From a bacterium (GTDB lineage Bacteria; Bdellovibrionota_C; UBA2361; SZUA-149; JAEUWB01), in NCBI GenBank assembly GCA_016786595.1, contig JAEUWB010000060.1:186001-250000 (forward strand): a DNA stretch of 64,000 bases. The letters run 5' to 3'. Within the stretch, counting starts at the first letter, position 1; each line of letters begins with the position of its first letter. Of the stretch, positions 1 to 64,000 are shown in pieces. Both the position numbers and the translations under genes were made by a program. The notes beneath the pieces are model-generated. The model did not search any database and was not told the DNA's origin. It worked only from the letters and a program-made list of their open reading frames with translations.

Positions 1-137
1 ACTCTGCGAGACTTTCGCTTTGTCTGACACTGCTCGTCGTCAGCGCAACCGCATTTCTTTCCCAGGCCGTGTTCCATGAATTGGCACGCGCGCTTAAGGA
101 GAAGAAAGGAGGGGACCAACGGGCGATGAAGCAGTGA
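1..137 (+). CDS. C-terminal end of an unknown protein (cut by window edge)
   Basis: An open frame runs from the window edge (frame starting at base 3) to TGA at 135-137, giving 44 residues. It begins with a hydrophobic stretch (LCLTLLVVSATAFL) that could be the last membrane segment, followed by a charged tail ending in RAMKQ. The other two forward frames contain stops here. Nothing in the visible part identifies a family, and the start lies outside the window. Confidence 0.45.
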   Translation, partial: SARLSLCLTLLVVSATAFLSQAVFHELARALKEKKGGDQRAMKQ

Positions 138-390
138 CGGTTTTTGGTGAGGAGCGTAGGTTTCATCCTTCCTCCTCACCCCAGCTTTCAATCAGTTACT
201 TGTTCCCTCTATTTTTTATTATTGCTTATCTCATACTACTTGTTTTCTTCCGGCTTAGGCTTGAACTTCCCCTTCCCCTTATATTTTGCAAGACTCTATT
301 CAGGACGGGGCAATAAGGGAAAGGGGAAGTATAAGTTTCCACCTACGCCGAAGCTACGGTGGGCAAGCAAGCCTAAGTTGGAAACTAGGT
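138..390. repeat. Gene-free gap with copy A of a dispersed repeat
   Basis: I see no convincing gene between the partial CDS and mreB. Bases 251-281 (CTTAGGCTTGAACTTCCCC type) and 319-385 (AAGGGGAAGTATAAGTTT, then AAGCCTAAG) are roughly inverted to each other. The same words recur at 6930-6966, 28617-28644, 34276-34363 and 55451-55490. The short open frames across this region follow the repeat and are unlikely to be genes. Confidence 0.55.
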
Positions 391-1533
391 CTAACTAATA
401 CAGACTTCTCGATACTCTTTGAAATTCTCAAGCACAGCACCAGCTCCACGCACAATTGCAGTCAGTGGATTTGCAGCTCGGAAAAATTTCAATCCCGTCT
501 CAAGGCTAAGGCGCTCAGGAAGTCCGGCAAGTAGGGCTCCGCCACCTGCAATATAAACCCCGCGTTTAAGTATATCTTCACAAAATTCAGGACTAGTTCG
601 TTCTAACCCCCGCACCACTGCGTCGATAATGGCGCTGAGGGGTTCTTGTAAGGCTTTACGTACAGTTGAGTCATCAATAATAAGCTCCCGCGGACAGCCT
701 GTCGCTAAGTCGCGCCCAAAAATTTTGATTTCGCGCGGATGAGTCATCGGCATGGCTGATCCAATTGCGAGTTTCACACGCTCAGCCTCGAAAATTCCAA
801 CATGCATATTAAATGCTTTACGGATGAATGTCTCAATTGCCTCATCCATTTCATCGCCAGCAACTCTAACGCTTTCTGAATAAGCTGTGGCGCCGAGGCT
901 AATGACCGCGACTTCAGTCGTGCCGCCGCCAATGTCAATAACCATACTCGCACCAGGCTGGTTGATCGGTAGTCCGCAACCAATCGCCGCAGCCATGGGC
1001 TCCTCGACAAGATGCACATGCCTGGCTCCGCTAGAAATTGCTGCGTCGACAACAGCTCTTTTCTCAACCATGGTGATGCCAGTTGGAACACTCACAATTA
1101 GGCGTGGACGTCTGAGCTGCCAACGCTTAGAGACTGCTGTCAAAAAACTTTTAATCATTAAATGGGTCATTTCAAAGTCGGCGATAACACCGTCTTTAAG
1201 TGGGCGTACGCAGCGGACGTTGCGAGAAGTTTTGCCATACATTTCTTTGGCTTTTTTGCCGACAGCAACGACGCGGCCATCATCTTCGCGTACTGCGACA
1301 ACACTCGGTTCATCCAGCACAACACCTTGTCCGCGGATATAGATTAAGGTGTTGGCAGTCCCCAGGTCCATCGCCATGTCTTGAGCAAAAAAACCGGAGA
1401 GAAATCCCTTCCAAGATTGTTGTGGGGGAGGTTCAGGTAAGTTTCTTTCGCGTACAAGATCATGCTGGACGATCCCAGAATTAATATCAATTTCAAATTC
1501 GGGGAGGACGCCTTCAGTTCCAACTGAAATCAT
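391..1533 (-). CDS. mreB: Rod-shape protein MreB (actin homologue)
   Basis: This is bacterial actin, which polymerises under the inner membrane and guides side-wall peptidoglycan synthesis. The phosphate-1 loop AMDLGTANTLIY, the connecting region, the phosphate-2 motif MVIDIGGGTTEVAVIS and the adenosine motif AGGGALLAGLPE are all present in order. The ATG at 1533 has GGAG nine bases upstream, so I prefer it over the TTG at 1548. Even so, about 50 residues precede the first actin motif, against roughly 10-12 in typical MreB, so there is an N-terminal extension containing a PEPPPQQ stretch. The start overlaps the end of the upstream GAF gene by 20 bases, which implies coupled translation. No mreC or mreD follows in the window. 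Confidence 0.95.
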   Translation of the reverse strand: MISVGTEGVLPEFEIDINSGIVQHDLVRERNLPEPPPQQSWKGFLSGFFAQDMAMDLGTANTLIYIRGQGVVLDEPSVVAVREDDGRVVAVGKKAKEMYGKTSRNVRCVRPLKDGVIADFEMTHLMIKSFLTAVSKRWQLRRPRLIVSVPTGITMVEKRAVVDAAISSGARHVHLVEEPMAAAIGCGLPINQPGASMVIDIGGGTTEVAVISLGATAYSESVRVAGDEMDEAIETFIRKAFNMHVGIFEAERVKLAIGSAMPMTHPREIKIFGRDLATGCPRELIIDDSTVRKALQEPLSAIIDAVVRGLERTSPEFCEDILKRGVYIAGGGALLAGLPERLSLETGLKFFRAANPLTAIVRGAGAVLENFKEYREVCIS

Positions 1534-3037
1534 TTGACTTATCTCCAATACTGCTGACTTCTGAATATTTTTGCGTTGAATTTTCGAGCGACTTAGCTTG
1601 AATTGTTAAAAGCGTTTCTTTGATTAAGCCCCGAATGGATGCTTTAATTTCGGGGCTAGTTTCAACCTTAATAATCGAAATCCCCTCTAGTAACATTTCG
1701 CCGATGCGCTGAATATCGCTCGATTTTGCGAGATTAGTCGGGTCGTCGAGGCGCACGGTTTTGAGGGTTACGCGTAGGCGGCTAAGGAAATGATTTACAT
1801 GAGCTGTTTCTGCAAGCACTAAGATCTGGCTACCGTAGAGGCCGGTGATTAATGAGCTTTGTCGACGCAACTGCTCTGTGAGTCGTAAAACTTTGTCAAA
1901 AACTAAACTCGAAGTATCGATACCAAAAGCGCGTTCGAGATCAAGAAAATTATTAAAGCAGATACGAATTAGCGTGCGGGGCTGGGTTTGCTTTAATAGC
2001 TGATCTGCTTCAGTCGCAAAGAGCCGCCAGGATAAAAGCCCAGCCTCGCTTTTCAGTAGCTGCGCTCGTTCGCGCAAGCGAATCAGCTCAATTTGTTTTC
2101 CCAGTTCAGCAGTGATGCGTTCTAGCGCGGTCACGCTTGGAGCGTTGAAAACTTGCTGCGGGTTACCGAGAACATTGAGCGAGCCTGCTTCCTTGCCGAG
2201 CACATGGAAGGGGATCGAAAGAAATGAGCGCTGCGAAGTATCGTCATTGGGAAGAGTTTGGACGGTGCGATCGGAGCAAATAATTTTTTTATGCTTGCAA
2301 ACTAGGTCAAGCAAGCGATGCTGTAAATTATCAGTCGAAGAAGTCGAATAGAAAATTCCATCACCAACGCCATCGGCCGCAGTCACCATGGCAACAATTG
2401 CTGCGGGATCAACAATTTCCGCAGGCACATTAATCGCATGGGATAAGAGCATGCGCTCGTCTTCGAAATTTCGGATTTCCTCGATGAAACTTGGTAGTGT
2501 CTCGTTAGGAATATCTTCAATCTGAGTTTTAACTTGTAAGTTCAAACGAATCAGTGCGCGAACTTGTTCGGAGCAGTCGGCTAATAATTTTTCTACAATT
2601 TTAGGGAAAGCGTAAGTCTTTTTACTGTCGCAGGTAATCACGCCCAGAACATTTTTGTCGTTGTCGAGTATGGGCAGAGCTAAAAAACTCTTCAGTGATT
2701 GATCCTCGCGGTAACAAAGTAAGGTGCGTGCATCGTGTTCAAATGGAGAGACCTGCACACGCACGGAGTTTGCTGCAGTCCAGCCGATTAAGCCCGAACC
2801 ATACTTTATTTCTGCATCTGTAATAAATTCACGGCTGAGCGAATGAAACCCGCCAACTACTAGCGAATTTCGTTCTGGATGCTTGAGAAAAATCGCCGCT
2901 GTGTATGCTTCTGTAGCGTTGGCAATTAAACGCGCAAGATTTGAGAGGTCAGACCCTAGCCCGGTTGAAACAGGGGATTCAACCAAATGATCTGTGGAAA
3001 GGTAAAATACGTCTTCGGATTTATTGATTTGTTCCAT
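1514..3037 (-). CDS. GAF-domain protein with degenerate GGDEF-like C-terminus
   Basis: This 507-residue soluble protein has a GAF-type sensory fold at about residues 30-165 (GLIGWTAANS, LALPILDNDKNVLGVITCDS) and probably a second, weaker one at about 200-320. Residues 335-470 have the layout of a diguanylate cyclase domain (GLLSWRLFATEADQLL, then FNNFLDLERAFG). Where GGDEF is expected the sequence reads LYGSQ, so cyclase activity should be lost. It has no membrane segment. It lies directly upstream of mreB and overlaps it by 20 bases, suggesting a shared transcript and possibly a role in shape or growth control. The GAF call is reasonably sure, and the GGDEF relation is my inference from layout. 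Confidence 0.7.
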   Translation of the reverse strand: MEQINKSEDVFYLSTDHLVESPVSTGLGSDLSNLARLIANATEAYTAAIFLKHPERNSLVVGGFHSLSREFITDAEIKYGSGLIGWTAANSVRVQVSPFEHDARTLLCYREDQSLKSFLALPILDNDKNVLGVITCDSKKTYAFPKIVEKLLADCSEQVRALIRLNLQVKTQIEDIPNETLPSFIEEIRNFEDERMLLSHAINVPAEIVDPAAIVAMVTAADGVGDGIFYSTSSTDNLQHRLLDLVCKHKKIICSDRTVQTLPNDDTSQRSFLSIPFHVLGKEAGSLNVLGNPQQVFNAPSVTALERITAELGKQIELIRLRERAQLLKSEAGLLSWRLFATEADQLLKQTQPRTLIRICFNNFLDLERAFGIDTSSLVFDKVLRLTEQLRRQSSLITGLYGSQILVLAETAHVNHFLSRLRVTLKTVRLDDPTNLAKSSDIQRIGEMLLEGISIIKVETSPEIKASIRGLIKETLLTIQAKSLENSTQKYSEVSSIGDKSNDFSWN

Positions 3038-3159
3038 CGAGTGTTTTTGCTAATGCTAACAATAAGTTAAGTCTGAACTACAACTCAGTTAAACTAGCAT
3101 CTAGGACAAGAAATCACAAGACTATAAATCTCGAGAGATTTAGTTTCGCGACAGATCCT

Positions 3160-5088
3160 TTACTCTTCTGTTGCTTTGGCGCGAAGAAAGGCTTCGTAGT
3201 TACTTTCACTACTTTCATTATTTTCGCTGGCAGTCGGACGCTCCGGAATACGCTCGGCCACGTTTTCTGCGGCATGGCCGTGAGTAAGCGGGTAATCGCG
3301 TTTTGATTCATCTGTGACTTCCTCGCGATTGTACGAGTCTGACCCAGGTTGATTTTCGCTCCTACCGGCATATTGATTATTGTAAGGACGCCTTTGTCCA
3401 CCACCACGTCTTGTACGGTCACGACCGCCACGGCGATTATTCCCGCTACCTTGTCCGCCGCCACCACGGCGGCGGTCGCTATTGCGGTTCCTGGAATCAC
3501 CACGGCGATCTCCGCGAGAACGATCCGGTGAATATCCGCCTCGCGGTGAACGCTGGGCCTGTTGTTGTGGGGTAGTTTCAGAAGGTTGAGCAGCTTCGCG
3601 GTTGATTCCACCCAATTCCATTTCATAGTCATCAGGACTAAGGCGGCCATCAGCAATCACAAGTATTGTTGTATCGGTTGCACGCTCAAAATCAGAGAGT
3701 ATTTGTCGCTTATTGTTGAGTAAGAAAAGCGCTGCAGATGGATTCATGCGCACGCGCACCTGGTGCACGCCACCTAAGAATACGGCACTTTGAATCTTCC
3801 TGAGCACTTCAAGCGCGGATGATTCATGGGTTTTAAGTCGGCCAGCGCCTTGACATTGCGGGCACTTAACGTGACTTTGAATTGTCAGAGATGTTTTTAA
3901 GCGTTGGCGCGACATCTCGAGCAGTCCGAACTGGGAAATTCTACCCATTTCTACCTTAGCTTTATCGCTACGTAAGGATTGTTTGAGTATTTTCTCAACA
4001 GTATTTTTGTGGCGTTTATCCCACATATCGATAAAGTCGATCACGATTAGGCCACCCAGATCGCGCAAGCGCAATTGCCGCGCAACCATTTCTGCAGCTT
4101 CGCAGTTGGTGCGAAATGCTGTTTCTTCAACGTCAGCTTGCCCGGTAGCTCGGCCTGAGTTGACGTCGATTGCAACGATCGCTTCAGTTTGATTGATTAC
4201 AATTGAGCCGCCAGAGGGTAGATGCACTTCGGATTTTAAAGTTGTATCAACTTGGGAATCAATTTCATATTTAGAAAAAAGCGGTTGTAGTTCTTGGTAA
4301 TGAATGATCTTGACGTTTGATTGTGGTAAGTTACGGTCGAAAAACTCACGCACTTCTTGATAGACATGCGTTTCGTCGATGACAATCTCCTCAACATCTT
4401 GAGTTAAGTAGTCGCGAATTGTGCGCAGCGCTAAAGTGCTTTCGCGGAATAAAATCCTCGGTCCTGGACCATCAAGGCTCTTTTCGACAATTGTATACCA
4501 AGCATCAAGTAGGTTTTGTAGGTCGCGTTCAAGTTCTTGAACGCTGCGGTTAATCCCTGCAGTGCGCACAATTACACCCATCCCAGCCGGGACTTTCAAG
4601 AGTTCCATTGCTTGACGCAGTTTAGAGCGCTGGCTTTCACTGGAAATTTTGCGCGAAACGCCGCCGCGTTGGTTACCTATCATTAAAACCAAATAGCGAC
4701 CTGGCAGCGAGAGGTTGGTGGTCAGTGTTGCGCCTTTAGCGTCACGGCCGTCCTTGACCACTTGGACAACGAGTTCTTGGCTGGCGGTTAAGGCATCTTG
4801 CATCGATACGCGCTGGCGATGGCCATTGCCGTTACTGGGAACCCCGTCTTTGAAATAACTCGGATTGACGTCATTGATTTGTAAAAAACCATTACGCTCG
4901 GCACCGATATCTAGAAAAGCTGCCTGTAAGCTTGGCTCAATGCGCATGATCGGGGCTTTATAGATGTTGCCGCGCATCTGGCCTGAATCTGCACGTTCAA
5001 CCTCAAGTTCAACGAGCACACCATCTTCAACAATTGCAACGCGACATTCCTCAGAATGTGCAGCATTAATCAACATTTTACGTGACAT
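3160..5088 (-). CDS. rng: Ribonuclease E/G family endoribonuclease
   Basis: This is a single-strand RNA endonuclease for rRNA maturation and mRNA decay. An S1 RNA-binding domain lies at about residues 38-125. The catalytic DNase-I-like subdomain carries AIVAIDVNSG and LIVIDFIDM, whose aspartates bind the catalytic metal. CPQCQGAG is the zinc-link that dimerises the family. The core resembles RNase G, but after about residue 500 there is an Arg/Gly/Asn-rich tail (many RGG and RR clusters, residues 520-580) likely to bind RNA, as in longer RNase E proteins. GAGAGG lies five bases before the ATG. Codons in the tail create overlapping open frames on both strands, which I disregard. Confidence 0.93.
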   Translation of the reverse strand: MSRKMLINAAHSEECRVAIVEDGVLVELEVERADSGQMRGNIYKAPIMRIEPSLQAAFLDIGAERNGFLQINDVNPSYFKDGVPSNGNGHRQRVSMQDALTASQELVVQVVKDGRDAKGATLTTNLSLPGRYLVLMIGNQRGGVSRKISSESQRSKLRQAMELLKVPAGMGVIVRTAGINRSVQELERDLQNLLDAWYTIVEKSLDGPGPRILFRESTLALRTIRDYLTQDVEEIVIDETHVYQEVREFFDRNLPQSNVKIIHYQELQPLFSKYEIDSQVDTTLKSEVHLPSGGSIVINQTEAIVAIDVNSGRATGQADVEETAFRTNCEAAEMVARQLRLRDLGGLIVIDFIDMWDKRHKNTVEKILKQSLRSDKAKVEMGRISQFGLLEMSRQRLKTSLTIQSHVKCPQCQGAGRLKTHESSALEVLRKIQSAVFLGGVHQVRVRMNPSAALFLLNNKRQILSDFERATDTTILVIADGRLSPDDYEMELGGINREAAQPSETTPQQQAQRSPRGGYSPDRSRGDRRGDSRNRNSDRRRGGGGQGSGNNRRGGRDRTRRGGGQRRPYNNQYAGRSENQPGSDSYNREEVTDESKRDYPLTHGHAAENVAERIPERPTASENNESSESNYEAFLRAKATEE

Positions 5089-5647
5089 AGTAACCTCTCT
5101 TCTGCCCAGACATGGCTAAGACAAAGATTGGTTAAGAGAGTTCTACTGTTCGAGCGAGCAGAGATCTTAGACGCAGAATTAAATTTCTGCTGAGGGCACT
5201 TGCGCCTGCAGGAAAATAGCAAGCGATAAAAAAACAAAATTATTGTTGTCTAGATCTGTAATGCCTAACTTCATGTAATTGACTTGAATCGTCTAAAAGT
5301 AAAAATCCTTAATCCAGTTTGTCTTACCCACTAGCTTTTTGCGGGCGATAAACTTAAAAATCTGCAAATAAATAACTAAGTTAATAATTAAATCGTTCCA
5401 ATGCACCCCTAAGCTCTGAGGGGCATCGCTTAAAAATTTTTCTAATGCTGCAGCTAATCTTGCAGCTCCTCTAACGAAGCCACCAATATTGTGTATAAAG
5501 TAGCTCGCGCAGAGGCTTAGTATATATTATTATGATGCTTAGAGCCAAACTTCCTGAGCAGAAAGTTTGGATAAAGCGCATCAAAAAAGTAGTTAACGAT
5601 TAATAATCTTGTAATCCTAGAGGCTTAGTATTGTCAGACTGAGGTAT
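5089..5647. other. Long gap between divergent RNase E/G and FHA genes
   Basis: There is no supported gene in about 560 bases. The gap must hold the promoters of both flanking genes. A small hairpin (CCCCT/AGGGG, about 5406-5423) and another (CCAAACTT/AAGTTTGG, about 5549-5574) are visible; neither has a clear T-run. A 9-codon ORF at 5445-5474 (MLQLILQLL) is leucine-rich but built from a short internal repeat and has no convincing ribosome binding site. RNase E-family genes are often autoregulated through long leaders, which could explain the length; that is inference. Confidence 0.4.
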
Positions 5648-6004
5648 ATGACCAAACAACTCATGCGTAGCGCGATATTAAATGTTGAGCGTGGCCCTAA
5701 GAAGGGCGCTGAATTTGCTCTAATTGAAGGGGTAAATCTAATTGGCCGCTGGGATCCCGATAAAGGAGCGTTTCCTGAAGTTGATCTTGAGGTGCATGAC
5801 CCAGAGGCAAAAGTATCTCGCCGCCATGCGATAATCTCGATTGAACCGGAGGGAAAAATTATTATCGAAGATGTTGGCAGTTTGAACGGTACCTTCATTA
5901 ACCGTGGTGAAAGATTAAAACCGGGCGTTAAAGTCGAGTTGAAAGACGGGGATGAAATTGTAATTGGTAAAACGTTTTTACGCTTACTGGCGGTAGCATC
6001 TTAG
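5648..6004 (+). CDS. Small FHA-domain protein
   Basis: This 118-residue protein is almost entirely one forkhead-associated domain, which binds phosphothreonine peptides. Family motifs are visible in order: LIGRWD (the GR loop), VSRRHAII (the S and H that contact phosphate), then DVGSLNGTFINRGE (the LNGT turn) and the closing DGDEIVIGKTFLRL. There is no signal peptide or second domain, so it acts as a cytoplasmic adaptor, presumably reading a Ser/Thr kinase not in this window. GAGG stands very close to the ATG at 5648. The next ATG at 5663 is an alternative start. Confidence 0.88.
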   Translation: MTKQLMRSAILNVERGPKKGAEFALIEGVNLIGRWDPDKGAFPEVDLEVHDPEAKVSRRHAIISIEPEGKIIIEDVGSLNGTFINRGERLKPGVKVELKDGDEIVIGKTFLRLLAVAS

Positions 6005-6240
6005 GTTACGCAACATAATATTTCTCTCCAAAAATTTGATAAAATCCAATAAATTCAAATAGTTATGAGTCACTATAGAACTCGCTAGAGGTCTAGTAAG
6101 AGAAACTCGTAAAAAACACTCGAGTTTATTCTATTTCCTGTCGATTTAGTCATATGAAAGCCAAAAATGCAGCAGAGTGAAATTGCGTAATTCAATTCAA
6201 GGTTTTCGTAAAAGGTTTAGGAAGAACGAGGATAAGTGTC

Positions 6241-6873
6241 ATGAAAATAGTCGTAGCAGATGATCACGCAGTAATGCGCCAAGCGCTAAAAGCGTTACTC
6301 GGTGGGATGAATGGCTTTGAAGTTGTTGGCGAAGCTAAAGATGGACTTGAGCTCATGCCATTAGTTGAGAGAGAAAGCCCTGATGTCGTGATTCTCGATC
6401 TCTCCATGCCCAATCTTGGCGGAATTGAAACAATTGCGCGTTTACGTCGAGTTGTGAATAGCCCCACAGTGCTAGTGCTCTCTGCCCGTGAAGATGACCA
6501 ATCGGTGCGCGAAGCAATTAAGGCTGGCGCTAAAGGTTATTTACCGAAAAGTGTTGATGCTGGAGAACTAGAATTTGCACTACGCTCGGTTGTCAATGGC
6601 GACTCATATTTAAGTCCAAAAGTTTGTGGAGCGATGATGCGCCCTGAGTCAAATGCAGAATCTCAAGTTGGCTTGCTTTCGCAGCGCGAACGTGAAGTGA
6701 TGAAATTACTTTGCGAAGGTCAGCCCAATCGCGAAATCGCCAATAAACTTCATATCTCAGCTCGCACAGTTGATACGCATCGAGCTAATATCATGAAAAA
6801 GCTTGCTGTAAAGAGCAATGCTGAATTAGTGCAGTTGGCGATTAAATTTGGCGTGATTGAGCCCCGAGCTTAA
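6241..6873 (+). CDS. NarL/LuxR-type response regulator
   Basis: This is a two-component transcription regulator of 210 residues. The receiver domain (1-120) has the acidic pair ADDH (D7, D8), the phosphoacceptor D53 in ILDLSMP, and the conserved lysine in YLPKS. The LuxR/GerE helix-turn-helix (about 143-205) shows LSQREREVMKLL and ANKLHISARTVDTHRANIMKKL. GAGGA lies nine bases before the ATG. No histidine kinase is adjacent, so it is an orphan, and its target genes cannot be read from the window. Confidence 0.93.
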   Translation: MKIVVADDHAVMRQALKALLGGMNGFEVVGEAKDGLELMPLVERESPDVVILDLSMPNLGGIETIARLRRVVNSPTVLVLSAREDDQSVREAIKAGAKGYLPKSVDAGELEFALRSVVNGDSYLSPKVCGAMMRPESNAESQVGLLSQREREVMKLLCEGQPNREIANKLHISARTVDTHRANIMKKLAVKSNAELVQLAIKFGVIEPRA

Positions 6874-6989
6874 TTCCATCTTATGCCCTTAAGCGTGCAC
6901 TTGAACTTTGCGATGAACTGAAAGAATAAGGTTAAGCAAAAGTTCAGGTTCAAGCCGAAGTTGAACGATTGAATACCTGAGACAATTCT

Positions 6990-7643
6990 TTAGAGCGTGG
7001 AATACTCAATACGCTTTGCTGGCGGTAAATTGAGCCAATGAATTTCGGTTTTAAGAGTTCCGCTTGAGGCAGCATCTTCCTTCCAGGCTTGCATAATTTG
7101 GTCCACGCCGCGCATCCGCTCTCTTAATTTTCGCGGGGCAAAAGTGCCAAAGATTTTACGGATTCCAACATACTCAAAGAAAGTCAAACAACCGTTGGGG
7201 GAAAGCATGCCTTGCAGTAACTTGAGGATTTCATCCGTCAGTTCTGGCGTGAAAGATGAAAATGGTAGGCTGCAGAGAATGAAATCATATTTCTCAGTAG
7301 TTTGCCGTCCCAGCTCTTGGACTGGTCCATCAAAAAAAGAAATCCTCTCAGCATTTCGCAAGTAATATGGATTACTGGATAACTGATGTCTGAGGGTTTG
7401 TAATAGCCTTGAGTTGATTTCGCAAACCATAAACTGATCATGCGCTGTTAGCACTTTCAAGACTTCGCGAGTTAGGGGGCCCGTCCCCGGACCGACTTCC
7501 AGAATTTTTCTACGAGTATCTTGATCGTCTAGTGGGGAAACCATCGCTCGGGCTAGTGCTTTTGAGCTTGGACAGATACTGCCAATTTCTGAATAGCGAC
7601 GAGTCAATTCCGAAACAAATGTTGCATACGCCTTAATTGACAT
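6990..7643 (-). CDS. SAM-dependent methyltransferase, PmtA/KsgA-like
   Basis: A class I methyltransferase of 217 residues. The SAM-binding motif ILEVGPGTGPLTREVL sits near residue 50 and the acidic loop CEIN follows at the end of strand 2. The pattern SLPFSSFTPELTDEIL followed by CLTFFEYVGIRKIFG is what I recall from phosphatidylethanolamine N-methyltransferases (PmtA type) rather than the NLPY motif of KsgA rRNA dimethylases. So phospholipid methylation at the inner membrane is the best guess. I chose the ATG at 7643, which has GAGG just upstream, over the TTG at 7652. It runs convergently to the response regulator. Confidence 0.7.
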   Translation of the reverse strand: MSIKAYATFVSELTRRYSEIGSICPSSKALARAMVSPLDDQDTRRKILEVGPGTGPLTREVLKVLTAHDQFMVCEINSRLLQTLRHQLSSNPYYLRNAERISFFDGPVQELGRQTTEKYDFILCSLPFSSFTPELTDEILKLLQGMLSPNGCLTFFEYVGIRKIFGTFAPRKLRERMRGVDQIMQAWKEDAASSGTLKTEIHWLNLPPAKRIEYSTL

Positions 7644-7693
7644 AGGCCTCAAAGTAACACAGCAGGTAGGTCATAACTAGATCTTATGTGTGG

Positions 7694-8317
7694 CTAGTGA
7701 TTATTACTGATAAAATTAAGGAAGAGTTGATGCACTGGAGAGAACCCTGGCGAGAGTTCAGGATGAAATGTTGCTGCGAGAATATTATGTTTTCTGACTA
7801 AGACCGGGTCACCCTTAGAAGTTAAGAGGGTTTGAGTGTCTTGCCCTGTTCGAGTAATGCGCGGAGCGCGAATAAAGACTCCTTCAATTGAGTGCTGCGA
7901 AGCTGTGAAAGTTTTTTTACCTTCAGCTGTAATTTCCAGCTGACTAGCAATCGAGGATTGCAACTGACGCCCGTAAGCATTGCGTTCAACGTCAATGTCA
8001 AGCGCATCGAGTGATTCTTGTTCTGGACGACGCACATGCTTGGCAAGTAAAATTACCCCGGCGCAGGTAGCAAGCACGGGAAATCCACCGCGGATCATTT
8101 TTAGTAATTGTGTGGCAAGGTTGCGGTCTAACAATTTGAGCATCGTCGTCGATTCGCCACCAGGGATAACAATCCCACGAATTTGCTCAAGGTCGGCACT
8201 AGAGCGCACCTCAATCACGTTGCAACCTAACTCAGATAATTTGGACGCATGTGCAGCAAAATCTCCTTGTAGGGAGAGCACTCCAACCGTAATTTGAGTG
8301 GTTGTCGTTTGCGACAT
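7694..8317 (-). CDS. pdxT: Pyridoxal 5'-phosphate synthase glutaminase subunit PdxT
   Basis: This class I glutaminase releases ammonia from glutamine and channels it to PdxS for vitamin B6 synthesis. GVLSLQGDFAAHA starts the domain, VIPGGESTTM forms the oxyanion region, ATCAG carries the nucleophilic cysteine, and FHPEL supplies the His-Glu of the triad. Length (207 residues) is slightly above the usual 190. The gene follows pdxS by nine bases on the same strand, so the two subunits are co-transcribed. Confidence 0.95.
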   Translation of the reverse strand: MSQTTTTQITVGVLSLQGDFAAHASKLSELGCNVIEVRSSADLEQIRGIVIPGGESTTMLKLLDRNLATQLLKMIRGGFPVLATCAGVILLAKHVRRPEQESLDALDIDVERNAYGRQLQSSIASQLEITAEGKKTFTASQHSIEGVFIRAPRITRTGQDTQTLLTSKGDPVLVRKHNILAATFHPELSPGFSPVHQLFLNFISNNH

Positions 8318-8326
8318 CTGTGTCGA

Positions 8327-9208
8327 TTACCAGCCGCGTTCTTGTAAGCGCTCTTGCGGGCTTAAACTTGCAATTTCAATTCCGTTCATTGCGCCGCGTA
8401 ATCCCTTAGAAACTTCAAGCAGTACTTTAGGATCATTGTAGTGCGTTGTGGCACGCACAATTGCGCGCGCGCGTGCTGCGGGGTCTTCAGACTTAAAGAT
8501 TCCCGAGCCGACAAATACTGCCTCAGCGCCGAGCTGGCACATGAGCGCAGCATCAGCAGGCGTTGCGATGCCTCCAGCAGCAAAATTTGGGACGGGCAGT
8601 TTCCCTGATTGTGCAACTAATTTTACAACCTCATATGAAGCGCCAAGGTCTTTGGCTGCAACCACTAGCTCTTCTTCGCCGAGCAGCGTGAGTCGCTTAA
8701 TGTCTGAGGTAATCGTGCGCATATGTCGCACGGCTTCAATCACGTTGCCAGTGCCTGCTTCACCTTTAGTGCGAATCATTGCAGCCCCTTCACTAATGCG
8801 GCGCAAAGCTTCGCCGAGATTGCGTGCTCCGCAAACGAATGGAACTGAAAAATCAAATTTATTCACATGATATTTTTCGTCAGCAGGAGTTAAGACTTCG
8901 CTTTCGTCGATAAAGTCGACTCCAAGTTCTTGTAGAATCTGAGCTTCAACAAAATGTCCAATGCGGACTTTCGCCATGACTGGAATGCTGACAGCGTTCA
9001 TGATGCCTTCAATTACATCAATCATGGCCATGCGGGCCACGCCCCCTGCTTTCCTGATATCAGCAGGAACGCGCTCTAAAGCCATGACTGCGCAGGCTCC
9101 TGACTCTTCGGCGATTAAGGCTTGCTCGGCATTGATCACATCCATGATCACTCCGCCTTTGAGCATTTCTGCTAAACCCACTTTTAAACGAAAAGCTTGC
9201 TTTTCCAT
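8327..9208 (-). CDS. pdxS: Pyridoxal 5'-phosphate synthase lyase subunit PdxS
   Basis: PdxS condenses ribose 5-phosphate, glyceraldehyde 3-phosphate and ammonia into pyridoxal phosphate in the DXP-independent route. At 293 residues it has normal length. The sequence is strongly conserved: [38 protein letters not shown] with the ribose-binding lysine, [15 protein letters not shown], and [21 protein letters not shown]. It is first gene of the pdxS-pdxT pair. No thiamine or B6 riboswitch is evident upstream (9209-9419). Confidence 0.97.
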
Positions 9209-9419
9209 GCTTAACTACACCTAAATATCCAGACTAATAAACCAGACTATATATATGGCGCATCAACGCCGATGGTGTTATCTATTTTTTCTAAGACTTT
9301 TTGTCAAAAATGCCTTTTGTCAGCCATTTTAAGCGGTTTAATTTGGTTAATTTTTTTCTTCTATCGTGCCTAGTTTTTTGGCAAATATCTTTTGCATAAG
9401 CTTAAAGGATTTTCGGATT

Positions 9420-10133
9420 ATGACTGCAGCCGTTGAAACATTAGACTTGGGTCGCCACTTTGGATCGATCAAAGCAGTTGATGGGGTCTCTTTTACTGTG
9501 CAGACAGGTGAGGTCCTCGGATTTCTTGGACCAAACGGTGCAGGCAAATCGACAACAATGAAAATGCTTTCATGCTTTTTGGAACCGAGTTTTGGCACGG
9601 CAAATCTCGGTGGCTATAATATCCAAACACAGTCTCGTGATGTGCGTCGAATCTTGGGTTACTTGCCAGAAAATGCGCCACTCTATGGTGAGATGGAAGT
9701 TGGGGAGTTTTTATCTTTTATTGCAAGCGTGCGCGATTTGAATCATCCACGGCAAGCTGTTGATCGAGTCGTTGAAATGACGAGCTTAGGGAATGTATTT
9801 CAGCAGCGCATCGAATCACTTTCTAAAGGTTACAAGCGCCGTGTTGGTCTTGCGCAGGCTTTGATTCATGACCCAGCAATTCTGATTCTGGATGAACCAA
9901 CAGATGGTCTTGATCCCAATCAGAAATATGAAGTGCGCCAATTAATCCGCAGTATGCGTGAGCAAAAATGTATTATTCTTTCAACCCATATTCTTGAGGA
10001 AGTCGATGAAGTCTGTAATCGTGTAGTGATTATTGCGCGTGGTAAGGTTGTCGCCGATGCCATGCCTAATCTACTCAAGCAGCAAGCTGTAAGCGGACGA
10101 CTCGATGATGTTTTTAGGCAGATTACAGCTTAA
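9420..10133 (+). CDS. ABC transporter ATP-binding protein (GldA-like)
   Basis: ATPase subunit of an ABC-2 type exporter, 237 residues. Walker A is GPNGAGKSTTMK, the Q-loop region is GYLPENAPLYGEM, the signature is ESLSKGYKRRVGLAQAL, Walker B is ILILDEPTDGLDPNQ, and the switch histidine is in LSTHILEEV. The ATG at 9420 fits the family start better than the upstream GTG at 9366. It opens an operon with a permease, a GldG-like protein and a DUF4340 protein, the arrangement of Bacteroidetes-type gliding transporters that is also widespread outside gliders. The substrate is unknown. Confidence 0.9.
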   Translation: MTAAVETLDLGRHFGSIKAVDGVSFTVQTGEVLGFLGPNGAGKSTTMKMLSCFLEPSFGTANLGGYNIQTQSRDVRRILGYLPENAPLYGEMEVGEFLSFIASVRDLNHPRQAVDRVVEMTSLGNVFQQRIESLSKGYKRRVGLAQALIHDPAILILDEPTDGLDPNQKYEVRQLIRSMREQKCIILSTHILEEVDEVCNRVVIIARGKVVADAMPNLLKQQAVSGRLDDVFRQITA

Positions 10134-10148
10134 TTTTTGGAAATAAAT

Positions 10149-10883
10149 ATGAAACAGGTAATTGCAATATTTAACCGAGAATTTAGATCTTATTTTGCTA
10201 GTCCCTTGGCATTAATTTTTATTTGTATTTTTTTAATGCTGACAGGATTTTTCACATTCAAGCTAGGTATGTTTTATGAGCAAGGACAAGCCGACCTCAG
10301 GCCGTTTTTCGTCTGGCATCCCTGGCTGTATCTATTTATCATTCCAGCAATTTCGATGCGGCTTTGGGCTGAGGAAAAAAAGACTGGGACAATTGAGTTA
10401 CTTTTAACACTTCCGCTTTCGTTATTCGAAGCAATGGCAGGCAAATTTCTTGCCGCCTGGTTGTTTATTGGATTGGCCTTGAGCTTAACATTTCCAATCG
10501 TCTTGACAGTTTGTTACCTAGGCAATCCCGACCTGGGGGTAATTTTCGCCGCATATCTTGGAAGCTTCCTCATGGCCGGGTCATTTTTGTCAATTGGTAT
10601 GGCAGTTTCTGCAACGACAAATAATCAAGTCATTGCTTTCGTTGTCTCTACAGTGATTTGTTTATTATTTATTCTCTTTGGATTTGAGCCCGTAGTGAAC
10701 ACACTACTCGGATTTTTCCCGGCAAAATTTGTCGAATTAATTACTAACTTAAGTTTCCCTTTTCATTTTGAAGCAATTCAACGCGGCGTGCTTGATTTAC
10801 GCGATTTGGTTTACTTTCTAAGCTTAATGCTGACTGCATTATATATTGGAGTAGTGGCTTTAGATCGGGGCAAGGCAGAATAA
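10149..10883 (+). CDS. ABC-2 family permease (GldF-like)
   Basis: Membrane subunit partner of the preceding ATPase, 244 residues with about six hydrophobic helices. RAEEKKTG-like text (LWAEEKKTGTIELLLTLPLS) is the conserved cytoplasmic loop of ABC-2/GldF permeases, here at about residues 75-95. GGA lies before the ATG at 10149, which I prefer over the TTG at 10137. Only 15 bases separate it from the ATPase gene. It should form the transmembrane path in the inner membrane; the cargo is not evident. Confidence 0.88.
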   Translation: MKQVIAIFNREFRSYFASPLALIFICIFLMLTGFFTFKLGMFYEQGQADLRPFFVWHPWLYLFIIPAISMRLWAEEKKTGTIELLLTLPLSLFEAMAGKFLAAWLFIGLALSLTFPIVLTVCYLGNPDLGVIFAAYLGSFLMAGSFLSIGMAVSATTNNQVIAFVVSTVICLLFILFGFEPVVNTLLGFFPAKFVELITNLSFPFHFEAIQRGVLDLRDLVYFLSLMLTALYIGVVALDRGKAE

Positions 10884-10933
10884 ATTCGAGGCGATTTCAC
10901 AAGGTATATCGAGGAGGAATAAAAGAGTAGCGT

Positions 10934-12862
10934 ATGTCTAGCGGTAGTTCATCAAAACGGACTTTACTATCAATTTCCGGAATTATCCTGGCAATTGCAA
11001 TTTTTATTGTTGCCAATGGATTGAGTCGACAGGTGCTGCACTCGTGGTATCTCGATCTGACCGATCAAAATCTTTACAGCCTTTCTGCCGGTAGTAAGAA
11101 GATTCTTGCTGAGCTGCAAGATCCTATCACTCTGCGCTTTTATTATAGTAAAACAGATGGCGCACGTTACCCCTCGCTGCAACTTTATGCTTCGCGCGTG
11201 CTTGAACTACTGCGTGAATATCAACGACTCTCGCAGGGTAATCTTAAGCTTGAAATTTATGATCCCCGACCCGATACAGATGAGGAGAGTTGGGCAGAGA
11301 AGTATGGTTTGACCCCAATTTCAATGCCTGCAGGTGATGCGATTTATTTTGGTCTTAGTGGGGCAAATGGCATTGGCAAGGAAAGCACAATTCCACTGTT
11401 TAATTTAGGCCGCCAAGAGTTACTAGAATATGATATCAGTAAGTTAGTTTACGAACTCTCACGTGCATCTAAGCCTGTAGTTGGAATTTTAAGCCCTCTA
11501 AAAATTCAAAGCGCAGCTTCGCAAATTCCAGGTCAGCCTCAAGCCCCGCAGCAATGGACATTTATTTCGCAATTAAAGAGTTTAGCTGAAGTTAAGTTTC
11601 TAGATACAACTTCTGGCGTGATCGAAAGCGGTTTTGATGTAGTGGTGTTGATCCATCCGAGAAATTTATCAAATCAAACGTTATTTGCCATCGATCAGTA
11701 TCTGTTAAATGGCGGCAAACTACTTGTGCTAGAAGATCCCTATTGCGAAGCCGATCAAGCTGACCCTGAACAGGCAGCCCAGCCCGACCAACAGTCAACT
11801 CAAGGTAGTTCGCAGCTAAACCAATTGCTAAAAAACTGGGGAGTAGAATTGGTTGAAGATAAATTTGTAGCTGATGTGAATCTTGCAACCCGTGTTTCAA
11901 CGGGACAAGGTGGAGTTAAAGATTTTGTTGCTTGGCTAAATATTCCTAAAGATTTATTGAGTGCAAACGATCCAGCAACAACTTCAATTGATAGTTTGCT
12001 TTTCCCTTGGGCTGGGGCACTTAAACTCACAGCAGTCGAGGGCATTACTGCAGAACCGTTGATCGGGACAACCGACCAGGCGATGCTAGTTGATACGCGG
12101 AGTGTAAAGCTTGGGGGAGGGGACCCTGATTCACTACTGCGTAGTTATGCTGCAGGAAATGAGAAATTAAATATTGGTGTGCGCCTCACAGGTAATTTTA
12201 AGACTAACTTCCCGGCTGGAGATCCAGCTAAACCTGAGGGAGCGGAGCAAAACCAATCTTCCAGCAAGCAAGCCCCAGCGTTAAAGGAAAGTAAAAAGCC
12301 TGGAACGGTTGTAGTGATTGCTGACGTTGATTTTATTTCTGACCGCTATTCGCTGATTACACAAAATGTATTTGGTCGCTCGCTTGTATCGCTACTCAAT
12401 CACAATTTAGTTTTGTTATTTAATGCAATCGATCAACTCACCGGATCTACCGACTTAATTACAATTCGCTCACGTGGAAAATTTAGCCGACCATTCGAGC
12501 GTGTGCAGCAGATTGAAATTAACGCTCAGCGACGCTGGCAAATGGAAGAGCAGAGTTTGCAGGCAGATTTAAATGCAGCGAATGAACGTCTACGTACGCT
12601 TGAGCAGAATGAACACGGCGAGAAACCAGCTGCTCAGCAAGTTTTTTCAGATGCGGTACTTGACGAAATCAAACAATTTAAGGAGCAACGCCGTCAGGCC
12701 CAAGAGCGCTTACGTGAAGTGCGTAAAAATTTACGTGAAGATAAAGAACGCTTAGGCACTGTCTTGTTTTTGATTAATACTTTTCTTGTGCCCTTGGTGC
12801 TATTAGTCGTGGCAGTCGGAAAATTAATTGCCAAACTTAGAACTAAGCAGCGCTCTAATTAA
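10934..12862 (+). CDS. GldG-like ABC transporter auxiliary protein
   Basis: A 642-residue protein with one N-terminal membrane helix (about 10-30) and one near the C-terminus (about 612-635), with the bulk between them outside the cytoplasm. The start SWYLDLTDQNLYSLSAGSKKIL and the segments LRFYYSKTDG and LEIYDPRPDTDEES are typical of GldG/intraflagellar-transport-like (ABC_transp_aux) proteins. Residues 530-600 are charged, glutamine-rich and probably coiled coil (AQRRWQMEEQSLQADLN...). It is third in the operon and most likely associates with the GldA/GldF-like transporter. Confidence 0.85.
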   Translation: MSSGSSSKRTLLSISGIILAIAIFIVANGLSRQVLHSWYLDLTDQNLYSLSAGSKKILAELQDPITLRFYYSKTDGARYPSLQLYASRVLELLREYQRLSQGNLKLEIYDPRPDTDEESWAEKYGLTPISMPAGDAIYFGLSGANGIGKESTIPLFNLGRQELLEYDISKLVYELSRASKPVVGILSPLKIQSAASQIPGQPQAPQQWTFISQLKSLAEVKFLDTTSGVIESGFDVVVLIHPRNLSNQTLFAIDQYLLNGGKLLVLEDPYCEADQADPEQAAQPDQQSTQGSSQLNQLLKNWGVELVEDKFVADVNLATRVSTGQGGVKDFVAWLNIPKDLLSANDPATTSIDSLLFPWAGALKLTAVEGITAEPLIGTTDQAMLVDTRSVKLGGGDPDSLLRSYAAGNEKLNIGVRLTGNFKTNFPAGDPAKPEGAEQNQSSSKQAPALKESKKPGTVVVIADVDFISDRYSLITQNVFGRSLVSLLNHNLVLLFNAIDQLTGSTDLITIRSRGKFSRPFERVQQIEINAQRRWQMEEQSLQADLNAANERLRTLEQNEHGEKPAAQQVFSDAVLDEIKQFKEQRRQAQERLREVRKNLREDKERLGTVLFLINTFLVPLVLLVVAVGKLIAKLRTKQRSN

Positions 12863-12879
12863 GCAAGGACAATATCGCT

Positions 12880-14118
12880 ATGAATAAAAAAACATTGATC
12901 AAGCTTGCAGGAACATTAGTCGCCTTGGTGGTTTTATATTTTATTTTCGCACCAACTGAGAAACAAGACATTGCAGGGGCAATTTTGTCCGCGCTAGAGC
13001 CGAATAAAGTTTCGAGAATTCAGATCGATCAAGGTGAGAATAAGCTTGAATTAAGCGTCAAAGATAAGAATTGGGTGGTGACGAGTCGTGGTGACTATCC
13101 TGCAGATAGTTCGAAAATTCGTGCCTTATTGGTCAGACTGGCTGAAGTCAATACCGATCAACTCGTCACGCGAAATAAAAAAAATCATCTCAATCTTGGA
13201 GTGACAGATGAAGATGTTAAAGCTGGGAAGAGTAAGGTCACGCTCTACGACCCTGCAGGTAAAGTTTTGTCTGGACTATACATCGGCAATGCTCGGAATA
13301 AAGGATCTGGAGAAGGAGAGTTTTCGCTCGGGGTGATTCTTGGACAGTATGTTCGTGCTGTTAATTCAGATGATGTGTACGTGATTCCAGAGCCTGTAAC
13401 TGCCGTTGCTAAGCCGAATCATTGGCTTGATACAACCTTGACCGATATCATTGCCAATAAAGTAGAAACAATCGAGCAGAAATCTGGAGCGGATGTGCAG
13501 TTTGTCGTTAAGCGTGATTTTCAGGTTGAACCTGGCAAGCCTGGAATGTTTAAACTAACAGTCCCACCAGTTGCTGATCGTAAAGTTAAAGAAAATATCC
13601 TGATCCAATTGCGTTCTGGATTAGAAGCCTTCCGCTTTGAAGATGTTATTCCGGCAGGAGATCCCAGCGCGCAGTCACTGATCTTTGATCGTTCAACTAA
13701 ATACACACTTACCGATGGAACAATTTACATCGTTAAAACCGCTGAGTATGACTCTAAATTTTTCGCTAAGATCGAAGTTGGATTTTCAGAAGAAGCTATT
13801 ACTGCGACGAAAGAACGGCATCAAGTTAAACTCGATCAATCACAGCAAGCCCAGGCACAAGTCTCTGCTAGTTCGAGTTCTTCGAGTTCAAGCGGTGATA
13901 CTAATCTCTTACCAGAGCCAAAATATACAACTGCAGAGGAGAGTGCTAAATTAAATGCGCAATTTTTTAAGTGGGTTTACCAAATTCCGAAGTTTGGTGT
14001 TGAAAAATTCCGCTACGCTCAGGCTGATTTGTTTGAAATCTCGACTACCCCGCAAGCTCAGCCACGTAAGGCGAATGCAAGGGAAAAGACCAATTCAGCT
14101 AATAAAAGACAGAAGTAG
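12880..14118 (+). CDS. DUF4340-domain protein of the Gld-like ABC operon
   Basis: A 412-residue protein with a single N-terminal anchor helix (LIKLAGTLVALVVLYFIF) and a large exported domain. The pattern EPNKVSRIQIDQGENKLELSVKDKNWVV and LYIGNARNKGSGEGEF matches DUF4340 proteins, which commonly close GldA/F/G operons. A serine-only run of nine residues lies at about 338-346 and probably marks a flexible linker. The gene starts 17 bases after the gldG-like stop. Its molecular role is unknown. Confidence 0.85.
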   Translation: MNKKTLIKLAGTLVALVVLYFIFAPTEKQDIAGAILSALEPNKVSRIQIDQGENKLELSVKDKNWVVTSRGDYPADSSKIRALLVRLAEVNTDQLVTRNKKNHLNLGVTDEDVKAGKSKVTLYDPAGKVLSGLYIGNARNKGSGEGEFSLGVILGQYVRAVNSDDVYVIPEPVTAVAKPNHWLDTTLTDIIANKVETIEQKSGADVQFVVKRDFQVEPGKPGMFKLTVPPVADRKVKENILIQLRSGLEAFRFEDVIPAGDPSAQSLIFDRSTKYTLTDGTIYIVKTAEYDSKFFAKIEVGFSEEAITATKERHQVKLDQSQQAQAQVSASSSSSSSSGDTNLLPEPKYTTAEESAKLNAQFFKWVYQIPKFGVEKFRYAQADLFEISTTPQAQPRKANAREKTNSANKRQK

Positions 14119-14214
14119 ACAGTCTGGACATTATTTCAGATAATTTCTAGGCAAAATATTTAGGTTTTTATTAATGCTAGACGATAGCTAATCTAGGGTA
14201 TAGTGTTTGAACTA

Positions 14215-14679
14215 ATGAAAATTTTAAACTCAATTCGGGGAAATAATGGCTTCAGCTTGCTGGAGTTATTAATCATTATTTCTACTCTTGGAGTTTTAGC
14301 TTCGATTGTTTTACCTGAACTTGCGGTTTATCGATTACGCTCTCATAATGCTACAGCTGTTTCTAATTTAAGAAACTTACTTTCAACTCAAGAATTATAC
14401 TATGCGGATCATGAAGCTTTTGCTGATGATGTAACAACCTTAGAAACACTTGGGTATAAACGTAATCCTGAAGTGCGGGTCAGTACAAACATGAATCCTG
14501 GTGGAGGTATTGCCGGTCAGGTTTTTGAAGCTTACGCCGGACATGAACGCGGAGTCGCCTTGGGCGATTATCACTTTAGCACCTTAAGTGGTACGTACGC
14601 CTGTTATAAATTCTCAAGTGTCTCTGGATATCTAGAGATTGTTGCTCCACCGGCCGCAGATTGCACTACTCCCGACTAG
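14215..14679 (+). CDS. Type IV pilin / pseudopilin-like protein
   Basis: The N-terminus NNGFSLLELLIIISTLGVLASIVLP is a class III signal: cleavage is expected after G, leaving phenylalanine at +1 and glutamate at +5, then the hydrophobic assembly helix. The remainder (LRNLLSTQELYYADHEAFADDVTTLETLGYKRN) resembles GspG/PilA-type globular domains. Two cysteines near the end could form a disulfide. I chose the ATG at 14215; no Shine-Dalgarno is visible, and a TATAGT box lies 10 bases upstream, so the transcript may be nearly leaderless. It pairs with a similar gene 120 bases downstream. Confidence 0.88.
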   Translation: MKILNSIRGNNGFSLLELLIIISTLGVLASIVLPELAVYRLRSHNATAVSNLRNLLSTQELYYADHEAFADDVTTLETLGYKRNPEVRVSTNMNPGGGIAGQVFEAYAGHERGVALGDYHFSTLSGTYACYKFSSVSGYLEIVAPPAADCTTPD

Positions 14680-14787
14680 GGAAGCTTACCCTCCGATCTT
14701 AGCTACCCCTTCTCATCCGTAATTTTACGAGTTTCTCTTAGTGATCTTTCCAAGTTCGTACGCATTTAGACGGGATTTGCTACTGCC

Positions 14788-14793
14788 GATAAT
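14788..14793 (+). promoter_or_regulatory. Putative -10 box six bases before second pilin gene
   Basis: TTTAGA (14765-14770), 17 bases, then GATAAT (14788-14793), with ATG at 14800. If transcription starts the usual seven bases after the box, the mRNA begins at the start codon. No purine-rich ribosome binding site is present. The match is moderate, not perfect. Confidence 0.4.
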
Positions 14794-14799
14794 ATTTGC

Positions 14800-15282
14800 A
14801 TGAGACAAAGAATTCTAAATGTTGCTGGTTTCACATTAATGGAGCTGATGGTTTCGATTACATGTATCGGAATTTTAGCTGCGGTTGCCTTGCCCACAAT
14901 GGAAGGCTATCGGATCGAAGCAAGAAATGCGATGGCAATTTCTAATTTGCGTAACCTCGTTACCGCACAAGAAGCTTATTTTAATGATGCTGCACGTTAC
15001 TCAGGCTCAATTGCCGAGCTAGAAGCAAATGGCTTTAGACGTAATACAGATGTAGTCTTTAATATCGACCGAACCTTTATTGCACCTTCTGCTGACCTGG
15101 TTAATACTCGTTACATTGCTCGCGCCTCACATGTTAAAGGAGCGGGAAATTTTGCTACAACACCTGGGTCATACGGTTGCTACTCAATTGGGAAGACTTA
15201 TTGGGGGTTAGCATCAGCTGTGCCGAGAAATATCACACGCATGAACCCCACAGTCTCGATGCGGGTTTGCGGAACGCTTTAG
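14800..15282 (+). CDS. Second type IV pilin / pseudopilin-like protein
   Basis: 160 residues with the prepilin signal VAGFTLMELMVSITCIGILAAVALP (G then F at +1, E at +5). The sequence after the helix (AISNLRNLVTAQEAYFNDAARYSGSIAELEANGFRRN) is clearly homologous to the preceding pilin, so the two arose by duplication. Cysteines occur within the helix and near the C-terminus. No ribosome binding site is visible upstream. It faces the TrmFO-GspK gene, which supplies a K-type minor pseudopilin, so the three probably belong to one type II secretion or type IV pilus system; the assembly ATPase and secretin are not here. Confidence 0.88.
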   Translation: MRQRILNVAGFTLMELMVSITCIGILAAVALPTMEGYRIEARNAMAISNLRNLVTAQEAYFNDAARYSGSIAELEANGFRRNTDVVFNIDRTFIAPSADLVNTRYIARASHVKGAGNFATTPGSYGCYSIGKTYWGLASAVPRNITRMNPTVSMRVCGTL

Positions 15283-15296
15283 TCTCGCGATCGCTG

Positions 15297-17810
15297 CTAA
15301 TAAATTTCAATTGACCGAACAACTGTTTGACGCTGCGTGCCAGGATTTCCTGTGGTCACGATTGCCCTTAGCCACCGGGTGCAGTTGGGCATGACTGCCC
15401 GTACAATCACGCTAAACTCATTACTGGTTGTTTTAATGTGCTGACGTAACTGAGAGTCCCCCTGTAGTAATAAGCTTAATAAGCCATCGTTAATTGGTAA
15501 ACTCAAGCGCTTCTGCACTAGGTCAACTACTTCTGTTTCAGGAAATCCAAGTGCAATCAGCACTTCTAGCGGAGCAGTATTAATATTCACTCGACGTGAG
15601 CCAACCCCACTTGAAGTTGAAACCTTAACATTTTGCGCAACACGGGAAATGCGCTCCTTGGTCATGCCGGGAACGAGCAAAAGATCGCTAATTGTTTTGA
15701 GGGGGCGATTGAAAAATAGATTTTGCTGCTCAGACTCGATGCCTTTACCAGTAAAGGCCGTGCTCTGATAGGACTCTTTGTTTGCGTCGATCCAATCCTG
15801 GATCACCGCTACTTGATTGCTCGGTGAGAAACCAACATTGCCGGGCACGCGCTTTAATTCTGGATCGTAGCGCTCCTGAATAAATCCTGACCGTTTAAAT
15901 AATTCTGCAGTAGCATTTTTCCAAAATAGGGCGTTGGTGTTTTGTGGAGGTGGCTGAGCATCTTCTCCCTCGTCAGTGTCTTGATCCTCGCCGTCTTGAT
16001 CAGCATCTTTCGGCTTTTGATCAAAAGGATTTGGCGAGGCAGGAACAACTTGATCTTCGTGTAAGCTATTCAGATCGATCTTGCCATCTTCATCGATAAT
16101 ACTTAAACGGAGCTCGCCTGCTACGCCAGAAATTGGTAGCGATTTCTCACTTGAAATTAATGCCCAAGGCTCTCCCAGCCAATCTTCTTGAATACCTTCA
16201 AGCTTGGGCATTTCAATTAATACCCGTGCAAGATTTAAGGCGGACTTTAATGAGTATTCGGCTTGAATCGTTTCTTGGTAACTACGCAATGCTCGCGCAT
16301 CGAAACGAGCAATATAGCCAAAATCAACGACAATCACAGTGGCCAAAGTGATGATAAAAATTGTTAAGAGTAAAGCAATGCCACTTTGATTGCTTAAGCT
16401 CGAATGCCTAACCGTAAGGGGTTTAGTTGTAGGTAATTCATTTAAATTACAATCATGGGTAGACAGTTCATTTTCATCAAGAAACTCTGCTAAGCGACTG
16501 AGTGCCCGCTTTGATGTATTGGTTCTACGCTCGTCTTTGCTTCTACTTTTTTCTGTAAAATAGCTAGGCATTAGTCCAAAAGAAATATTCATGGGCTGGA
16601 AGTCTTTGCGCTGCGGGTCGCTAATATACTGCATTAAGGCGCCGATTGCAGTCTCAACTGGAAATGTAATTGGCGCGTTGCCAGCAACTACTCGGGCAGC
16701 ATTAATTCCCGCAACTAATCCGCCGGCTGTTGATTCTACATAGCCTTCAACTCCAGTGATTTGACCTGCAAAGAAAAGTCCTTGATGGTTACGCATTTCT
16801 AAAGTTGCGCTCAGGCACGTTGGTGAATTAAGAAATGTATTACGGTGGACTGTTCCTAAGCGAATAAACTCAGCCTGCTCAAGGCCGGGCAAGCTGCGGA
16901 AAATTCGCTGCTGCTCACCATGTCGCAGCCGTGTCTGAAAGCCAACAATGCTCCACAATTCGCCTGCCTGATCATCTTGCCGTAATTGGACTACGGCGTA
17001 GGGCCAGCGCCCGGTCTGGGGGTCTGTTAACCCGGTCGGTTTCATTGGGCCAAAACGCAGAGTTTCAGGTCCACGCGCGATCATTTCTTCAATCGGCATG
17101 CAGCCTTCAAAGGGACGTAGATTAGACACGTCATCAGCTTCAACTTCTTCATGTCCTCCAAACTTTTCGCCAGCGGCAACGGCGCTTACAAATTCAGTAT
17201 ATTGTTCGAGAGTTAAAGGGATGTTCCAGTAGTCATCTCCACCTCCTTTGCCATAACGTGAAGCGCGGAAAAGTTTCCCGAAATCAATTGATTCAGCTAG
17301 AAGAATTGGACTAATCGCATCAAAAAAAGCCAGCTGACTCTGACCAGTTAGGTTTTGGATTTGTTCAGAGAGTTTCTTACTTGTCAGCGGTCCAGTGGCG
17401 ATAATCACCGGTGATGTTTGGGTATAACTAGGAATTGTGATTTGTTCAGCGGTTTGAAAATCAATTAAGGGGTGACTGCGGATTTTATGATCGATATAAG
17501 CACTAAAAATTTCTCGGTCTACCGCAAGTGCCCCGCCAGCGGGGACTTCAGCGTAAAGCGCTGCTTCAATGACCAAAGAGCCAGCGACTCGTAATTCGGC
17601 TTTTAAGAGCCCAACTGCATTTGTCAACGCCCGCCCGCGAAAGGAATTTGAACAAACTAGTTCAGCACATTTGCCAGTTTTATGAGCCTTTGTTGTCTGC
17701 AGCGGACGCATTTCAATCAGCTTGACTGGGTGACCAGCTTGAGCAATTTGCCAGGCTGCCTCACTTCCCGCTAACCCTGCGCCGATAATTGTAACACATT
17801 GTTTTTTCAT
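15297..17810 (-). CDS. trmFO-gspK: TrmFO-GspK fusion protein
   Basis: One 837-codon frame covers two normally unrelated proteins. Residues 1 to about 445 are TrmFO, the folate- and FAD-dependent enzyme methylating U54 of tRNA: dinucleotide motif IIGAGLAGSEAAWQIA, then GKCAELVCSNSFRG, GALAVDREIFS and FFAGQITGVEGYVESTAGG. After a 30-residue polar linker, SG followed by IALLLTIFIITLATVIVV starts GspK, the minor pseudopilin at the tip of the type II secretion pseudopilus (cleavage predicted after G477). The GspK part has the SAM-like repeats (NINTAPLEVLIALG) and normal length. I find no ATG, GTG or TTG between the two parts in frame, so GspK seems translated only as a fusion. Confidence 0.88.
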   Translation of the reverse strand: MKKQCVTIIGAGLAGSEAAWQIAQAGHPVKLIEMRPLQTTKAHKTGKCAELVCSNSFRGRALTNAVGLLKAELRVAGSLVIEAALYAEVPAGGALAVDREIFSAYIDHKIRSHPLIDFQTAEQITIPSYTQTSPVIIATGPLTSKKLSEQIQNLTGQSQLAFFDAISPILLAESIDFGKLFRASRYGKGGGDDYWNIPLTLEQYTEFVSAVAAGEKFGGHEEVEADDVSNLRPFEGCMPIEEMIARGPETLRFGPMKPTGLTDPQTGRWPYAVVQLRQDDQAGELWSIVGFQTRLRHGEQQRIFRSLPGLEQAEFIRLGTVHRNTFLNSPTCLSATLEMRNHQGLFFAGQITGVEGYVESTAGGLVAGINAARVVAGNAPITFPVETAIGALMQYISDPQRKDFQPMNISFGLMPSYFTEKSRSKDERRTNTSKRALSRLAEFLDENELSTHDCNLNELPTTKPLTVRHSSLSNQSGIALLLTIFIITLATVIVVDFGYIARFDARALRSYQETIQAEYSLKSALNLARVLIEMPKLEGIQEDWLGEPWALISSEKSLPISGVAGELRLSIIDEDGKIDLNSLHEDQVVPASPNPFDQKPKDADQDGEDQDTDEGEDAQPPPQNTNALFWKNATAELFKRSGFIQERYDPELKRVPGNVGFSPSNQVAVIQDWIDANKESYQSTAFTGKGIESEQQNLFFNRPLKTISDLLLVPGMTKERISRVAQNVKVSTSSGVGSRRVNINTAPLEVLIALGFPETEVVDLVQKRLSLPINDGLLSLLLQGDSQLRQHIKTTSNEFSVIVRAVMPNCTRWLRAIVTTGNPGTQRQTVVRSIEIY

Positions 17811-17866
17811 GTAGATTCTGATTCAATACCACCAATCGATATTTAGGGAAATTAGTAGGATTTTAC

Positions 17867-19171
17867 ATGGCCTTAGAAATTACAATGCCGCAGCTCAGCG
17901 ATACGATGAGTGAAGGGACGATTATTAAATGGTATAAGCAAGTCGGTGATAGCGTTAAGCGTGGCGACGCGTTAGCTGAAGTTGCAACTGATAAAGCCAA
18001 TCTAGAAATTGAATCTTTTAATGAAGGGACAATCTTGAGGATTGATGCTCAAATCGGTGCTGCTGTTAAAGTTGGCGCAGTGATTGCTATTCTTGGAAAG
18101 CCCGGCGAGCAGGTTGCAGAAAAATCAACTACTGAAAAATCAAACACTGAAACCCACAAACCCCTGACTGGCGGGCAAGTGAGTCCACAAGTGCAAGTGC
18201 CTACTACGCCACAGTCAAGTCTCAAGGAGCCAAGTCTAAAACAGTCTAGTTATTTTCAGTCGCCGAGTGTTTCTGACGAGCGAATTAAAATTTCTCCACT
18301 GGCAAAAAATGTAGCCAAATCACATGGAATTGACGTTTCGACATTGCAAGGCACTGGCGAAGGTGGACGAATCGTGCGCCGCGATATTGAACAAGCTTTA
18401 CAGGCACCGTCAGTAAGCCAACCTGCGCAACGCACTCCGCAGAATTTTTCAGCTACTCAATCAGTGCCGGCGCAAATTTTCATTAGTGGGGCAACTAAAA
18501 CAGAGCCACTTTCCAAGATGCGTCAAACGATTGCAACGCGGATGGTTGAAAGTGTTACAACGATTCCGCATTTCTATGTCACAACTAAGATTTGCATGGA
18601 TGCAGCGGTCGAAATGCGTGAAAGCCTAAAGACGCTCCCGCAATATGAAGGCTTAAGTTATAACCATATTATTATTAAAGCTGCGGCACTTGCCTTGCAA
18701 AGGCATCCGATCATTAACTCCTGCTATCGCGAGGGCAGCGTTTATCAGCCAGGTGCAATTAACATTGGTATCATCACTGCAGTACCCGGGGGCTTATTGA
18801 TTCCAATTGTTAAGCACGCCGATCAACTTTCGCTTGCGGATATTGTAGTTGAGTCGCGTGGCCTAGTGCAGCGTGCACGTGCGGGCAAACCGAAGGCTGA
18901 TGATTTGGTTGATGGAACGTTTTCGATTTCCAATATGGGAATGTTTGATGTTGAGAACTTTACCGCAATTATTAATCCAAGCCAGGGGGCGATTATTGCT
19001 GTGAGTGCAATTCAAAAAGAACCAATCGTTGAGGGCACTGTAATCCGCCCCGCAGCGGTAATGCGAGTTACTGCCTCTGTTGACCATCGCATCATTGACG
19101 GCGTAATGGCGGGTGAATTTCTATCTGAGTTAAAGCGAATTTTAGAGCAGCCAATTTTTGTTTTAGCATAG
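17867..19171 (+). CDS. aceF: Pyruvate dehydrogenase E2 (dihydrolipoamide acetyltransferase)
   Basis: Core acyltransferase of a 2-oxoacid dehydrogenase complex. Residues 1-80 form one lipoyl domain with the lipoylated lysine K43 in EVATDKANLEIES. A polar linker (about 85-140) leads to the E1/E3-binding domain (SPLAKNVAKSHGIDVSTLQGTGEGGRIVRRDIE). The catalytic domain ends with the DHRIIDG motif containing the active His and Asp. MPQLSDTMSEGTIIKWYK strongly resembles pyruvate dehydrogenase E2 of alphaproteobacteria and mitochondria. E1 and E3 genes are not in the window. LipB-LipA follows after five bases. Confidence 0.94.
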   Translation: MALEITMPQLSDTMSEGTIIKWYKQVGDSVKRGDALAEVATDKANLEIESFNEGTILRIDAQIGAAVKVGAVIAILGKPGEQVAEKSTTEKSNTETHKPLTGGQVSPQVQVPTTPQSSLKEPSLKQSSYFQSPSVSDERIKISPLAKNVAKSHGIDVSTLQGTGEGGRIVRRDIEQALQAPSVSQPAQRTPQNFSATQSVPAQIFISGATKTEPLSKMRQTIATRMVESVTTIPHFYVTTKICMDAAVEMRESLKTLPQYEGLSYNHIIIKAAALALQRHPIINSCYREGSVYQPGAINIGIITAVPGGLLIPIVKHADQLSLADIVVESRGLVQRARAGKPKADDLVDGTFSISNMGMFDVENFTAIINPSQGAIIAVSAIQKEPIVEGTVIRPAAVMRVTASVDHRIIDGVMAGEFLSELKRILEQPIFVLA

Positions 19172-19176
19172 CTACG

Positions 19177-20730
19177 ATGTTAACCGTTATTGACCGTTCG
19201 CAACCAAGCAGTTCAATCCCCGAAGCCTATGATCGGACGTTAAGATTGCAACTTGATTTACTGGAAGAGAAAGCAGCTAATCGTGGACTTGAAGATTATT
19301 TAATCTATGTCGAGCATGACCATGTTTATACGACTGGAAGAGGCACAGAACTTGTTGTGGCAGGTCAAACTCAAGTTCCAACAATTGAAATTAGTCGCGG
19401 AGGGCAGGCGACCTATCATGGGCCAGGACAACTTGTTGCCTATCCAATTTTTGATTTAAATCGACACGGACGTGATGTGCATGTCTATTTGCGTCGACTA
19501 GAGACTGTCGTGATTAATTTACTCAGCCAGCTTGGACTAACTGCCCAGCAAGTTGCTGGGCAAACAGGTGTTTGGGTTGAAACTGCTCAGGGCCTTAGAA
19601 AAATCTGCTCGATTGGAGTTGGCGTTCGCAAGTGGATTACTTATCACGGACTGGCTTTGAATGTTAATCCAGATCTTTCATATTTTCATTCAATTTCGCC
19701 GTGTGGACTAGCAGCTGGAGTAATGACCTCACTTGCTGAGTTACTCGGCAGCGCGTGTCCGAGCATGGATCAAGTTAAAAACTTAATGACGGAAGCTTTT
19801 AAGTCAGAGTTTGATTTTTCTCACGATCACACTAATCCACTCAATCGACCTGCTTGGATTAAAGTCAAGGCCCCGGGTTCTCAAGGCTACGGGGAAACAG
19901 ATCAAGTTGTAAAAAACTTACGCCTCGTAACTGTTTGTGAAGAGGCGCAGTGTCCAAATATTGGTGAATGTTGGACGCATCATACCGCGACATTTATGAT
20001 CATGGGCGAGCTGTGCACACGGCGCTGTAGCTTTTGCTCTGTGAAGGACGGTGTTAAGGCCAACCTAGACCCGCTAGATCCACTTGAGCCCTATCGTGTG
20101 GCTAAGGCAGTGCAAGAATTAGGACTTGAGCATGTCGTGGTTACATCAGTTAATCGTGATGATGTTGCCGACATGGGAGCAAGTCACTTCTATCAAACTG
20201 CTAAATTGCTTCATCAACATGTTCCAGCTTGCCGGATCGAGTTTCTCATCCCCGATATGCAGGGACGTCGCGAGTTAATAGAAATTATTTTGAAAGATAA
20301 TTTGCTTAGCGTGTTAAATCATAATTTTGAAACTGTACCACGCTTATACCGCACAGTTCGCCCCGGAGCCCAGGTGCAGCGGTCATTAAACATCCTCAAG
20401 TGGGCTAAGGAAATTCAGCCAGAAGTTAAAACGAAATCTGGAATTATGCTTGGCTTAGGTGAGACGCGACAAGAAGTTTTAGAAGTAATGGATCTACTGA
20501 GATCTGTGGGATGCGATATTTTAACGATTGGTCAGTATCTGCGGCCCTCGCAAAAACAACTACCAGTTCAGCGCTTTGTCACGCCTGTTGAATTTAAAGA
20601 TTATGCTGAAGAAGCTTATCTGCGGGGTTTTGCACATGTAGAATCAGGCACATTTGTGCGTAGTTCTTACCACGCCTGGAAGCATGCTGATGGCGCAGAG
20701 GAAGCGCTACGATCAGCGGCACAGGCTTAA
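19177..20730 (+). CDS. lipB-lipA: LipB-LipA fusion: octanoyltransferase plus lipoyl synthase
   Basis: A 517-residue fusion of the two steps of lipoate biosynthesis. Residues 1 to about 215 are LipB, moving octanoate from acyl carrier protein to target lysines: SRGGQATYHGPGQL, with the catalytic pair K142 (RKICSIG) and C176 (SISPCGL). Residues from about 225 are the radical-SAM lipoyl synthase LipA: auxiliary cluster cysteines C254, C259, C265 and the SAM cluster C280-x3-C284-x2-C287. All catalytic residues are kept, so both halves should work. It is five bases after the E2 gene whose lipoyl domain is the natural substrate, suggesting direct coupling of cofactor and apoprotein production. Confidence 0.94.
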   Translation: MLTVIDRSQPSSSIPEAYDRTLRLQLDLLEEKAANRGLEDYLIYVEHDHVYTTGRGTELVVAGQTQVPTIEISRGGQATYHGPGQLVAYPIFDLNRHGRDVHVYLRRLETVVINLLSQLGLTAQQVAGQTGVWVETAQGLRKICSIGVGVRKWITYHGLALNVNPDLSYFHSISPCGLAAGVMTSLAELLGSACPSMDQVKNLMTEAFKSEFDFSHDHTNPLNRPAWIKVKAPGSQGYGETDQVVKNLRLVTVCEEAQCPNIGECWTHHTATFMIMGELCTRRCSFCSVKDGVKANLDPLDPLEPYRVAKAVQELGLEHVVVTSVNRDDVADMGASHFYQTAKLLHQHVPACRIEFLIPDMQGRRELIEIILKDNLLSVLNHNFETVPRLYRTVRPGAQVQRSLNILKWAKEIQPEVKTKSGIMLGLGETRQEVLEVMDLLRSVGCDILTIGQYLRPSQKQLPVQRFVTPVEFKDYAEEAYLRGFAHVESGTFVRSSYHAWKHADGAEEALRSAAQA

Positions 20731-20886
20731 GGTCAAGCATCCTAAGTCGGTCATATTTTGAGCGAATAGCAGGTGAGTATCTTGCTTGAATAAGCTAGCC
20801 AGAAGAGGTTGCTTGGCAGATCCACAAAGCAGTGGGCATTTGTCTCTGACCCTTGCTCAAAAAAATAGAAATCAAAAAAATAAAAT
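20731..20886. other. Gap upstream of the leader/attenuator region
   Basis: About 155 bases after lipB-lipA contain no gene I can support and no clear terminator for the preceding operon. The last part is A-rich (20860-20886) and could act as an UP element for the promoter that follows. Confidence 0.4.
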
Positions 20887-20915
20887 TTGACTTGGGACAA
20901 TCGCGCTGTTACAAT
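20887..20915 (+). promoter_or_regulatory. Sigma70-type promoter for leader peptide and hydroxylase
   Basis: TTGACT (20887-20892), exactly 17 bases, then TACAAT (20910-20915). This is the best consensus promoter I found in the window. An A-rich stretch lies just upstream. The expected start of transcription is about 20922, one base before the ATG of the leader ORF, so the RNA may be leaderless. Confidence 0.75.
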
Positions 20916-20922
20916 TATTTCT

Positions 20923-20982
20923 ATGCATTGTCAGACGAATTCATATCGCTACGCATATCTATACCCACTTTCGTGGGTTTAA
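20923..20982 (+). CDS. Tyrosine-rich leader peptide (putative attenuator peptide)
   Basis: A 19-codon ORF reads MHCQTNSYRYAYLYPLSWV. Codons 8, 10, 12 and 14 are tyrosine (TAT, TAC, TAT, TAC) and codon 18 is tryptophan. It lies between a strong promoter and a terminator-like hairpin, upstream of the enzyme family that converts phenylalanine to tyrosine. The last tyrosine codon (20962-20964) touches the 5' arm of the hairpin (20963-20968). A ribosome halted for lack of Tyr-tRNA would therefore cover that arm and stop the hairpin forming. No Shine-Dalgarno is present; the ATG sits at the predicted transcript start. Function is inferred from arrangement; the ORF itself is directly visible. Confidence 0.65.
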   Translation: MHCQTNSYRYAYLYPLSWV

Positions 20983-20994
20983 TTATTCTTTTCT
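20963..20994 (+). terminator. Terminator-like hairpin in the hydroxylase leader
   Basis: ACCCAC (20963-20968), loop TTTC, GTGGGT (20973-20978), followed by TTAATTATTCTTTTCT. The six-base stem with a T-rich tail fits a weak intrinsic terminator suitable for attenuation. It overlaps the last six codons of the tyrosine-rich leader ORF, and the hydroxylase ATG is about 65 bases further on. Confidence 0.6.
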
Positions 20995-21044
20995 GTAATC
21001 ATTAGTTTTCGTTTTTAAGCAATTTTTTGAAGGATTTAACCTAG

Positions 21045-21887
21045 ATGGACTCGTTTATTGAAATGGACGTCATTGACGACCCAACTGAACTCAGTTTAGA
21101 CCCAAAGCACCCAGGTATTAATGACCCAAGCTACGTATTGCGTCGTAAAGCTTTTTTTTACTTAGCCCGCGACTTACGGTTGCAAAACTTATCTGTGCCT
21201 GTTGTTGAATATACTCAAGCCGAGCACCGGCTTTGGTCGACGATTGCGACAAAGCTTGATTTACTGCATCGCAAACACGCTTCTCGCATCTTTCTGGAAG
21301 GTAAGTCTGCCCTGGCTTTTGCCGCTGAAACCATCCCGCAAGCTCGTGACTTAGACCGTCTATTGCAAGACACAACTGGATTCTCGCTTACACCAGCGGA
21401 AGGACTCCTTGCAGGTAAAACGTATTTTATTGGCTGGTCTGAGGGGAAAATGCCGGTGACACTTTTTTTACGTCACCCCAGCCATCCCGAGTATACTCCA
21501 GAGCCAGATATTGTACATGATATTCTCGGCCATGTGCCGCCGTTAATGAATCAAGCATACGCGGACTTGATCGAATTTATTGGCATTGCTGCCAAGCAAG
21601 CTAATCCGCGGCAAATGGAAGAGCTTGTGCGTTTTTATTGGTTCACCGTTGAGTATGGATTGATCAGAGAAGACGATCAAATAAAGTGTTTAGGTGCGGG
21701 GATTCTTTCTTCCTTAGCAGAAATTGAGCATGTCTACTCTGGCATTCCAAATGTGAAAGAATTTAACTTAAACGAGGTAATTAATACTCCATTTGATCCC
21801 ACTCGTTTGCAGCAGTTGTACTTCGTCAGTAATTCCTTAGCGGAAATCAGAGACAATGCAGTCAAATTAGTTGAATCTTGGGGCTAG
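21045..21887 (+). CDS. phhA: Aromatic amino acid hydroxylase (phenylalanine 4-monooxygenase-like)
   Basis: A 280-residue non-haem iron, pterin-dependent hydroxylase. The iron ligands are visible: H158 and H163 in EPDIVHDILGHVPP and E203 in WFTVEYGL. The family signature extends through IKCLGAGILSSLAEIEHV. Bacterial members of this length lack the regulatory ACT domain, as here, and normally make tyrosine from phenylalanine. Tryptophan hydroxylation cannot be excluded from sequence alone. AAGGA precedes the ATG by ten bases. No pterin recycling gene (phhB) is adjacent. The tyrosine-rich leader upstream suggests expression responds to tyrosine supply. Confidence 0.9.
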   Translation: MDSFIEMDVIDDPTELSLDPKHPGINDPSYVLRRKAFFYLARDLRLQNLSVPVVEYTQAEHRLWSTIATKLDLLHRKHASRIFLEGKSALAFAAETIPQARDLDRLLQDTTGFSLTPAEGLLAGKTYFIGWSEGKMPVTLFLRHPSHPEYTPEPDIVHDILGHVPPLMNQAYADLIEFIGIAAKQANPRQMEELVRFYWFTVEYGLIREDDQIKCLGAGILSSLAEIEHVYSGIPNVKEFNLNEVINTPFDPTRLQQLYFVSNSLAEIRDNAVKLVESWG

Positions 21888-21941
21888 TCTTAGACAAATT
21901 GCTGTTTGCTCTAGAGCGCATTCTTCTGACACTATTCAGCT

Positions 21942-24900
21942 ATGCGTGCGCTTTGGATTATAATTTTGGTATTTCTTCTCGGTGGAATTATTGCCTGGAA
22001 GGGGGAGGAGTATCTTGAGTCTCGGCTTGAAGCGTTCTTGCGTAAAGAATTTTCAGAGGGGACAAACTGTGCCGTCGATTTAAAAAATCCGAGCATTTCA
22101 TTGCTCCCACTTACTGCGGAAATCCAGGATGTTTCAATTGTCTGCCCTGGTGAGACTCAAGGAGAAGGGTTTTTTGTTAAGAAAATCAAAGCTTATGCTT
22201 CGCTTTGGGAATTAAGTGAAAAAATTATCCGCCTCTCAAATTTAGAGTTAGCAGGAGCGCGGATTAAAAGCGATCGTTTAGATTCAGCCCTGATTAGAAC
22301 ACTTGAATTTATTTTGAACGATCCACCTAACCCGCAACCTGACCGTTGGAAATTAAAGGTCAACGATGTGTATATCGATACACCCGAAACGCCAGGCCCG
22401 CACTTATGGGTTCGTGCTGGAAATTTTCGTTTTATTTGGGATCAAGTAAAATTTCATGCGCATATCCCTCCGGGCATACCGCCATCAGAATTACGCGCAA
22501 GCTCAAATATGTTTGCCGTGGAGCGTGTAGCAGCTAAACGAATTGCCCTAGGAAAATTTAAGGGTTTTGTTGATGTCGGTGGCGGGCTTTTGCGCGTGCA
22601 TGAAGTGGAAGTGCAACACGGGGAAAAAGCAGATATCTCACGGGTTAAGGGCACAAGTAGAATACTGCTCCCAGGGAGTTACGATCTAGATTTTGATACA
22701 AATCTTACTGGCGACTTTTTTGCCCAATTTGGTGCAGACATTGGGATTGATCGCCTGCGCTATCAAGCAAAAATGTCAGGAGCTCTGGAAGCACCGATCT
22801 GGCAAGGCAATACAGTCTTAACGTTTCTGGAAAAGGACAGTCAGTGTCTTCCCAAGGAGCTTGGTGCCAAGTTAAGCATCGGCATGGACGGATTAAAGCT
22901 TTCTGAATCGCAATATAACCGGGAAAAATTCGATTTTAATTTTAATTTAAGTTTTGCTGAACCGTTTGGAATTTCGGCGCGGTTGCCGTTGGGGCAGAGA
23001 CAATTAGAGAACTGTCTTGCTGGCGTCGGACAAGAGATTCGTTGGAATAACATTCGTGCACTCAGTATTAACGGAACTTTGAGCCCTTTATTGCTGCGTG
23101 CACAAGCAGAAGGTTTAAGTGGTTTTGCAATGAAACTTGCCAGCGAGCAGAGTGGAAAAATTCTTCTTGATCTTGAACATCATGCCCAGCGTGAGAACTC
23201 CCCAGGCACGGAGTCAGTGATTAAAGCGCGAGCTAATTTTCAGCAGGCGCATTTAACTGTCGAGCAAATTGATGCAATTAATTACCCGCTGACGACACTC
23301 TTCAAAACAGCAACTGTACTTTTTGATCGCAAATTTTTGGAAGTCGCAGAATATTTCGAAGGTGCTGTAATAAATGGTACTTATGATCCGGGTCGACACG
23401 AGGGGCAATTCCAGATTAATAAATTTACCAAACTGCCCGCCGAAGCAAAAGTTGATTTTAAGCTGGCAGTCGCTGCAAATGCGATTAAGATTCCTGATTT
23501 AAAATTAAGCACTAAAGCCGGAGAGATTGCTGCGAAATTTATTTTTCCACTTGATGCTGCAACTCCAGGAGAAGTTCTAGTACGAACAAGTTCCTACCCA
23601 CTGAACTCACTTGTGAATGACCCACTTGGATATGCGGGAGTATTTGATGTGGGATTGAATTATAATTTTAAGCGTGGCGCAGAACTACTCGGCAATGGCG
23701 AGTTCAATTTTACTGCTGATCAAATGAAAATTGCTGGAGTAGAGATTGCTTTTGAACGAAGTATTTCTAGTAAAATACAATCTGGGAAACTGATCTTATC
23801 GCCGACTAACATTGTAGTCGATAATCACCCAGTGAAATTAAGCGGCAGCGCTGACTTCGACACTGGACCTTTGTTTAACGTAGTAGGTGAGCTTGATTTA
23901 TCGACAATCAAAGCGCAAATTCCGCAACTGAGGACTGCCAGCGGGGATATTAAATTCGATTTCAATACTGCCGGAACCTGGCGTGCCCTCAAATTGAACG
24001 GCAGCATGTCTTTAACTGATGGAACAATTGTTCTCCCTAGCACTACAGGCGGCATTGAAATTAGTGAAATCAATCTGAACGGCAAGTTTAGCGATGATAA
24101 TTTATTACTTGAGAACATCAAGGGTTTAGTTGGGGACGGTGCGATTTCTGGTAGCGGAATAGTTAAAGCGGTTACTAACAATACGGCTCGAAAAGTTGAG
24201 GTGAAATTAGTTAGTGACGGTATTACGCTGATGCCAATCGTGGGTCTAGAAATGGAAGTTTCAGGGGATCTTCTGCTACGTAAAGACGGAATTACACCGC
24301 TTGACCTGAGTGGAAAGATTCAACTTCAACGTAGCAGTTATGTAAATAATTTTGATATTACTACTGTGCTTAAGCGTGCACAGCAGGTTTTGGCTGGAAC
24401 AGCTGAGTCGCAGCAAGCTGGAATTTCTTCAACTGCTACGTTGAATTTGCAAATTCAAGCTCCAAATAGTCAATATGTAGAGACAAATGTTTTTACAGGG
24501 GAACTTGCTGGAGACTTGCTTGCCCAAGGCACATTGAAGTCGCCGAGCCTGAAGGGCGATATTCGTGTGATCGATGGAGCGGTGCGTTTCCAGACAAATG
24601 ACTTTACAGTTTTACACGGCTTGCTACGTTTCCCGGAGGCTGCGCAAGGCATCAGGCCAACAATTGATTTGGTTAGCGAGGCATTTGTCCGATCGATTAG
24701 TGGGGATGAATATCCAGTGCGCTTAATTATTTCAGGTCCCGTGGAAAGGCCTAGTGTGAAAATTAATTCAAGTAGTAATTTAAGCGAACGTGAATTGCTT
24801 TCAATGATGTCACTTGGTGGTAGAATCGAAGAGCTGAGCCTATTAAAATCTACAGCAAAAAGTCCACGGTCGAGTGATCATGAAATTATCAGCGCAGATA

Positions 24901-25238
24901 CAGAACTATCTTTCCGTGATCGCTTATCGGCAATTACTGGATTCTCTGAAGTGCAAATTGAAACTGGCACTTCGACAATTACCGGAGAATTTGTGCCAGT
25001 GCTGCGCGCAGCGCGACCATTTATTGGAGATACGGAGATTGTTGTGCGTTCGGAGCTTGATGCTGAACGTGCGACAATTGGAACAATTGAATACCCTTTA
25101 AATCCAGCTTTGAGTGCTGTTGCTGGCTGGAAAACGCATTCGGTGACTGACCCTTCAAATAACTCAGGATCTGCCAGCATTGGTTTAACTTTTCAAAAAA
25201 GATTTCAAGGTACAAGTATTTTCCCGAATCAAGAATGA
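21942..25238 (+). CDS. tamB: TamB-like translocation/assembly protein
   Basis: A very long (1098 residues) inner-membrane-anchored protein: signal anchor WIIILVFLLGGIIAW at the N-terminus, then a mostly beta-strand body of the AsmA/TamB type that spans the periplasm and is thought to guide lipids and outer-membrane proteins. The C-terminal DUF490 region is recognisable (SPSLKGDIRVIDGAVRF, VERPSVKINSSSNLSERELLSMMSLGG). It overlaps the following Omp85 gene by four bases (ATGA), a standard sign of coupled translation and of the Tam complex. Confidence 0.9.
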   Translation: MRALWIIILVFLLGGIIAWKGEEYLESRLEAFLRKEFSEGTNCAVDLKNPSISLLPLTAEIQDVSIVCPGETQGEGFFVKKIKAYASLWELSEKIIRLSNLELAGARIKSDRLDSALIRTLEFILNDPPNPQPDRWKLKVNDVYIDTPETPGPHLWVRAGNFRFIWDQVKFHAHIPPGIPPSELRASSNMFAVERVAAKRIALGKFKGFVDVGGGLLRVHEVEVQHGEKADISRVKGTSRILLPGSYDLDFDTNLTGDFFAQFGADIGIDRLRYQAKMSGALEAPIWQGNTVLTFLEKDSQCLPKELGAKLSIGMDGLKLSESQYNREKFDFNFNLSFAEPFGISARLPLGQRQLENCLAGVGQEIRWNNIRALSINGTLSPLLLRAQAEGLSGFAMKLASEQSGKILLDLEHHAQRENSPGTESVIKARANFQQAHLTVEQIDAINYPLTTLFKTATVLFDRKFLEVAEYFEGAVINGTYDPGRHEGQFQINKFTKLPAEAKVDFKLAVAANAIKIPDLKLSTKAGEIAAKFIFPLDAATPGEVLVRTSSYPLNSLVNDPLGYAGVFDVGLNYNFKRGAELLGNGEFNFTADQMKIAGVEIAFERSISSKIQSGKLILSPTNIVVDNHPVKLSGSADFDTGPLFNVVGELDLSTIKAQIPQLRTASGDIKFDFNTAGTWRALKLNGSMSLTDGTIVLPSTTGGIEISEINLNGKFSDDNLLLENIKGLVGDGAISGSGIVKAVTNNTARKVEVKLVSDGITLMPIVGLEMEVSGDLLLRKDGITPLDLSGKIQLQRSSYVNNFDITTVLKRAQQVLAGTAESQQAGISSTATLNLQIQAPNSQYVETNVFTGELAGDLLAQGTLKSPSLKGDIRVIDGAVRFQTNDFTVLHGLLRFPEAAQGIRPTIDLVSEAFVRSISGDEYPVRLIISGPVERPSVKINSSSNLSERELLSMMSLGGRIEELSLLKSTAKSPRSSDHEIISADTELSFRDRLSAITGFSEVQIETGTSTITGEFVPVLRAARPFIGDTEIVVRSELDAERATIGTIEYPLNPALSAVAGWKTHSVTDPSNNSGSASIGLTFQKRFQGTSIFPNQE

Positions 25239-27805
25239 AGCACTTATTAATCTACATTCTCTTATGCGTTTTATATGCGAACATATGTTCTGCAGAGGAT
25301 TTGCCAATTCAAAGAATCCGCGAGATTAAAATCGCCAATCAACTAGTGCTTAAACCCGAGGAAATTATTCGATCATCTGGTCTATTTCATAACCAAGACT
25401 TTTCTTCGGATCTAATTGAGCCAGCAGAGCGACGCATTCAGGAGCGTCTAGCACGAAGTGCCTATGAAAATTCGAATGTTAAGATTAGTATTCATCGACT
25501 CAAGGAATTACCGCTTGTGGATGTAACGATCCAAATTAAGCAAGGATCTCCAACGCTAGTTAGTGCAATTAATACGACCATAGAGTTACCACAGAAAGTA
25601 AAAAATTGGCTGAATAAACGCTATTTGAAACGGCCCTTCACTGAACAAAAAAGGCGGCGTATTAATCGTCTCCTTGGAGCGGAGTTTCGCAAAAGCGGCT
25701 TTCTTCGGGCGCACTTCACTGTCAGTGAACGTCGCGACCAGGATCAAAATATCATTCTGGATCTTGTAGGCTCAATTGGCAACAAGACCAAAATTGGCTT
25801 TACAGGGAATAAATTACTCTCGCGCAGTGAATTACTGAAATTAATCGCAGAACAAACAGAGCGTTCGCGCTTAAGTCGCGGTCTTGTTGATTCAATTGCA
25901 GAAACTATTCGCAATAAGTATCAAGAATTAGGGCATTATTTTGTCCGTGTCGACCCAAGAATCGAAGATGATTTTGCTAGTATTAGCTTTCGCATTAGAG
26001 AATCACGCTCGGTTAGATTTAAATTTTTGTTAATCTCCGGGAATGATCAGCTTTCAAAGCAAGAAGTAAAAAAAATTATTGGTTGGCGTGAACGCAGTCT
26101 ACTCACCGGATTTCGCCGCCCGGGGCAAATTTTTACAGAGCAGCAATTACTCGAGTTTGTAGATCTGATTAAGGCAAAGTACTCCGAACTCGGGTTCGAA
26201 GAAGCGGTTGTGATCCCAAAAGTAAGCCGCAAGGATCGAGATACCCTAGTATTAGAATTTACGATTAACGAAGGACCGCAAATTACTTATCACGAAATTG
26301 AATTTGTATGGAATGAGCATACTTGCCGTAAGTTAGTGGACTGTGTTCCCGCGGAGTATCAGGATGTACTACAAATACTTGAAGCTGCGATTTTAAAAGT
26401 AAAAACTGGGCGATTTATTAACCTTGTTATTGAAAGTCAAGATTTAATTCGCACAAGGTTAATACAAGCTGGCTATCCAAGTGTAGCGGTAACTTTTTTA
26501 CAAAACCCACCAATCGTTAAGTTTATAGTGACCACTGGGCCGAAAATTACGATTGGTAATATTGCTCTCAAACAAAATTTATTTACTAAACCCCATGTGA
26601 TTCAACGCGAACTGCAATTTCAGTCTGGTGATCTATGGGATGCAATGTTGTTGCAAGAGACAGAACTTAAGCTATATCGCACAGGACTATTTGAAGGCGT
26701 GACGCTCGAGCCTGCTGATGGGAAGCTCGATAGTCCTACTGAAGACTTAGTGGTGAGAGTAGCTGAGCGAGACTCTGGTTCAATCTCAACTGGAATTGGG
26801 TTTGATACGGAAGATGGTTTGCATCTATTGGGCGAAATAAAACAGCAGAATCTAAATGGCGAGGGCAATACCTTGCTTGCGGCAATTGACGCCTACTTTA
26901 AAACTGGTGGAAGTGCATTTGATGCAGGACGAGCTAAGTTATTATTTTCGAACCCGCACATTTTTGATTCCGAGACGGAATTTTACTCAGAAGTATTCGC
27001 GCAAACTTCAATCAATCTTTATCAGAATTTCAACTTCCGCCGCTATGGAGCAAATCTGCTTTTTAGAGCGCCAATTGGCGAACGTTGGACTGCAGGAGTC
27101 GGTGGCACAACGTTTCTTGAAGATCTCTTCGATCAGGAAGAAGATATCATTATCAGTGAATATGATGATAACACTGTGCAACATGCGCAGCTGCGTCTAG
27201 AGGTAGATGGTGTGTACTTAGACGATCGGTTTAACCCGCGTAGTGGCTGGAGATTTCATGCTGATGGAAAGATTGCTAGTTCTACCTTTGGCTCGGATGT
27301 TAACTATGCTGGAGGGCAAGTCGCACAAGGGTTCCATCTGCCACTTTCTGATTTATTTACTTTCGCGCAAGGGTTGAAATTAGAAGGTTACACGCCATTT
27401 GATAGCACCGATGTTTTGCCGCTAAGCCAACGTCTTTTTCTTGGGGGACGTTCAAGCTTGCGGGGTTTTGCCCGCAATAAAGTTGGTCCGAAAGGATTTG
27501 CAGATCATGTTGTGGGTGGTGATTTGGCACTCGTGCTAAATTCTGAGTTAAAATATCAGTTCGCCGATCGTGCCCTATTTGTTTTGTTTTTAGATCTTGG
27601 TAAGTCAATTCTAAAAAACCCCGGAGAAATTTTTACAGGTGACCCACTAAGTATTTCGTTTTCAAATTTAAGGTACTCACCTGGAATAGGATGTCGCTAT
27701 GAGACGCCGATTGGGCCACTGAGTATTGACCTTGGGTTTAACCCTGATCGTGAAGCAGGTGAACAGCGCTTTAGAGTTTATTTAAGCATTGGAAATATTT
27801 TTTAA
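25235..27805 (+). CDS. Omp85-family outer-membrane protein (TamA/BamA-like)
   Basis: 856 residues: a signal peptide (LLIYILLCVLYANICSA), about 500 residues of repeated POTRA-type modules, then a 16-strand barrel ending in an aromatic residue (YLSIGNIF), as needed for outer-membrane insertion. The barrel has the lid-loop motif GGRSSLRGFARNKVGPKG. The POTRA section is longer than the three modules of TamA, approaching BamA's five. Coupling to tamB argues for a TamA role; a bam-type role is the alternative. A possible hairpin without T-run follows at 27926-27957. Confidence 0.9.
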   Translation: MKHLLIYILLCVLYANICSAEDLPIQRIREIKIANQLVLKPEEIIRSSGLFHNQDFSSDLIEPAERRIQERLARSAYENSNVKISIHRLKELPLVDVTIQIKQGSPTLVSAINTTIELPQKVKNWLNKRYLKRPFTEQKRRRINRLLGAEFRKSGFLRAHFTVSERRDQDQNIILDLVGSIGNKTKIGFTGNKLLSRSELLKLIAEQTERSRLSRGLVDSIAETIRNKYQELGHYFVRVDPRIEDDFASISFRIRESRSVRFKFLLISGNDQLSKQEVKKIIGWRERSLLTGFRRPGQIFTEQQLLEFVDLIKAKYSELGFEEAVVIPKVSRKDRDTLVLEFTINEGPQITYHEIEFVWNEHTCRKLVDCVPAEYQDVLQILEAAILKVKTGRFINLVIESQDLIRTRLIQAGYPSVAVTFLQNPPIVKFIVTTGPKITIGNIALKQNLFTKPHVIQRELQFQSGDLWDAMLLQETELKLYRTGLFEGVTLEPADGKLDSPTEDLVVRVAERDSGSISTGIGFDTEDGLHLLGEIKQQNLNGEGNTLLAAIDAYFKTGGSAFDAGRAKLLFSNPHIFDSETEFYSEVFAQTSINLYQNFNFRRYGANLLFRAPIGERWTAGVGGTTFLEDLFDQEEDIIISEYDDNTVQHAQLRLEVDGVYLDDRFNPRSGWRFHADGKIASSTFGSDVNYAGGQVAQGFHLPLSDLFTFAQGLKLEGYTPFDSTDVLPLSQRLFLGGRSSLRGFARNKVGPKGFADHVVGGDLALVLNSELKYQFADRALFVLFLDLGKSILKNPGEIFTGDPLSISFSNLRYSPGIGCRYETPIGPLSIDLGFNPDREAGEQRFRVYLSIGNIF

Positions 27806-27966
27806 TTCGAGTAGATGGCGCAACACACTACGACTTCTAACTAATTAGAATCATAGCTATTTTAGGCACTATGCAAGCGCGCGAATATGAATTATAGCAT
27901 CTCGGAAGCGCTGATGCAGAATCAGTAGTAGAAGTTGATTAATGTAAAATCTACTTCTACGCTTGA

Positions 27967-27994
27967 TTGTGATTAAAGCATTTTATGGGATAAT
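27967..27994 (+). promoter_or_regulatory. Possible promoter for the trx-thi operon
   Basis: TTGTGA (27967-27972), 16 bases, GATAAT (27989-27994). The thioredoxin gene starts 51 bases later with GGAG seven bases before its ATG. The 240-base gap around it shows no TPP riboswitch motif and no gene. Confidence 0.45.
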
Positions 27995-28045
27995 GTATTA
28001 AGCACTAACCCTTAATTCGATTATTTTACGTTTTGGAGATTGTTT

Positions 28046-28372
28046 ATGTCAGGTCTTGTTGTTGATGTCAGTGACAGCACTTTTGATGCAGAAGTATTGA
28101 AGTCAGATCTTCCTGTGCTAGTCGATTTTTGGGCGCCGTGGTGTGGGCCTTGTCGTGCAATTGCACCAGTGATCGAAGAACTTGCCAAAGAATACCAAGG
28201 CAAAATCAAATTTGCCAAAGTCAACGTTGATAACAATCCTGAATCACCAGCGCAATATCACGTGCGCGGGATTCCTAATCTGATTCTTTTTAAGAGTGGA
28301 CAGTTGCAAGAGCAAATCGTTGGTGCTGTTGCGAAGCAAGAAATTGTTAAGGCGATTGGGAAAATCGCATAA
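28046..28372 (+). CDS. trxA: Thioredoxin
   Basis: A 108-residue thiol-disulfide reductase of standard length. The active site WCGPC uses C33 and C36, with the conserved cis-proline in [10 protein letters not shown] and the buried aspartate in VDFWAPW. It heads a run of thiamine genes, 14 bases before thiS. Thioredoxin can supply reducing equivalents for sulfur transfer, so the placement may be functional, but general thioredoxin duty is as likely. Confidence 0.95.
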
Positions 28373-28386
28373 TTTTATCAAGCTAC

Positions 28387-28587
28387 ATGCCACAAATTGT
28401 TCTTAATGGAGAAAAGCGAGAAGTCCGGGCGCAGTCAATTTCTGAACTTCTGGTCGAGTGCAACTTAGTTAATAAAAGAGTTGCAATCGAGCTGAACCAT
28501 AACGTTGTCCCTAAAGACCAACACAGCTCGACGAAAATTTCTCATGGAGACCGGGTCGAAGTTGTCCAATTTGTCGGCGGCGGCTAA
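28387..28587 (+). CDS. thiS: Sulfur carrier protein ThiS
   Basis: 66 residues of ubiquitin-like beta-grasp fold ending in the diagnostic GG (VEVVQFVGGG), whose terminal glycine is adenylated and converted to thiocarboxylate as sulfur donor for the thiazole ring. NGEKREV and ISELLVECNLVNKRVAIELNHNVVPK follow family spacing. The next gene is thiG, its direct partner. Confidence 0.92.
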   Translation: MPQIVLNGEKREVRAQSISELLVECNLVNKRVAIELNHNVVPKDQHSSTKISHGDRVEVVQFVGGG

Positions 28588-28616
28588 TTGATCTATTTTG
28601 GACAAAGATCTTAGAC

Positions 28617-28654
28617 TTTAGCTTAGGCTTGAACTTAAGCTAAAGGATTTTTTT
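28617..28654 (+). terminator. Intrinsic terminator between thiS and thiG, built from a dispersed repeat
   Basis: TTTAGCTTA (28617-28625) pairs with TAAGCTAAA (28636-28644) around a ten-base loop, followed by GGA and seven T residues (28648-28654). The loop and 5' arm contain the CTTAGGCTTGAACTT word that recurs in intergenic repeats elsewhere in the window. It should reduce read-through from trxA-thiS into thiG-thiE. Confidence 0.65.
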
Positions 28655-28666
28655 GAGTTGTCGTAT

Positions 28667-29449
28667 ATGAATCAATTAGACCAATACATAATTGGGAATA
28701 AAACTTTTACTTCGCGACTGATCGTTGGATCGGGAAAATATAAAAGTTTTCAAGAAACTGCTGAAGCTACTAAAGCCTCAGGTGCCGAAATGATTACTGT
28801 TGCTGTGCGCCGTGTCAACATTACTGACGCAAAACAAGATAACCTACTCGACTATTTAAATGATATTCCTAATCTGATCATCCTTCCCAACACTGCCGGC
28901 TGCTATACTTTAGAGGACTGCCTACGCACTGCGCGACTTGCACGTGAGGCTGGAGTTTCAGATTTTGTTAAAGTTGAAGTGATCGGCGATGAAAAAACGC
29001 TTTTCCCGGATAACGAACTCACGATTAAGGCGGTCGAAGTTTTGACTAAGGAAGGATTCTATTGTTTGCCCTATATCACCGATGACCCGATTGTTGCACG
29101 AAAGTGTCAAGATGTAGGAGCAGCGGCCGTCATGCCACTTGCTGCTCCAATTGGAAGTGGTTTGGGAATTCAAAATCCTTATAATTTAATGATTATTATT
29201 GAGCAGGCAAAAGTTCCAGTGATTGTTGATGCTGGGGTTGGAACTGCCTCCGATGCTTCACGTTGTTTGGAACTTGGCGCTGCTGCCGTACTTACAAATT
29301 CTGCGATTGCTTGCGCAAAAAATCCTGTTTTAATGGCAACCGCGATGAAAGCTGCGTGTGTCGCTGGCAGAAATGCCTACCTTGCTGGACGCATGCCGAA
29401 GAAATTGTATGCTCACGCTTCAAGTCCACTGACTGGGCTAATTAACTGA
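28667..29449 (+). CDS. thiG: Thiazole synthase ThiG
   Basis: Makes the thiazole phosphate half of thiamine from deoxyxylulose phosphate, a glycine or tyrosine-derived imine and ThiS thiocarboxylate. A TIM barrel of 260 residues. Visible family blocks: [50 protein letters not shown] and [22 protein letters not shown] chose the ATG at 28667, with GAG nine bases before, over the TTG at 28658. No thiH, thiO or thiF is adjacent. Confidence 0.95.
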
Positions 29450-29456
29450 GTTTGCG

Positions 29457-30056
29457 ATGTCAGAAAAGCAGCTTTACATTATCACTAATGGAAGCCTAGC
29501 TGATGACGAAAGAAAGTTTCAGGACAAGATTGTTGAGATTATCAGTCGTGAGTCTAAACGCAGCTTTGCTCTAGTTTTACGCGAGCAAGTTGGCAACAAT
29601 CCCGCCTCAGATAAATTACTCTATACTCTTGGGCTTAAAATTAAAGACCTTTGTGTAAAGCACGATATTAAACTGATTATGCATCGACGCTTGGACATTG
29701 CTTTGGCGATTAATGCTGACGGAGTACATCTCAACGCTGCCTCGCTGAGCATTGCGCAAGTCCGAAAGCTTGCAAAAGATAGTTTATTAGTTGGCTATTC
29801 TGCGCATTCTATCGGCGAAATTTTAAACGCAGAAAAGTCGGGCGCAGATTATGTATTTTTAAGCCCAATTTTTGCTTCGCTTTCCAAGCCAGATCATACG
29901 CGTCCTCCTCTAGGGATTGAAGCACTAACAGAGATTTCGGGACAAATAAGCATTCCAGTCATTGCTTTAGGAGGAATAACTCCGATAAATGCTCAAGACT
30001 GTATTAGTGCTGGAGCTTTCGGCTATGCTAGTATCGGAAGTTTATGGAAAGAATAG
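29457..30056 (+). CDS. thiE: Thiamine phosphate synthase family protein (ThiE/TenI)
   Basis: 199 residues of a TIM-barrel protein of the ThiE/TenI family. ThiE joins the pyrimidine and thiazole halves; TenI aromatises the thiazole. Visible: KLIMHRRLDIALAINADGVHLNA, VGYSAHSIGEILNAEKSGADYVFLSPIF, VIALGGITPINAQDC and the closing phosphate-binding GYASIGSLW. Typical ThiE has the sequence GQxD in the substrate loop; here it is NADGVHLNAASLSI, so TenI-like activity is a fair alternative. It begins seven bases after thiG. Confidence 0.85.
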   Translation: MSEKQLYIITNGSLADDERKFQDKIVEIISRESKRSFALVLREQVGNNPASDKLLYTLGLKIKDLCVKHDIKLIMHRRLDIALAINADGVHLNAASLSIAQVRKLAKDSLLVGYSAHSIGEILNAEKSGADYVFLSPIFASLSKPDHTRPPLGIEALTEISGQISIPVIALGGITPINAQDCISAGAFGYASIGSLWKE

Positions 30057-30067
30057 GGAACCTGCTT

Positions 30068-31159
30068 ATGAACTACAAATTCTATAAAGTATTATTTTTC
30101 GGATTCTGCATAACAGTACCATTAATTTCCATTGCCGATAAACCGAATATTAAGATTGGTGTAATTGCTCCCTTAACTGGGGGCAATGCGATTGCCGGCG
30201 AAGATATCAGACGGGTAATCGAACTAGCTAAGACGCGCTTAGAATCTACAGCAAAGAAGCACAACTACAGCTTTATTTTTGAAGATGGGCAGTGTGGTAG
30301 CGGCAGCGCAACGATTACCGCAGTTAAGAAATTAATTGATCTAGATCGAGTCTCAGGCTTAATTGTTGGCTGTAGCGGTGAGATTTTGCAAGCTGGCCCG
30401 ATCGTTGAACGCGCTAAAATTCCAACAGTAGTAGTTTATGCTAGTCACAAAGATGTGCGCAATCTTGGTCAATTTATCTTTAGGACTTGGATCGATATGG
30501 AGCGCAGTATGGACCCGATGGTCAAGCTCCTCGAGCAAGAACAAGCCCAAAAAGTTGCACTACTAACCGAAGAAATGCCCTATACAATTGGCATGAAAGG
30601 CTTATTGTCTGAAAAGTTAGGCTCAAGAATTGCTGCAGCGGAAGATATTCCACTTGATACAACTGACATCCGCCAGTCGTTGATCAAAGTTCGCGCCAAA
30701 CAGCCAGATGCTTATTACTTGAATGCAGGTTCTGCAAAATCTATTGCCTTATATTTAAAACAAGCTAAGGAGCTTGGGATTAAAGGACCTTTTTATTCTT
30801 ACCTGCCAGGTGAAAAGGAGTTTTTAGAAATTTCAGCTGCTTACAACGAAGGGTTCAGGACACTGTCTTTTCCTGAAATTTCTGCGACCGATCCAGTTTA
30901 TGCCAAGCTGCTTGAAGACTATCGCACTCGATATAATGAGTTACCACGCTATGCCTTTTTAGCTGCTGCAACTCATGATGGCGTGCAAGCCTTAATTGAC
31001 GCTTTTGAAACAGTTGGGACTAATGCTGATCAAGTGCAGGGGTACTTAAGCAGCTATAAGACTCAAGGAGCGCTTGGCACTGTTGAATTTGATGAAAATG
31101 GTGACGTGAAAAATGTAACGCTTGTGGTCAAACAGGTAAGATCAGGTCGGCTCGAGTAG
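30068..31159 (+). CDS. Periplasmic ABC substrate-binding protein, Leu/Ile/Val type
   Basis: 363 residues with a signal peptide (VLFFGFCITVPLISIADKP) followed by the two-lobed type I periplasmic-binding fold: IKIGVIAPLTGGNAIAGEDIRRVIELA, then VSGLIVGCSGEILQAGPIVERAKIPTVV. This family (LivK-like) binds branched-chain amino acids, amides or other small ligands. AGGGAA precedes the ATG at 30068. It follows thiE by 11 bases but no permease or ATPase gene is nearby, so its transporter must be elsewhere. Whether its ligand relates to thiamine is unknown. Confidence 0.85.
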   Translation: MNYKFYKVLFFGFCITVPLISIADKPNIKIGVIAPLTGGNAIAGEDIRRVIELAKTRLESTAKKHNYSFIFEDGQCGSGSATITAVKKLIDLDRVSGLIVGCSGEILQAGPIVERAKIPTVVVYASHKDVRNLGQFIFRTWIDMERSMDPMVKLLEQEQAQKVALLTEEMPYTIGMKGLLSEKLGSRIAAAEDIPLDTTDIRQSLIKVRAKQPDAYYLNAGSAKSIALYLKQAKELGIKGPFYSYLPGEKEFLEISAAYNEGFRTLSFPEISATDPVYAKLLEDYRTRYNELPRYAFLAAATHDGVQALIDAFETVGTNADQVQGYLSSYKTQGALGTVEFDENGDVKNVTLVVKQVRSGRLE

Positions 31160-31166
31160 TGAGCTC

Positions 31167-31205
31167 TTAGCGGGAAGCGAGCAAGTTCTTCCCGCTAATT
31201 TCTTT
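31167..31205 (+). terminator. Intrinsic terminator between convergent genes
   Basis: A perfect 11-base stem, TTAGCGGGAAG (31167-31177) with CTTCCCGCTAA (31188-31198), then TTTCTTTA. It lies between the plus-strand thi operon and the minus-strand rpsT gene and may serve both. Confidence 0.75.
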
Positions 31206-31473
31206 ACTTAGCAGCTGTTTTTGATACACGCGTGGTTAAGCGAGAAATCTTTCTGCTGGCGGTTTTACGGTGCATAATGCCACGTGAAACTGCGCGGTCG
31301 AGCAAAGTTGTTGCTAGCTTAACTTGGTCACGAGCATCTGTCATTTTTCCAGCTTCAAGAAATGCTAAAGCTTTCTTAACAGTCGTGCGGATAGTGGTTT
31401 CAGCCAGATTGTTACGCGCCTTACGCTTTAAGCTTTGACGGTGACGTTTAATTGCAGATTTATGTGTAGCCAT
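31204..31473 (-). CDS. rpsT: 30S ribosomal protein S20
   Basis: 89 residues, lysine/arginine-rich and helical, binding 16S rRNA early in 30S assembly. Diagnostic text: ATHKSAIKRHRQSLKRKARN at the N-terminus and LLDRAVSRGIMHRKTASRKISRLTTRV near the C-terminus. It stands alone, as usual for rpsT, with its own promoter upstream and a terminator downstream. Confidence 0.97.
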   Translation of the reverse strand: MATHKSAIKRHRQSLKRKARNNLAETTIRTTVKKALAFLEAGKMTDARDQVKLATTLLDRAVSRGIMHRKTASRKISRLTTRVSKTAAK

Positions 31474-31510
31474 AATTAAATCAAATTTCCTTAAAAATTA
31501 ATGAATCGGA

Positions 31511-31539
31511 CTTATATAAAAGCCCAGGAATAATTGCAA
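31511..31539 (-). promoter_or_regulatory. Putative rpsT promoter
   Basis: On the minus strand TTGCAA (31539-31534), 17 bases, then TATAAG (31516-31511). Spacing is ideal and both boxes are near consensus; the start codon is about 40 bases downstream. Confidence 0.55.
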
Positions 31540-31571
31540 ATCAGGCCCTGAGGCGCAATCAGTTGGAAATA

Positions 31572-33404
31572 TTATACATCTCGAATAACGCTAGGTTTTT
31601 GCAGTGCCCTCAGAGCATTTAAGACCGATGCTAAATCTATTATTTCCTGTCCAATTGCACCTGCTACCGGCGAAAGTAGCCCTGTTGCTGCCAAATACAT
31701 TCCACCAATACTTAAGATCATCCCACCGATTGCGCTTTGTAATGCGATTGCTCGCATCCGCTCAGCGATGTGCAGAAATTCATCGACTTTAGTCAGCGAG
31801 GCATCGAGGATTAACACACCAGCCGCTTCAGTTGTAACCTCGCTACGATGACCTAAAGCTATGCCTACTGTTGCTGCGGCGAGTGCTGGCGCATCATTAA
31901 TTCCATCGCCAATGAAAATGGTTGGAGCCTTCCTAGTTTCAGCAGTAACAATCTGGACTTTTTCTTCCGGTGACTTCTCGGCGTGAATTTCCTGAATCCC
32001 TACTTTCTCGGCCAGATAAGTGACTTCAGAAAGTCGATCTCCGGAGACAATCATTGATTTAGTAATCCCATGGCGAGGCTCTAGATGTGAAAGGAAATGC
32101 TTGCTTTCAGGGCGAGCTTCGTCATGGAAGGTAATTGTCCCGGCAAGCTTGTTGTCGATTAAAACCACACATTCGAGGCCAGTTTTTTGGGCAGGCAATT
32201 GCCGTTGCTGATCCGCGCTAAGCTTTGCCCGGCCAGTAACAAAAATCTGCTGACCTAGGATTTCGCCCCGCAAACCCTCGCCGGGCTTTTCTGAGAGCGC
32301 TTCGGAAATTTCTAGAGTAATTCCGTTTTTTTTCGCGTAATCTAGGATTGCCTGCGCAAGTGGGTGCTTCGAATATTGTTCAAGGCTTGCTGTGAGTTTG
32401 ACAAGTTGGTTTTCTGGGAAGTCTAGGCCTGTTACTTTTGTAACCGTTGGAATCCCAATCGTAAGTGTGCCAGTTTTATCGAGGATAATTGTCTTTGCAG
32501 TGGGTGTAAGCTCAAGCACGCTCGGATCGCGAATAATCATGCCACGCTTTGCTGCCAGTGAAATCGACCCAATAATCGCTACTGGTATTGCAATTAACAG
32601 TGGGCAAGGTGTGGCAATTGTCAGCACAGCAAGAAAGCGTGAACTATCGCCAGAAAAATACCAAGCAATGATGGCAATGCTTAGCGCAATCGGGGTGTAA
32701 ATTGCACCAAGACTATCGCCGAGGCGTTTCATGCGGATTTTGCTTTGAGAGCTTTCACGCATCACTTCAACTACTTTTGCATAACGCGAGTCAGTCGCAA
32801 TTTTGGAAGCTCGAATCACGAGAGTTGACTCGCCATTGATTGTTCCCGAATACACTTCAGTGCCTGGTGTTTTAGGAATTTTGTAAGGCTCACCACTCAG
32901 ATAAGATTCATCCATATGGCCGCGGCCTTCGACAACTGAACCATCGACTGGGCAAGTTTCAAATGGCAGCACCACGACTAGGTCACCAACTTGAACGGAC
33001 TCTACAGATACATCAATTAGACCAGTGCTCGTGCGTTTGTGCGCAATTCGTGGCATGCGTTCAGCTAGAATTTTTAAAATCGAAGACGCTTTGCGGACAG
33101 CATAGCCCTCTAGGGTCTGCCCACCGGAAAGCATGAGCACCACGAGTGAGCCAGCTAGATATTCACCAAGGATGAGGGAGGTGATAATTGAGATGCCGGC
33201 AAGTAGGTCTGACCCGAATTCAGCTTTGAGTGCGGCTTTGAGTAGGTCGTAACAAAGAGATGAGCCGCCAAGGACAATACTAAAAACTAAGGGGATATGA
33301 GTAAGCGTGGCTTCTGTGCCATGGAAAAAAGCTAATCCAGTCGAGATTAGTAAAGCAGCTAAAGTGCCAAGTGCAATCCAGGAATTTCGATCGAGCTTAA
33401 TCAT
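31572..33404 (-). CDS. Heavy-metal P1B-type ATPase with a TPCP metal motif
   Basis: A metal-exporting P-type ATPase of 610 residues. Visible: the phosphorylation site DKTGTLTIG, the actuator loop YLSGEP, the ATP-domain HP motif KHPLAQAI, and the hinge GDGINDAPALAAATVGIALG. The transmembrane metal motif reads IATPCPLLIAIP, i.e. TPCP rather than the CPC or SPC of well-studied copper, zinc or cobalt pumps, so the metal is uncertain. There is no N-terminal HMA metal-binding domain, making it shorter than most. The ATG at 33404 lies just after mazG's stop; the TTG at 33407 is an alternative. MazG is upstream in the same direction. Confidence 0.92.
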   Translation of the reverse strand: MIKLDRNSWIALGTLAALLISTGLAFFHGTEATLTHIPLVFSIVLGGSSLCYDLLKAALKAEFGSDLLAGISIITSLILGEYLAGSLVVLMLSGGQTLEGYAVRKASSILKILAERMPRIAHKRTSTGLIDVSVESVQVGDLVVVLPFETCPVDGSVVEGRGHMDESYLSGEPYKIPKTPGTEVYSGTINGESTLVIRASKIATDSRYAKVVEVMRESSQSKIRMKRLGDSLGAIYTPIALSIAIIAWYFSGDSSRFLAVLTIATPCPLLIAIPVAIIGSISLAAKRGMIIRDPSVLELTPTAKTIILDKTGTLTIGIPTVTKVTGLDFPENQLVKLTASLEQYSKHPLAQAILDYAKKNGITLEISEALSEKPGEGLRGEILGQQIFVTGRAKLSADQQRQLPAQKTGLECVVLIDNKLAGTITFHDEARPESKHFLSHLEPRHGITKSMIVSGDRLSEVTYLAEKVGIQEIHAEKSPEEKVQIVTAETRKAPTIFIGDGINDAPALAAATVGIALGHRSEVTTEAAGVLILDASLTKVDEFLHIAERMRAIALQSAIGGMILSIGGMYLAATGLLSPVAGAIGQEIIDLASVLNALRALQKPSVIRDV

Positions 33405-33410
33405 CAAGAC

Positions 33411-34223
33411 TTATTTAGTGACTTTTTTAATTTGTTGCCAGGCAGCTTCCATTTCTTCAAGGGAACATTCAGCAATAGGTCGCGGTAATAATGCTTGCAT
33501 TTGATGAAACCTATCAGTGAAGCGTGCCGAGCATGAATGTAGGGCATCTTCAGCTTGAAACCCTAAAAACCTTGCAAGTTGCGCAAGAGCAAAAAGTAAG
33601 TCACCCAGCTCATGCTGGAGGCGCTGCTTGCGATTGGGACTATCAACAGCGTTAATCTCAACTTCAAGTTCATGCATTTCTTCTTTAATTTTATCCCAAA
33701 CCTCTTGAGCTGAAGTCCAATCAAAGTGAACTTTTGCTGCGCGTTGACCAATGCGCTGGGCGCGGCTTAATGCGGGCATGCCTCTTGGAATACCTTCGAG
33801 CATGAAACGTGGTCCCTTGTCCTCAGCTGTTTTAACTTTGCTGCCTTCTTCGCTTTTAATGCGTTCCCAATTGAGTAATACATCTTTAGTGCTAGTGACT
33901 TGTTTATCGCCGAAAACATGGGGATGACGACGGATCATTTTTTCTGAGATTTGTTCGGTCACTGCGTTGATATCAAATGCCCCGCGGTCTTTTGCTAGCT
34001 GCGCGTGTAAAACAACTTGTAGTAACACATCGCCTAATTCTTCTTTTAAGGATTGGTCGTTTTGATCTTCAATTGCATCAAGCAGTTCATATGTTTCCTC
34101 AACAAGATAGGGCCTTAGGGTCTCGTGAGTTTGTTCAAGGTCCCAAGGACAGCCACCGTTTGGGTCACGGAGTTTGGCGATGATCTCAACGAATTTTGCG
34201 AAAGTGGTTTGTGGATTACTCAT
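33411..34223 (-). CDS. mazG: Nucleoside triphosphate pyrophosphohydrolase MazG
   Basis: 270 residues, the long two-domain MazG that hydrolyses nucleoside triphosphates (including aberrant ones) to monophosphates. The first domain has CPWDLEQTHETLRPYLVEETYELLDAI, with the EExxE metal ligands, and EELGDVLLQVVLHAQLA; the second has the matching EEMHELEVEI and ELGDLLFALAQLARFLG. It precedes the P1B ATPase by six bases and is likely co-transcribed with it without functional link. Confidence 0.95.
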   Translation of the reverse strand: MSNPQTTFAKFVEIIAKLRDPNGGCPWDLEQTHETLRPYLVEETYELLDAIEDQNDQSLKEELGDVLLQVVLHAQLAKDRGAFDINAVTEQISEKMIRRHPHVFGDKQVTSTKDVLLNWERIKSEEGSKVKTAEDKGPRFMLEGIPRGMPALSRAQRIGQRAAKVHFDWTSAQEVWDKIKEEMHELEVEINAVDSPNRKQRLQHELGDLLFALAQLARFLGFQAEDALHSCSARFTDRFHQMQALLPRPIAECSLEEMEAAWQQIKKVTK

Positions 34224-34387
34224 AGGCGGAGCTTATCCTGATGGATTACTGATAGCAATCGGTGAGATTTTTTAACTTAGGCTTGAATGTGAACTTAGCC
34301 TTCACCTGATTTATTGAAGTAGAAAGGAGAAGGAAAAGGGGAAGTATAAGTTCAAGCCGAAGAATTGGATCGAAATGTTACTTAACA
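34224..34387. repeat. Dispersed repeat copy B in the mazG-pilU gap
   Basis: CTTAGGCTTGAA (34277-34288) and AAGGGGAAGTATAAGTTCAAGCCGAAG (34336-34362) bound a purine-rich middle. The two ends are inverted relative to each other. The second half matches 321-338 and 55451-55490 closely. No gene is evident. Confidence 0.6.
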
Positions 34388-34713
34388 AAGTCACCCCCAA
34401 GAGAAAACTTTCGTTTTCTTTGGGCTGACCTTTCTTTTCCGAGCTGAGTTATTTGTCAATCAAGAGATTGACGATTGAGGTCACAAAAAGAAAACTTATC
34501 GCTTTCTTTTTGCTAACTTTTTCTTTCTCGCGCTGTATTTAATGGTTGTGCTTAGGCACAACGGTCAAAAGTCACCCCCAAGAGAAAACTTTCGTTTTCT
34601 TTGGGCTGACCTTTCTTTTCCGAGCTGAGTTATTTGTCAATCAAGAGATTGACGATTGAGGTCACAAAAAGAAAACTTACCGCTTTCTTTTTGCTAACTT
34701 TTTCTTTCTCGCG
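34388..34713. repeat. Two tandem 145-bp copies separated by 36 bp
   Basis: Bases 34388-34532 and 34569-34713 are the same sequence at a 181-bp offset, with a single difference (T at 34499, C at 34680). Each copy holds two small inverted repeats: AAGAGAAAAC/GTTTTCTTTG and GTCAATC/GATTGAC. The pyrimidine-rich word ending CTTTCTTTTCC reappears beside the aquaporin gene at 47219-47243. I see no open frame of note and no sign of a CRISPR array. Confidence 0.85.
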
Positions 34714-34727
34714 AAAGAAAAAGTTAG
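34694..34727 (-). terminator. Perfect 15-bp hairpin at the end of the pilU-like gene
   Basis: CTAACTTTTTCTTTC (34694-34708), loop TCGC, then its exact complement (34713-34727). It overlaps the stop codon of the minus-strand pilU-like gene and the end of the second 145-bp repeat. There is no T-run after it on either strand, so termination or RNA protection is likely but not certain. Confidence 0.5.
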
Positions 34728-35944
34728 TCGAATTGGATTTTGAGGGGTTCTTGTTTAGTAATTGGTTTAAGCACGGAGTCCTCGGTTGTATCTTCTTCGA
34801 CTGGGGCTACAGTTGGAGCTGGTGTGCCTGTAAAGGGACTGTTGGGTACGTCATCGTAGCTATCATCTGTTGTGAGTTTAATACGAAGTCGCAAGTTATT
34901 TGCGCTATCAGCATTTTTCAGCGCTTCTTCGAGGCTGATACGGCCAGCTTGATAAAGTTCGTAGAGATGTTGATCGAAGGACTGCATGCCTAAGTTTGTG
35001 CTTTTTTCGATTGCTTCTTTGAGTGAGCCAATTTCGCCCTTGTAGATTAAGTCTTTTACGCGCGGGCTGCCGAGCATAATTTCAACTGCAGGGATACGTT
35101 TGCTATCGACAGTGCGAATCAAGCGTTGGCTGACGATTCCGCGAATATTTAGGCTCAATTGTAAGTAAATTTGTTTGTGTTGAGCTGGTGGAAAGAAGTT
35201 CATGATTCGTTCCATTGCTTGGTAAGTGTTATTTGAGTGCAAGGTTGCAAAGCAAAGATGTCCAGTTTCGGCGTATGTAATTGCAGCACGCATAGTTTCT
35301 TCATCGCGCACTTCGCCGATCATAATTACATCGGGTGCTTGGCGTAGTGCCGAGCGTAGTGCGATATGGAAATCAGTTGTATCGATTCCGACTTCGCGCT
35401 GAGTGACAAGAGATTTTTTATGTTCGTGGACAAATTCAATTGGGTCTTCAACGCAGATAATGTGTCCCGCTTGATTGGTGTTACGATAATCAATCATTGA
35501 GGCGAGTGAAGTTGATTTACCTGATCCGGTTGCGCCCACGACGAGCACAAGCCCGCGCTTGGCCATTGATAAGTCCTGTAGAATTGGGGGGAGTCCAAGT
35601 TCTTCAAATGCTGGGATTTTATCTTTAATGCGGCGGATCACGAGTCCGATAAAGCCTTTTTGAATGAAGACACTGGCGCGGTAGCGGCCAAAATTTTTGT
35701 AATACAAGCTCAAAGTTAATTCATTTGAACGTAAAAATTCCTGCTGTTGTTTTTCGTTCATGATGCTGAGTGACAAGGCTTCTGTCGCTTCGGGTGACAA
35801 GACAGTCGATCCTGCCGGCCTGACAATGCCATTAATACGATAGGCTGGAGGGCTGCCGACTGTGACATAGAGGTCAGAGGCCTCGTGATCGTTCATGACT
35901 TGAAGTAAGCGTCTAATATCGAGAATGTTTGTTGGTGCTGTCAT
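34724..35944 (-). CDS. pilU: PilT/PilU-family pilus retraction ATPase
   Basis: A hexameric secretion-superfamily ATPase that depolymerises type IV pili at the inner membrane face. Walker A GATGSGKSTSLA, the Asp box, Walker B LRQAPDVIMIGEVRDEETM and the His box AETGHLCFATLHSNN are present. At 406 residues it is longer than PilT, with an acidic, proline-rich tail (SPFTGTPAPTVAPVEEDTTED), which is typical of PilU. It lies 31 bases downstream of the second ATPase gene, forming a pilT-pilU pair. Confidence 0.9.
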   Translation of the reverse strand: MTAPTNILDIRRLLQVMNDHEASDLYVTVGSPPAYRINGIVRPAGSTVLSPEATEALSLSIMNEKQQQEFLRSNELTLSLYYKNFGRYRASVFIQKGFIGLVIRRIKDKIPAFEELGLPPILQDLSMAKRGLVLVVGATGSGKSTSLASMIDYRNTNQAGHIICVEDPIEFVHEHKKSLVTQREVGIDTTDFHIALRSALRQAPDVIMIGEVRDEETMRAAITYAETGHLCFATLHSNNTYQAMERIMNFFPPAQHKQIYLQLSLNIRGIVSQRLIRTVDSKRIPAVEIMLGSPRVKDLIYKGEIGSLKEAIEKSTNLGMQSFDQHLYELYQAGRISLEEALKNADSANNLRLRIKLTTDDSYDDVPNSPFTGTPAPTVAPVEEDTTEDSVLKPITKQEPLKIQFD

Positions 35945-35975
35945 AAATGTCCTTACCGACTAGTTCTAAAATTTC

Positions 35976-37058
35976 TTAACGATGAGCTCCTGCCTGTTTG
36001 CCTCCTGTTGGATTATTAGATTCGGCAAAAAGATTAATATTGCCAGAGGCCTCAATCGCAGTTTCACGAGAAATTACACCCTTTTGAAAGAGTTCGATTA
36101 AAGCCATATCCATTGTGCGCATGCCGACATTTTGGCTGGTTTGCATCACACCAGGAATTTGGTGAATTTTTCCTTCGCGGACAAGGTTTCGCACAGCGGT
36201 TGAACCGGTCATGACTTCTAGAGCGGCAGCACGGCCTCCGCCAATTTTAGGCACTAATGTTTGGGTGATGATTGCTTCAATTGACTCAGAAAGCATGGCG
36301 CGAATCTGTGCTTGTTGTGCCGGAGGAAATACGTCGATAATACGGTCAACTGTTTTTGGCGCACTTGAGGTGTGGAGTGTTCCGAAAACTAAGTGACCAG
36401 TTTCAGCGGCTGTTAAGGCGAGTTGGATTGTTTCCAAGTCACGCATTTCGCCGACGAGAATGACGTCTGGGTCTTCACGTAGTGCGGCTTTAAGGGCGGT
36501 TGCGAATGATTTTGTATGCGGTCCGATTTCGCGTTGGTTGATCAAGCATTTTTTGGACTGGTGCACGAATTCGATAGGGTCTTCGATGGTTAAGATGTGA
36601 CCTTCAAAGTCGCTATTGAGGAAGTCGATCATTGCCGCAAGCGTTGTTGATTTACCAGAGCCTGTTGGACCAGTTACCAGAATCAGGCCTTTAGGTTTGC
36701 GAGTAAATTCTGCAAGCGAAGGAGGTAGATTCAGATCTTGCATGGTTAAGATTTTTGTTGGAATTGTTCTGAAGACTGCTCCCAGGCCGCGTTTCTGACG
36801 GAAAATATTAACACGAAAACGAGACTCTTCGCCGACTTCAATAGAGAAGTCGATATCGCTGGTTTCTTCAAAAACCTTACGTTGATGGTCGTTCATGATG
36901 TCGTAGAGCAGGCGATGTGTGTCTTCCTCGGTGAGATTTGGCATTTTAATACGCTTCATTTCGCCGTGAATACGGATGATTGGTGGTTCCCCGGCGCTGA
37001 TATGTAAGTCAGAGCCCTTTTGCTGTTGAGAAAACATTAATAATTGTGCGATATCCAT
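35976..37058 (-). CDS. pilT: Twitching motility ATPase PilT
   Basis: 360 residues. Walker A GPTGSGKSTTLAAMIDFLN, Walker B LREDPDVILVGEMRDLETIQ, His box AETGHLVFGTLHTSSAPKTVDRIIDVFPP and the C-terminal AIRNLIREGK-like box (TAVRNLVREGKIHQIPG) used for retraction all match PilT. AGGAA lies eight bases before the ATG at 37058, favoured over the TTG at 37064. Together with the two pilin-like genes at 14-15 kb it implies functional type IV pili or related filaments. Confidence 0.94.
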   Translation of the reverse strand: MDIAQLLMFSQQQKGSDLHISAGEPPIIRIHGEMKRIKMPNLTEEDTHRLLYDIMNDHQRKVFEETSDIDFSIEVGEESRFRVNIFRQKRGLGAVFRTIPTKILTMQDLNLPPSLAEFTRKPKGLILVTGPTGSGKSTTLAAMIDFLNSDFEGHILTIEDPIEFVHQSKKCLINQREIGPHTKSFATALKAALREDPDVILVGEMRDLETIQLALTAAETGHLVFGTLHTSSAPKTVDRIIDVFPPAQQAQIRAMLSESIEAIITQTLVPKIGGGRAAALEVMTGSTAVRNLVREGKIHQIPGVMQTSQNVGMRTMDMALIELFQKGVISRETAIEASGNINLFAESNNPTGGKQAGAHR

Positions 37059-37064
37059 GATCAA

Positions 37065-37605
37065 TCTTCCTTGCTGCGTGCATTAATTCAGAACGACGCT
37101 GAAACAACCCTACTCAGTATATTTCGATCGTTTTTGGCTTTTGCTTGACTAAGATTTAAGAGATTCTTGTAGAAAGTTGTAAGCTACTTAAAATATTAAC
37201 TATTTTAAGTGAGCTCAAATTCCCCGAGATTGTCGAAAATGCGGGTAAAAGCGGGCTTTGCTTAGAAACTATTCTACCGGAGCAGCAGTTGTTGTTTCTT
37301 CGGTCCCGGGTCCAATTCCAGTCGGATTCTTTTTGCAGTTGCCCGGACTACATGAGCGGTGATGATTGTAGCAGCCGCATCTATTCCTTTTTGCCCCGTC
37401 ATTTTCTGTGTAGCAGACACTGCTATATTCTGTTTGTGGAGACAGTCCTAGGGGCGTCATTACGTGCTGGAACAACTTTGGCGTTAGCATCACGAACAGG
37501 TGATTGTAAGCGTTCTTAATTAGATTTTAGTCAATTTGCCTGCCGAACTAAGCTCATGTATAGCACAGGCGACAGTTTCTATATTATAAAGCAGGCACAA
37601 AGCAG
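37065..37605. other. Gap between pilT and tpx with AT-rich palindrome and doubtful ORF
   Basis: An imperfect palindrome at 37182-37215 (AGCT, CTTAAAATA, centre TTAAC, TATTTTAAG, AGCT) lies about 125-160 bases before pilT and could be an operator or hairpin. On the minus strand 37269-37493 is an open frame with a cysteine-rich stretch (CGCYNHHRSCSPGNC), but a second minus frame over the same bases also looks protein-like, so I do not call a gene. TTGCCT-17-TATAGC at about 37536-37564 may be the tpx promoter. Confidence 0.35.
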
Positions 37606-38121
37606 ATGAATACAAGCAATACAAATATTACATTTAAAGGCAATCCAACAACTGTGCGAGGAAAAGCATTAACGGTTGGAGCGACACTACCAAAGTTCAA
37701 GCTCGTCGGTACAGACATGAAAGATGTCACCAACGAAACATTTGCTGGAAAAGTCCTAGTACTCTCGGTAGTACCAAGCTTAGATACACCAGTTTGCTCA
37801 ATTCAAACTAAACACCTGAGTCAGGATGCTGCTGAATTTGGCGACAAAGCAGTAGTTTTAACTGTCAGCCTTGACTTGCCCTTTGCGCAAAAGCGTTGGT
37901 GTGGGGCAGAGGGCGTGACCAATGTTGTGACTGCGAGTGACTATAAGTATCGTAATTTTGGAGATGATTTCGGTGCATATCTGACAGACTTGGGATTGCT
38001 TGCTCGGGCATTATTTGTTGTTGATCAAGCAGGAACGATTCGTCATCTTGAATATGTTCCAGAAGTTGCTCAGGAACCTGACTATAACGCCGCCCTTAAA
38101 GTTGTGCGCGAGTTGCTCTAA
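37606..38121 (+). CDS. tpx: Thiol peroxidase Tpx
   Basis: An atypical 2-Cys peroxiredoxin of 171 residues that reduces hydroperoxides in the cytoplasm or periplasm using thioredoxin. Peroxidatic C64 sits in PSLDTPVCSIQT and resolving C99 in KRWCGAEGV, the standard Tpx spacing. The N-terminal FKGNPTTVRGKALTVGATLPKF is characteristic. No OxyR-type site was recognised. Mfd follows 29 bases later. Confidence 0.95.
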   Translation: MNTSNTNITFKGNPTTVRGKALTVGATLPKFKLVGTDMKDVTNETFAGKVLVLSVVPSLDTPVCSIQTKHLSQDAAEFGDKAVVLTVSLDLPFAQKRWCGAEGVTNVVTASDYKYRNFGDDFGAYLTDLGLLARALFVVDQAGTIRHLEYVPEVAQEPDYNAALKVVRELL

Positions 38122-38150
38122 TTTAAAATCTTTTTTGCAAGCTATTCCAG

Positions 38151-41100
38151 GTGAATTCCGCATATAGTAACGTTACGTTGGCGCAGGCAGCCTATTATAG
38201 CGCAGCCAGGCAACGCAAAAATCAAGCGCGCTCAATCCTGGTGATCGTGCCCGACACGGATCAGGCTGAGAAGTTATTTTCTGATCTAGAATTTTTCAGC
38301 GGGAGTGAGGCCGCAAGACGTCCCTTGCTTTTTCCTGCCTGGGATGCGTTGCCATTTGATGAAGTTTCCCCAAGTATTGATGTCTCAGCGACGCGATTAG
38401 CAACCACAAATGCAATTGCCCAAGGCAGCTCAATCGTGATCGCACCGATTGCTGCTCTTGTACAGAAAGTCATTTCACCCTCTGTGATTGAGGCGCAAAG
38501 TTTAAGACTCGATGCAGAATCTGAATATAGTCTTGAAAAATTGATTGCTGGTCTGGATGCACTTGGTTACCAACGCGCAAGTTTAGTGGAGGAGGTTGGC
38601 CAATACGCAGCACGAGGAATGGTGGTTGATTTCTTCCCACTTAATCTTAAAACCGGGACGAACCTTCCGATTCGTGTGCAATTTTTTGCCGATTTAATTG
38701 AGCGGATTTCAAGCTTTGATGCCGAGTCGCAGCGAACGGTTGAGAAGTTAAGCAGTGTTGAAATTCTACCAGTTAAAGAATTCTTAATTTGGCCGACTCA
38801 ATCTGAGGAAAATTTAAATTCTGAGCAGCAACTCAGCGCGGGTCTTGAGCGTATTCGCAAGCGCGGACTGGAACTTGAAGTTCCGCGTTCAAAGATCGAA
38901 GAAGTTACTACTGCAATTGCCAATCAGGAGACATATGCTGGGCTGGAGCACCTGCAAGGGCTGATTGCAGAGAGTAGCTTGGTGCCATTGCTTTCGATCT
39001 TTCCTCGAGATACGGAAGTGATTATTTATGACCGTCGCAGCGTTGAAAAAGTAGCCCAGGATTTTTCAGAAATAGTCAATGAAAGATACCAGAAAGCCGT
39101 GGCAACATTACGCCTGGTGGCTAGCGTAGAGGCGCATTATTTAGCAGTGCAAGAAGTGCTCAGTGAATTGCTGCAACGGACAGATCTAGAACTCGAATCA
39201 TTAAGCCTCGTTACGAGCACAACAGATGCGAGTGAAGTCGCAGATAGAATTGGCCGGCGTAATACATTGATTCAAGCCGCCAGCACTAAAGCTAAGCACC
39301 AAGAGCGTCCGCTGGAAGGCTTAGTCCAGGAAATTAAACGCCTCGGTAATTCTGGATTTCGTATTGCACTTATTTCCCCATCGACTGTTCGCATGCAGCG
39401 CTTAAAACATTTGTTTGCAGAATATAATTTGCCGATTGAAGAATTTACGGGAAGTTTTCCTGCCTGGTTAGCGAGTTCAGCGCCACTTTCGATTCTCGAA
39501 GGCTATCTCTCTGAGGGGTTTACCAGCACAGCAGACCGCTTGCAGATTATTTCTGAGGCTGAGATTTTTCCTCAATTACGTGGGCGACGGGCAGGGAAAT
39601 TAACTGCTAAACGCGCAAGTAGTGTCAAGAAAATACTAGGAAGTCTAGCCCAGCTACAAGTCGATGATTTTGTTGTCCACGAAGACCACGGGATTGGGCT
39701 TTATCGCGGGCTTCGCGAAATCGTAGTCGAGGGAAAAATCGGAGATTTTCTTTTTCTTGAGTATGCCGAAGAGGCACGACTTTTTGTTCCGGTTGAGCAG
39801 ATTGCCCGCATCGAGAAATATATTGGAGCTGAGGGGAGTAAGCCCGTACTTAATCGACTTGGCGGCAGAGTTTGGGAGAAACAAAAGAAGCAAGTTCAAG
39901 AGAAAGTCACGGTGCTTGCTGGTAAACTTATTAATCTCTATGCCGCCCGCTCCGTTGCGCAAGGGATTTCACTTGGAACGCCTACAACGGAGGACGAAGC
40001 CTTTGCTGAAACATTTCCCTATGCAGAAACTCCCGATCAATTAAACGCGATCACAGCTGTGCTGGAGGACTTGGGTCGCACTCAGCCGATGGATCGACTT
40101 GTCTGCGGCGATGTTGGTTTTGGTAAGACCGAGGTTGCGCTCCGTGCTGCCTTTCGTAGTGTTCAAGCTGGCAAGCAAGTTGCAGTGTTAGTGCCGACGA
40201 CAATTCTTGCTGAGCAGCATCAGCGGACCTTTAGCGAGCGCTTTGCGGACTTTGCTTATAACGTTGAATCGCTAAGTCGTTTTCAAGGAGCAGAGAAAAA
40301 TAAACAAACCTTAGCAGCGCTTGCTGAGGGCAAGGTCGACATTGTGATTGGCACCCACCGACTTTTACAGAAAGATGTAGAGTTTAAAGACTTAGGATTA
40401 GTGATTATCGACGAAGAGCATCGTTTTGGGGTGCAGCACAAAGAAAAGTTAAAAAGTCTACGGCAAGAAGTGCACATTTTGACGCTAACTGCCACTCCGA
40501 TCCCGCGCACACTGCATATGTCACTATTAGGATTACGTGATTTAAGCGTAATTGAAACTGCACCGCATGACAGGCAAGTGATTCAAACTTTTTTAATGCC
40601 CTACTCGGCAACTGTACTACGAGAGGCGCTCTTGCGTGAACTTGGCCGCTCTGGCCAAGCGTTTATTATTCATAACCGCGTTGCTGATATCCAAGCTGTC
40701 GCCCAGGAAATTTCAGGGTTCGTGCCCGAAGCAAAAATCGCATTTGCCCACGGACAAATGCCTGAGCGTGAGCTTGAGGCGATCATGCACCGCTTCGTGC
40801 AGGGTGAGATCGACGTATTGGTTTCGACTACCATTGTTGAATCTGGACTAGATATCCCGAACGCAAATACGATTATTATTTTGGAGTCCGACAAATTTGG
40901 GCTCGCTGAACTTTACCAGTTACGTGGTCGAGTCGGCCGCAGCACACGTCGCGCATTTGCTTACCTCTTTATTTCTGACTCTACGAGTTTAAGTAAGGAC
41001 GCCAAGAAACGTTTAGATGTTTTGCAGAGTTTAGATGATCTCGGCGTCGGATTCCGGCTCGCTTTACAAGACATGGAAATTCGTGGCGCAGGGAATCTGC

Positions 41101-41687
41101 TCGGTAAGGATCAGTCGGGAAGCGTCGAATTAGTTGGCTTTGAGCTTTATACGAAAATTTTGGCAGAGGCGATTGATCATTTACGAACTGGTCAAACCAC
41201 GGACGAGGATCAGCAGGCGGCTTTAACAATTGATCCTGAGATCAAGGTTGGCTTTCCGGCCCATATTCCAGCTGATTATATTCCTGATGTTGGAGAGCGT
41301 CTGAGTTTGTATCAACGCCTTGCTGCATGTAAGTCTGAAGCAGAGGCAGCTGAGTATTTATTTGAAATCGAAGACCGTTTTGGTCGTGTTCCAGTCGAAG
41401 TAGTTGGCTTGATCGAACTGATGGCATTTCGTGCAATTTTGCAGCAGGCAGGGATTACCACAGCGCGTGGCACCGGGCATAGTCTAACAATTTATTTCCA
41501 TGAACGCGCGGCAGTAAACCGTGAAAAATTAATACAAGTCGCTCAACAATCGCCGAGTTATCTTAAACTTAGCCCCCAGGGTTCAATTACGCTTCAGCTC
41601 GACCAGGAAATTCAGAGTGTTCAGGATTATAGCAAGGCACTTAAAGAGTTTCTTGCAGTTGGGATCATGCAGAAAGATTGTAACTGA
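38151..41687 (+). CDS. mfd: Transcription-repair coupling factor Mfd
   Basis: A 1178-residue ATPase that removes RNA polymerase stalled at lesions and recruits UvrA. In order: UvrB-like N-terminal modules (about 1-330), the RNA-polymerase-interacting domain (VDDFVVHEDHGIGLYRGL, about 505-575), the RecG-like motor with Walker A GDVGFGKTEVALRAAF and DEEH box IIDEEHRFGVQHKEKLK, motif VESGLDIPNANTIII, and the C-terminal autoinhibitory TRCF domain. The GTG at 38151 lacks a clear ribosome binding site, but no better start is visible. Confidence 0.95.
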   Translation: MNSAYSNVTLAQAAYYSAARQRKNQARSILVIVPDTDQAEKLFSDLEFFSGSEAARRPLLFPAWDALPFDEVSPSIDVSATRLATTNAIAQGSSIVIAPIAALVQKVISPSVIEAQSLRLDAESEYSLEKLIAGLDALGYQRASLVEEVGQYAARGMVVDFFPLNLKTGTNLPIRVQFFADLIERISSFDAESQRTVEKLSSVEILPVKEFLIWPTQSEENLNSEQQLSAGLERIRKRGLELEVPRSKIEEVTTAIANQETYAGLEHLQGLIAESSLVPLLSIFPRDTEVIIYDRRSVEKVAQDFSEIVNERYQKAVATLRLVASVEAHYLAVQEVLSELLQRTDLELESLSLVTSTTDASEVADRIGRRNTLIQAASTKAKHQERPLEGLVQEIKRLGNSGFRIALISPSTVRMQRLKHLFAEYNLPIEEFTGSFPAWLASSAPLSILEGYLSEGFTSTADRLQIISEAEIFPQLRGRRAGKLTAKRASSVKKILGSLAQLQVDDFVVHEDHGIGLYRGLREIVVEGKIGDFLFLEYAEEARLFVPVEQIARIEKYIGAEGSKPVLNRLGGRVWEKQKKQVQEKVTVLAGKLINLYAARSVAQGISLGTPTTEDEAFAETFPYAETPDQLNAITAVLEDLGRTQPMDRLVCGDVGFGKTEVALRAAFRSVQAGKQVAVLVPTTILAEQHQRTFSERFADFAYNVESLSRFQGAEKNKQTLAALAEGKVDIVIGTHRLLQKDVEFKDLGLVIIDEEHRFGVQHKEKLKSLRQEVHILTLTATPIPRTLHMSLLGLRDLSVIETAPHDRQVIQTFLMPYSATVLREALLRELGRSGQAFIIHNRVADIQAVAQEISGFVPEAKIAFAHGQMPERELEAIMHRFVQGEIDVLVSTTIVESGLDIPNANTIIILESDKFGLAELYQLRGRVGRSTRRAFAYLFISDSTSLSKDAKKRLDVLQSLDDLGVGFRLALQDMEIRGAGNLLGKDQSGSVELVGFELYTKILAEAIDHLRTGQTTDEDQQAALTIDPEIKVGFPAHIPADYIPDVGERLSLYQRLAACKSEAEAAEYLFEIEDRFGRVPVEVVGLIELMAFRAILQQAGITTARGTGHSLTIYFHERAAVNREKLIQVAQQSPSYLKLSPQGSITLQLDQEIQSVQDYSKALKEFLAVGIMQKDCN

Positions 41688-41711
41688 ATCCCTGGGTGGG
41701 GAGCTGCTTTT

Positions 41712-42818
41712 TTGCGAAAGAATGGCAAGTTGCTCAATCTGAAAGCTTTAGCTATTTTGTGGCCTATGTTTGCAGTAATTTTGCCAGTTTATATACCAAG
41801 ACTTATTCTGATGCTTACGGCTGTTTTTTTTGTAACGCATGCCCAGGCTGAAAACACCAAAATTTTAGCTGAAGTTAATGGTGAACCTGTAACCAATGCC
41901 GACTATCAAATCTTTATCGAGTCGCTAGGGAAAAATTTAGATCGACAAGATAGCTTAGCGCAGCCCACAGATCAACCCGAGCTGTTCCAGGAATTTTTGC
42001 AGTCAGTATTAATTGCGCAAGATGCTGCGGCAAATGGGATTTCAATCGGTGATGATGAGATTGAATCATATATGTCGCAAGTGGCGGCAAAGAATAGCGT
42101 CGACAAGATCGGGTTAAAAAAATTACTTGCAGAGCAGGGATTATCTGAGCGGGGATATCGCTTGCGTGTTAAGAATGAAATTTTACGCCTAAAATTAATC
42201 ACTAAAGTTATTCGCCCTAAAGTCTCAATCGATGAAACAGAGGATGCCAATCCTCAAGCTGAAGATCCACAGCAGCCAGTGGCGGCAACTTTCCAAGCAG
42301 AGCAAGTCGAGCAGGTCGTTGAAAATCCGGCTGGAACGATTCACGTTGAGCAAATTTTAGTTTCAATCCCTAAGCAGCCATCAGATCAACAGAAGCAGGA
42401 GTTTCGTGCTCAGATCAAAGAATTATTGGAGCAGGCATTTGCTGGAGCTGATTTCATGTCGTTGCATCGCAAAGGCTATTCCGATTTAGGCAAGTTGCCC
42501 CTGACCGATCTGCGAGAGGAATTTCAAAATGCAATCGCCGTTGCGCACCCACTAGGTAATTACACGGTTGTGAGCGATCCCTTAATTGGTCCAGGAGGGG
42601 CATTTATTATCAAAGCTTCAGGACTTAATGCTGATTTCTATCAGCAAATCCTTGCAGAGCGCAAAAATCGCGAAGCTAAAACGGAACAGCACAATCTGCA
42701 AGCCAGCGGACTAGAGAAAAAAATTCTTGCCCGTGCAGACCAGTATTTCAGTCAAGAGCTCCCGAAGAAATATTTTGTCGATATTAAAACTAATACAGAA
42801 ATGAAAAAGGTGTACTAA
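41712..42818 (+). CDS. SurA-like periplasmic chaperone / PpiC peptidyl-prolyl isomerase
   Basis: 368 residues: a basic N-terminus, a hydrophobic signal segment (ILMLTAVFFVTHAQA then ENTKIL), a SurA-type helical chaperone domain (ILAEVNGEPVTNADYQIFIE, LIAQDAAANGISIGDDEIESYM) and one parvulin-like domain beginning GTIHVEQILVSIPKQ. It should escort outer-membrane proteins through the periplasm, fitting the Omp85/TamB genes. GGGGAG lies eight bases before the TTG at 41712, which decides that start; the ATG at 41766 is possible. The stop overlaps the next start by one base (TAATG). Confidence 0.85.
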   Translation: MRKNGKLLNLKALAILWPMFAVILPVYIPRLILMLTAVFFVTHAQAENTKILAEVNGEPVTNADYQIFIESLGKNLDRQDSLAQPTDQPELFQEFLQSVLIAQDAAANGISIGDDEIESYMSQVAAKNSVDKIGLKKLLAEQGLSERGYRLRVKNEILRLKLITKVIRPKVSIDETEDANPQAEDPQQPVAATFQAEQVEQVVENPAGTIHVEQILVSIPKQPSDQQKQEFRAQIKELLEQAFAGADFMSLHRKGYSDLGKLPLTDLREEFQNAIAVAHPLGNYTVVSDPLIGPGGAFIIKASGLNADFYQQILAERKNREAKTEQHNLQASGLEKKILARADQYFSQELPKKYFVDIKTNTEMKKVY

Positions 42819-44227
42819 TGATCTTACAGCCAGCAATTTTTAGAGAATATGATATTCGCGGCGTTGTCGGAAAAGATTTTGACGCAAAGTTCGCCCATGC
42901 CCTGGGAGTTGTTTTTGCTCGGCAAGTTTTACAAAGTCCCTATGCGAAAAACACTGCTGAACCTCAGACAGTTGCTGTCGGCTGGGATTGTCGCCTTTCC
43001 GGGCCAGAACTAAGTTCTGCCTTGATTGCTGGACTAAGAGCCGGTGGAGTAAATGTGCTTAGTTGCGGCATGGGTCCAACGCCGCAGCTTTATTATGCTA
43101 CATTTTCAAAAAATCTCGGCGGAGGAATTCAAGTTACCGGAAGTCATAATCCTGGTGACCAGAACGGCTTTAAAATGATGATTGGGACCCATACCTTAAG
43201 TGGGGCTGAAATTCAGAGTTTAAAGACACTGATTGCTAATGCTGACCATGAGCAGATTGCCTCGGCTGCAGGAATTTTAACTGAGTGGAATGCCCGCGAA
43301 GCTTATATTGATGAATTGGTAAAGCGATCTACAACGCATATCAATCAAGCAAAAAAACTGAAAATCGTAGTTGATGGCGGTAATGGAGTTGGGGGGTTGG
43401 TCGGACCGGAGGTTTTACGCCGCCTGGGCTGTGAAGTTATCGAGCTCTACACGGAGCCAGATGGACGCTTCCCGAACCATCATCCAGATCCGACAGTGCC
43501 TGAGAATATCGTTGATTTGCGAAAAGCTGTGGCGCAGCATCGTGCAGATGCTGGAATTGCGTGGGATGGAGATGCGGACCGCATCGGAGTTGTTAGCGAC
43601 AAGGGAGAAATTATTTGGGGCGACATGCTCTTAATTCTCTTTGGCAAGGAACTGCAAAAGGAGATTCCTAATCCAATTGTGATTGGTGATGTGAAGTGTT
43701 CAGAGTTGCTTTTTTCTGAGCTTGAGAAAGTCGGCGCGCGACCAATTATGTGGAAGACCGGACATAGTTTGATTAAGGCTAAACTTAAGGAAACAGGTGC
43801 TCACTTAGCAGGAGAAATGAGCGGGCATATTTTCTTTGCGCACCGCTATTATGGTTTCGATGATGCACTGCATTCTTCCGCCCGCCTAGTCGAATTGCTC
43901 AGTCATGCTGCACAGCCGCTGAGTGCGATGCTTGCGGAACTTCCGAAAATGGTTTCGACCCCAGAAATCCGCGTTGATTGCCCCGAAAAAATAAAATTTA
44001 AGGTTGCAGAGCGAGCTAAAGATCTTTTCCCTGAATATAAAACCAACACAATTGATGGTGTGCGAGTAAGTTTCCCCGATGGCTGGGGTTTAGTGCGGGC
44101 ATCAAATACGCAGCCGGTCTTAGTGATGCGCTTTGAGGCGGGAAGTGAAAGCGAGCTCAACCAGTATCAGTCGCTCTTCCAGGGACGTGTGCAAAAGCTA
44201 GTTCAGGAGCTTGCTTCTGCCAATTAA
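42818..44227 (+). CDS. Phosphomannomutase / phosphoglucomutase
   Basis: 469 residues of the alpha-D-phosphohexomutase family, interconverting hexose 6- and 1-phosphates for lipopolysaccharide or exopolysaccharide sugars. All four motifs are present: the phosphoserine loop QVTGSHNPGDQNGFK, the metal loop AWDGDADRIGVV, the sugar loop GEMSGHIFF and the phosphate-binding RASNTQPVLVMRFEA. FREYDIRGVVG at the start is typical of AlgC-type dual-specificity enzymes. It overlaps both neighbours, by one base upstream and 17 downstream, so it is translated in a tight series. Confidence 0.93.
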   Translation: MILQPAIFREYDIRGVVGKDFDAKFAHALGVVFARQVLQSPYAKNTAEPQTVAVGWDCRLSGPELSSALIAGLRAGGVNVLSCGMGPTPQLYYATFSKNLGGGIQVTGSHNPGDQNGFKMMIGTHTLSGAEIQSLKTLIANADHEQIASAAGILTEWNAREAYIDELVKRSTTHINQAKKLKIVVDGGNGVGGLVGPEVLRRLGCEVIELYTEPDGRFPNHHPDPTVPENIVDLRKAVAQHRADAGIAWDGDADRIGVVSDKGEIIWGDMLLILFGKELQKEIPNPIVIGDVKCSELLFSELEKVGARPIMWKTGHSLIKAKLKETGAHLAGEMSGHIFFAHRYYGFDDALHSSARLVELLSHAAQPLSAMLAELPKMVSTPEIRVDCPEKIKFKVAERAKDLFPEYKTNTIDGVRVSFPDGWGLVRASNTQPVLVMRFEAGSESELNQYQSLFQGRVQKLVQELASAN

Positions 44228-46058
44228 GTCGAGTCAGCCAGACGATTGTATCCAACTTTGCGGCGTATCGGCCAAGAATCTAAAGCACTTCGACTGCGAA
44301 TTTAAACGCGCTAAGTTGCATCTCATTACTGGAGCAAATGGCTCAGGCAAATCTGCCTTGCTGTTTGATGCTTTTTTCTCTGAAGCATATCGTCGTTTTG
44401 CTATCGCTTTAGGATTTCCCGAAGAAATAAAAGCAAATCAGCTAGTCAAGCTAACTTCGCTTGCTGGCGTTACTTTCCCTGTGAAGCTTGCCGATTTTAG
44501 TGCTGAATCTGCAACAGTTGCTGAAGTATTAAAACTTTTACCACTGATTGAAAGCTGGCAGCAGAGCCGAAAAAAACGCTTGTGTTTGTCTTGCGGTGAG
44601 ATTAATTCGCGCGACGGAGAGTTAAATCACCATGCTCAAATTGGGGACTTAATTATCGTTTCTCGTGAGATTAAATCTCCGCTCGACAATGCTCAAATTA
44701 AACTTTTACTCGAGCAGGGTTTCACTAGCGTGTTGTTAGAAACAGCTAGTGGGCAAATGCGCCGGGCATTGTCTGAGCTACTTGAAGAGCTTGATGACCT
44801 GGGCGGAGATCTTACTTTGCAAAACTGCCGACTGATTACAGATGCATTTAAATATAGCACTGACACTTTCGCTCGCTTAGAGCAAGTTATTGCCTATGCT
44901 GACCTGGAGACGAGTATTCATATTGCCGATCGCAAACTTCCGAATGTCGGTAAACACCACTGCTCGAATTGTCAGGCTGATTTTTGTGGAGAAGCTCTCG
45001 AGCACAGTTTGAATTCTTGTGGATTAACTTTTTCACAACTATTTTTTGTTTTCCAAGACCATCAAATTTACTCTCTGCTCGAAGAACTCGATTTAGTCGA
45101 ATTACAAATTGGCTCGAGGCTAGGTAAGCTTAGTGCGGATCAAAAGCAACGTTTAAAGATTGTATGCGCTGCGCTGCACGCTCCGCAAGGTGCGACCTGG
45201 GTGCTTGATTATCCCAGTGCGTATTTATCCAAAGCTCAGACCGGCAAGTTAATCGAGTTTTTAAAGAAGTTTATCAAGCGCGGAGATACAATTTTAGTTG
45301 AAGATTGTAATCCTACGCTAATTCAAGCCGCAGATTATGAGTTGAAATTGGATCCTGAGCTTGATCGAGAAAGTGATTTTCAGGCAGAAGCAACAGCAGT
45401 TTTTGATGTCGCTAAAATTAATCCTGAGATCGTCCCCGCAGCGCTAAATTACTTTTCTGCGGAAAACGGTCTAAGTGAAATTCGTGAATTTTTTCAAGAA
45501 CTACAGCAAAACTCTAATGTTTTCGGCTTTAAAAGCGCAAGCTATCTACTGCATGAGTCTTACCGATTGAATCGAGATTTACTTTCGCTCCTAGGTTGCT
45601 TCGACTATCTTTCCCGCCCACTGGCGCAATCTCAGCAAGCACGCGTCTTGGGCCTGACCGAGAAGCAAATCCTCCAAGGTCTTAAAAAGCATGATATCAA
45701 GATTTTGGGACTAGAATGGCGTGGAGTTACAATGGGAGAGCTTTTTAACCGTTCCATTGGGGAATTCTTGGAACATTTCTCGTTCATAGCTGCACTGCGA
45801 GAAATGCGAGAACGTCTGCTTCAATTGAAACTTGTAAATCTCCCGGCTACGGGTAGGCCTGTCAGTGAGTTTTCTTCTGGAGAAAAACGTAAGATAATTT
45901 TAATTCGAGAACTTTACGAACATCGACCAGAAAATCATTTGTATTTGATCGAATTGCCCTATCTTTATGCTGACCAGCTTAGTTGCAATGCAATGAACTT
46001 GATTTTTAAGCGCGTTTGTAAAGCTGGAGGGACAGTGCTGATTGGGGAGATTGCCTAG
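44211..46058 (+). CDS. Diverged UvrA-like ATPase, one ATP site degraded
   Basis: 615 residues with a UvrA-like architecture but much shorter than UvrA (about 940). The N-terminal half starts VSAKNLKHFDCEF then Walker A GANGSGKS (41-48). Two CxxC pairs follow (LCLSCGE near 125, HHCSNCQ near 247). Signature-like LSADQKQRLKIV precedes a Walker B reading WVLDYP where DEP is expected. The C-terminal half keeps a signature FSSGEKRKIILIREL, but its Walker B reads LIELP and I find no second Walker A. So it is probably not a working excinuclease subunit. The start is TTG at 44211 with AGGAG one base before it; CTG at 44217 would be better spaced. Function unknown. Confidence 0.7.
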   Translation: MLLPIKSSQPDDCIQLCGVSAKNLKHFDCEFKRAKLHLITGANGSGKSALLFDAFFSEAYRRFAIALGFPEEIKANQLVKLTSLAGVTFPVKLADFSAESATVAEVLKLLPLIESWQQSRKKRLCLSCGEINSRDGELNHHAQIGDLIIVSREIKSPLDNAQIKLLLEQGFTSVLLETASGQMRRALSELLEELDDLGGDLTLQNCRLITDAFKYSTDTFARLEQVIAYADLETSIHIADRKLPNVGKHHCSNCQADFCGEALEHSLNSCGLTFSQLFFVFQDHQIYSLLEELDLVELQIGSRLGKLSADQKQRLKIVCAALHAPQGATWVLDYPSAYLSKAQTGKLIEFLKKFIKRGDTILVEDCNPTLIQAADYELKLDPELDRESDFQAEATAVFDVAKINPEIVPAALNYFSAENGLSEIREFFQELQQNSNVFGFKSASYLLHESYRLNRDLLSLLGCFDYLSRPLAQSQQARVLGLTEKQILQGLKKHDIKILGLEWRGVTMGELFNRSIGEFLEHFSFIAALREMRERLLQLKLVNLPATGRPVSEFSSGEKRKIILIRELYEHRPENHLYLIELPYLYADQLSCNAMNLIFKRVCKAGGTVLIGEIA

Positions 46059-46105
46059 TCTCGGCCTTCACAGAATTTACTAGCGCCGACCTACTTGCGG
46101 TTATT

Positions 46106-46300
46106 TTATTTACGCAATGTCGAATCTGGTTTTGCCTGCGGAGCTTCAGCTTTTTCCATCTCGTCACTGATTGGAATTAATGCGAGTGGAACATCGCTAA
46201 CTTCGACAGGTATATAATTCGGTTTGTCGTATAGAAATGTAGTCACGAGCCATTCGAGATCTGGATCTTCAATTTCATGTGGGAAAAATGCCCGTGCCAT
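46106..46300 (-). CDS. Small unknown protein, 64 residues
   Basis: Short acidic ORF (MARAFFPHEIEDPDLEWLVT...) ending in a polar tail (KPDSTLRK). The ATG at 46300 has GGAGG five bases before it, a strong ribosome binding site, which is the main reason to accept the gene. It has no membrane segment and no motif I recognise. It is convergent with the UvrA-like gene. Confidence 0.6.
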   Translation of the reverse strand: MARAFFPHEIEDPDLEWLVTTFLYDKPNYIPVEVSDVPLALIPISDEMEKAEAPQAKPDSTLRK

Positions 46301-46357
46301 AACTTCCTCCAAAACCAAAATAAAACCCTAAATTTCCAAAAACCTGTTACCGCTTAG

Positions 46358-46388
46358 TCGGGGCAGTGTTTTGTTAACTCTGCCCCGA
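46358..46388. other. Nine-base hairpin upstream of the aquaporin gene
   Basis: TCGGGGCAG (46358-46366) pairs perfectly with CTGCCCCGA (46380-46388) around a 13-base loop. There is no T-run, and it lies upstream of both the minus-strand small gene and the aquaporin, so regulation rather than termination is possible. Confidence 0.4.
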
Positions 46389-46539
46389 TAATTACGGTAT
46401 CGTCTTTATGATGTAGAAGCTTTATGTCTGGTTTCAACTAACTGTGAATACATGATTTTTTAGAGGCGGAATTAGTCTAAATCTGTTACTTTTAGCCAAC
46501 TTTAACTAGGCTTAGGCATTTACAAGGAGACTAATCAAC

Positions 46540-47202
46540 ATGAAACTGTCCAGATTTTTTGCTGAATTTATTGGCGTTTTTGCTCTAGTTTTCATGGGAG
46601 TTTCCGCAATTGTTTCAAATCACTTAAGTGGTGGAGCGTTGGGTTTAGTGGGAATTGCCCTGGCTCATGGATTGGCAATTGCGATTCTTGTTACCGTTGC
46701 CGCACCAATTAGCGGAGGCCATTTAAATCCTGCAGTGAGTTTTGGGCTGTTTATTTCTGGAATCATGAATTTGAAAGAAACGGCTTGGTATATTCTCGCC
46801 CAGGTATTGGGTGGGGTGGCGGCAACGATTACGGTTTCTTCGTTATTTCCCGCTGACGCATTACTGCAAGTTTCCTACGGAACGCCTCTGCCAGGAGCAA
46901 ATGCCGATTATTCTCAGGCATTCATGGCCGAGTTATTTGCTACATTCTTCCTGATGCTAGCTGTTTTAGGCACAGCAGTTGACGGGCGCGCGCCAAAGCT
47001 GGGCGGACTTTTTATTGGTTTAGCAGTGGTGATGGGGATCTTGGCAATTGGCCCGGTCTCTGGCGGAGCGATGAACCCAGCTCGACACTTTGGACCAGCG
47101 CTTTTTGCTGAATACACTAAGACTTTCTGGGTGTATTGGGCTGGGCCGATGGTCGGTGCGGCATTTGCTGCTATCATCTACCGGAATTTCCTGAACGACT
47201 GA
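46540..47202 (+). CDS. Aquaporin-family channel
   Basis: 220 residues, six membrane helices and the two half-helices with NPA motifs: GGHLNPAVSFG (about residue 62) and GGAMNPARHFGPALF (about 178). The second motif, MNPARHFGPAL, is like water-selective AqpZ-type or plant-type aquaporins; the family also includes glycerol and metalloid channels, so the solute is not certain. AGGAG lies 11 bases before the ATG. It stands alone, with a hairpin downstream. Confidence 0.93.
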   Translation: MKLSRFFAEFIGVFALVFMGVSAIVSNHLSGGALGLVGIALAHGLAIAILVTVAAPISGGHLNPAVSFGLFISGIMNLKETAWYILAQVLGGVAATITVSSLFPADALLQVSYGTPLPGANADYSQAFMAELFATFFLMLAVLGTAVDGRAPKLGGLFIGLAVVMGILAIGPVSGGAMNPARHFGPALFAEYTKTFWVYWAGPMVGAAFAAIIYRNFLND

Positions 47203-47230
47203 TATAAAGTGCAATTCGTTTTCTTTGGTT

Positions 47231-47260
47231 TTACCTTTCTTTTCCGTAAAAGAAAGGTAA
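47231..47260. terminator. 13-bp hairpin between convergent genes
   Basis: TTACCTTTCTTTT (47231-47243), loop CCGT, perfect complement to 47260. Upstream bases (TTTTCTTTGG) plus the 5' arm repeat a word from the 145-bp tandem repeats at 34.4-34.7 kb. No T-run follows, so terminator status rests on position between the aquaporin and the convergent unknown gene. Confidence 0.5.
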
Positions 47261-47266
47261 GGAAAC

Positions 47267-47860
47267 TTAATCGTGGTGGTCTTCCCAGAGGGCAACGCCC
47301 GGAAAATCACCGAGCTTAAATACGCTTAGTTCGTCACCTTTGACCTTAAATCCATAGCGCACGCAGGCTCCTTGAGCGCGGAGAAAGTCGCGTGCTTGTT
47401 TGTCGCGATGTGCAGTTCTCAGGGCAAAATGTTCATCGATTACAGCTTGGTTAGCTAATAACTCGATACTCATAAAAACCACGCAGCGTGTATCGATAAA
47501 AACATGTCCCAGTAGAGTTGGCACGCTTGCAAGGTTTTGCATGTCTTCTACTAAGGGCTGATCGTCAACTTCTGTTTCAGAGTTGTCATTCACGACAACA
47601 AGTAGAGATTCATATGGATTGCGTTTAACATGATAACGCCCCGGTTGTAGCGAAATCACCGCTCCGCCGTATCGAGCGACGAGAGTTTTTAGTGCTTCTT
47701 CTGTAAGTTCTGATTTACGGGTCGCGTCAAGGAATTGACGGTTAGAGAGCATGAATTGATCGATAATTACGATTTGACCACTCGGCGCTTCAAACCAAGC
47801 TGTCTGGATTGGGGCTTCGTCGGACTGCTGATTATCATTCTCTGTATACTGATCTTCCAC
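47267..47860 (-). CDS. Unknown protein, 197 residues
   Basis: A soluble, acidic protein with mixed strand/helix character, no signal peptide and no motif I recognise (segments such as AWFEAPSGQIVIIDQFMLSN and LLGHVFIDTRCVVFMSIELL). The full-length open frame and codon usage similar to neighbours support a real gene. It is convergent with the aquaporin gene. Confidence 0.6.
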   Translation of the reverse strand: MEDQYTENDNQQSDEAPIQTAWFEAPSGQIVIIDQFMLSNRQFLDATRKSELTEEALKTLVARYGGAVISLQPGRYHVKRNPYESLLVVVNDNSETEVDDQPLVEDMQNLASVPTLLGHVFIDTRCVVFMSIELLANQAVIDEHFALRTAHRDKQARDFLRAQGACVRYGFKVKGDELSVFKLGDFPGVALWEDHHD

Positions 47861-48116
47861 AATTATGCTCCAAAATTTAAAGCTATAAACATTCTTATAC
47901 CCCAGGCCTCAACTTCTAGTGCCAGAAAAAGCCTAAGGAAAATAGTGCTATAGCCTGGATTTAAAAGAATGTCATCTGGCCTCGATCCCGAGATGGTCTA
48001 GCAAACTAAGTCTAAAGAACTTACCGATTCGGGCCGATAGATACAGTATCGGGGTTAACTCAGCTTAATCCCAGGGTTTAAAGGTTTTAGCAGTTTTTTG
48101 AGGTTAGGTAGTAATT

Positions 48117-48611
48117 GTGGAAGCAGGTCATAAAGCGCGAGAACGAAAATTAAGCGATTCAAAATTGCATCCAGGCGTACTTAGCTTTGATGCTGATGGA
48201 ACAACGCTGATTGGTCGCTACACAGATGAATTGTCTGCATACCGTGCAAAGCGTAAGTGGATTGAAATCCTAAAAAAACATTTTTTACTTGATCAAGGCC
48301 GCGACTACGAGCTCTCTATTCTAGTAAATCCTGTAAATAAATATTTTGCCTTGAATTGTTATTTTACATCAGCCTGCGGCCGTTATGCCTTTTGGCGCCT
48401 GGTCAATAACCAAGCCCCGGAAGCAGAACTTAATCTAACTAGCTCGGGTTCATTACTTAAAGAAGCAATTAAAAGAAATCGAGAAACAAAGTCTGGAAGT
48501 CATGAAGTAGTCGAGCCGACGGTGCTCCATGGAGAGCAGACTGCTCGTAAGCGCACACTTTCTGGTGCTTTGAGTGATTATTTCCTAAAACTGATTTCAG
48601 TTAGATCGTAG
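48117..48611 (+). CDS. Unknown basic protein, 164 residues
   Basis: Starts at GTG with GAGG/AGGT-type purines about 10-20 bases upstream. It is basic at both ends, with a central compact part (LIGRYTDELSAYRAKRKWIEILKKHFLL, YFALNCYFTSACGRYAFWRLVN). No membrane segment or known family was recognised. The flanking 47861-48116 gap holds no visible gene. Confidence 0.5.
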   Translation: MEAGHKARERKLSDSKLHPGVLSFDADGTTLIGRYTDELSAYRAKRKWIEILKKHFLLDQGRDYELSILVNPVNKYFALNCYFTSACGRYAFWRLVNNQAPEAELNLTSSGSLLKEAIKRNRETKSGSHEVVEPTVLHGEQTARKRTLSGALSDYFLKLISVRS

Positions 48612-48713
48612 GCCCTACGTTTTTCTAGCCGAATCTCAGAGCTGCCCTTAAATTTTACGCCGAAGACTTAGGTAAAAATATTTTGTCGCTAGATTCGACT
48701 AACGTTTTTTTGC

Positions 48714-49340
48714 GTGCTAGAACTGAATAAAGGTTTCTCCGTAAGGAGGCCCGAAAATCACAGGAGGGGTAGAAGAATTCAAACCACGCTACGCAACTCT
48801 CTCGTGTTTGGTTTGCCGCTAATTGCGTTTGGATGGTTTGTCTTCGGACACCATTCAGGGGGCCAATTGATTTTTGCTGCAATTGGAGCTTTGCTGCTCT
48901 ACTTTGCGCTTGAATCATGGATTCCAAAGCCTCGACCTAAATTCATCAGGTCTAAAGCAGAAACGCTGGAAGAAGCAGCCAAACAATTCGAGGCACTCGA
49001 CCACGACCTTGCCAAAATTCTTACCAAATTAGCCGCGGTTCAAAGCCATCTCATTTTGCGCAGGCAGGATGATAGCATTGAGGAAATAGCCCAGGAAGCA
49101 GAACGCTTCCTGGATGCGCTCAACGCTGCCAACTATTGCGCTAATGAGTTAAGGAAAAAGGAGCTGGGCTTAGCATACGAAACGAGCGTAATCGAAAGAT
49201 CGCGCTTGTTGCTGAGCCGTGCTCTGGAACAATTTGCAAAAGAAGAAGAGCAAGCGACATCGCCATCGGCCCCAATGTCTGGGGCCTCTAACCCACTAGA
49301 CGTGCTCGAGGCACGTCTGTCAGTTGGAAATAGATCATGA
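48714..49340 (+). CDS. Unknown membrane protein with long helical tail
   Basis: 208 residues. After a basic N-terminus there are two close hydrophobic helices (SLVFGLPLIAFGWFVFG and QLIFAAIGALLLYFALESW, about 28-67), then a long helical, charged region (about 75-190) likely cytoplasmic. The GTG at 48714 is the first start; strong AGGAGG sequences occur inside the frame at 48745-48770, so translation may begin later. It overlaps the next gene by four bases (ATGA), so they form an operon. GC content appears higher than in neighbouring housekeeping genes, suggesting acquisition by transfer. Confidence 0.6.
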   Translation: MLELNKGFSVRRPENHRRGRRIQTTLRNSLVFGLPLIAFGWFVFGHHSGGQLIFAAIGALLLYFALESWIPKPRPKFIRSKAETLEEAAKQFEALDHDLAKILTKLAAVQSHLILRRQDDSIEEIAQEAERFLDALNAANYCANELRKKELGLAYETSVIERSRLLLSRALEQFAKEEEQATSPSAPMSGASNPLDVLEARLSVGNRS

Positions 49341-49828
49341 AATCAAAAACTATTCCAGTAGTGTTACTATTGGCTGCGATGCTGGCCATGGTGGTTGCCT
49401 CGCAGTGGAACAACATTTCCGGAGGCGTGGCCAACGCATTTCGGATGAAAACTGTCACTCTCGTGACTACTCCGGAGAAGAGAAACGTCTTTGCTCCGAA
49501 TTCAGAAGTCATGAAACGATTAAAGGTGCTGGAATTTGACGTCAAAGTCGAATATCGTTCTGCTCACGAACTGCACGAACATGCAGTAACCGGAAAAGAT
49601 GCATCTTGGTTCATGACGAGGATGGATGCACAAGCGTATCCGGGAGATCCTATTGATACGGAAGCAATTTGTCATTCGCCGGTTGTGATGCTGATGTCCC
49701 GAATTGCATCTTGAAAGTGCACCAGCCGAACAAAGCTAATGATGAGTAGAGTAGGTAAAAGAGGAGCTTAAGTCTAGATTCCCCCTAGGGGGAAGGGAAA
49801 GTCGAGTAAATGGATGATAGAAGAGAGC

Positions 49829-49869
49829 TAATTTAAGAATGAATTTTGGTAAAATTCATTCTTAAATTA
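49829..49869 (-). terminator. 19-bp perfect hairpin downstream of the transposase
   Basis: TAATTTAAGAATGAATTTT (49829-49847), three-base loop GGT, exact complement 49851-49869. It lies inside the element, 57 bases past the transposase stop. It may end transposase transcription or block read-through from the host gene. Confidence 0.6.
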
Positions 49870-49925
49870 AAGCTGTTCTAATGAGCAAGAAGCTCAAGGT
49901 ATCAGTTAAGAATAGCCCTCAAAAT

Positions 49926-50939
49926 CTAAGCGGCGCGATTCAATGCAAGCGCGTGAGCTTGAGCTGGGGTAAGCCCCTGAATAACTTTCAGATGTCGATT
50001 ACGTAAAAGATTAGTAACTTTTTCTAATTCGAGGAGAGATATTTTTGAAAAGTCTGTGCCTTTTGGGAAATATTTACGTAATCTACCGTTAGACCATTCG
50101 ACTGTGCCACGCTGACAAGCTTTATATGGGTCACAGTAGTAGAGTTTTAATCCAGGAAAGATAGTTTCCAGTCTAGTAAATACTGAAACTGCAAATTCAC
50201 TACCGTTATCAAGAGTTAGGGTTCTAGTCATCCAAGCAGGTAGAGTGTTTAAATGCTTCACCATGGCTTTAAAAACAGACTCTGCTGATAAGTCCTCGAT
50301 ATAGAGATACTCTGGATGTCTAGTCTTGCGGTCAATGATCGAAAGCACCGCACCTCTTCCGCTACGACAAGACAGCACTAAGTCTGCCTCTAAATGTCCA
50401 GCTTCTAGTCTGTCATTAGCAGCTTCAATCCGCTCATGGATGCTGCGCTTTGGGGGAGCTGCTTGTTTGAAGCGGCTACGACTATGTGCAATTCTTTGTC
50501 GAGGCACTTTACCTTCACGCCATAAATATTGCTTTAATTCCTTAGCTTCATACTGAATAAAATACCTAATTGCTCGTGCCGATATTTTTGCCCCAGGTAA
50601 ATATTTATTGATGTTGTCGGCAATCTCTTCGGGACTCCACCCGTATCTACACAAATGCTCAATCACAAACTCTCTGATCTCTTGGGTCTTTAACCGCAGC
50701 CGCTTGTGACTACGCTTCTGCCTTTGCTTAGCTGATTCATCGGCATATTTGGCTCTTTGCCAAATATCATACCCACACCACAAATAAGCTTGCTGACTAC
50801 GGTTTCTTTCAAGCTCACGCACTATTGTCGTTCGATGCCGACACAAGGCTTCGGCTATTTGACGAATCTCCGCCCGATTCTTACGCATCTTATATATAAC
50901 TTGCCTCTCCTCGAGGCTTAAGTGTCTGTATCTCTTCAT
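49926..50939 (-). CDS. IS30-family transposase
   Basis: 337 residues. The N-terminus YRHLSLEERQVIYKMRKNRAEIRQIAEALCRHRTTIVRELERN is the IS30 helix-turn-helix; the DDE catalytic core shows GHLEADLVLS (first Asp), TLTLDNGSEFA (second Asp) and RGTVEWSNGRLRKYFPKGTDF (Glu), as in the family. I start at the ATG at 50939, which has AGGTGG upstream, rather than the GTG at 50948. No frameshift or internal stop is present, so the element may be active. Confidence 0.95.
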   Translation of the reverse strand: MKRYRHLSLEERQVIYKMRKNRAEIRQIAEALCRHRTTIVRELERNRSQQAYLWCGYDIWQRAKYADESAKQRQKRSHKRLRLKTQEIREFVIEHLCRYGWSPEEIADNINKYLPGAKISARAIRYFIQYEAKELKQYLWREGKVPRQRIAHSRSRFKQAAPPKRSIHERIEAANDRLEAGHLEADLVLSCRSGRGAVLSIIDRKTRHPEYLYIEDLSAESVFKAMVKHLNTLPAWMTRTLTLDNGSEFAVSVFTRLETIFPGLKLYYCDPYKACQRGTVEWSNGRLRKYFPKGTDFSKISLLELEKVTNLLRNRHLKVIQGLTPAQAHALALNRAA

Positions 50940-51748
50940 TTTCACCACCTGCTTTTTTTATTCTCACCATTTCGATTCAGGTGGTGCACTTGAAGATGCG
51001 GTACGCGCATTTATCAAGCACTCCGCAAGTCTGGGTATGTGGTCGAAGGAGATAACCGCGCATGGTTCTCCAACGGCCCAAAGTTCCTTGAGCTTGCAGC
51101 ACGTGGTCGCCCCTGGAGTGATGTCGGAATAATTAACGGCTATGGGCTGATTAAGGTCGAAGCTGGTGATCCACATCAATCTTCGGCGGCCGAGGCAGCA
51201 CTGCTTTGGGAAGGTGAAATGCTCAATGGCGGTAAACCGATAACTCAGGAGAATGAGCGTACGATTGTGGAGCGTCTAACGCCGCTCTATAAAGGCGGAA
51301 AACGTTTGGGGAGTTCTCTGGAGCTTTTTAAACTCTTCCGTCGGAAGCGAGCAGAGCACCCGATCATTATGGTCGACGAGCATTTGGTCCTAGAGCAGGA
51401 TGCCATTCAAAAGCTGCCTGCTGACATTCGGATCGTTTACTCCAACCCGACGCGTCTATCTGATCACGTGGCAGTGGCCTATACGAATTTGGGCCGAGAT
51501 TTCCTGGAGGCAATGATGGACCCAGAGATCCAAAAGCTACTCTGGAAAAATCACGGCTGTCGGCAACATGTTGGTAATCTTGACTTGAATAATGAAAGGG
51601 TTAAGCGACTACGTATCGCTGGGACAATTACCAGCGCGTTGAAGGATCCCGACCCGGCAACGTTTGAGAAATTCATTGATGACGTTGTCGCGCGCGAATG
51701 AATTCTTCGCCTCTTCAAGAAGGTGTTGGATTAGGTAAATGGCTTATT

Positions 51749-51788
51749 GGAAGGCCAAGCCCAGGCGCAAGCCAGGCCTTCCACTTTT
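51749..51788 (+). terminator. Intrinsic terminator after the broken binding-protein gene
   Basis: GGAAGGCC (51749-51756) pairs with GGCCTTCC (51775-51782), followed by ACTTTTTA. It closes the two-gene acquired unit. Confidence 0.7.
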
Positions 51789-51899
51789 TACGGCGGCCAT
51801 AGAATTCTACCCAGCCCAATTAATGCAGTTTGCGCCGAGCCCAAGCTAATTGAGATACTCTCTAGGAAAATTTTTACAGAAAATGTATAAGCCCAGCGC

Positions 51900-53066
51900 A
51901 TGAACCAAGCGCTAGAAAGCTTAAGATCAGGTAAGACAATCATTCTTGTCGATGACTCGACGGCTGACCCCCATGCCTTTCTCTTACAGGCTGCCTCTGC
52001 TGTTTCTGCAGCAGACATTGCTTTTCACGTTAATCTTGCCCGATCTGTGATCATGGCTCCACTCACCGAGTCGCGCTTAGAAGAGCTAGGACTGCGCTCG
52101 ATGCTTCCTGGGGCAGCTTTTGATGCTTTGAGTGGGATTGAATTTGCAGTTAGTGTCGATGCTCGTCACTACACGACTACTGGCATCAGTTCCAGTGACC
52201 GTGCTCAGACACTGCGTATGTTGGCAATGTCCACGGATGCTAAGCGCGACCTCGTAATGCCCGGACATATTTTTCCGCTTCGTGCCAAAGACCAAGGCGT
52301 GCTTGTGCGCGTTGGAATAGCCGAAGCTGCCGTTGATGCCCTCAGGCTTGCAGGGCAAGTTCCTGTTGGAGCACTTTCGCATTTACTTAATGAGCGCGGC
52401 GAATTTATTACTGCTAACCAAGTTCAAGACATTGCCCAGCAGCATCAACTGCAAATCCTTTTTGTCTCGGAGATTGTCAGCATTTGCATGAGTCAGTCAC
52501 AGTTGATTGAAAAAGTGTCTGAAGCAGAAATTCCCACCGCAACTGCTGGACTGTTTCGCGCAATTGTTTTTAAAGCAAAAGTTGATGGCTCAGATGCAAA
52601 TAACCTTGCTGAGCATGTCGCCCTAGTTAAGGGTGAGATTGCAGAGCAAGCCGAGCCAATTCTTGTGCGCGTTCAAGCCGAGCATTTACTTGGAGATTTA
52701 CTGGGGACGGATGCGTTAAACAGTCGAAAAAATTTACACGGCGCCTTAACGGCGATTAATCAAGCTGGCAAGGGAGTATTTGTTTATATTCGTCATCCAC
52801 GTAAAGGTTTTTTAGCCACTCAAATCAAAAACCTCAGTGCCCCCGCAACTGGAATGCCGGCCAAACAGCCTCTGCGACAGTACGGCATCGGCGCGCAAAT
52901 TTTACGCTCTCTGGGGGTAAAGAAAATCGCACTGCTTACAAATTCTTCGACACCCGTCATCGGCCTTGATTTGTTTGGCCTCGAACTAGTTAAGCGCGTG
53001 CCCTTTGAACTTGCCCCGCGGGGAATCGATTTTTCTTTTCAAGTTGGAGAAAGAACTAATGCTTAA
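51900..53066 (+). CDS. RibB/RibA-like protein lacking both active sites
   Basis: 388 residues laid out like bifunctional RibBA (riboflavin synthesis). The RibB-like half keeps FAVSVDARHYTTTGISSSDRAQTLRML and MPGHIFPLRA, but the acidic DDEDREN-type catalytic loop reads VDDSTADPHA and the GHTEA histidine site reads GIAEA. The RibA-like half keeps ILVRVQAEHLLGDLLG and the end YGIGAQILRSLGVKKIALLTN, but the zinc cysteines (CDCGxQL region) are replaced (TDALNSRKN) and the EGRGIGL loop is absent. It should be catalytically dead for both reactions. It overlaps the HD gene by eight bases. Function unknown; perhaps ligand binding. Confidence 0.8.
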   Translation: MNQALESLRSGKTIILVDDSTADPHAFLLQAASAVSAADIAFHVNLARSVIMAPLTESRLEELGLRSMLPGAAFDALSGIEFAVSVDARHYTTTGISSSDRAQTLRMLAMSTDAKRDLVMPGHIFPLRAKDQGVLVRVGIAEAAVDALRLAGQVPVGALSHLLNERGEFITANQVQDIAQQHQLQILFVSEIVSICMSQSQLIEKVSEAEIPTATAGLFRAIVFKAKVDGSDANNLAEHVALVKGEIAEQAEPILVRVQAEHLLGDLLGTDALNSRKNLHGALTAINQAGKGVFVYIRHPRKGFLATQIKNLSAPATGMPAKQPLRQYGIGAQILRSLGVKKIALLTNSSTPVIGLDLFGLELVKRVPFELAPRGIDFSFQVGERTNA

Positions 53067-54381
53067 GGCCGACACAGTTACTTTTGCTGACGTTGCCCAT
53101 CAATCTTTAGTGTTTGAGCGCAGTCATCCAGCAGCACGCCTCGTGCTGGAGTTAATTGATACGCCCTGGATTCAACGCTTGCGAAATATCCGTCAAACTG
53201 GAAACACCAATCTGGTTTACATGTTTTCCGAGCACTCGCGTTTTGGCCATAGCTTAGGCGTTGCCTACCTGGCGTTGCAGTTAATGGAGAAACTCAGCCG
53301 CAACCATGCAGAAAAAATAGCACCGTTTGAAAAAGCAGTTGCCGCAGCTGCAATTCTTCATGATGTGGGCCATGTCGCCCCAGGCTCGCACCTCGGGGCC
53401 AGATTGTGGGCAACGGATGGCAGTGATTTTCATGAATTTGTCAGCGAAAGAATTTGTGAAGAGGACCCAGAGATTAGTGCAATTCTTCGTGCTGTTGACC
53501 CAGAACTGCCAAGCTTAGTCCGCAAAATTCTTGCGCATGACCCGAGTTTACCGCCCTGGACCTCGGCTTTGATTTCGGGCTCGGGCTGGAATGCTGACCG
53601 CGGCAACTGGACAATCGTCGATAGCGCAATGTGTAGTGTTACTTATGGTCGTTATAACGTCCGTGCTTTGATTGATGCTTACACGTTAAGTGCTGATGGC
53701 GAGCTGGTTTTACACGAAAGTCGGCTTGATGCTTTGACGCATTTTTTCGTTGCGCGCGATTCAATGTATCGCCAGGTTTATCAGCATCGCGTTTTGCAGT
53801 CGGCTGATGCGTTGACGGTTGCAATAATTACTCGGCTTCGCGATTTATTGGCAGAGCAGTGCACAGCGGAGCAGTGCGCAGCAGATCGCGGAGCAGTTGA
53901 ATTTTTTGCTGATCAAACTATGCGTGCCGCGCTAGCAAGTAAAAATTATGCAACTGAGCTTAGTTTGAGCCTGATTTTTTCAATGACTGAGAGTTGGTGG
54001 CTTTATCATATTGCCCAGTGGTGCAGTGCGACAGACCCAGTGCTTCGCGATTTGGCTCTGCGGTTGCGGGACAGGAAGTTATTTAAAACGGTGCGCTTGC
54101 CGGAAAATGAAGTGGAACGGCGCGAAATGATTACTGTGGCAACTAAGCTAGCTCAAGATTTAGGGCTTGATGCCAAGTATTATGTGCATAGTGTGAGTAA
54201 TCTTGACCAACATCGCAAACCCGAAGTCTCACCGCCGAAAGTCTTACTTGAAAGTGGTGGGCTTACTTCCGTTTATGAAATTGAACCGATGCTTAATGCC
54301 TTGAATGAGCGCCCTGCGCATCGACGTGAATGGTTAGTGCTGCCTGGGGCTGTTAAAGAAAAATTGGGTCGTGCAAGATAA
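53059..54381 (+). CDS. HD-domain phosphohydrolase (dNTPase-like)
   Basis: 440 residues. The HD signature is complete: SRFGHSLGVAYLALQLM (first His), AAILHDVGHVAPGSHLG (His-Asp), and a later aspartate in WTIVDSAMCSVTYG. TPWIQRLRNIRQTGNTNLVYMFSEHSRFGHSLG closely follows the dGTPase/SAMHD1-like subgroup, so hydrolysis of nucleotides is likely, though the substrate is unknown. The ATG at 53059 with GGAG upstream lies inside the last codons of the RibBA-like gene, so the pair is translated together. The C-terminal 200 residues have no motif I recognise. Confidence 0.85.
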   Translation: MLKADTVTFADVAHQSLVFERSHPAARLVLELIDTPWIQRLRNIRQTGNTNLVYMFSEHSRFGHSLGVAYLALQLMEKLSRNHAEKIAPFEKAVAAAAILHDVGHVAPGSHLGARLWATDGSDFHEFVSERICEEDPEISAILRAVDPELPSLVRKILAHDPSLPPWTSALISGSGWNADRGNWTIVDSAMCSVTYGRYNVRALIDAYTLSADGELVLHESRLDALTHFFVARDSMYRQVYQHRVLQSADALTVAIITRLRDLLAEQCTAEQCAADRGAVEFFADQTMRAALASKNYATELSLSLIFSMTESWWLYHIAQWCSATDPVLRDLALRLRDRKLFKTVRLPENEVERREMITVATKLAQDLGLDAKYYVHSVSNLDQHRKPEVSPPKVLLESGGLTSVYEIEPMLNALNERPAHRREWLVLPGAVKEKLGRAR

Positions 54382-54421
54382 AATAAGCCTACTAAATAAA
54401 AAGGGAAAGCGCATCCATTCG

Positions 54422-55060
54422 CTAGTCCCTTGGGTTTGAGCCTGGAGTCAATGCTTTAAGCTCTAAGTCGACTGCATGGCGTTTAGCGATTTCAAAAATT
54501 CTCTGAATTGCAGAACGGCAGTCGTCAATTCGCTTTTGCAAAGTTGCCTGTGCTTCACTGAGTGTGGCTGGACAATCAGGAACAATTGACTCGACCAGTG
54601 CATTTCTGCAGATTCTTAGAATCGCAGTTTGAGCCTCTATTGGTGCAGCCCCAGGTTCCTGAATCCGAGCTTGCGCAATCTTGAGTATAGCAATCGCAGC
54701 GAGCATTTGATCGACAATCTTGCTGAAGCGATAGTAATCCTCTGTTTGTTCGTAGAGTGCTTTTGCTGCTCGAAGATCTAGTGGCCGAAATGCCGACTCA
54801 TTAGATGTGCGAACCAAAAACTTCAATAGATTGTCCGTCCATGATTCAATCCACGAGCAGTAGAGCTTAAGGTCAGCTCCATATTCTTTGAAGTCCTTAG
54901 TGAGCCAAGCCCTCAAGTATGCTTTGGTATCAACCACCCGGCTTCTTAGTTTTTTCACCTTGCGGCGAATTGCGAGAAGAATGCAAAGTGGAGTAGCGAC
55001 GACGAGAATTGCAGCGAGGAGAACCCAGTTCTCCCGCACGGCAGTGAGAATGTGTTCCAT
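54422..55060 (-). CDS. Unknown single-pass membrane protein
   Basis: 212 residues with one N-terminal membrane helix (WVLLAAILVVATPLCILLAI, about 12-31) followed by a basic stop-transfer segment (RRKVKKLRSR) and a long helical cytoplasmic domain. No known family was recognised. The ATG at 55060 has its ribosome binding site (AAAGGTGA) inside the 3' arm of a strong hairpin (55064-55106), implying control of translation. Convergent with the HD gene. Confidence 0.65.
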   Translation of the reverse strand: MEHILTAVRENWVLLAAILVVATPLCILLAIRRKVKKLRSRVVDTKAYLRAWLTKDFKEYGADLKLYCSWIESWTDNLLKFLVRTSNESAFRPLDLRAAKALYEQTEDYYRFSKIVDQMLAAIAILKIAQARIQEPGAAPIEAQTAILRICRNALVESIVPDCPATLSEAQATLQKRIDDCRSAIQRIFEIAKRHAVDLELKALTPGSNPRD

Positions 55061-55063
55061 GTT

Positions 55064-55106
55064 TTTATGTCACCTTTAGGACTTAAAGCCTTAAAGGTGA
55101 CATAAA
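55064..55106 (-). promoter_or_regulatory. Hairpin burying the ribosome binding site
   Basis: In minus-strand RNA a 15-base perfect stem (arms 55106-55092 and 55078-55064, loop 13) ends three bases before the ATG at 55060-55058. The 3' arm contains AAAGGTGA, the only plausible Shine-Dalgarno, with AGGTG ten bases from the ATG. Neither side has a T-run, arguing against a terminator. Confidence 0.55.
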
Positions 55107-55275
55107 TAAAAAACCTTGTTGTGAATGGATACGCTATCACCTCAAGGAAGTTGAAGTGATAGATTTAAATACACTAAAGCAAGATTGAGAAAGATCAATA
55201 CTTCGTGGTTTATTCTAGCATACTTCTGGAAGATAAACTAATCGGCCCCAGAAAGATAAGTTTTCTCGATTAGAT

Positions 55276-55429
55276 GCTATCTTTGCAATTTGTGTCATTG
55301 CGAGGAGTATTGAGACTTTAGTCTCAATACGACGTGGCAATCTGTTCGCAAATATATATTACTTTTACGGTTAACAGATTGCCACGCTTGCTAACGTAAG
55401 CTCGCAATGACGCAAATTGCAAAGATAGC
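55276..55429. repeat. 154-bp cruciform, MITE-like palindromic element
   Basis: The outer arms (55276-55304 and 55401-55429) match in 28 of 29 positions; inner arms (55333-55346 and 55373-55386) match in 14 of 14. Between them each side has its own small hairpin: GTATTGAGAC-TTTA-GTCTCAATAC on the left and CTTGC-TAAC-GTAAG on the right, different in sequence but both paired. The whole folds as a four-way junction. The words CATTGCGAG and CGTGGCAATCTG resemble an intergenic repeat motif I recall from many unrelated bacterial genomes. No gene lies within. Confidence 0.8.
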
Positions 55430-55450
55430 AAAAAGCGAAGAGAGTTATCA

Positions 55451-55490
55451 GGCAAAGGCAAAGGGGAAGTTCAAGCCTAAACCAAAGCAG
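55451..55490. repeat. Dispersed repeat copy C
   Basis: AAAGGCAAAGGGGAAGTTCA followed by AGCCTAAACC matches the right half of the copies at 319-385 and 34336-34362, without the TATA insert. It lies just after the cruciform element and before the exonuclease stop. Confidence 0.5.
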
Positions 55491-55542
55491 TGAAGCCAGC
55501 TTTCCGGAAAGAGAAAAAAAATTCTCAAGCTCCAAGCATACT

Positions 55543-56508
55543 TTATAATACCCGCGCATTATACCCACGTTTAGAAAGATACTGTGACATCACGTCGGTA
55601 TAGCCATGCGTCACTAAAATTTCTTCGGCCCCTGTCCCTTTAATCGTATCAAGTAGTCCCGGCCAATCCGCGTGGTCAGAAAGCACAAAGCCGCGGTCGA
55701 CTTTACGCTTCGCTGCCGCTCCTTTGACTTTCATCCAACCCGAAGCAAGTGCCGTTTGGTAAGGTTTAAATTGATCCAGCCAACCAGCTTTTTGACTTGA
55801 TTGCGGACAAATAATTAAAGCACTGCCATTTGCCGCCCGGACTTTTTCTTTGTTTGGAATTTCGACCACGGGCATTTGAATCCCGGCTTTTTTGTAGATT
55901 GGAACAAATTCTTTGATAGATTCGTGCACAAAAATTGGCCCAATTGTTGCTGCGCATAAAGAGCTTAAAATTCTTTGCGACTTGCCCAGCGCATAGGCAA
56001 AAATTACGCTGGTTGTTTGCTTGTCGGCATTTTCCTGCCACCAGCTTTTAATTTCTTCAATCACTTCAGCTTCTTTTGGCCAGACAAAAGCCGGAACCCC
56101 AAAGGTTGTTTCGCTGATAAAGCAATTACATTTAACAAGCTCAAATGGCTCAGCTGCTGGATCAGGGGTGACTTTATAGTCGCCACTTACCACGGTTACA
56201 TAGTCTTGATGTTCGATGCGCACCTGTGCGCTGCCTAGGATGTGTCCGGCGGGGTGCAGAGAAACAGTGGCTTCGCCAATTTTTATTTTTTCTGTGAACT
56301 TAATTCCCTGAAAAGTATGATTCGATCCAAGGCGTGTTGCTAAAATCGGCATTGAACTTTCACTGCAGAGATAATGCTTCGAGCCGGGGCGGGCATGGTC
56401 GGAGTGACCGTGAGTGATGATTGCACGATCCACGCCCACACAAGGGTCGACGTAAAAATCTCCTAGCGGGCAGTATAAACCTTTTGGCGTAACGACAAGA
56501 TGTTTCAT
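55543..56508 (-). CDS. Metallo-beta-lactamase-fold exonuclease (ligase-associated type)
   Basis: 321 residues of the beta-CASP/RNA-DNA processing branch. Metal motifs: ITHGHSDHARPG, then PAGHILGSAQV and VVSGDYKVTPDP, and FVLSDHADWPGLL near the C-terminus. The combination GDYK...ETTFGVPAFVWP is what I know from the 'exonuclease, ligase-associated' family, usually found beside an ATP-dependent DNA ligase and an Lhr-type helicase in a DNA-repair cluster. Neither partner gene is in the window. It has a 5' neighbourhood of about 290 bases without genes (56509-56797). Confidence 0.85.
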   Translation of the reverse strand: MKHLVVTPKGLYCPLGDFYVDPCVGVDRAIITHGHSDHARPGSKHYLCSESSMPILATRLGSNHTFQGIKFTEKIKIGEATVSLHPAGHILGSAQVRIEHQDYVTVVSGDYKVTPDPAAEPFELVKCNCFISETTFGVPAFVWPKEAEVIEEIKSWWQENADKQTTSVIFAYALGKSQRILSSLCAATIGPIFVHESIKEFVPIYKKAGIQMPVVEIPNKEKVRAANGSALIICPQSSQKAGWLDQFKPYQTALASGWMKVKGAAAKRKVDRGFVLSDHADWPGLLDTIKGTGAEEILVTHGYTDVMSQYLSKRGYNARVL

Positions 56509-56797
56509 ATTTCAAGTGCTCATAGCAGCTTGAAAGTCTGGGGTCTAGCTAGACCATCTTGTTTGACAGGTTTGGCAAGCCACGTTACCGTGCTTAAGAT
56601 ATTTCTATATCAACGTTAGCTTTTAGTACTAACGGTCTTGTTCTTTGTCATGTTCATATGGGTGGTGGAGACTTTACAGGTTTTTCACATTTTTCATCCG
56701 TTGCGGGTTAATGGGGACCCGTAGGCTTCTCAGTGTTGAGGGCAAATCTTCGGGCAAGCAGGACGCTTGCACAAAAATCTACACATTGAGGAAACAA

Positions 56798-57754
56798 TTG
56801 ACGACAACCAAAGCGTACGACATCCTTGCGTCTTTTGGGTATACGGGAACACCCGTAGCAATGCTCACAAGCGCCATGACCGACCTTGCTACCGTTCGCG
56901 GAGGCGAGGTCAAACTGCTCAGCATCTTTGACCTGGACGGAAACATCACGGATGCAACTGCAACGTATCATCAGGTCTATTGCGAGCTTTTTGCTAGCTT
57001 AGTTTGCAGACGAGTTGAAGGTGCTAAAGCATATTCACTCGATGAATTTCGCACAATGTATCGAAGCCGCGAAGGCTTTGCGCAGCTGTTTTTCATTGAT
57101 CTTCAGCAAGAAGAAGGCGTAATGCGCGCCAATGATCTACGTGCGTTCTTCGAACTTAAGATACGAGTCTTACGACAGCACGATCCGAATCTGGATCATG
57201 TGCCGACAGAGCGCGCAAGGGCATTGAAAGAGATGATGCCGCATATTCACGGGATCATCGTTTCTAACCGATGGCACACGCATCAGGTTATTGCCAATGA
57301 ACTTGCCGCCTGCGGCTTGGTCACCAAAGATGGCAATGATGCCTTATTCGATGGGAACCGCATGTACTTCGTTGGCGATGGATTGACGTCCACTGTCAAA
57401 GCCAAGAGTGATTGCTATGTGGAGCATTTTGGCGGGCTGATCTGTGCGCAACAGCGCCTCGGGGGCTATCCATTTGCAGTCGGAGATTCGACTTCCGATG
57501 CCGAAGCAGCTTACGTGGCTGGCATTCGTGACTTTGGAGCGACGCTTACCGGTGCTGCCGACAGAGAAACGTGGCGAGATTTCAGAAGAAATCATTCTGG
57601 TGAGAGGATGCGTCTCTGGATTTTTGATTCGATCGCTGACCCAACATTCGTCAAGCGCGTGATTTACTATGCCAATCAGTATGACTCGAGAGTTGCTCAA
57701 GTTCAGGAAGCTGTAAACTGCATCCTAGAGCAAGCAGCACTCACGCACGCGTAA
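56798..57754 (+). CDS. HAD-superfamily hydrolase-like protein
   Basis: The nucleophile motif SIFDLDGNITDATATYH, motif II around GIIVSNRW, and the late acidic motif VGDSTSDAEAAYVAG identify a haloacid-dehalogenase fold with a helical cap. These act as phosphatases or phosphoglucomutases on small molecules. I start at TTG 56798, which has GAGGA five bases upstream; the open frame extends to 56645 but the added residues look non-coding. Codon use and GC differ from housekeeping genes, hinting at transfer. Substrate unknown. Confidence 0.75.
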   Translation: MTTTKAYDILASFGYTGTPVAMLTSAMTDLATVRGGEVKLLSIFDLDGNITDATATYHQVYCELFASLVCRRVEGAKAYSLDEFRTMYRSREGFAQLFFIDLQQEEGVMRANDLRAFFELKIRVLRQHDPNLDHVPTERARALKEMMPHIHGIIVSNRWHTHQVIANELAACGLVTKDGNDALFDGNRMYFVGDGLTSTVKAKSDCYVEHFGGLICAQQRLGGYPFAVGDSTSDAEAAYVAGIRDFGATLTGAADRETWRDFRRNHSGERMRLWIFDSIADPTFVKRVIYYANQYDSRVAQVQEAVNCILEQAALTHA

Positions 57755-57897
57755 GCAGCTACCGGGCATCGTGACGGAATTGTGATTGAGGGGGGAGGCT
57801 ATGTTTAGATATTTTCAAGGGCGAACGGTTTCAAGATACGGTCTCCACCCCCACCTTTTAAGGATCTATTAAAAGCGTGAGACGAAAGATTAATCTA

Positions 57898-57938
57898 AAA
57901 AACTTTGGGGCGAGAGGACCTTGCGATCACTTCGCCCC
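57898..57938 (-). terminator. Intrinsic terminator for the hydroxyacid dehydrogenase gene
   Basis: On the minus strand GGGGCGA (57938-57932) pairs with TCGCCCC (57913-57907), then AAAG and TTTTTT. It lies 11 bases after the stop codon of the minus-strand dehydrogenase. Confidence 0.7.
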
Positions 57939-57948
57939 GATAACTGGA

Positions 57949-59013
57949 TCATGCTGAGACGAGATCAAAGGGTTGCCCCTGCAGAAAAGCATCTACGCGA
58001 TCTCCGACTTGCTCATTGAGCGTAACCAGAGCTGCTTCACTGCAGAATGCAATGTGCGGAGTGACAAGACATCCTGACCAGCGAATTTGGCCGGCATGCT
58101 CCTGCGCAGTAAATCGTCGAGTTCGAGCGAATTCAATCAGGAGATCTGTCACGTTAGGCGGTTCGGCCTCGGAGACATCCGCCATGTAGGCTGAGATTTG
58201 ACCCACAAGATATGCATTTGCAAGATCTTCGACATTGACAATTTGACCGCGAGACACATTGATGATCACTGGCACCTTTGTGCAAAGTCCCAGTAGCTTG
58301 GCACTGACAAGTCTGTGAGTTGAATCTGTAAGTGGGCACGCCACGATAATATAATCGCTGTTGGCGAAGATATTCTCGAGTGACTCACGGCTCTTATCTG
58401 ACTTATCGTATTCGCGTCCAGGAAGTTTAGCGAACCAAACCCCCATGCCTAAGACACTTGTGATTTCGTCGATGCGCCTGCCAATTGCCCCACCACCGAT
58501 AATCCCGAGAGTTTTGCCCTCAAGACCTGGACGCGGATAGCGACTTGGGTTCAGTCCACACCACAGTTGTTGACCTTCTAGTTCTGGATCATTAGACACT
58601 CCCCAGCCTTCTTGGGCAACTATCTGGCCGTAATGCTGCACGGGATTAGCGCAGAGCGTCAGCATTGCAACGGCCCACTCAGCGACAGCGCCGGTTGCGT
58701 AGTCACGACAATTGCAAACCGCGATGCCCAGAGCCTTGCAGCCGTCGATGTCGATGTTGTTGTAGCCAGTCGCGGCAACAACAATCAACTTAAGTGGGCT
58801 ATTTGCACCGGTAAGCTTCCCGAGAATTTCAGCATCAATCGGAGCCTTGTTTGTGACAACGATTGTTGCATCTTGAATGCGCTCAAAGACCTGAGAACGA
58901 TTTGTAAAGGGATAGATGGTTACCTCTCCATGGGCTTCTAAGCTCTTTTTCAGGGAGTCGCTAAACCAAGGCTTTCCATCCAACACGACGATTTTGATTG
59001 CGGGATCACTCAT
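57949..59013 (-). CDS. D-isomer-specific 2-hydroxyacid dehydrogenase
   Basis: NAD(P)-dependent oxidoreductase of 354 residues reducing 2-oxo acids. The dinucleotide motif is LGIIGGGAIGRRIDEI; the catalytic Arg is in INVSRGQIVNVEDL and the catalytic His in VTPHIAFCSEAAL. NCRDYATGAVAEWAVAMLTLC matches the family. GAGGTG five bases before the ATG at 59013 decides the start. A glycerate kinase gene nearby suggests a hydroxypyruvate/glycerate reductase, but phosphoglycerate or lactate-type substrates are possible. Confidence 0.88.
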   Translation of the reverse strand: MSDPAIKIVVLDGKPWFSDSLKKSLEAHGEVTIYPFTNRSQVFERIQDATIVVTNKAPIDAEILGKLTGANSPLKLIVVAATGYNNIDIDGCKALGIAVCNCRDYATGAVAEWAVAMLTLCANPVQHYGQIVAQEGWGVSNDPELEGQQLWCGLNPSRYPRPGLEGKTLGIIGGGAIGRRIDEITSVLGMGVWFAKLPGREYDKSDKSRESLENIFANSDYIIVACPLTDSTHRLVSAKLLGLCTKVPVIINVSRGQIVNVEDLANAYLVGQISAYMADVSEAEPPNVTDLLIEFARTRRFTAQEHAGQIRWSGCLVTPHIAFCSEAALVTLNEQVGDRVDAFLQGQPFDLVSA

Positions 59014-59381
59014 ATTTTCACCTCGAAACATTGTAGTAACGAAAAAACCTATATGGGCCTGTATTTCTTGCGATAACAAACCATTATCTTTCGTCTACCA
59101 CGTGACGTATATGATCTAGCTGGAGTGTGCTGGTCCAATACGCAACATGGCAGAAACTAATTCATTACTCAGATGAAATTGATAGAGAACAAGGTAAAAT
59201 AATTAGCATATAGTAACTATAAAATTCAACTTAAGAGAAATCTTTAAATTAGTTATCAGTTGAGATATGATGTGACATGGTTTTTTTGATCGACATATTT
59301 AGGGAATTAGAAGCTGAAAAAGTAAGCGCAGATATCATCGTTCTGGAACAGATCATCAAGAAATGATATACCATCGTTATT
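59014..59381. other. Gap with a possible 29-codon ORF
   Basis: Mostly A/T-rich and without a supported gene. An ORF at 59277-59366 encodes 29 residues ending VLEQIIKK. Its last codons share TCTGGAACAGATC with the following 68-residue gene (59433 onward), so it may be a remnant of a duplicated 5' end. Confidence 0.3.
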
Positions 59382-59588
59382 ATGCAGCAACTCTCTAAAG
59401 CCGAAAAAGATAAATTATACGAGCAGCATCGTCTGGAACAGATCTTAGAAACTGCGCGAAAAACTACGCCGGAAAGTCGTTTTAAATGGCTCGAAGATAC
59501 ACTGCAAATGGCATATGACCTTTACCGGCAAGGTTTAGTCCCTGCGCCAATACCTAAAGATAAATATAACAAGAAGGCTGATTCCTAA
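59382..59588 (+). CDS. Small helical protein, 68 residues
   Basis: MQQLSKAEKDKLYEQHRLEQ begins a charged, helical protein; TPESRFKWLEDTLQMAYDLYRQG recalls short proteins with a TPEERLRWLEEA pattern that often accompany nucleotidyltransferase or toxin-like genes, but no such partner is visible here. No membrane segment. Confidence rests on the intact frame and pattern only. Confidence 0.45.
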   Translation: MQQLSKAEKDKLYEQHRLEQILETARKTTPESRFKWLEDTLQMAYDLYRQGLVPAPIPKDKYNKKADS

Positions 59589-59661
59589 TGCTGACACCTC
59601 GAGTGGCTAGAGGAAATACATGATTGGACCTATGACCTTTGCTAGCGTGGAATTGTAAAAC

Positions 59662-60795
59662 TTGATTAGCGCCCCGAAAAAAATCTTAGTCGTCCCTGAC
59701 AGTTTTAAAGGCACTTTAAGTGCTGAAGAGGCAAGTGCTGCAATCTCACGCGGATTTAAACGCGTTTTCCCGCAAACTACAATCTTAGAATTTCCTATGG
59801 CAGACGGTGGTGAGGGGTCGAGTTCAATTGTTGGGCGAATCGTCGGCGCTGAAAAAATTGCTCTAGCAGTGACTGGCCCAGAAAACACCGAAGTTCAAGG
59901 ATTTTATTTCCTTGATACCAAGGGTCGAGCCTTTATCGAAATGGCTGCGGCAAGTGGAATTACGCTAGTTGATGATTTAAATCACAATCCACATAAGCGC
60001 ACTACTTTTGGCACGGGCGAGTTAATTCTAGACGCCGTTCGGCGCGGCGCTAAGGAAATTTTCGTCTTCTTCGGCGGCTCAGCAACTTCAGATGGTGGAG
60101 TGGGGATTGCCCGAGCTTTAGGCTATGAATTTTATGACCGGTTTAGCGCTGTGATGAAATTTCCAGAAGGCGATTTGAGAGAAATTCATCGCATTAAAAA
60201 GCCTCAAGGGCTAAGACTGCCGCAGATTACTGCCATCGTTGACGTAGATAACCCGCTTTGCGGAAAAACGGGTGCGGCATACATTTATGGACCACAAAAG
60301 GGCTTAACTTCTGAACTCGTCCGCGAAGTTGATGCAGGGCTTAAGTTTTTAGCTGCAACTGTGAATCGCGACTTGGAAATAAATTTAGAGCAGGAGGCAG
60401 GCTCAGGTGCAGCTGGCGGGTCAAGCTATGGTCTTCGAATTTTTGCCGGAGCTAGCCTTAAGCGTGGTCCGGAGTTCTTCTTGGATTTAATCAATTTTAA
60501 CGACTTACTGAAAGATACTTCACTGGTAATTACTGGAGAGGGCAAGATTGATTCACAGTCGGTTAAAGGCAAACTTTTCCTGGAACTGTATCAGCGTGCA
60601 AATCGGGAGAAAGTTCCGGTGTTGTCACTTTGTGGTGTTGTCGATGTGCCCGTGGAAGAACTTGCGCAATTGGACCACTTCTACGCCTTTGGCTTGGGCC
60701 GTGCCGATGGCATGCAAAATACGGGAGGTGCACTTGAAGCGTTGGCATTTGAGACTGCCAAATTAATCTGTTCTAATATTCCTAATAATTACTAG
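59662..60795 (+). CDS. glxK: Glycerate kinase (GlxK/GarK family)
   Basis: 377 residues; phosphorylates D-glycerate to 2-phosphoglycerate. Family blocks: KILVVPDSFKGTLSAEEASAAI, MADGGEGSSSIVG, IEMAAASGITLV, FFGGSATSDGGVGIARALGY, GSGAAGGSSYGLRIF and LVITGEGKIDSQSVKGK. It starts at TTG 59662 without a clear ribosome binding site; no upstream ATG is in frame. With the dehydrogenase at 57.9-59.0 kb it could feed hydroxypyruvate-derived glycerate into glycolysis. Confidence 0.93.
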   Translation: MISAPKKILVVPDSFKGTLSAEEASAAISRGFKRVFPQTTILEFPMADGGEGSSSIVGRIVGAEKIALAVTGPENTEVQGFYFLDTKGRAFIEMAAASGITLVDDLNHNPHKRTTFGTGELILDAVRRGAKEIFVFFGGSATSDGGVGIARALGYEFYDRFSAVMKFPEGDLREIHRIKKPQGLRLPQITAIVDVDNPLCGKTGAAYIYGPQKGLTSELVREVDAGLKFLAATVNRDLEINLEQEAGSGAAGGSSYGLRIFAGASLKRGPEFFLDLINFNDLLKDTSLVITGEGKIDSQSVKGKLFLELYQRANREKVPVLSLCGVVDVPVEELAQLDHFYAFGLGRADGMQNTGGALEALAFETAKLICSNIPNNY

Positions 60796-60954
60796 TAGTT
60801 TTGATAATTTCTGTAACATTATTGTTATTTTTGGCATAACAATCCCTCGAGAAAGTGGAATTAGCTTTTGGTTTTTCTAAACCAGCTATTCTGGTTGTCC
60901 TTAGAGCGAAAAACAATTCGTTGTATGGACTACCAGAGTAGTCAAGAGAAAACG

Positions 60955-61380
60955 ATGTGTAAACTCGTCACGCGAATCCAAACTGCTTTGCAGCAAGTAC
61001 GGCCGTCGGGCTTTGCCTGGGCCGGCATCAACATGAACGGGGACGAATCAACCGGCTTTAACGCCGACTTCAGCGCGCAGCTAGTCGGCTATGAGCACTG
61101 GAGCATCATGGCTGCGGGCCCAGCTCAACAAAGCTGGGCCGCAATCGAGATCGGGTACAAGCCCAAGCTCGATGAGCAAGAGCTTCCGATCGCCAAGCTG
61201 GACGCTGAAACGGGACGCGTAAGCTTCGAGATCGAATGGTTCTTGATGCTTCATCGTCCCGACGGCGCTCAAGAGCAAATCGGCGACTTCGAGTCGCTTG
61301 AGCAAATCTTGGCAGCGCTTGTCGAGCTTGCTCAACGGTTGGCAGAAGAAGACGGCAAGCCTCGAAGCCAGGCTGCCTGA
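60955..61380 (+). CDS. Unknown protein, 141 residues
   Basis: Starts at ATG 60955 with AAGAG upstream; the frame is open back to 60868 but the early part is unlike coding sequence. The body has alternating strands (AWAGINMNGDES, SWAAIEIGYKPK, VSFEIEWFLMLHRPDG) and a helical end (ESLEQILAALVELAQRLAEE). The GC content is clearly higher than in flanking genes, suggesting recent transfer. A ten-base hairpin (61390-61399 with 61407-61416) follows the stop. No family recognised. Confidence 0.5.
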   Translation: MCKLVTRIQTALQQVRPSGFAWAGINMNGDESTGFNADFSAQLVGYEHWSIMAAGPAQQSWAAIEIGYKPKLDEQELPIAKLDAETGRVSFEIEWFLMLHRPDGAQEQIGDFESLEQILAALVELAQRLAEEDGKPRSQAA

Positions 61381-61523
61381 ACAGACATCGGGAGGGTGAC
61401 ATTTATTCATCCTCCCAGGTTTCACACCTAAGGTTGATGCGATGTCCACTTTCTCGATTTTTTTATATTGCTATTTTACGTGGCAATCGCTCTACGAACT
61501 GTTAGCCTCTCTAAATCTGCTTT

Positions 61524-62501
61524 TTACAATAGCCCGGTCCCCAGTAGCAGATATCTTGCTTCGCCGATGCCACGCATCGAAGGTTGTGACCAGGTCTGAG
61601 CCTGAAAAACAAAGATAATATTCCCATTCTCGGCACGCGCTCCTGAAGGCGGATTTTTATCCCAGGCCCCTGCCTTAACTGCCCCCTCCAGGGCTTCATC
61701 AAAACGTGAACTTCCAGATTGATTGACTTGCTCGATTGAAAGTAGTTTTCCATCGGGAGAAAGCACGGCACGAAATTCTGCTGGTGTTTTAATGTTGCGA
61801 ATATCTTCGCGTGAGATTTGTTGCCAATTTCTCTGCTTTAACGCCCCAAAAACCTGTAGCGCTACGCGGCGTACAAAAACGGCATATTTATTGGCTTTAG
61901 CATTGAGTAACGTTACATCTCCATCTGCTACATCAGGGAGAAAATCACTAGAGCCGGCGCGAAGCATAGAGCTGCCTTTGCTGCCCGGTAAAAAATCTTT
62001 CAGCGTTGTGCCCGTGTTATTATTTTTCTCTGCGCTCTCTTGCTTAGCTGTATTAGTTGGAACTTCCCCAGAAAGTGCAGCCAAGTTATGATCAAGTGCT
62101 AAAGGGGTGAGTTTTTCTACTGACTGGGCACTTGGCTTTGGGGCGTTAAGACTTTGCTTAGAATTTTTTTGAGCTTGGCTTCTTGTGGTTTGATTCGCCA
62201 CTTGATCTCCCGCTTCATCTCCGCGGCGAATTGTTTCCTTAACTGCCCGAGTATCTTTATCGCTTAGACGAACATTTTTTTGTTCGTCTGGCTTCGTTTC
62301 TGGAGCTTGAGATGGAGAGACAATTGACTGCGTTTGAGCTGTAGGCTTAGCTTTAGCTTCAGGTTTGTCAGTTATGGATTTCAGTGAAACTTCATAGAGT
62401 TTGGGGCTTTCAGGCTGGGGCTTGTCGACAACCAATAAACGCAGGCATAGTAGGTGGGCGATGAGCGAAATCAAAATCGAAGCTGTAATATTTCGTGACA
62501 T
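61524..62501 (-). CDS. TonB/TolA-like energy-transducing protein
   Basis: 325 residues: one N-terminal inner-membrane helix (TASILISLIAHLLCLRLLVV), a long Lys/Pro/Gln/Ser-rich periplasmic linker, and a C-terminal TonB-type domain (about 215-315: YAVFVRRVALQVFGALKQRNW, FRAVLSPDGKLLSIEQVNQSGSSRFDEALEGAV). This order matches TonB or TolA, which link inner-membrane proton energy to the outer envelope. No exbB/exbD or tolQ/tolR is adjacent. I prefer ATG 62501 to GTG 62507. It is divergent from tatA, 28 bases apart. Confidence 0.8.
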   Translation of the reverse strand: MSRNITASILISLIAHLLCLRLLVVDKPQPESPKLYEVSLKSITDKPEAKAKPTAQTQSIVSPSQAPETKPDEQKNVRLSDKDTRAVKETIRRGDEAGDQVANQTTRSQAQKNSKQSLNAPKPSAQSVEKLTPLALDHNLAALSGEVPTNTAKQESAEKNNNTGTTLKDFLPGSKGSSMLRAGSSDFLPDVADGDVTLLNAKANKYAVFVRRVALQVFGALKQRNWQQISREDIRNIKTPAEFRAVLSPDGKLLSIEQVNQSGSSRFDEALEGAVKAGAWDKNPPSGARAENGNIIFVFQAQTWSQPSMRGIGEARYLLLGTGLL

Positions 62502-62529
62502 TACCACCTAAAAAGAGGATTAGAGTTTT

Positions 62530-62724
62530 ATGTTTGGCCTAGGTATCGGTGAATTAGCAATCATTTTAATTATTGTAGTGATTGTTTTCGGAGTAGGAAA
62601 GCTCCCCGAATTAGGCACGGGTTTAGGTGAAGGCATTAAAAATTTCAAGAAATCCTATAAAGACGCCAAAGCAATTGACGTCACTGACAGCGCCAAGAAA
62701 GATGAAGATGGTAAGGTCGGATAA
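62530..62724 (+). CDS. tatA: Twin-arginine translocase subunit TatA
   Basis: 64 residues: a short periplasmic N-terminus, one membrane helix ([21 protein letters not shown]), the hinge FG/KLPELG and the amphipathic helix [16 protein letters not shown], then a charged tail. This is textbook TatA, which forms the pore for folded proteins. TatC is not in the window; it is a lone tatA between divergent and convergent neighbours. Confidence 0.94.
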
Positions 62725-62780
62725 CAGCGCCACGTTTGCCGCAAGCGCGTAATAATTTAGAACGTAATCCAGTTTTTGCC

Positions 62781-63986
62781 TTAAGAGCTTGCCCCTGCTT
62801 GTTCAACGCTATACGGGCGAATTGAAATCCAAGCGGCTTGGGCGGCATTCTCAGTAAAAATCGCGCGGACTTGTTTTTTAGCTAAACTCTGAATCACGTC
62901 GGACTTAGCGGCCTTTTCCGACTGCAGCTCGAGAATTTTTTCAGGTTCGAGTGTCTGGAAGGTGTTTACTGAGCTGAGCGCGTTTTCGGCAAAAATTGTG
63001 ACCCGCGAAATTTCAACATTCTGCTTGTCGTACAATTTAGCCTCTAGCGTGACATTGCGAAAATTGTAGGCAGTTTCATTATTTAAGATGCCCTCGACTA
63101 CATAGATTTGCTTGCCATTATGCAACGTGGCAATGCTACCAGTAACGCTCTCAAGTGCAAGGCCTTGAGGTGGTAGAACGACGCTAGACTGTTCAGCTGG
63201 ATTCGGACTGACAAGCGAAAACTCCATGACTTTTCCCACAGCCAGAAAAGCCAGCACTACGCATGCTGGGAAAAGCATCAAAAGTGAACTATTCAAGCTT
63301 AGCCCTTGAGTTTTGGTTGGAGGTTTTAACCCATAATTGTCGCGGTCCTCATTTGCAATTGAAGACTCGATCACAGCTTCATCAATAAAGCGATCGATAA
63401 TTTGGCTATGCACTGGCAGTACGCTTGGTGTGCGTGTGCGAAATGTTTGATCTAAAACTGGCGCGCGCAGGGTATTGAAATTTGTTGTTGAGTGAAGTTC
63501 TTGATCGATTGTAAATGCAGATTCATCATAGCAGTCTGTGCGCTCAAAACTTTCCTGATCAGCTGAATGAGTTTGTTCCACTTCGTCTTGATCCATTTTA
63601 GACCAACGCACACTGGGGTGTGAAATAAACGCACGCATATCGACTTCAAGCACTTGATCTGTTGCCGCACTTGGCCAACTCACGGCGACTTCAGGAATTT
63701 CACCATGAGTTAGAAGGTCACGTTGTAAAAGATGCTGTGCTGTCTGAGTTCCGCTTGTGCAAGATGCGCTCTGCAGCATGCCAATGCCGCCAGACTGATC
63801 ATAAGTTGGAGCTGCAGTTGTCATTGTCGCAGTTGAACTCTCTGAGCGAAAACGCTTCGGGGGGACTAAATTTAAAGTGAAACGTTCATCGCAAAGCTCG
63901 CAATGAAACCGCGGACTTTCCACATGAGCAACTTGCTTAGTATCAATTGCAAACTTAGTTTTACAGGCTGGGCATTCTACGATCAT
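62781..63986 (-). CDS. MJ0042 zinc-ribbon membrane protein
   Basis: 401 residues. The N-terminus IVECPACKTKFAID followed by FHCELCDERFTLN is the two-CxxC MJ0042 zinc ribbon seen in many deltaproteobacterial and alphaproteobacterial proteins. A single membrane helix lies at about 232-252 (LLMLFPACVVLAFLAVGKVMEF). The outer C-terminal domain (about 285-385) resembles DUF3426: GSIATLHNGKQIYVVEGILNN, FRNVTLEAKLYDKQNVEISR. The ATG is 14 bases from the window edge. The role is unknown; a zinc-dependent membrane sensor is a guess. Confidence 0.85.
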   Translation of the reverse strand: MIVECPACKTKFAIDTKQVAHVESPRFHCELCDERFTLNLVPPKRFRSESSTATMTTAAPTYDQSGGIGMLQSASCTSGTQTAQHLLQRDLLTHGEIPEVAVSWPSAATDQVLEVDMRAFISHPSVRWSKMDQDEVEQTHSADQESFERTDCYDESAFTIDQELHSTTNFNTLRAPVLDQTFRTRTPSVLPVHSQIIDRFIDEAVIESSIANEDRDNYGLKPPTKTQGLSLNSSLLMLFPACVVLAFLAVGKVMEFSLVSPNPAEQSSVVLPPQGLALESVTGSIATLHNGKQIYVVEGILNNETAYNFRNVTLEAKLYDKQNVEISRVTIFAENALSSVNTFQTLEPEKILELQSEKAAKSDVIQSLAKKQVRAIFTENAAQAAWISIRPYSVEQAGASS

Positions 63987-64000
63987 AATTTTTTAGAACC

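Follow-up and report, generated by a model that had tools for sequence, protein, structure and literature searches.

Results

Features of the locus

The window, by which we mean the entire 64,000-nucleotide stretch of DNA that was analyzed, contains a hydroxylase gene preceded by a promoter, a short tyrosine-rich open reading frame (ORF), a compact hairpin, and a G-poor untranslated stretch (Table 1). A preliminary description of the locus had listed the promoter, the ORF, the hairpin, and the hydroxylase, and all of them are present letter for letter. The promoter matches the consensus at 10 of 12 positions, in addition to the TG of an extended -10 element. Because the ATG of the ORF lies 7 nt past the -10 element, it is placed where transcription would be expected to begin. 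The 5' end of the transcript is therefore probably the ATG itself, which would make this a leaderless leader, an inference drawn from the sequence alone without a mapped transcription start. The stop codon of the leader, a TAA at 20980, sits just past the hairpin, for which fold prediction gives -8.4 kcal/mol and pair probabilities of 0.89-1.00.

Table 1. Features of the hydroxylase leader region, in window coordinates
Feature	Position	Strand	Remarks
Sigma-70-type promoter, TTGACT-17-TACAAT, TG before -10	20887..20915	+	from sequence
Leader ORF, MHCQTNSYRYAYLYPLSWV then stop	20923..20982	+	19 codons; ATG on expected transcription start
Tyr codons 8, 10, 12, 14	20944-20946, 20950-20952, 20956-20958, 20962-20964	+	putative regulatory codons
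Hairpin with 6 bp and tetraloop, ACCCAC-TTTC-GTGGGT	20963..20978	+	16 nt; 5' arm begins inside Tyr codon 14
Unstructured G-poor, U-rich stretch	20979..21028	+	weak U-tract or Rho-loading region, inferred
Shine-Dalgarno sequence of hydroxylase, AAGGA	21030..21034	+	from sequence
Biopterin-dependent aromatic amino acid hydroxylase, probably phenylalanine 4-hydroxylase	21045..21887	+	putative regulated gene

Taken singly, these elements are unremarkable. Terminator-like sites occur in the window at the frequency found in shuffled sequence, and the hairpin alone is ordinary; promoter-like sites likewise occur at about shuffle rates. The folding energy of the whole leader was no better than that of shuffles (z = -0.5). 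No Rfam family matched the window, either at the gathering score or at an E value of 10, and none matched in 15 related loci, so that a known Rfam leader, T-box, or riboswitch was not recovered at any of them.

Two other genes of the window have unusual architectures. An 837-aa ORF on the reverse strand (15297-17810) joins, in frame, a TrmFO (GIDA) domain to a half resembling GspK-type secretion proteins, which was assigned by eye and has no Pfam match; this ORF could be a real fusion or could reflect a lost stop codon. On the forward strand (19177-20730), a single ORF encodes a fusion of lipoyl transferase (LipB) with lipoyl synthase (LipA).

The hydroxylase as a probable source of tyrosine

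The gene product matches PF00351 with 219 bits, and residues H158, H163, and E203, which we take to be the iron ligands from what is known of human PAH, are invariant in the hydroxylase alignment. The best NCBIfam model is phenylalanine 4-monooxygenase, with a score below the cut-off (234 versus 247). Pathway context favors phenylalanine as the likely substrate, with the activity itself being inferred. As a separate observation, the protein is closer to animal aromatic amino acid hydroxylases (1phz, 181 bits) than to the structure of a bacterial PAH (127 bits).

Prephenate dehydrogenase (tyrA, PF02153) was detected in all 14 control genomes and in 24 of 44 members of the class, and was not found in any of the four genomes with this hydroxylase (G000, which is 97% complete, G045, G038, and G008). 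Prephenate dehydratase is present in three of the four. Because the dehydratase is present and tyrA is missing, phenylalanine synthesis is probable and the only usual route to tyrosine would run through the hydroxylation of phenylalanine. From this gene content, we infer that the hydroxylase is the likely source of tyrosine in the four genomes, which would make tyrosine the end product of the gene that lies behind the tyrosine-rich leader. Some members of the class without this hydroxylase also lack tyrA, and the link between the two genes is therefore suggestive rather than proof. Furthermore, 4-hydroxyphenylpyruvate dioxygenase (HPPD), an enzyme of tyrosine breakdown, is encoded in G000 and G038, so that a degradative use of the hydroxylase is not excluded.

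Conservation of the leader among relatives

Our comparisons were drawn from a class of about 46 genomes, apparently the sole class of its phylum in the genome set. Within it, the hydroxylase has three relatives with 42-54% identity, each from another family. For one of these (L007, in G008), the contig ends 41 nt upstream of the gene, which is too short for leader comparison, leaving just three tyrosine leaders, including that of the window. The preliminary description had proposed that, if the leader were functional, its tyrosine codons and hairpin should be conserved in relatives; when this was checked, both relatives with upstream DNA retained them. In L005, the arrangement is TTGCTT-17-TACCGT-6-ATG, with the ORF MLSFASPTYRSYYPL, tyrosine codons at positions 9, 12, and 13, and the hairpin CCACTC-TAAA-GAGTGG. 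In L006, it is TTGACT-17-TAGCTA-7-ATG, with the ORF MSFITVSAYSYLLYARFGG, tyrosine codons at positions 9, 11, and 14, and the hairpin GCCCGC-TTCG-GTGGGT. All three promoters share the 17-nt spacer and a CTGnTA running into the -10 element, and in all three the ATG lies 6-7 nt past it, a spacing from which a leaderless start is inferred. Each leader has a hairpin of 6 bp with a 4-nt loop, and this hairpin begins 39-42 nt past the first base of the start codon, either right beside the last tyrosine codon or overlapping it. The arm sequences differ: at three of the six pairs, both sides have changed with pairing kept (A-U/C-G/G-U, C-G/A-U/C-G, and A-U/U-A/G-U). These changes were read by eye without a covariance model, since MAFFT did not bring the hairpin and the ATG into register together.

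That an ATG-initiated, tyrosine-rich ORF should carry a hairpin at its last tyrosine codon is not a product of chance. This combination arose in 0 of 5,000 dinucleotide shuffles of each of the three 300-nt upstream regions and, across 605 kb of scanned strand, did not occur outside these three loci. Neighboring genes and genomic positions of the hydroxylase differ among the three genomes, which indicates that the leader travels with the gene and not with a conserved neighborhood. The motif was not found in a second hydroxylase clade with about 33% identity (L008-L024) or in other hydroxylase groups (L002, L003, L025-L029); because these belong to other enzyme clades, its absence there is not counter-evidence. 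A search for the pattern TTGnnTnGG-10-CTGnTA...ATG returned the known leaders and only one further match, L102 in G019.

It could be argued that the peptide product of the leader has a function in trans, as does peTrpL of Sinorhizobium meliloti, a leaderless trp leader peptide for which such functions are known (PMC7298713). We regard this as very unlikely. The three peptides share little beyond their tyrosine codons, with a YPL piece in two of the three, and they differ in length and in their ends.

Sister leaders for tryptophan, phenylalanine, and leucine

The same architecture appears at other amino acid genes of the class. Upstream of 13 trpE genes there is an ORF that ends in tryptophan codons, and in most of these leaders the ATG lies 6-7 nt past a -10 element. 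In their hairpin, typically UGGGC-GUAA-GCCCA, the last tryptophan codon belongs to one arm, the stop codon lies in the loop, and the other arm is complementary. The genome from which the window was taken has its own leaderless tryptophan leader, MIFTSTTFSWRASSVFWG, with the hairpin UUGGGG-CUAAC-CCCCAA, in front of trpA-aroF-trpE (L134, 2254-2310). In G029, a leaderless phenylalanine leader, MKQIDIQTACFFSSFYFGV, with a hairpin and a G-poor stretch, precedes a fused pheA-aroF gene that encodes chorismate mutase-prephenate dehydratase joined to DAHP synthase (L138, gene at 1098-3152 on the reverse strand, leader at 102 of the reverse complement). In G004, a leucine leader, MNRPSITVKSTILALLISLLLAL, precedes leuA (L106). 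A strict scan for the architecture, across the DNA gathered to that point, recovered only tyrosine leaders at the hydroxylase and tryptophan leaders at trpE; looser scans gave some unrelated matches too, as expected. Thus, tyrosine codons are enriched in all three hydroxylase leaders, with tryptophan, phenylalanine, and leucine counterparts at the matching genes, and it is likely that one leader architecture recurs across the class with codons that correspond to the end product. Given this recurrence, the tyrosine leader is very probably a genuine amino acid switch of unusual simplicity.

Short leucine-rich ORFs were also seen upstream of leuA in many members of the class (L105, L108, L109, L114, L123, L125, L127, L128, L130, and L131), mostly without a compact hairpin at the stop codon. 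These may represent a different, perhaps classical, type of attenuator.

The sister leaders bear on a further alternative, namely that the hydroxylase gene is catabolic or constitutive and that its tyrosine-rich ORF arose by chance. In favor of this view are the HPPD genes of G000 and G038, along with the ease with which single elements arise by chance. We consider it very unlikely, as the chance component is refuted by the conservation and shuffle tests, tyrA is missing, and the sister leaders carry codons for the matching end product. Together, the missing tyrA and the sister leaders independently lend strong support to attenuation through end-product codons with no antiterminator involved, the reading that the preliminary description had proposed and that the relatives also support.

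Inferred termination after the hairpin

The nature of the terminator is less certain. The preliminary description had inferred an intrinsic terminator from the hairpin and a T-rich tail, a claim that held only in part. The tail, TTAATTATTCTTTT, is a weak U-tract that relatives do not keep: the first 8 nt past the hairpin contain five T in the window, one in L005, and two in L006, making the window copy the only tyrosine leader with a U-rich tail. More broadly, a U-tract is missing in most of the 19 leaders. The absence of a visible antiterminator, also part of that description, was borne out, since the 3' arm of the hairpin and the RNA beyond it gave folds no more stable than those of shuffles. 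In addition, no second terminator-like site was found in 18 of the 19 leaders, including all of the tyrosine leaders. The criteria for a classical trp-type attenuator, that is, an antiterminator and an intrinsic terminator with a U-tract, are thus not met.

Because the hairpin-plus-U-tract combination is not conserved, termination may be Rho-dependent. Rho loading sites are expected to be poor in G and rich in C. Compared with 187 other upstream regions, the RNA past the hairpin in the leaders has less G (mean, 5.1 versus 11.0; p = 2e-9) and a larger excess of C over G (mean, 9.2 versus 1.0; p = 1e-7). This composition holds for the leader family as a whole and for L006, with C-richness a feature of most leaders and not of all. 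Rho is encoded in G000 (721 bits), as well as in G045, G008, and G029; no full match was found in G038, whose assembly is 84% complete. Across the leader family, we consider Rho-dependent termination somewhat more likely than intrinsic termination.

The Rho reading is weakest at the window copy, where the tail is G-poor and U-rich without being C-rich and where the excess of C over G (+1) is at the 50th percentile of controls. Since its tail is U-rich, the window copy may terminate intrinsically. Plain intrinsic attenuation at 20963-20990, the form that the preliminary description drew, is a special case of our preferred explanation set apart by its terminator type, and we regard it as fairly unlikely. 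It is supported by a GC hairpin of 6 bp followed by five T in eight. Against it are the poor tails of L005, L006, and most other leaders, as well as the chance frequency of terminator-like sites in the window.

Discussion

A model for attenuation by a masking ribosome

Our sequence comparisons show a promoter, a tyrosine-rich ORF, a hairpin, and a G-poor untranslated region, all of which are conserved except for the tail. We interpret these elements as an attenuator that responds to tyrosine and governs a phenylalanine hydroxylase by which the cell makes its tyrosine, and we consider this reading likely, with a probability of roughly 0.72. It is inferred without transcript or ribosome data. 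In the absence of expression data, the leaderless start, the type of termination, and the direction of control, including a rise in expression when charged tRNA is scarce, are inferences as well.

A model in which the ribosome footprint masks the RNA is informative about where stalling would matter. With codon 12 or 14 of the window leader in the A site, the hairpin is removed, while ribosomes stalled at codons 8 and 10 leave it intact. Of the ribosome pausing at codons 8-14 that the preliminary description anticipated, only stalls at codons 12 and 14 would thus melt the hairpin, which makes that description weaker than stated on this point. In the model, a masking ribosome on the last tyrosine codons removes the hairpin, which begins 39-42 nt past the ATG in all three tyrosine leaders. 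The hairpin of every leader can exist only while a ribosome covers neither the stop codon nor the last of the regulatory codons.

Under the proposed mechanism, transcription would start at the ATG, and a ribosome would load immediately. With charged Tyr-tRNA in supply, this ribosome would translate as far as the stop codon, where the hairpin ends, and then leave, after which the hairpin would close, U/C-rich RNA would be exposed, and transcription would stop before the hydroxylase. When charged Tyr-tRNA is scarce, the ribosome would halt on the last tyrosine codons, covering the 5' arm of the hairpin and the edge of the adjoining RNA. The stalled ribosome would thereby mask the terminator module and allow transcription to proceed into the hydroxylase, with no need for an antiterminator. 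We favor such direct masking because hairpin and ribosome exclude one another, there is no antiterminator, the U-tract is rare, the downstream stretch is G-poor and, in most leaders, C-rich, and Rho is encoded.

The main rival is that the leader controls translation of the hydroxylase or the stability of its mRNA and not termination. There is precedent in the cysteine-responsive leaderless upstream ORFs of mycobacteria, which act on downstream translation (Canestrari et al. 2020, cited in PMC9031893), and the lack of a U-tract in most leaders is compatible with this view. Moreover, in L005, the stretch of tyrosine codons CUACUAUCC could pair, as judged by eye, with the Shine-Dalgarno region of the hydroxylase, GGAUACGUAG. 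Yet neither the window nor L006 shows such pairing, many trpE genes with the same kind of leader have no clear Shine-Dalgarno sequence, and masking of ribosome sites opens the start region in no consistent way. Sequestration of the Shine-Dalgarno sequence is thus plausible in L005 only, and we judge the rival as a whole to be unlikely.

A bolder version of the attenuation model can be formulated, in which the class runs its tyrosine, tryptophan, phenylalanine, and leucine pathways with one minimal device. This device would consist of a leaderless ORF, a single hairpin, and an unadorned Rho site rich in pyrimidines. It would need no antiterminator and no U-tract, and the ribosome alone would exclude Rho. 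The stop codon and the last regulatory codons would all lie within the hairpin or directly beside it, and lineages without prephenate dehydrogenase would carry the device on phenylalanine hydroxylase, the gate of their tyrosine synthesis. We see this generalization as no more apt to hold than to fail.

Relation to known systems

The individual ingredients, that is, leaderless leader peptides, overlap of codons with a terminator hairpin, and a suggested Rho site without a terminator, have all been described. Their combination, its use for four amino acids within one class, and an attenuator with tyrosine codons on a phenylalanine hydroxylase did not turn up in the open-access literature that we searched. 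As far as that literature shows, this would be the first tyrosine-codon attenuator reported for phenylalanine hydroxylase, an enzyme that is usually regarded as catabolic in bacteria. Our findings suggest that, in an uncultured class, several amino acid pathways are under the control of a pared-down attenuator that has no antiterminator, which makes the minimal needs of ribosome-mediated attenuation directly testable.

Attenuators of the Escherichia coli trp, phe, and his type have a leader led by a Shine-Dalgarno sequence, an alternative folding of four segments, and a U-tract terminator. The leaders described here share with them the end-product codons in the leader peptide and, as proposed, the use of a stalled ribosome as sensor. 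Another counterpart is trpL-trpE(G) of S. meliloti (PMC7298713), which has a leaderless ORF, end-product codons, and an aromatic amino acid gene downstream. That system has an alternative terminator and antiterminator, whereas the tyrosine leader has one hairpin on its regulatory codons and no antiterminator; the amino acid (tyrosine) and the target (a hydroxylase) differ as well. In the ilvB leaders of Actinobacteria (PMC1262725), the regulatory codons overlap the hairpin itself, as they do here, but those hairpins are followed by poly-U runs, which most of our leaders lack, and the codons are for isoleucine, valine, and leucine.

The mycobacterial leaders with runs of cysteine codons (PMC1262725; PMC9031893) are similar in having a leaderless ORF, regulatory codons near the stop, and no intrinsic terminator, and a polypyrimidine stretch in them has been suggested as a Rho site (PMC1262725). 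Unlike the tyrosine leader, they have no conserved hairpin, belong to cysteine operons, and are reported to act on downstream translation. In E. coli toiL, stalling on an upstream ORF has been linked to relief of Rho termination via translation of the downstream gene (PMC12121999). Finally, as in E. coli tnaC-tnaA (named in PMC1262725), a ribosome near the stop codon of the leader would block Rho from the adjacent RNA. The tnaC leader detects free tryptophan by means of its nascent peptide, and its role is catabolic; in contrast, the signal for the tyrosine leader would be uncharged tRNA, and the gene under its control would be biosynthetic.
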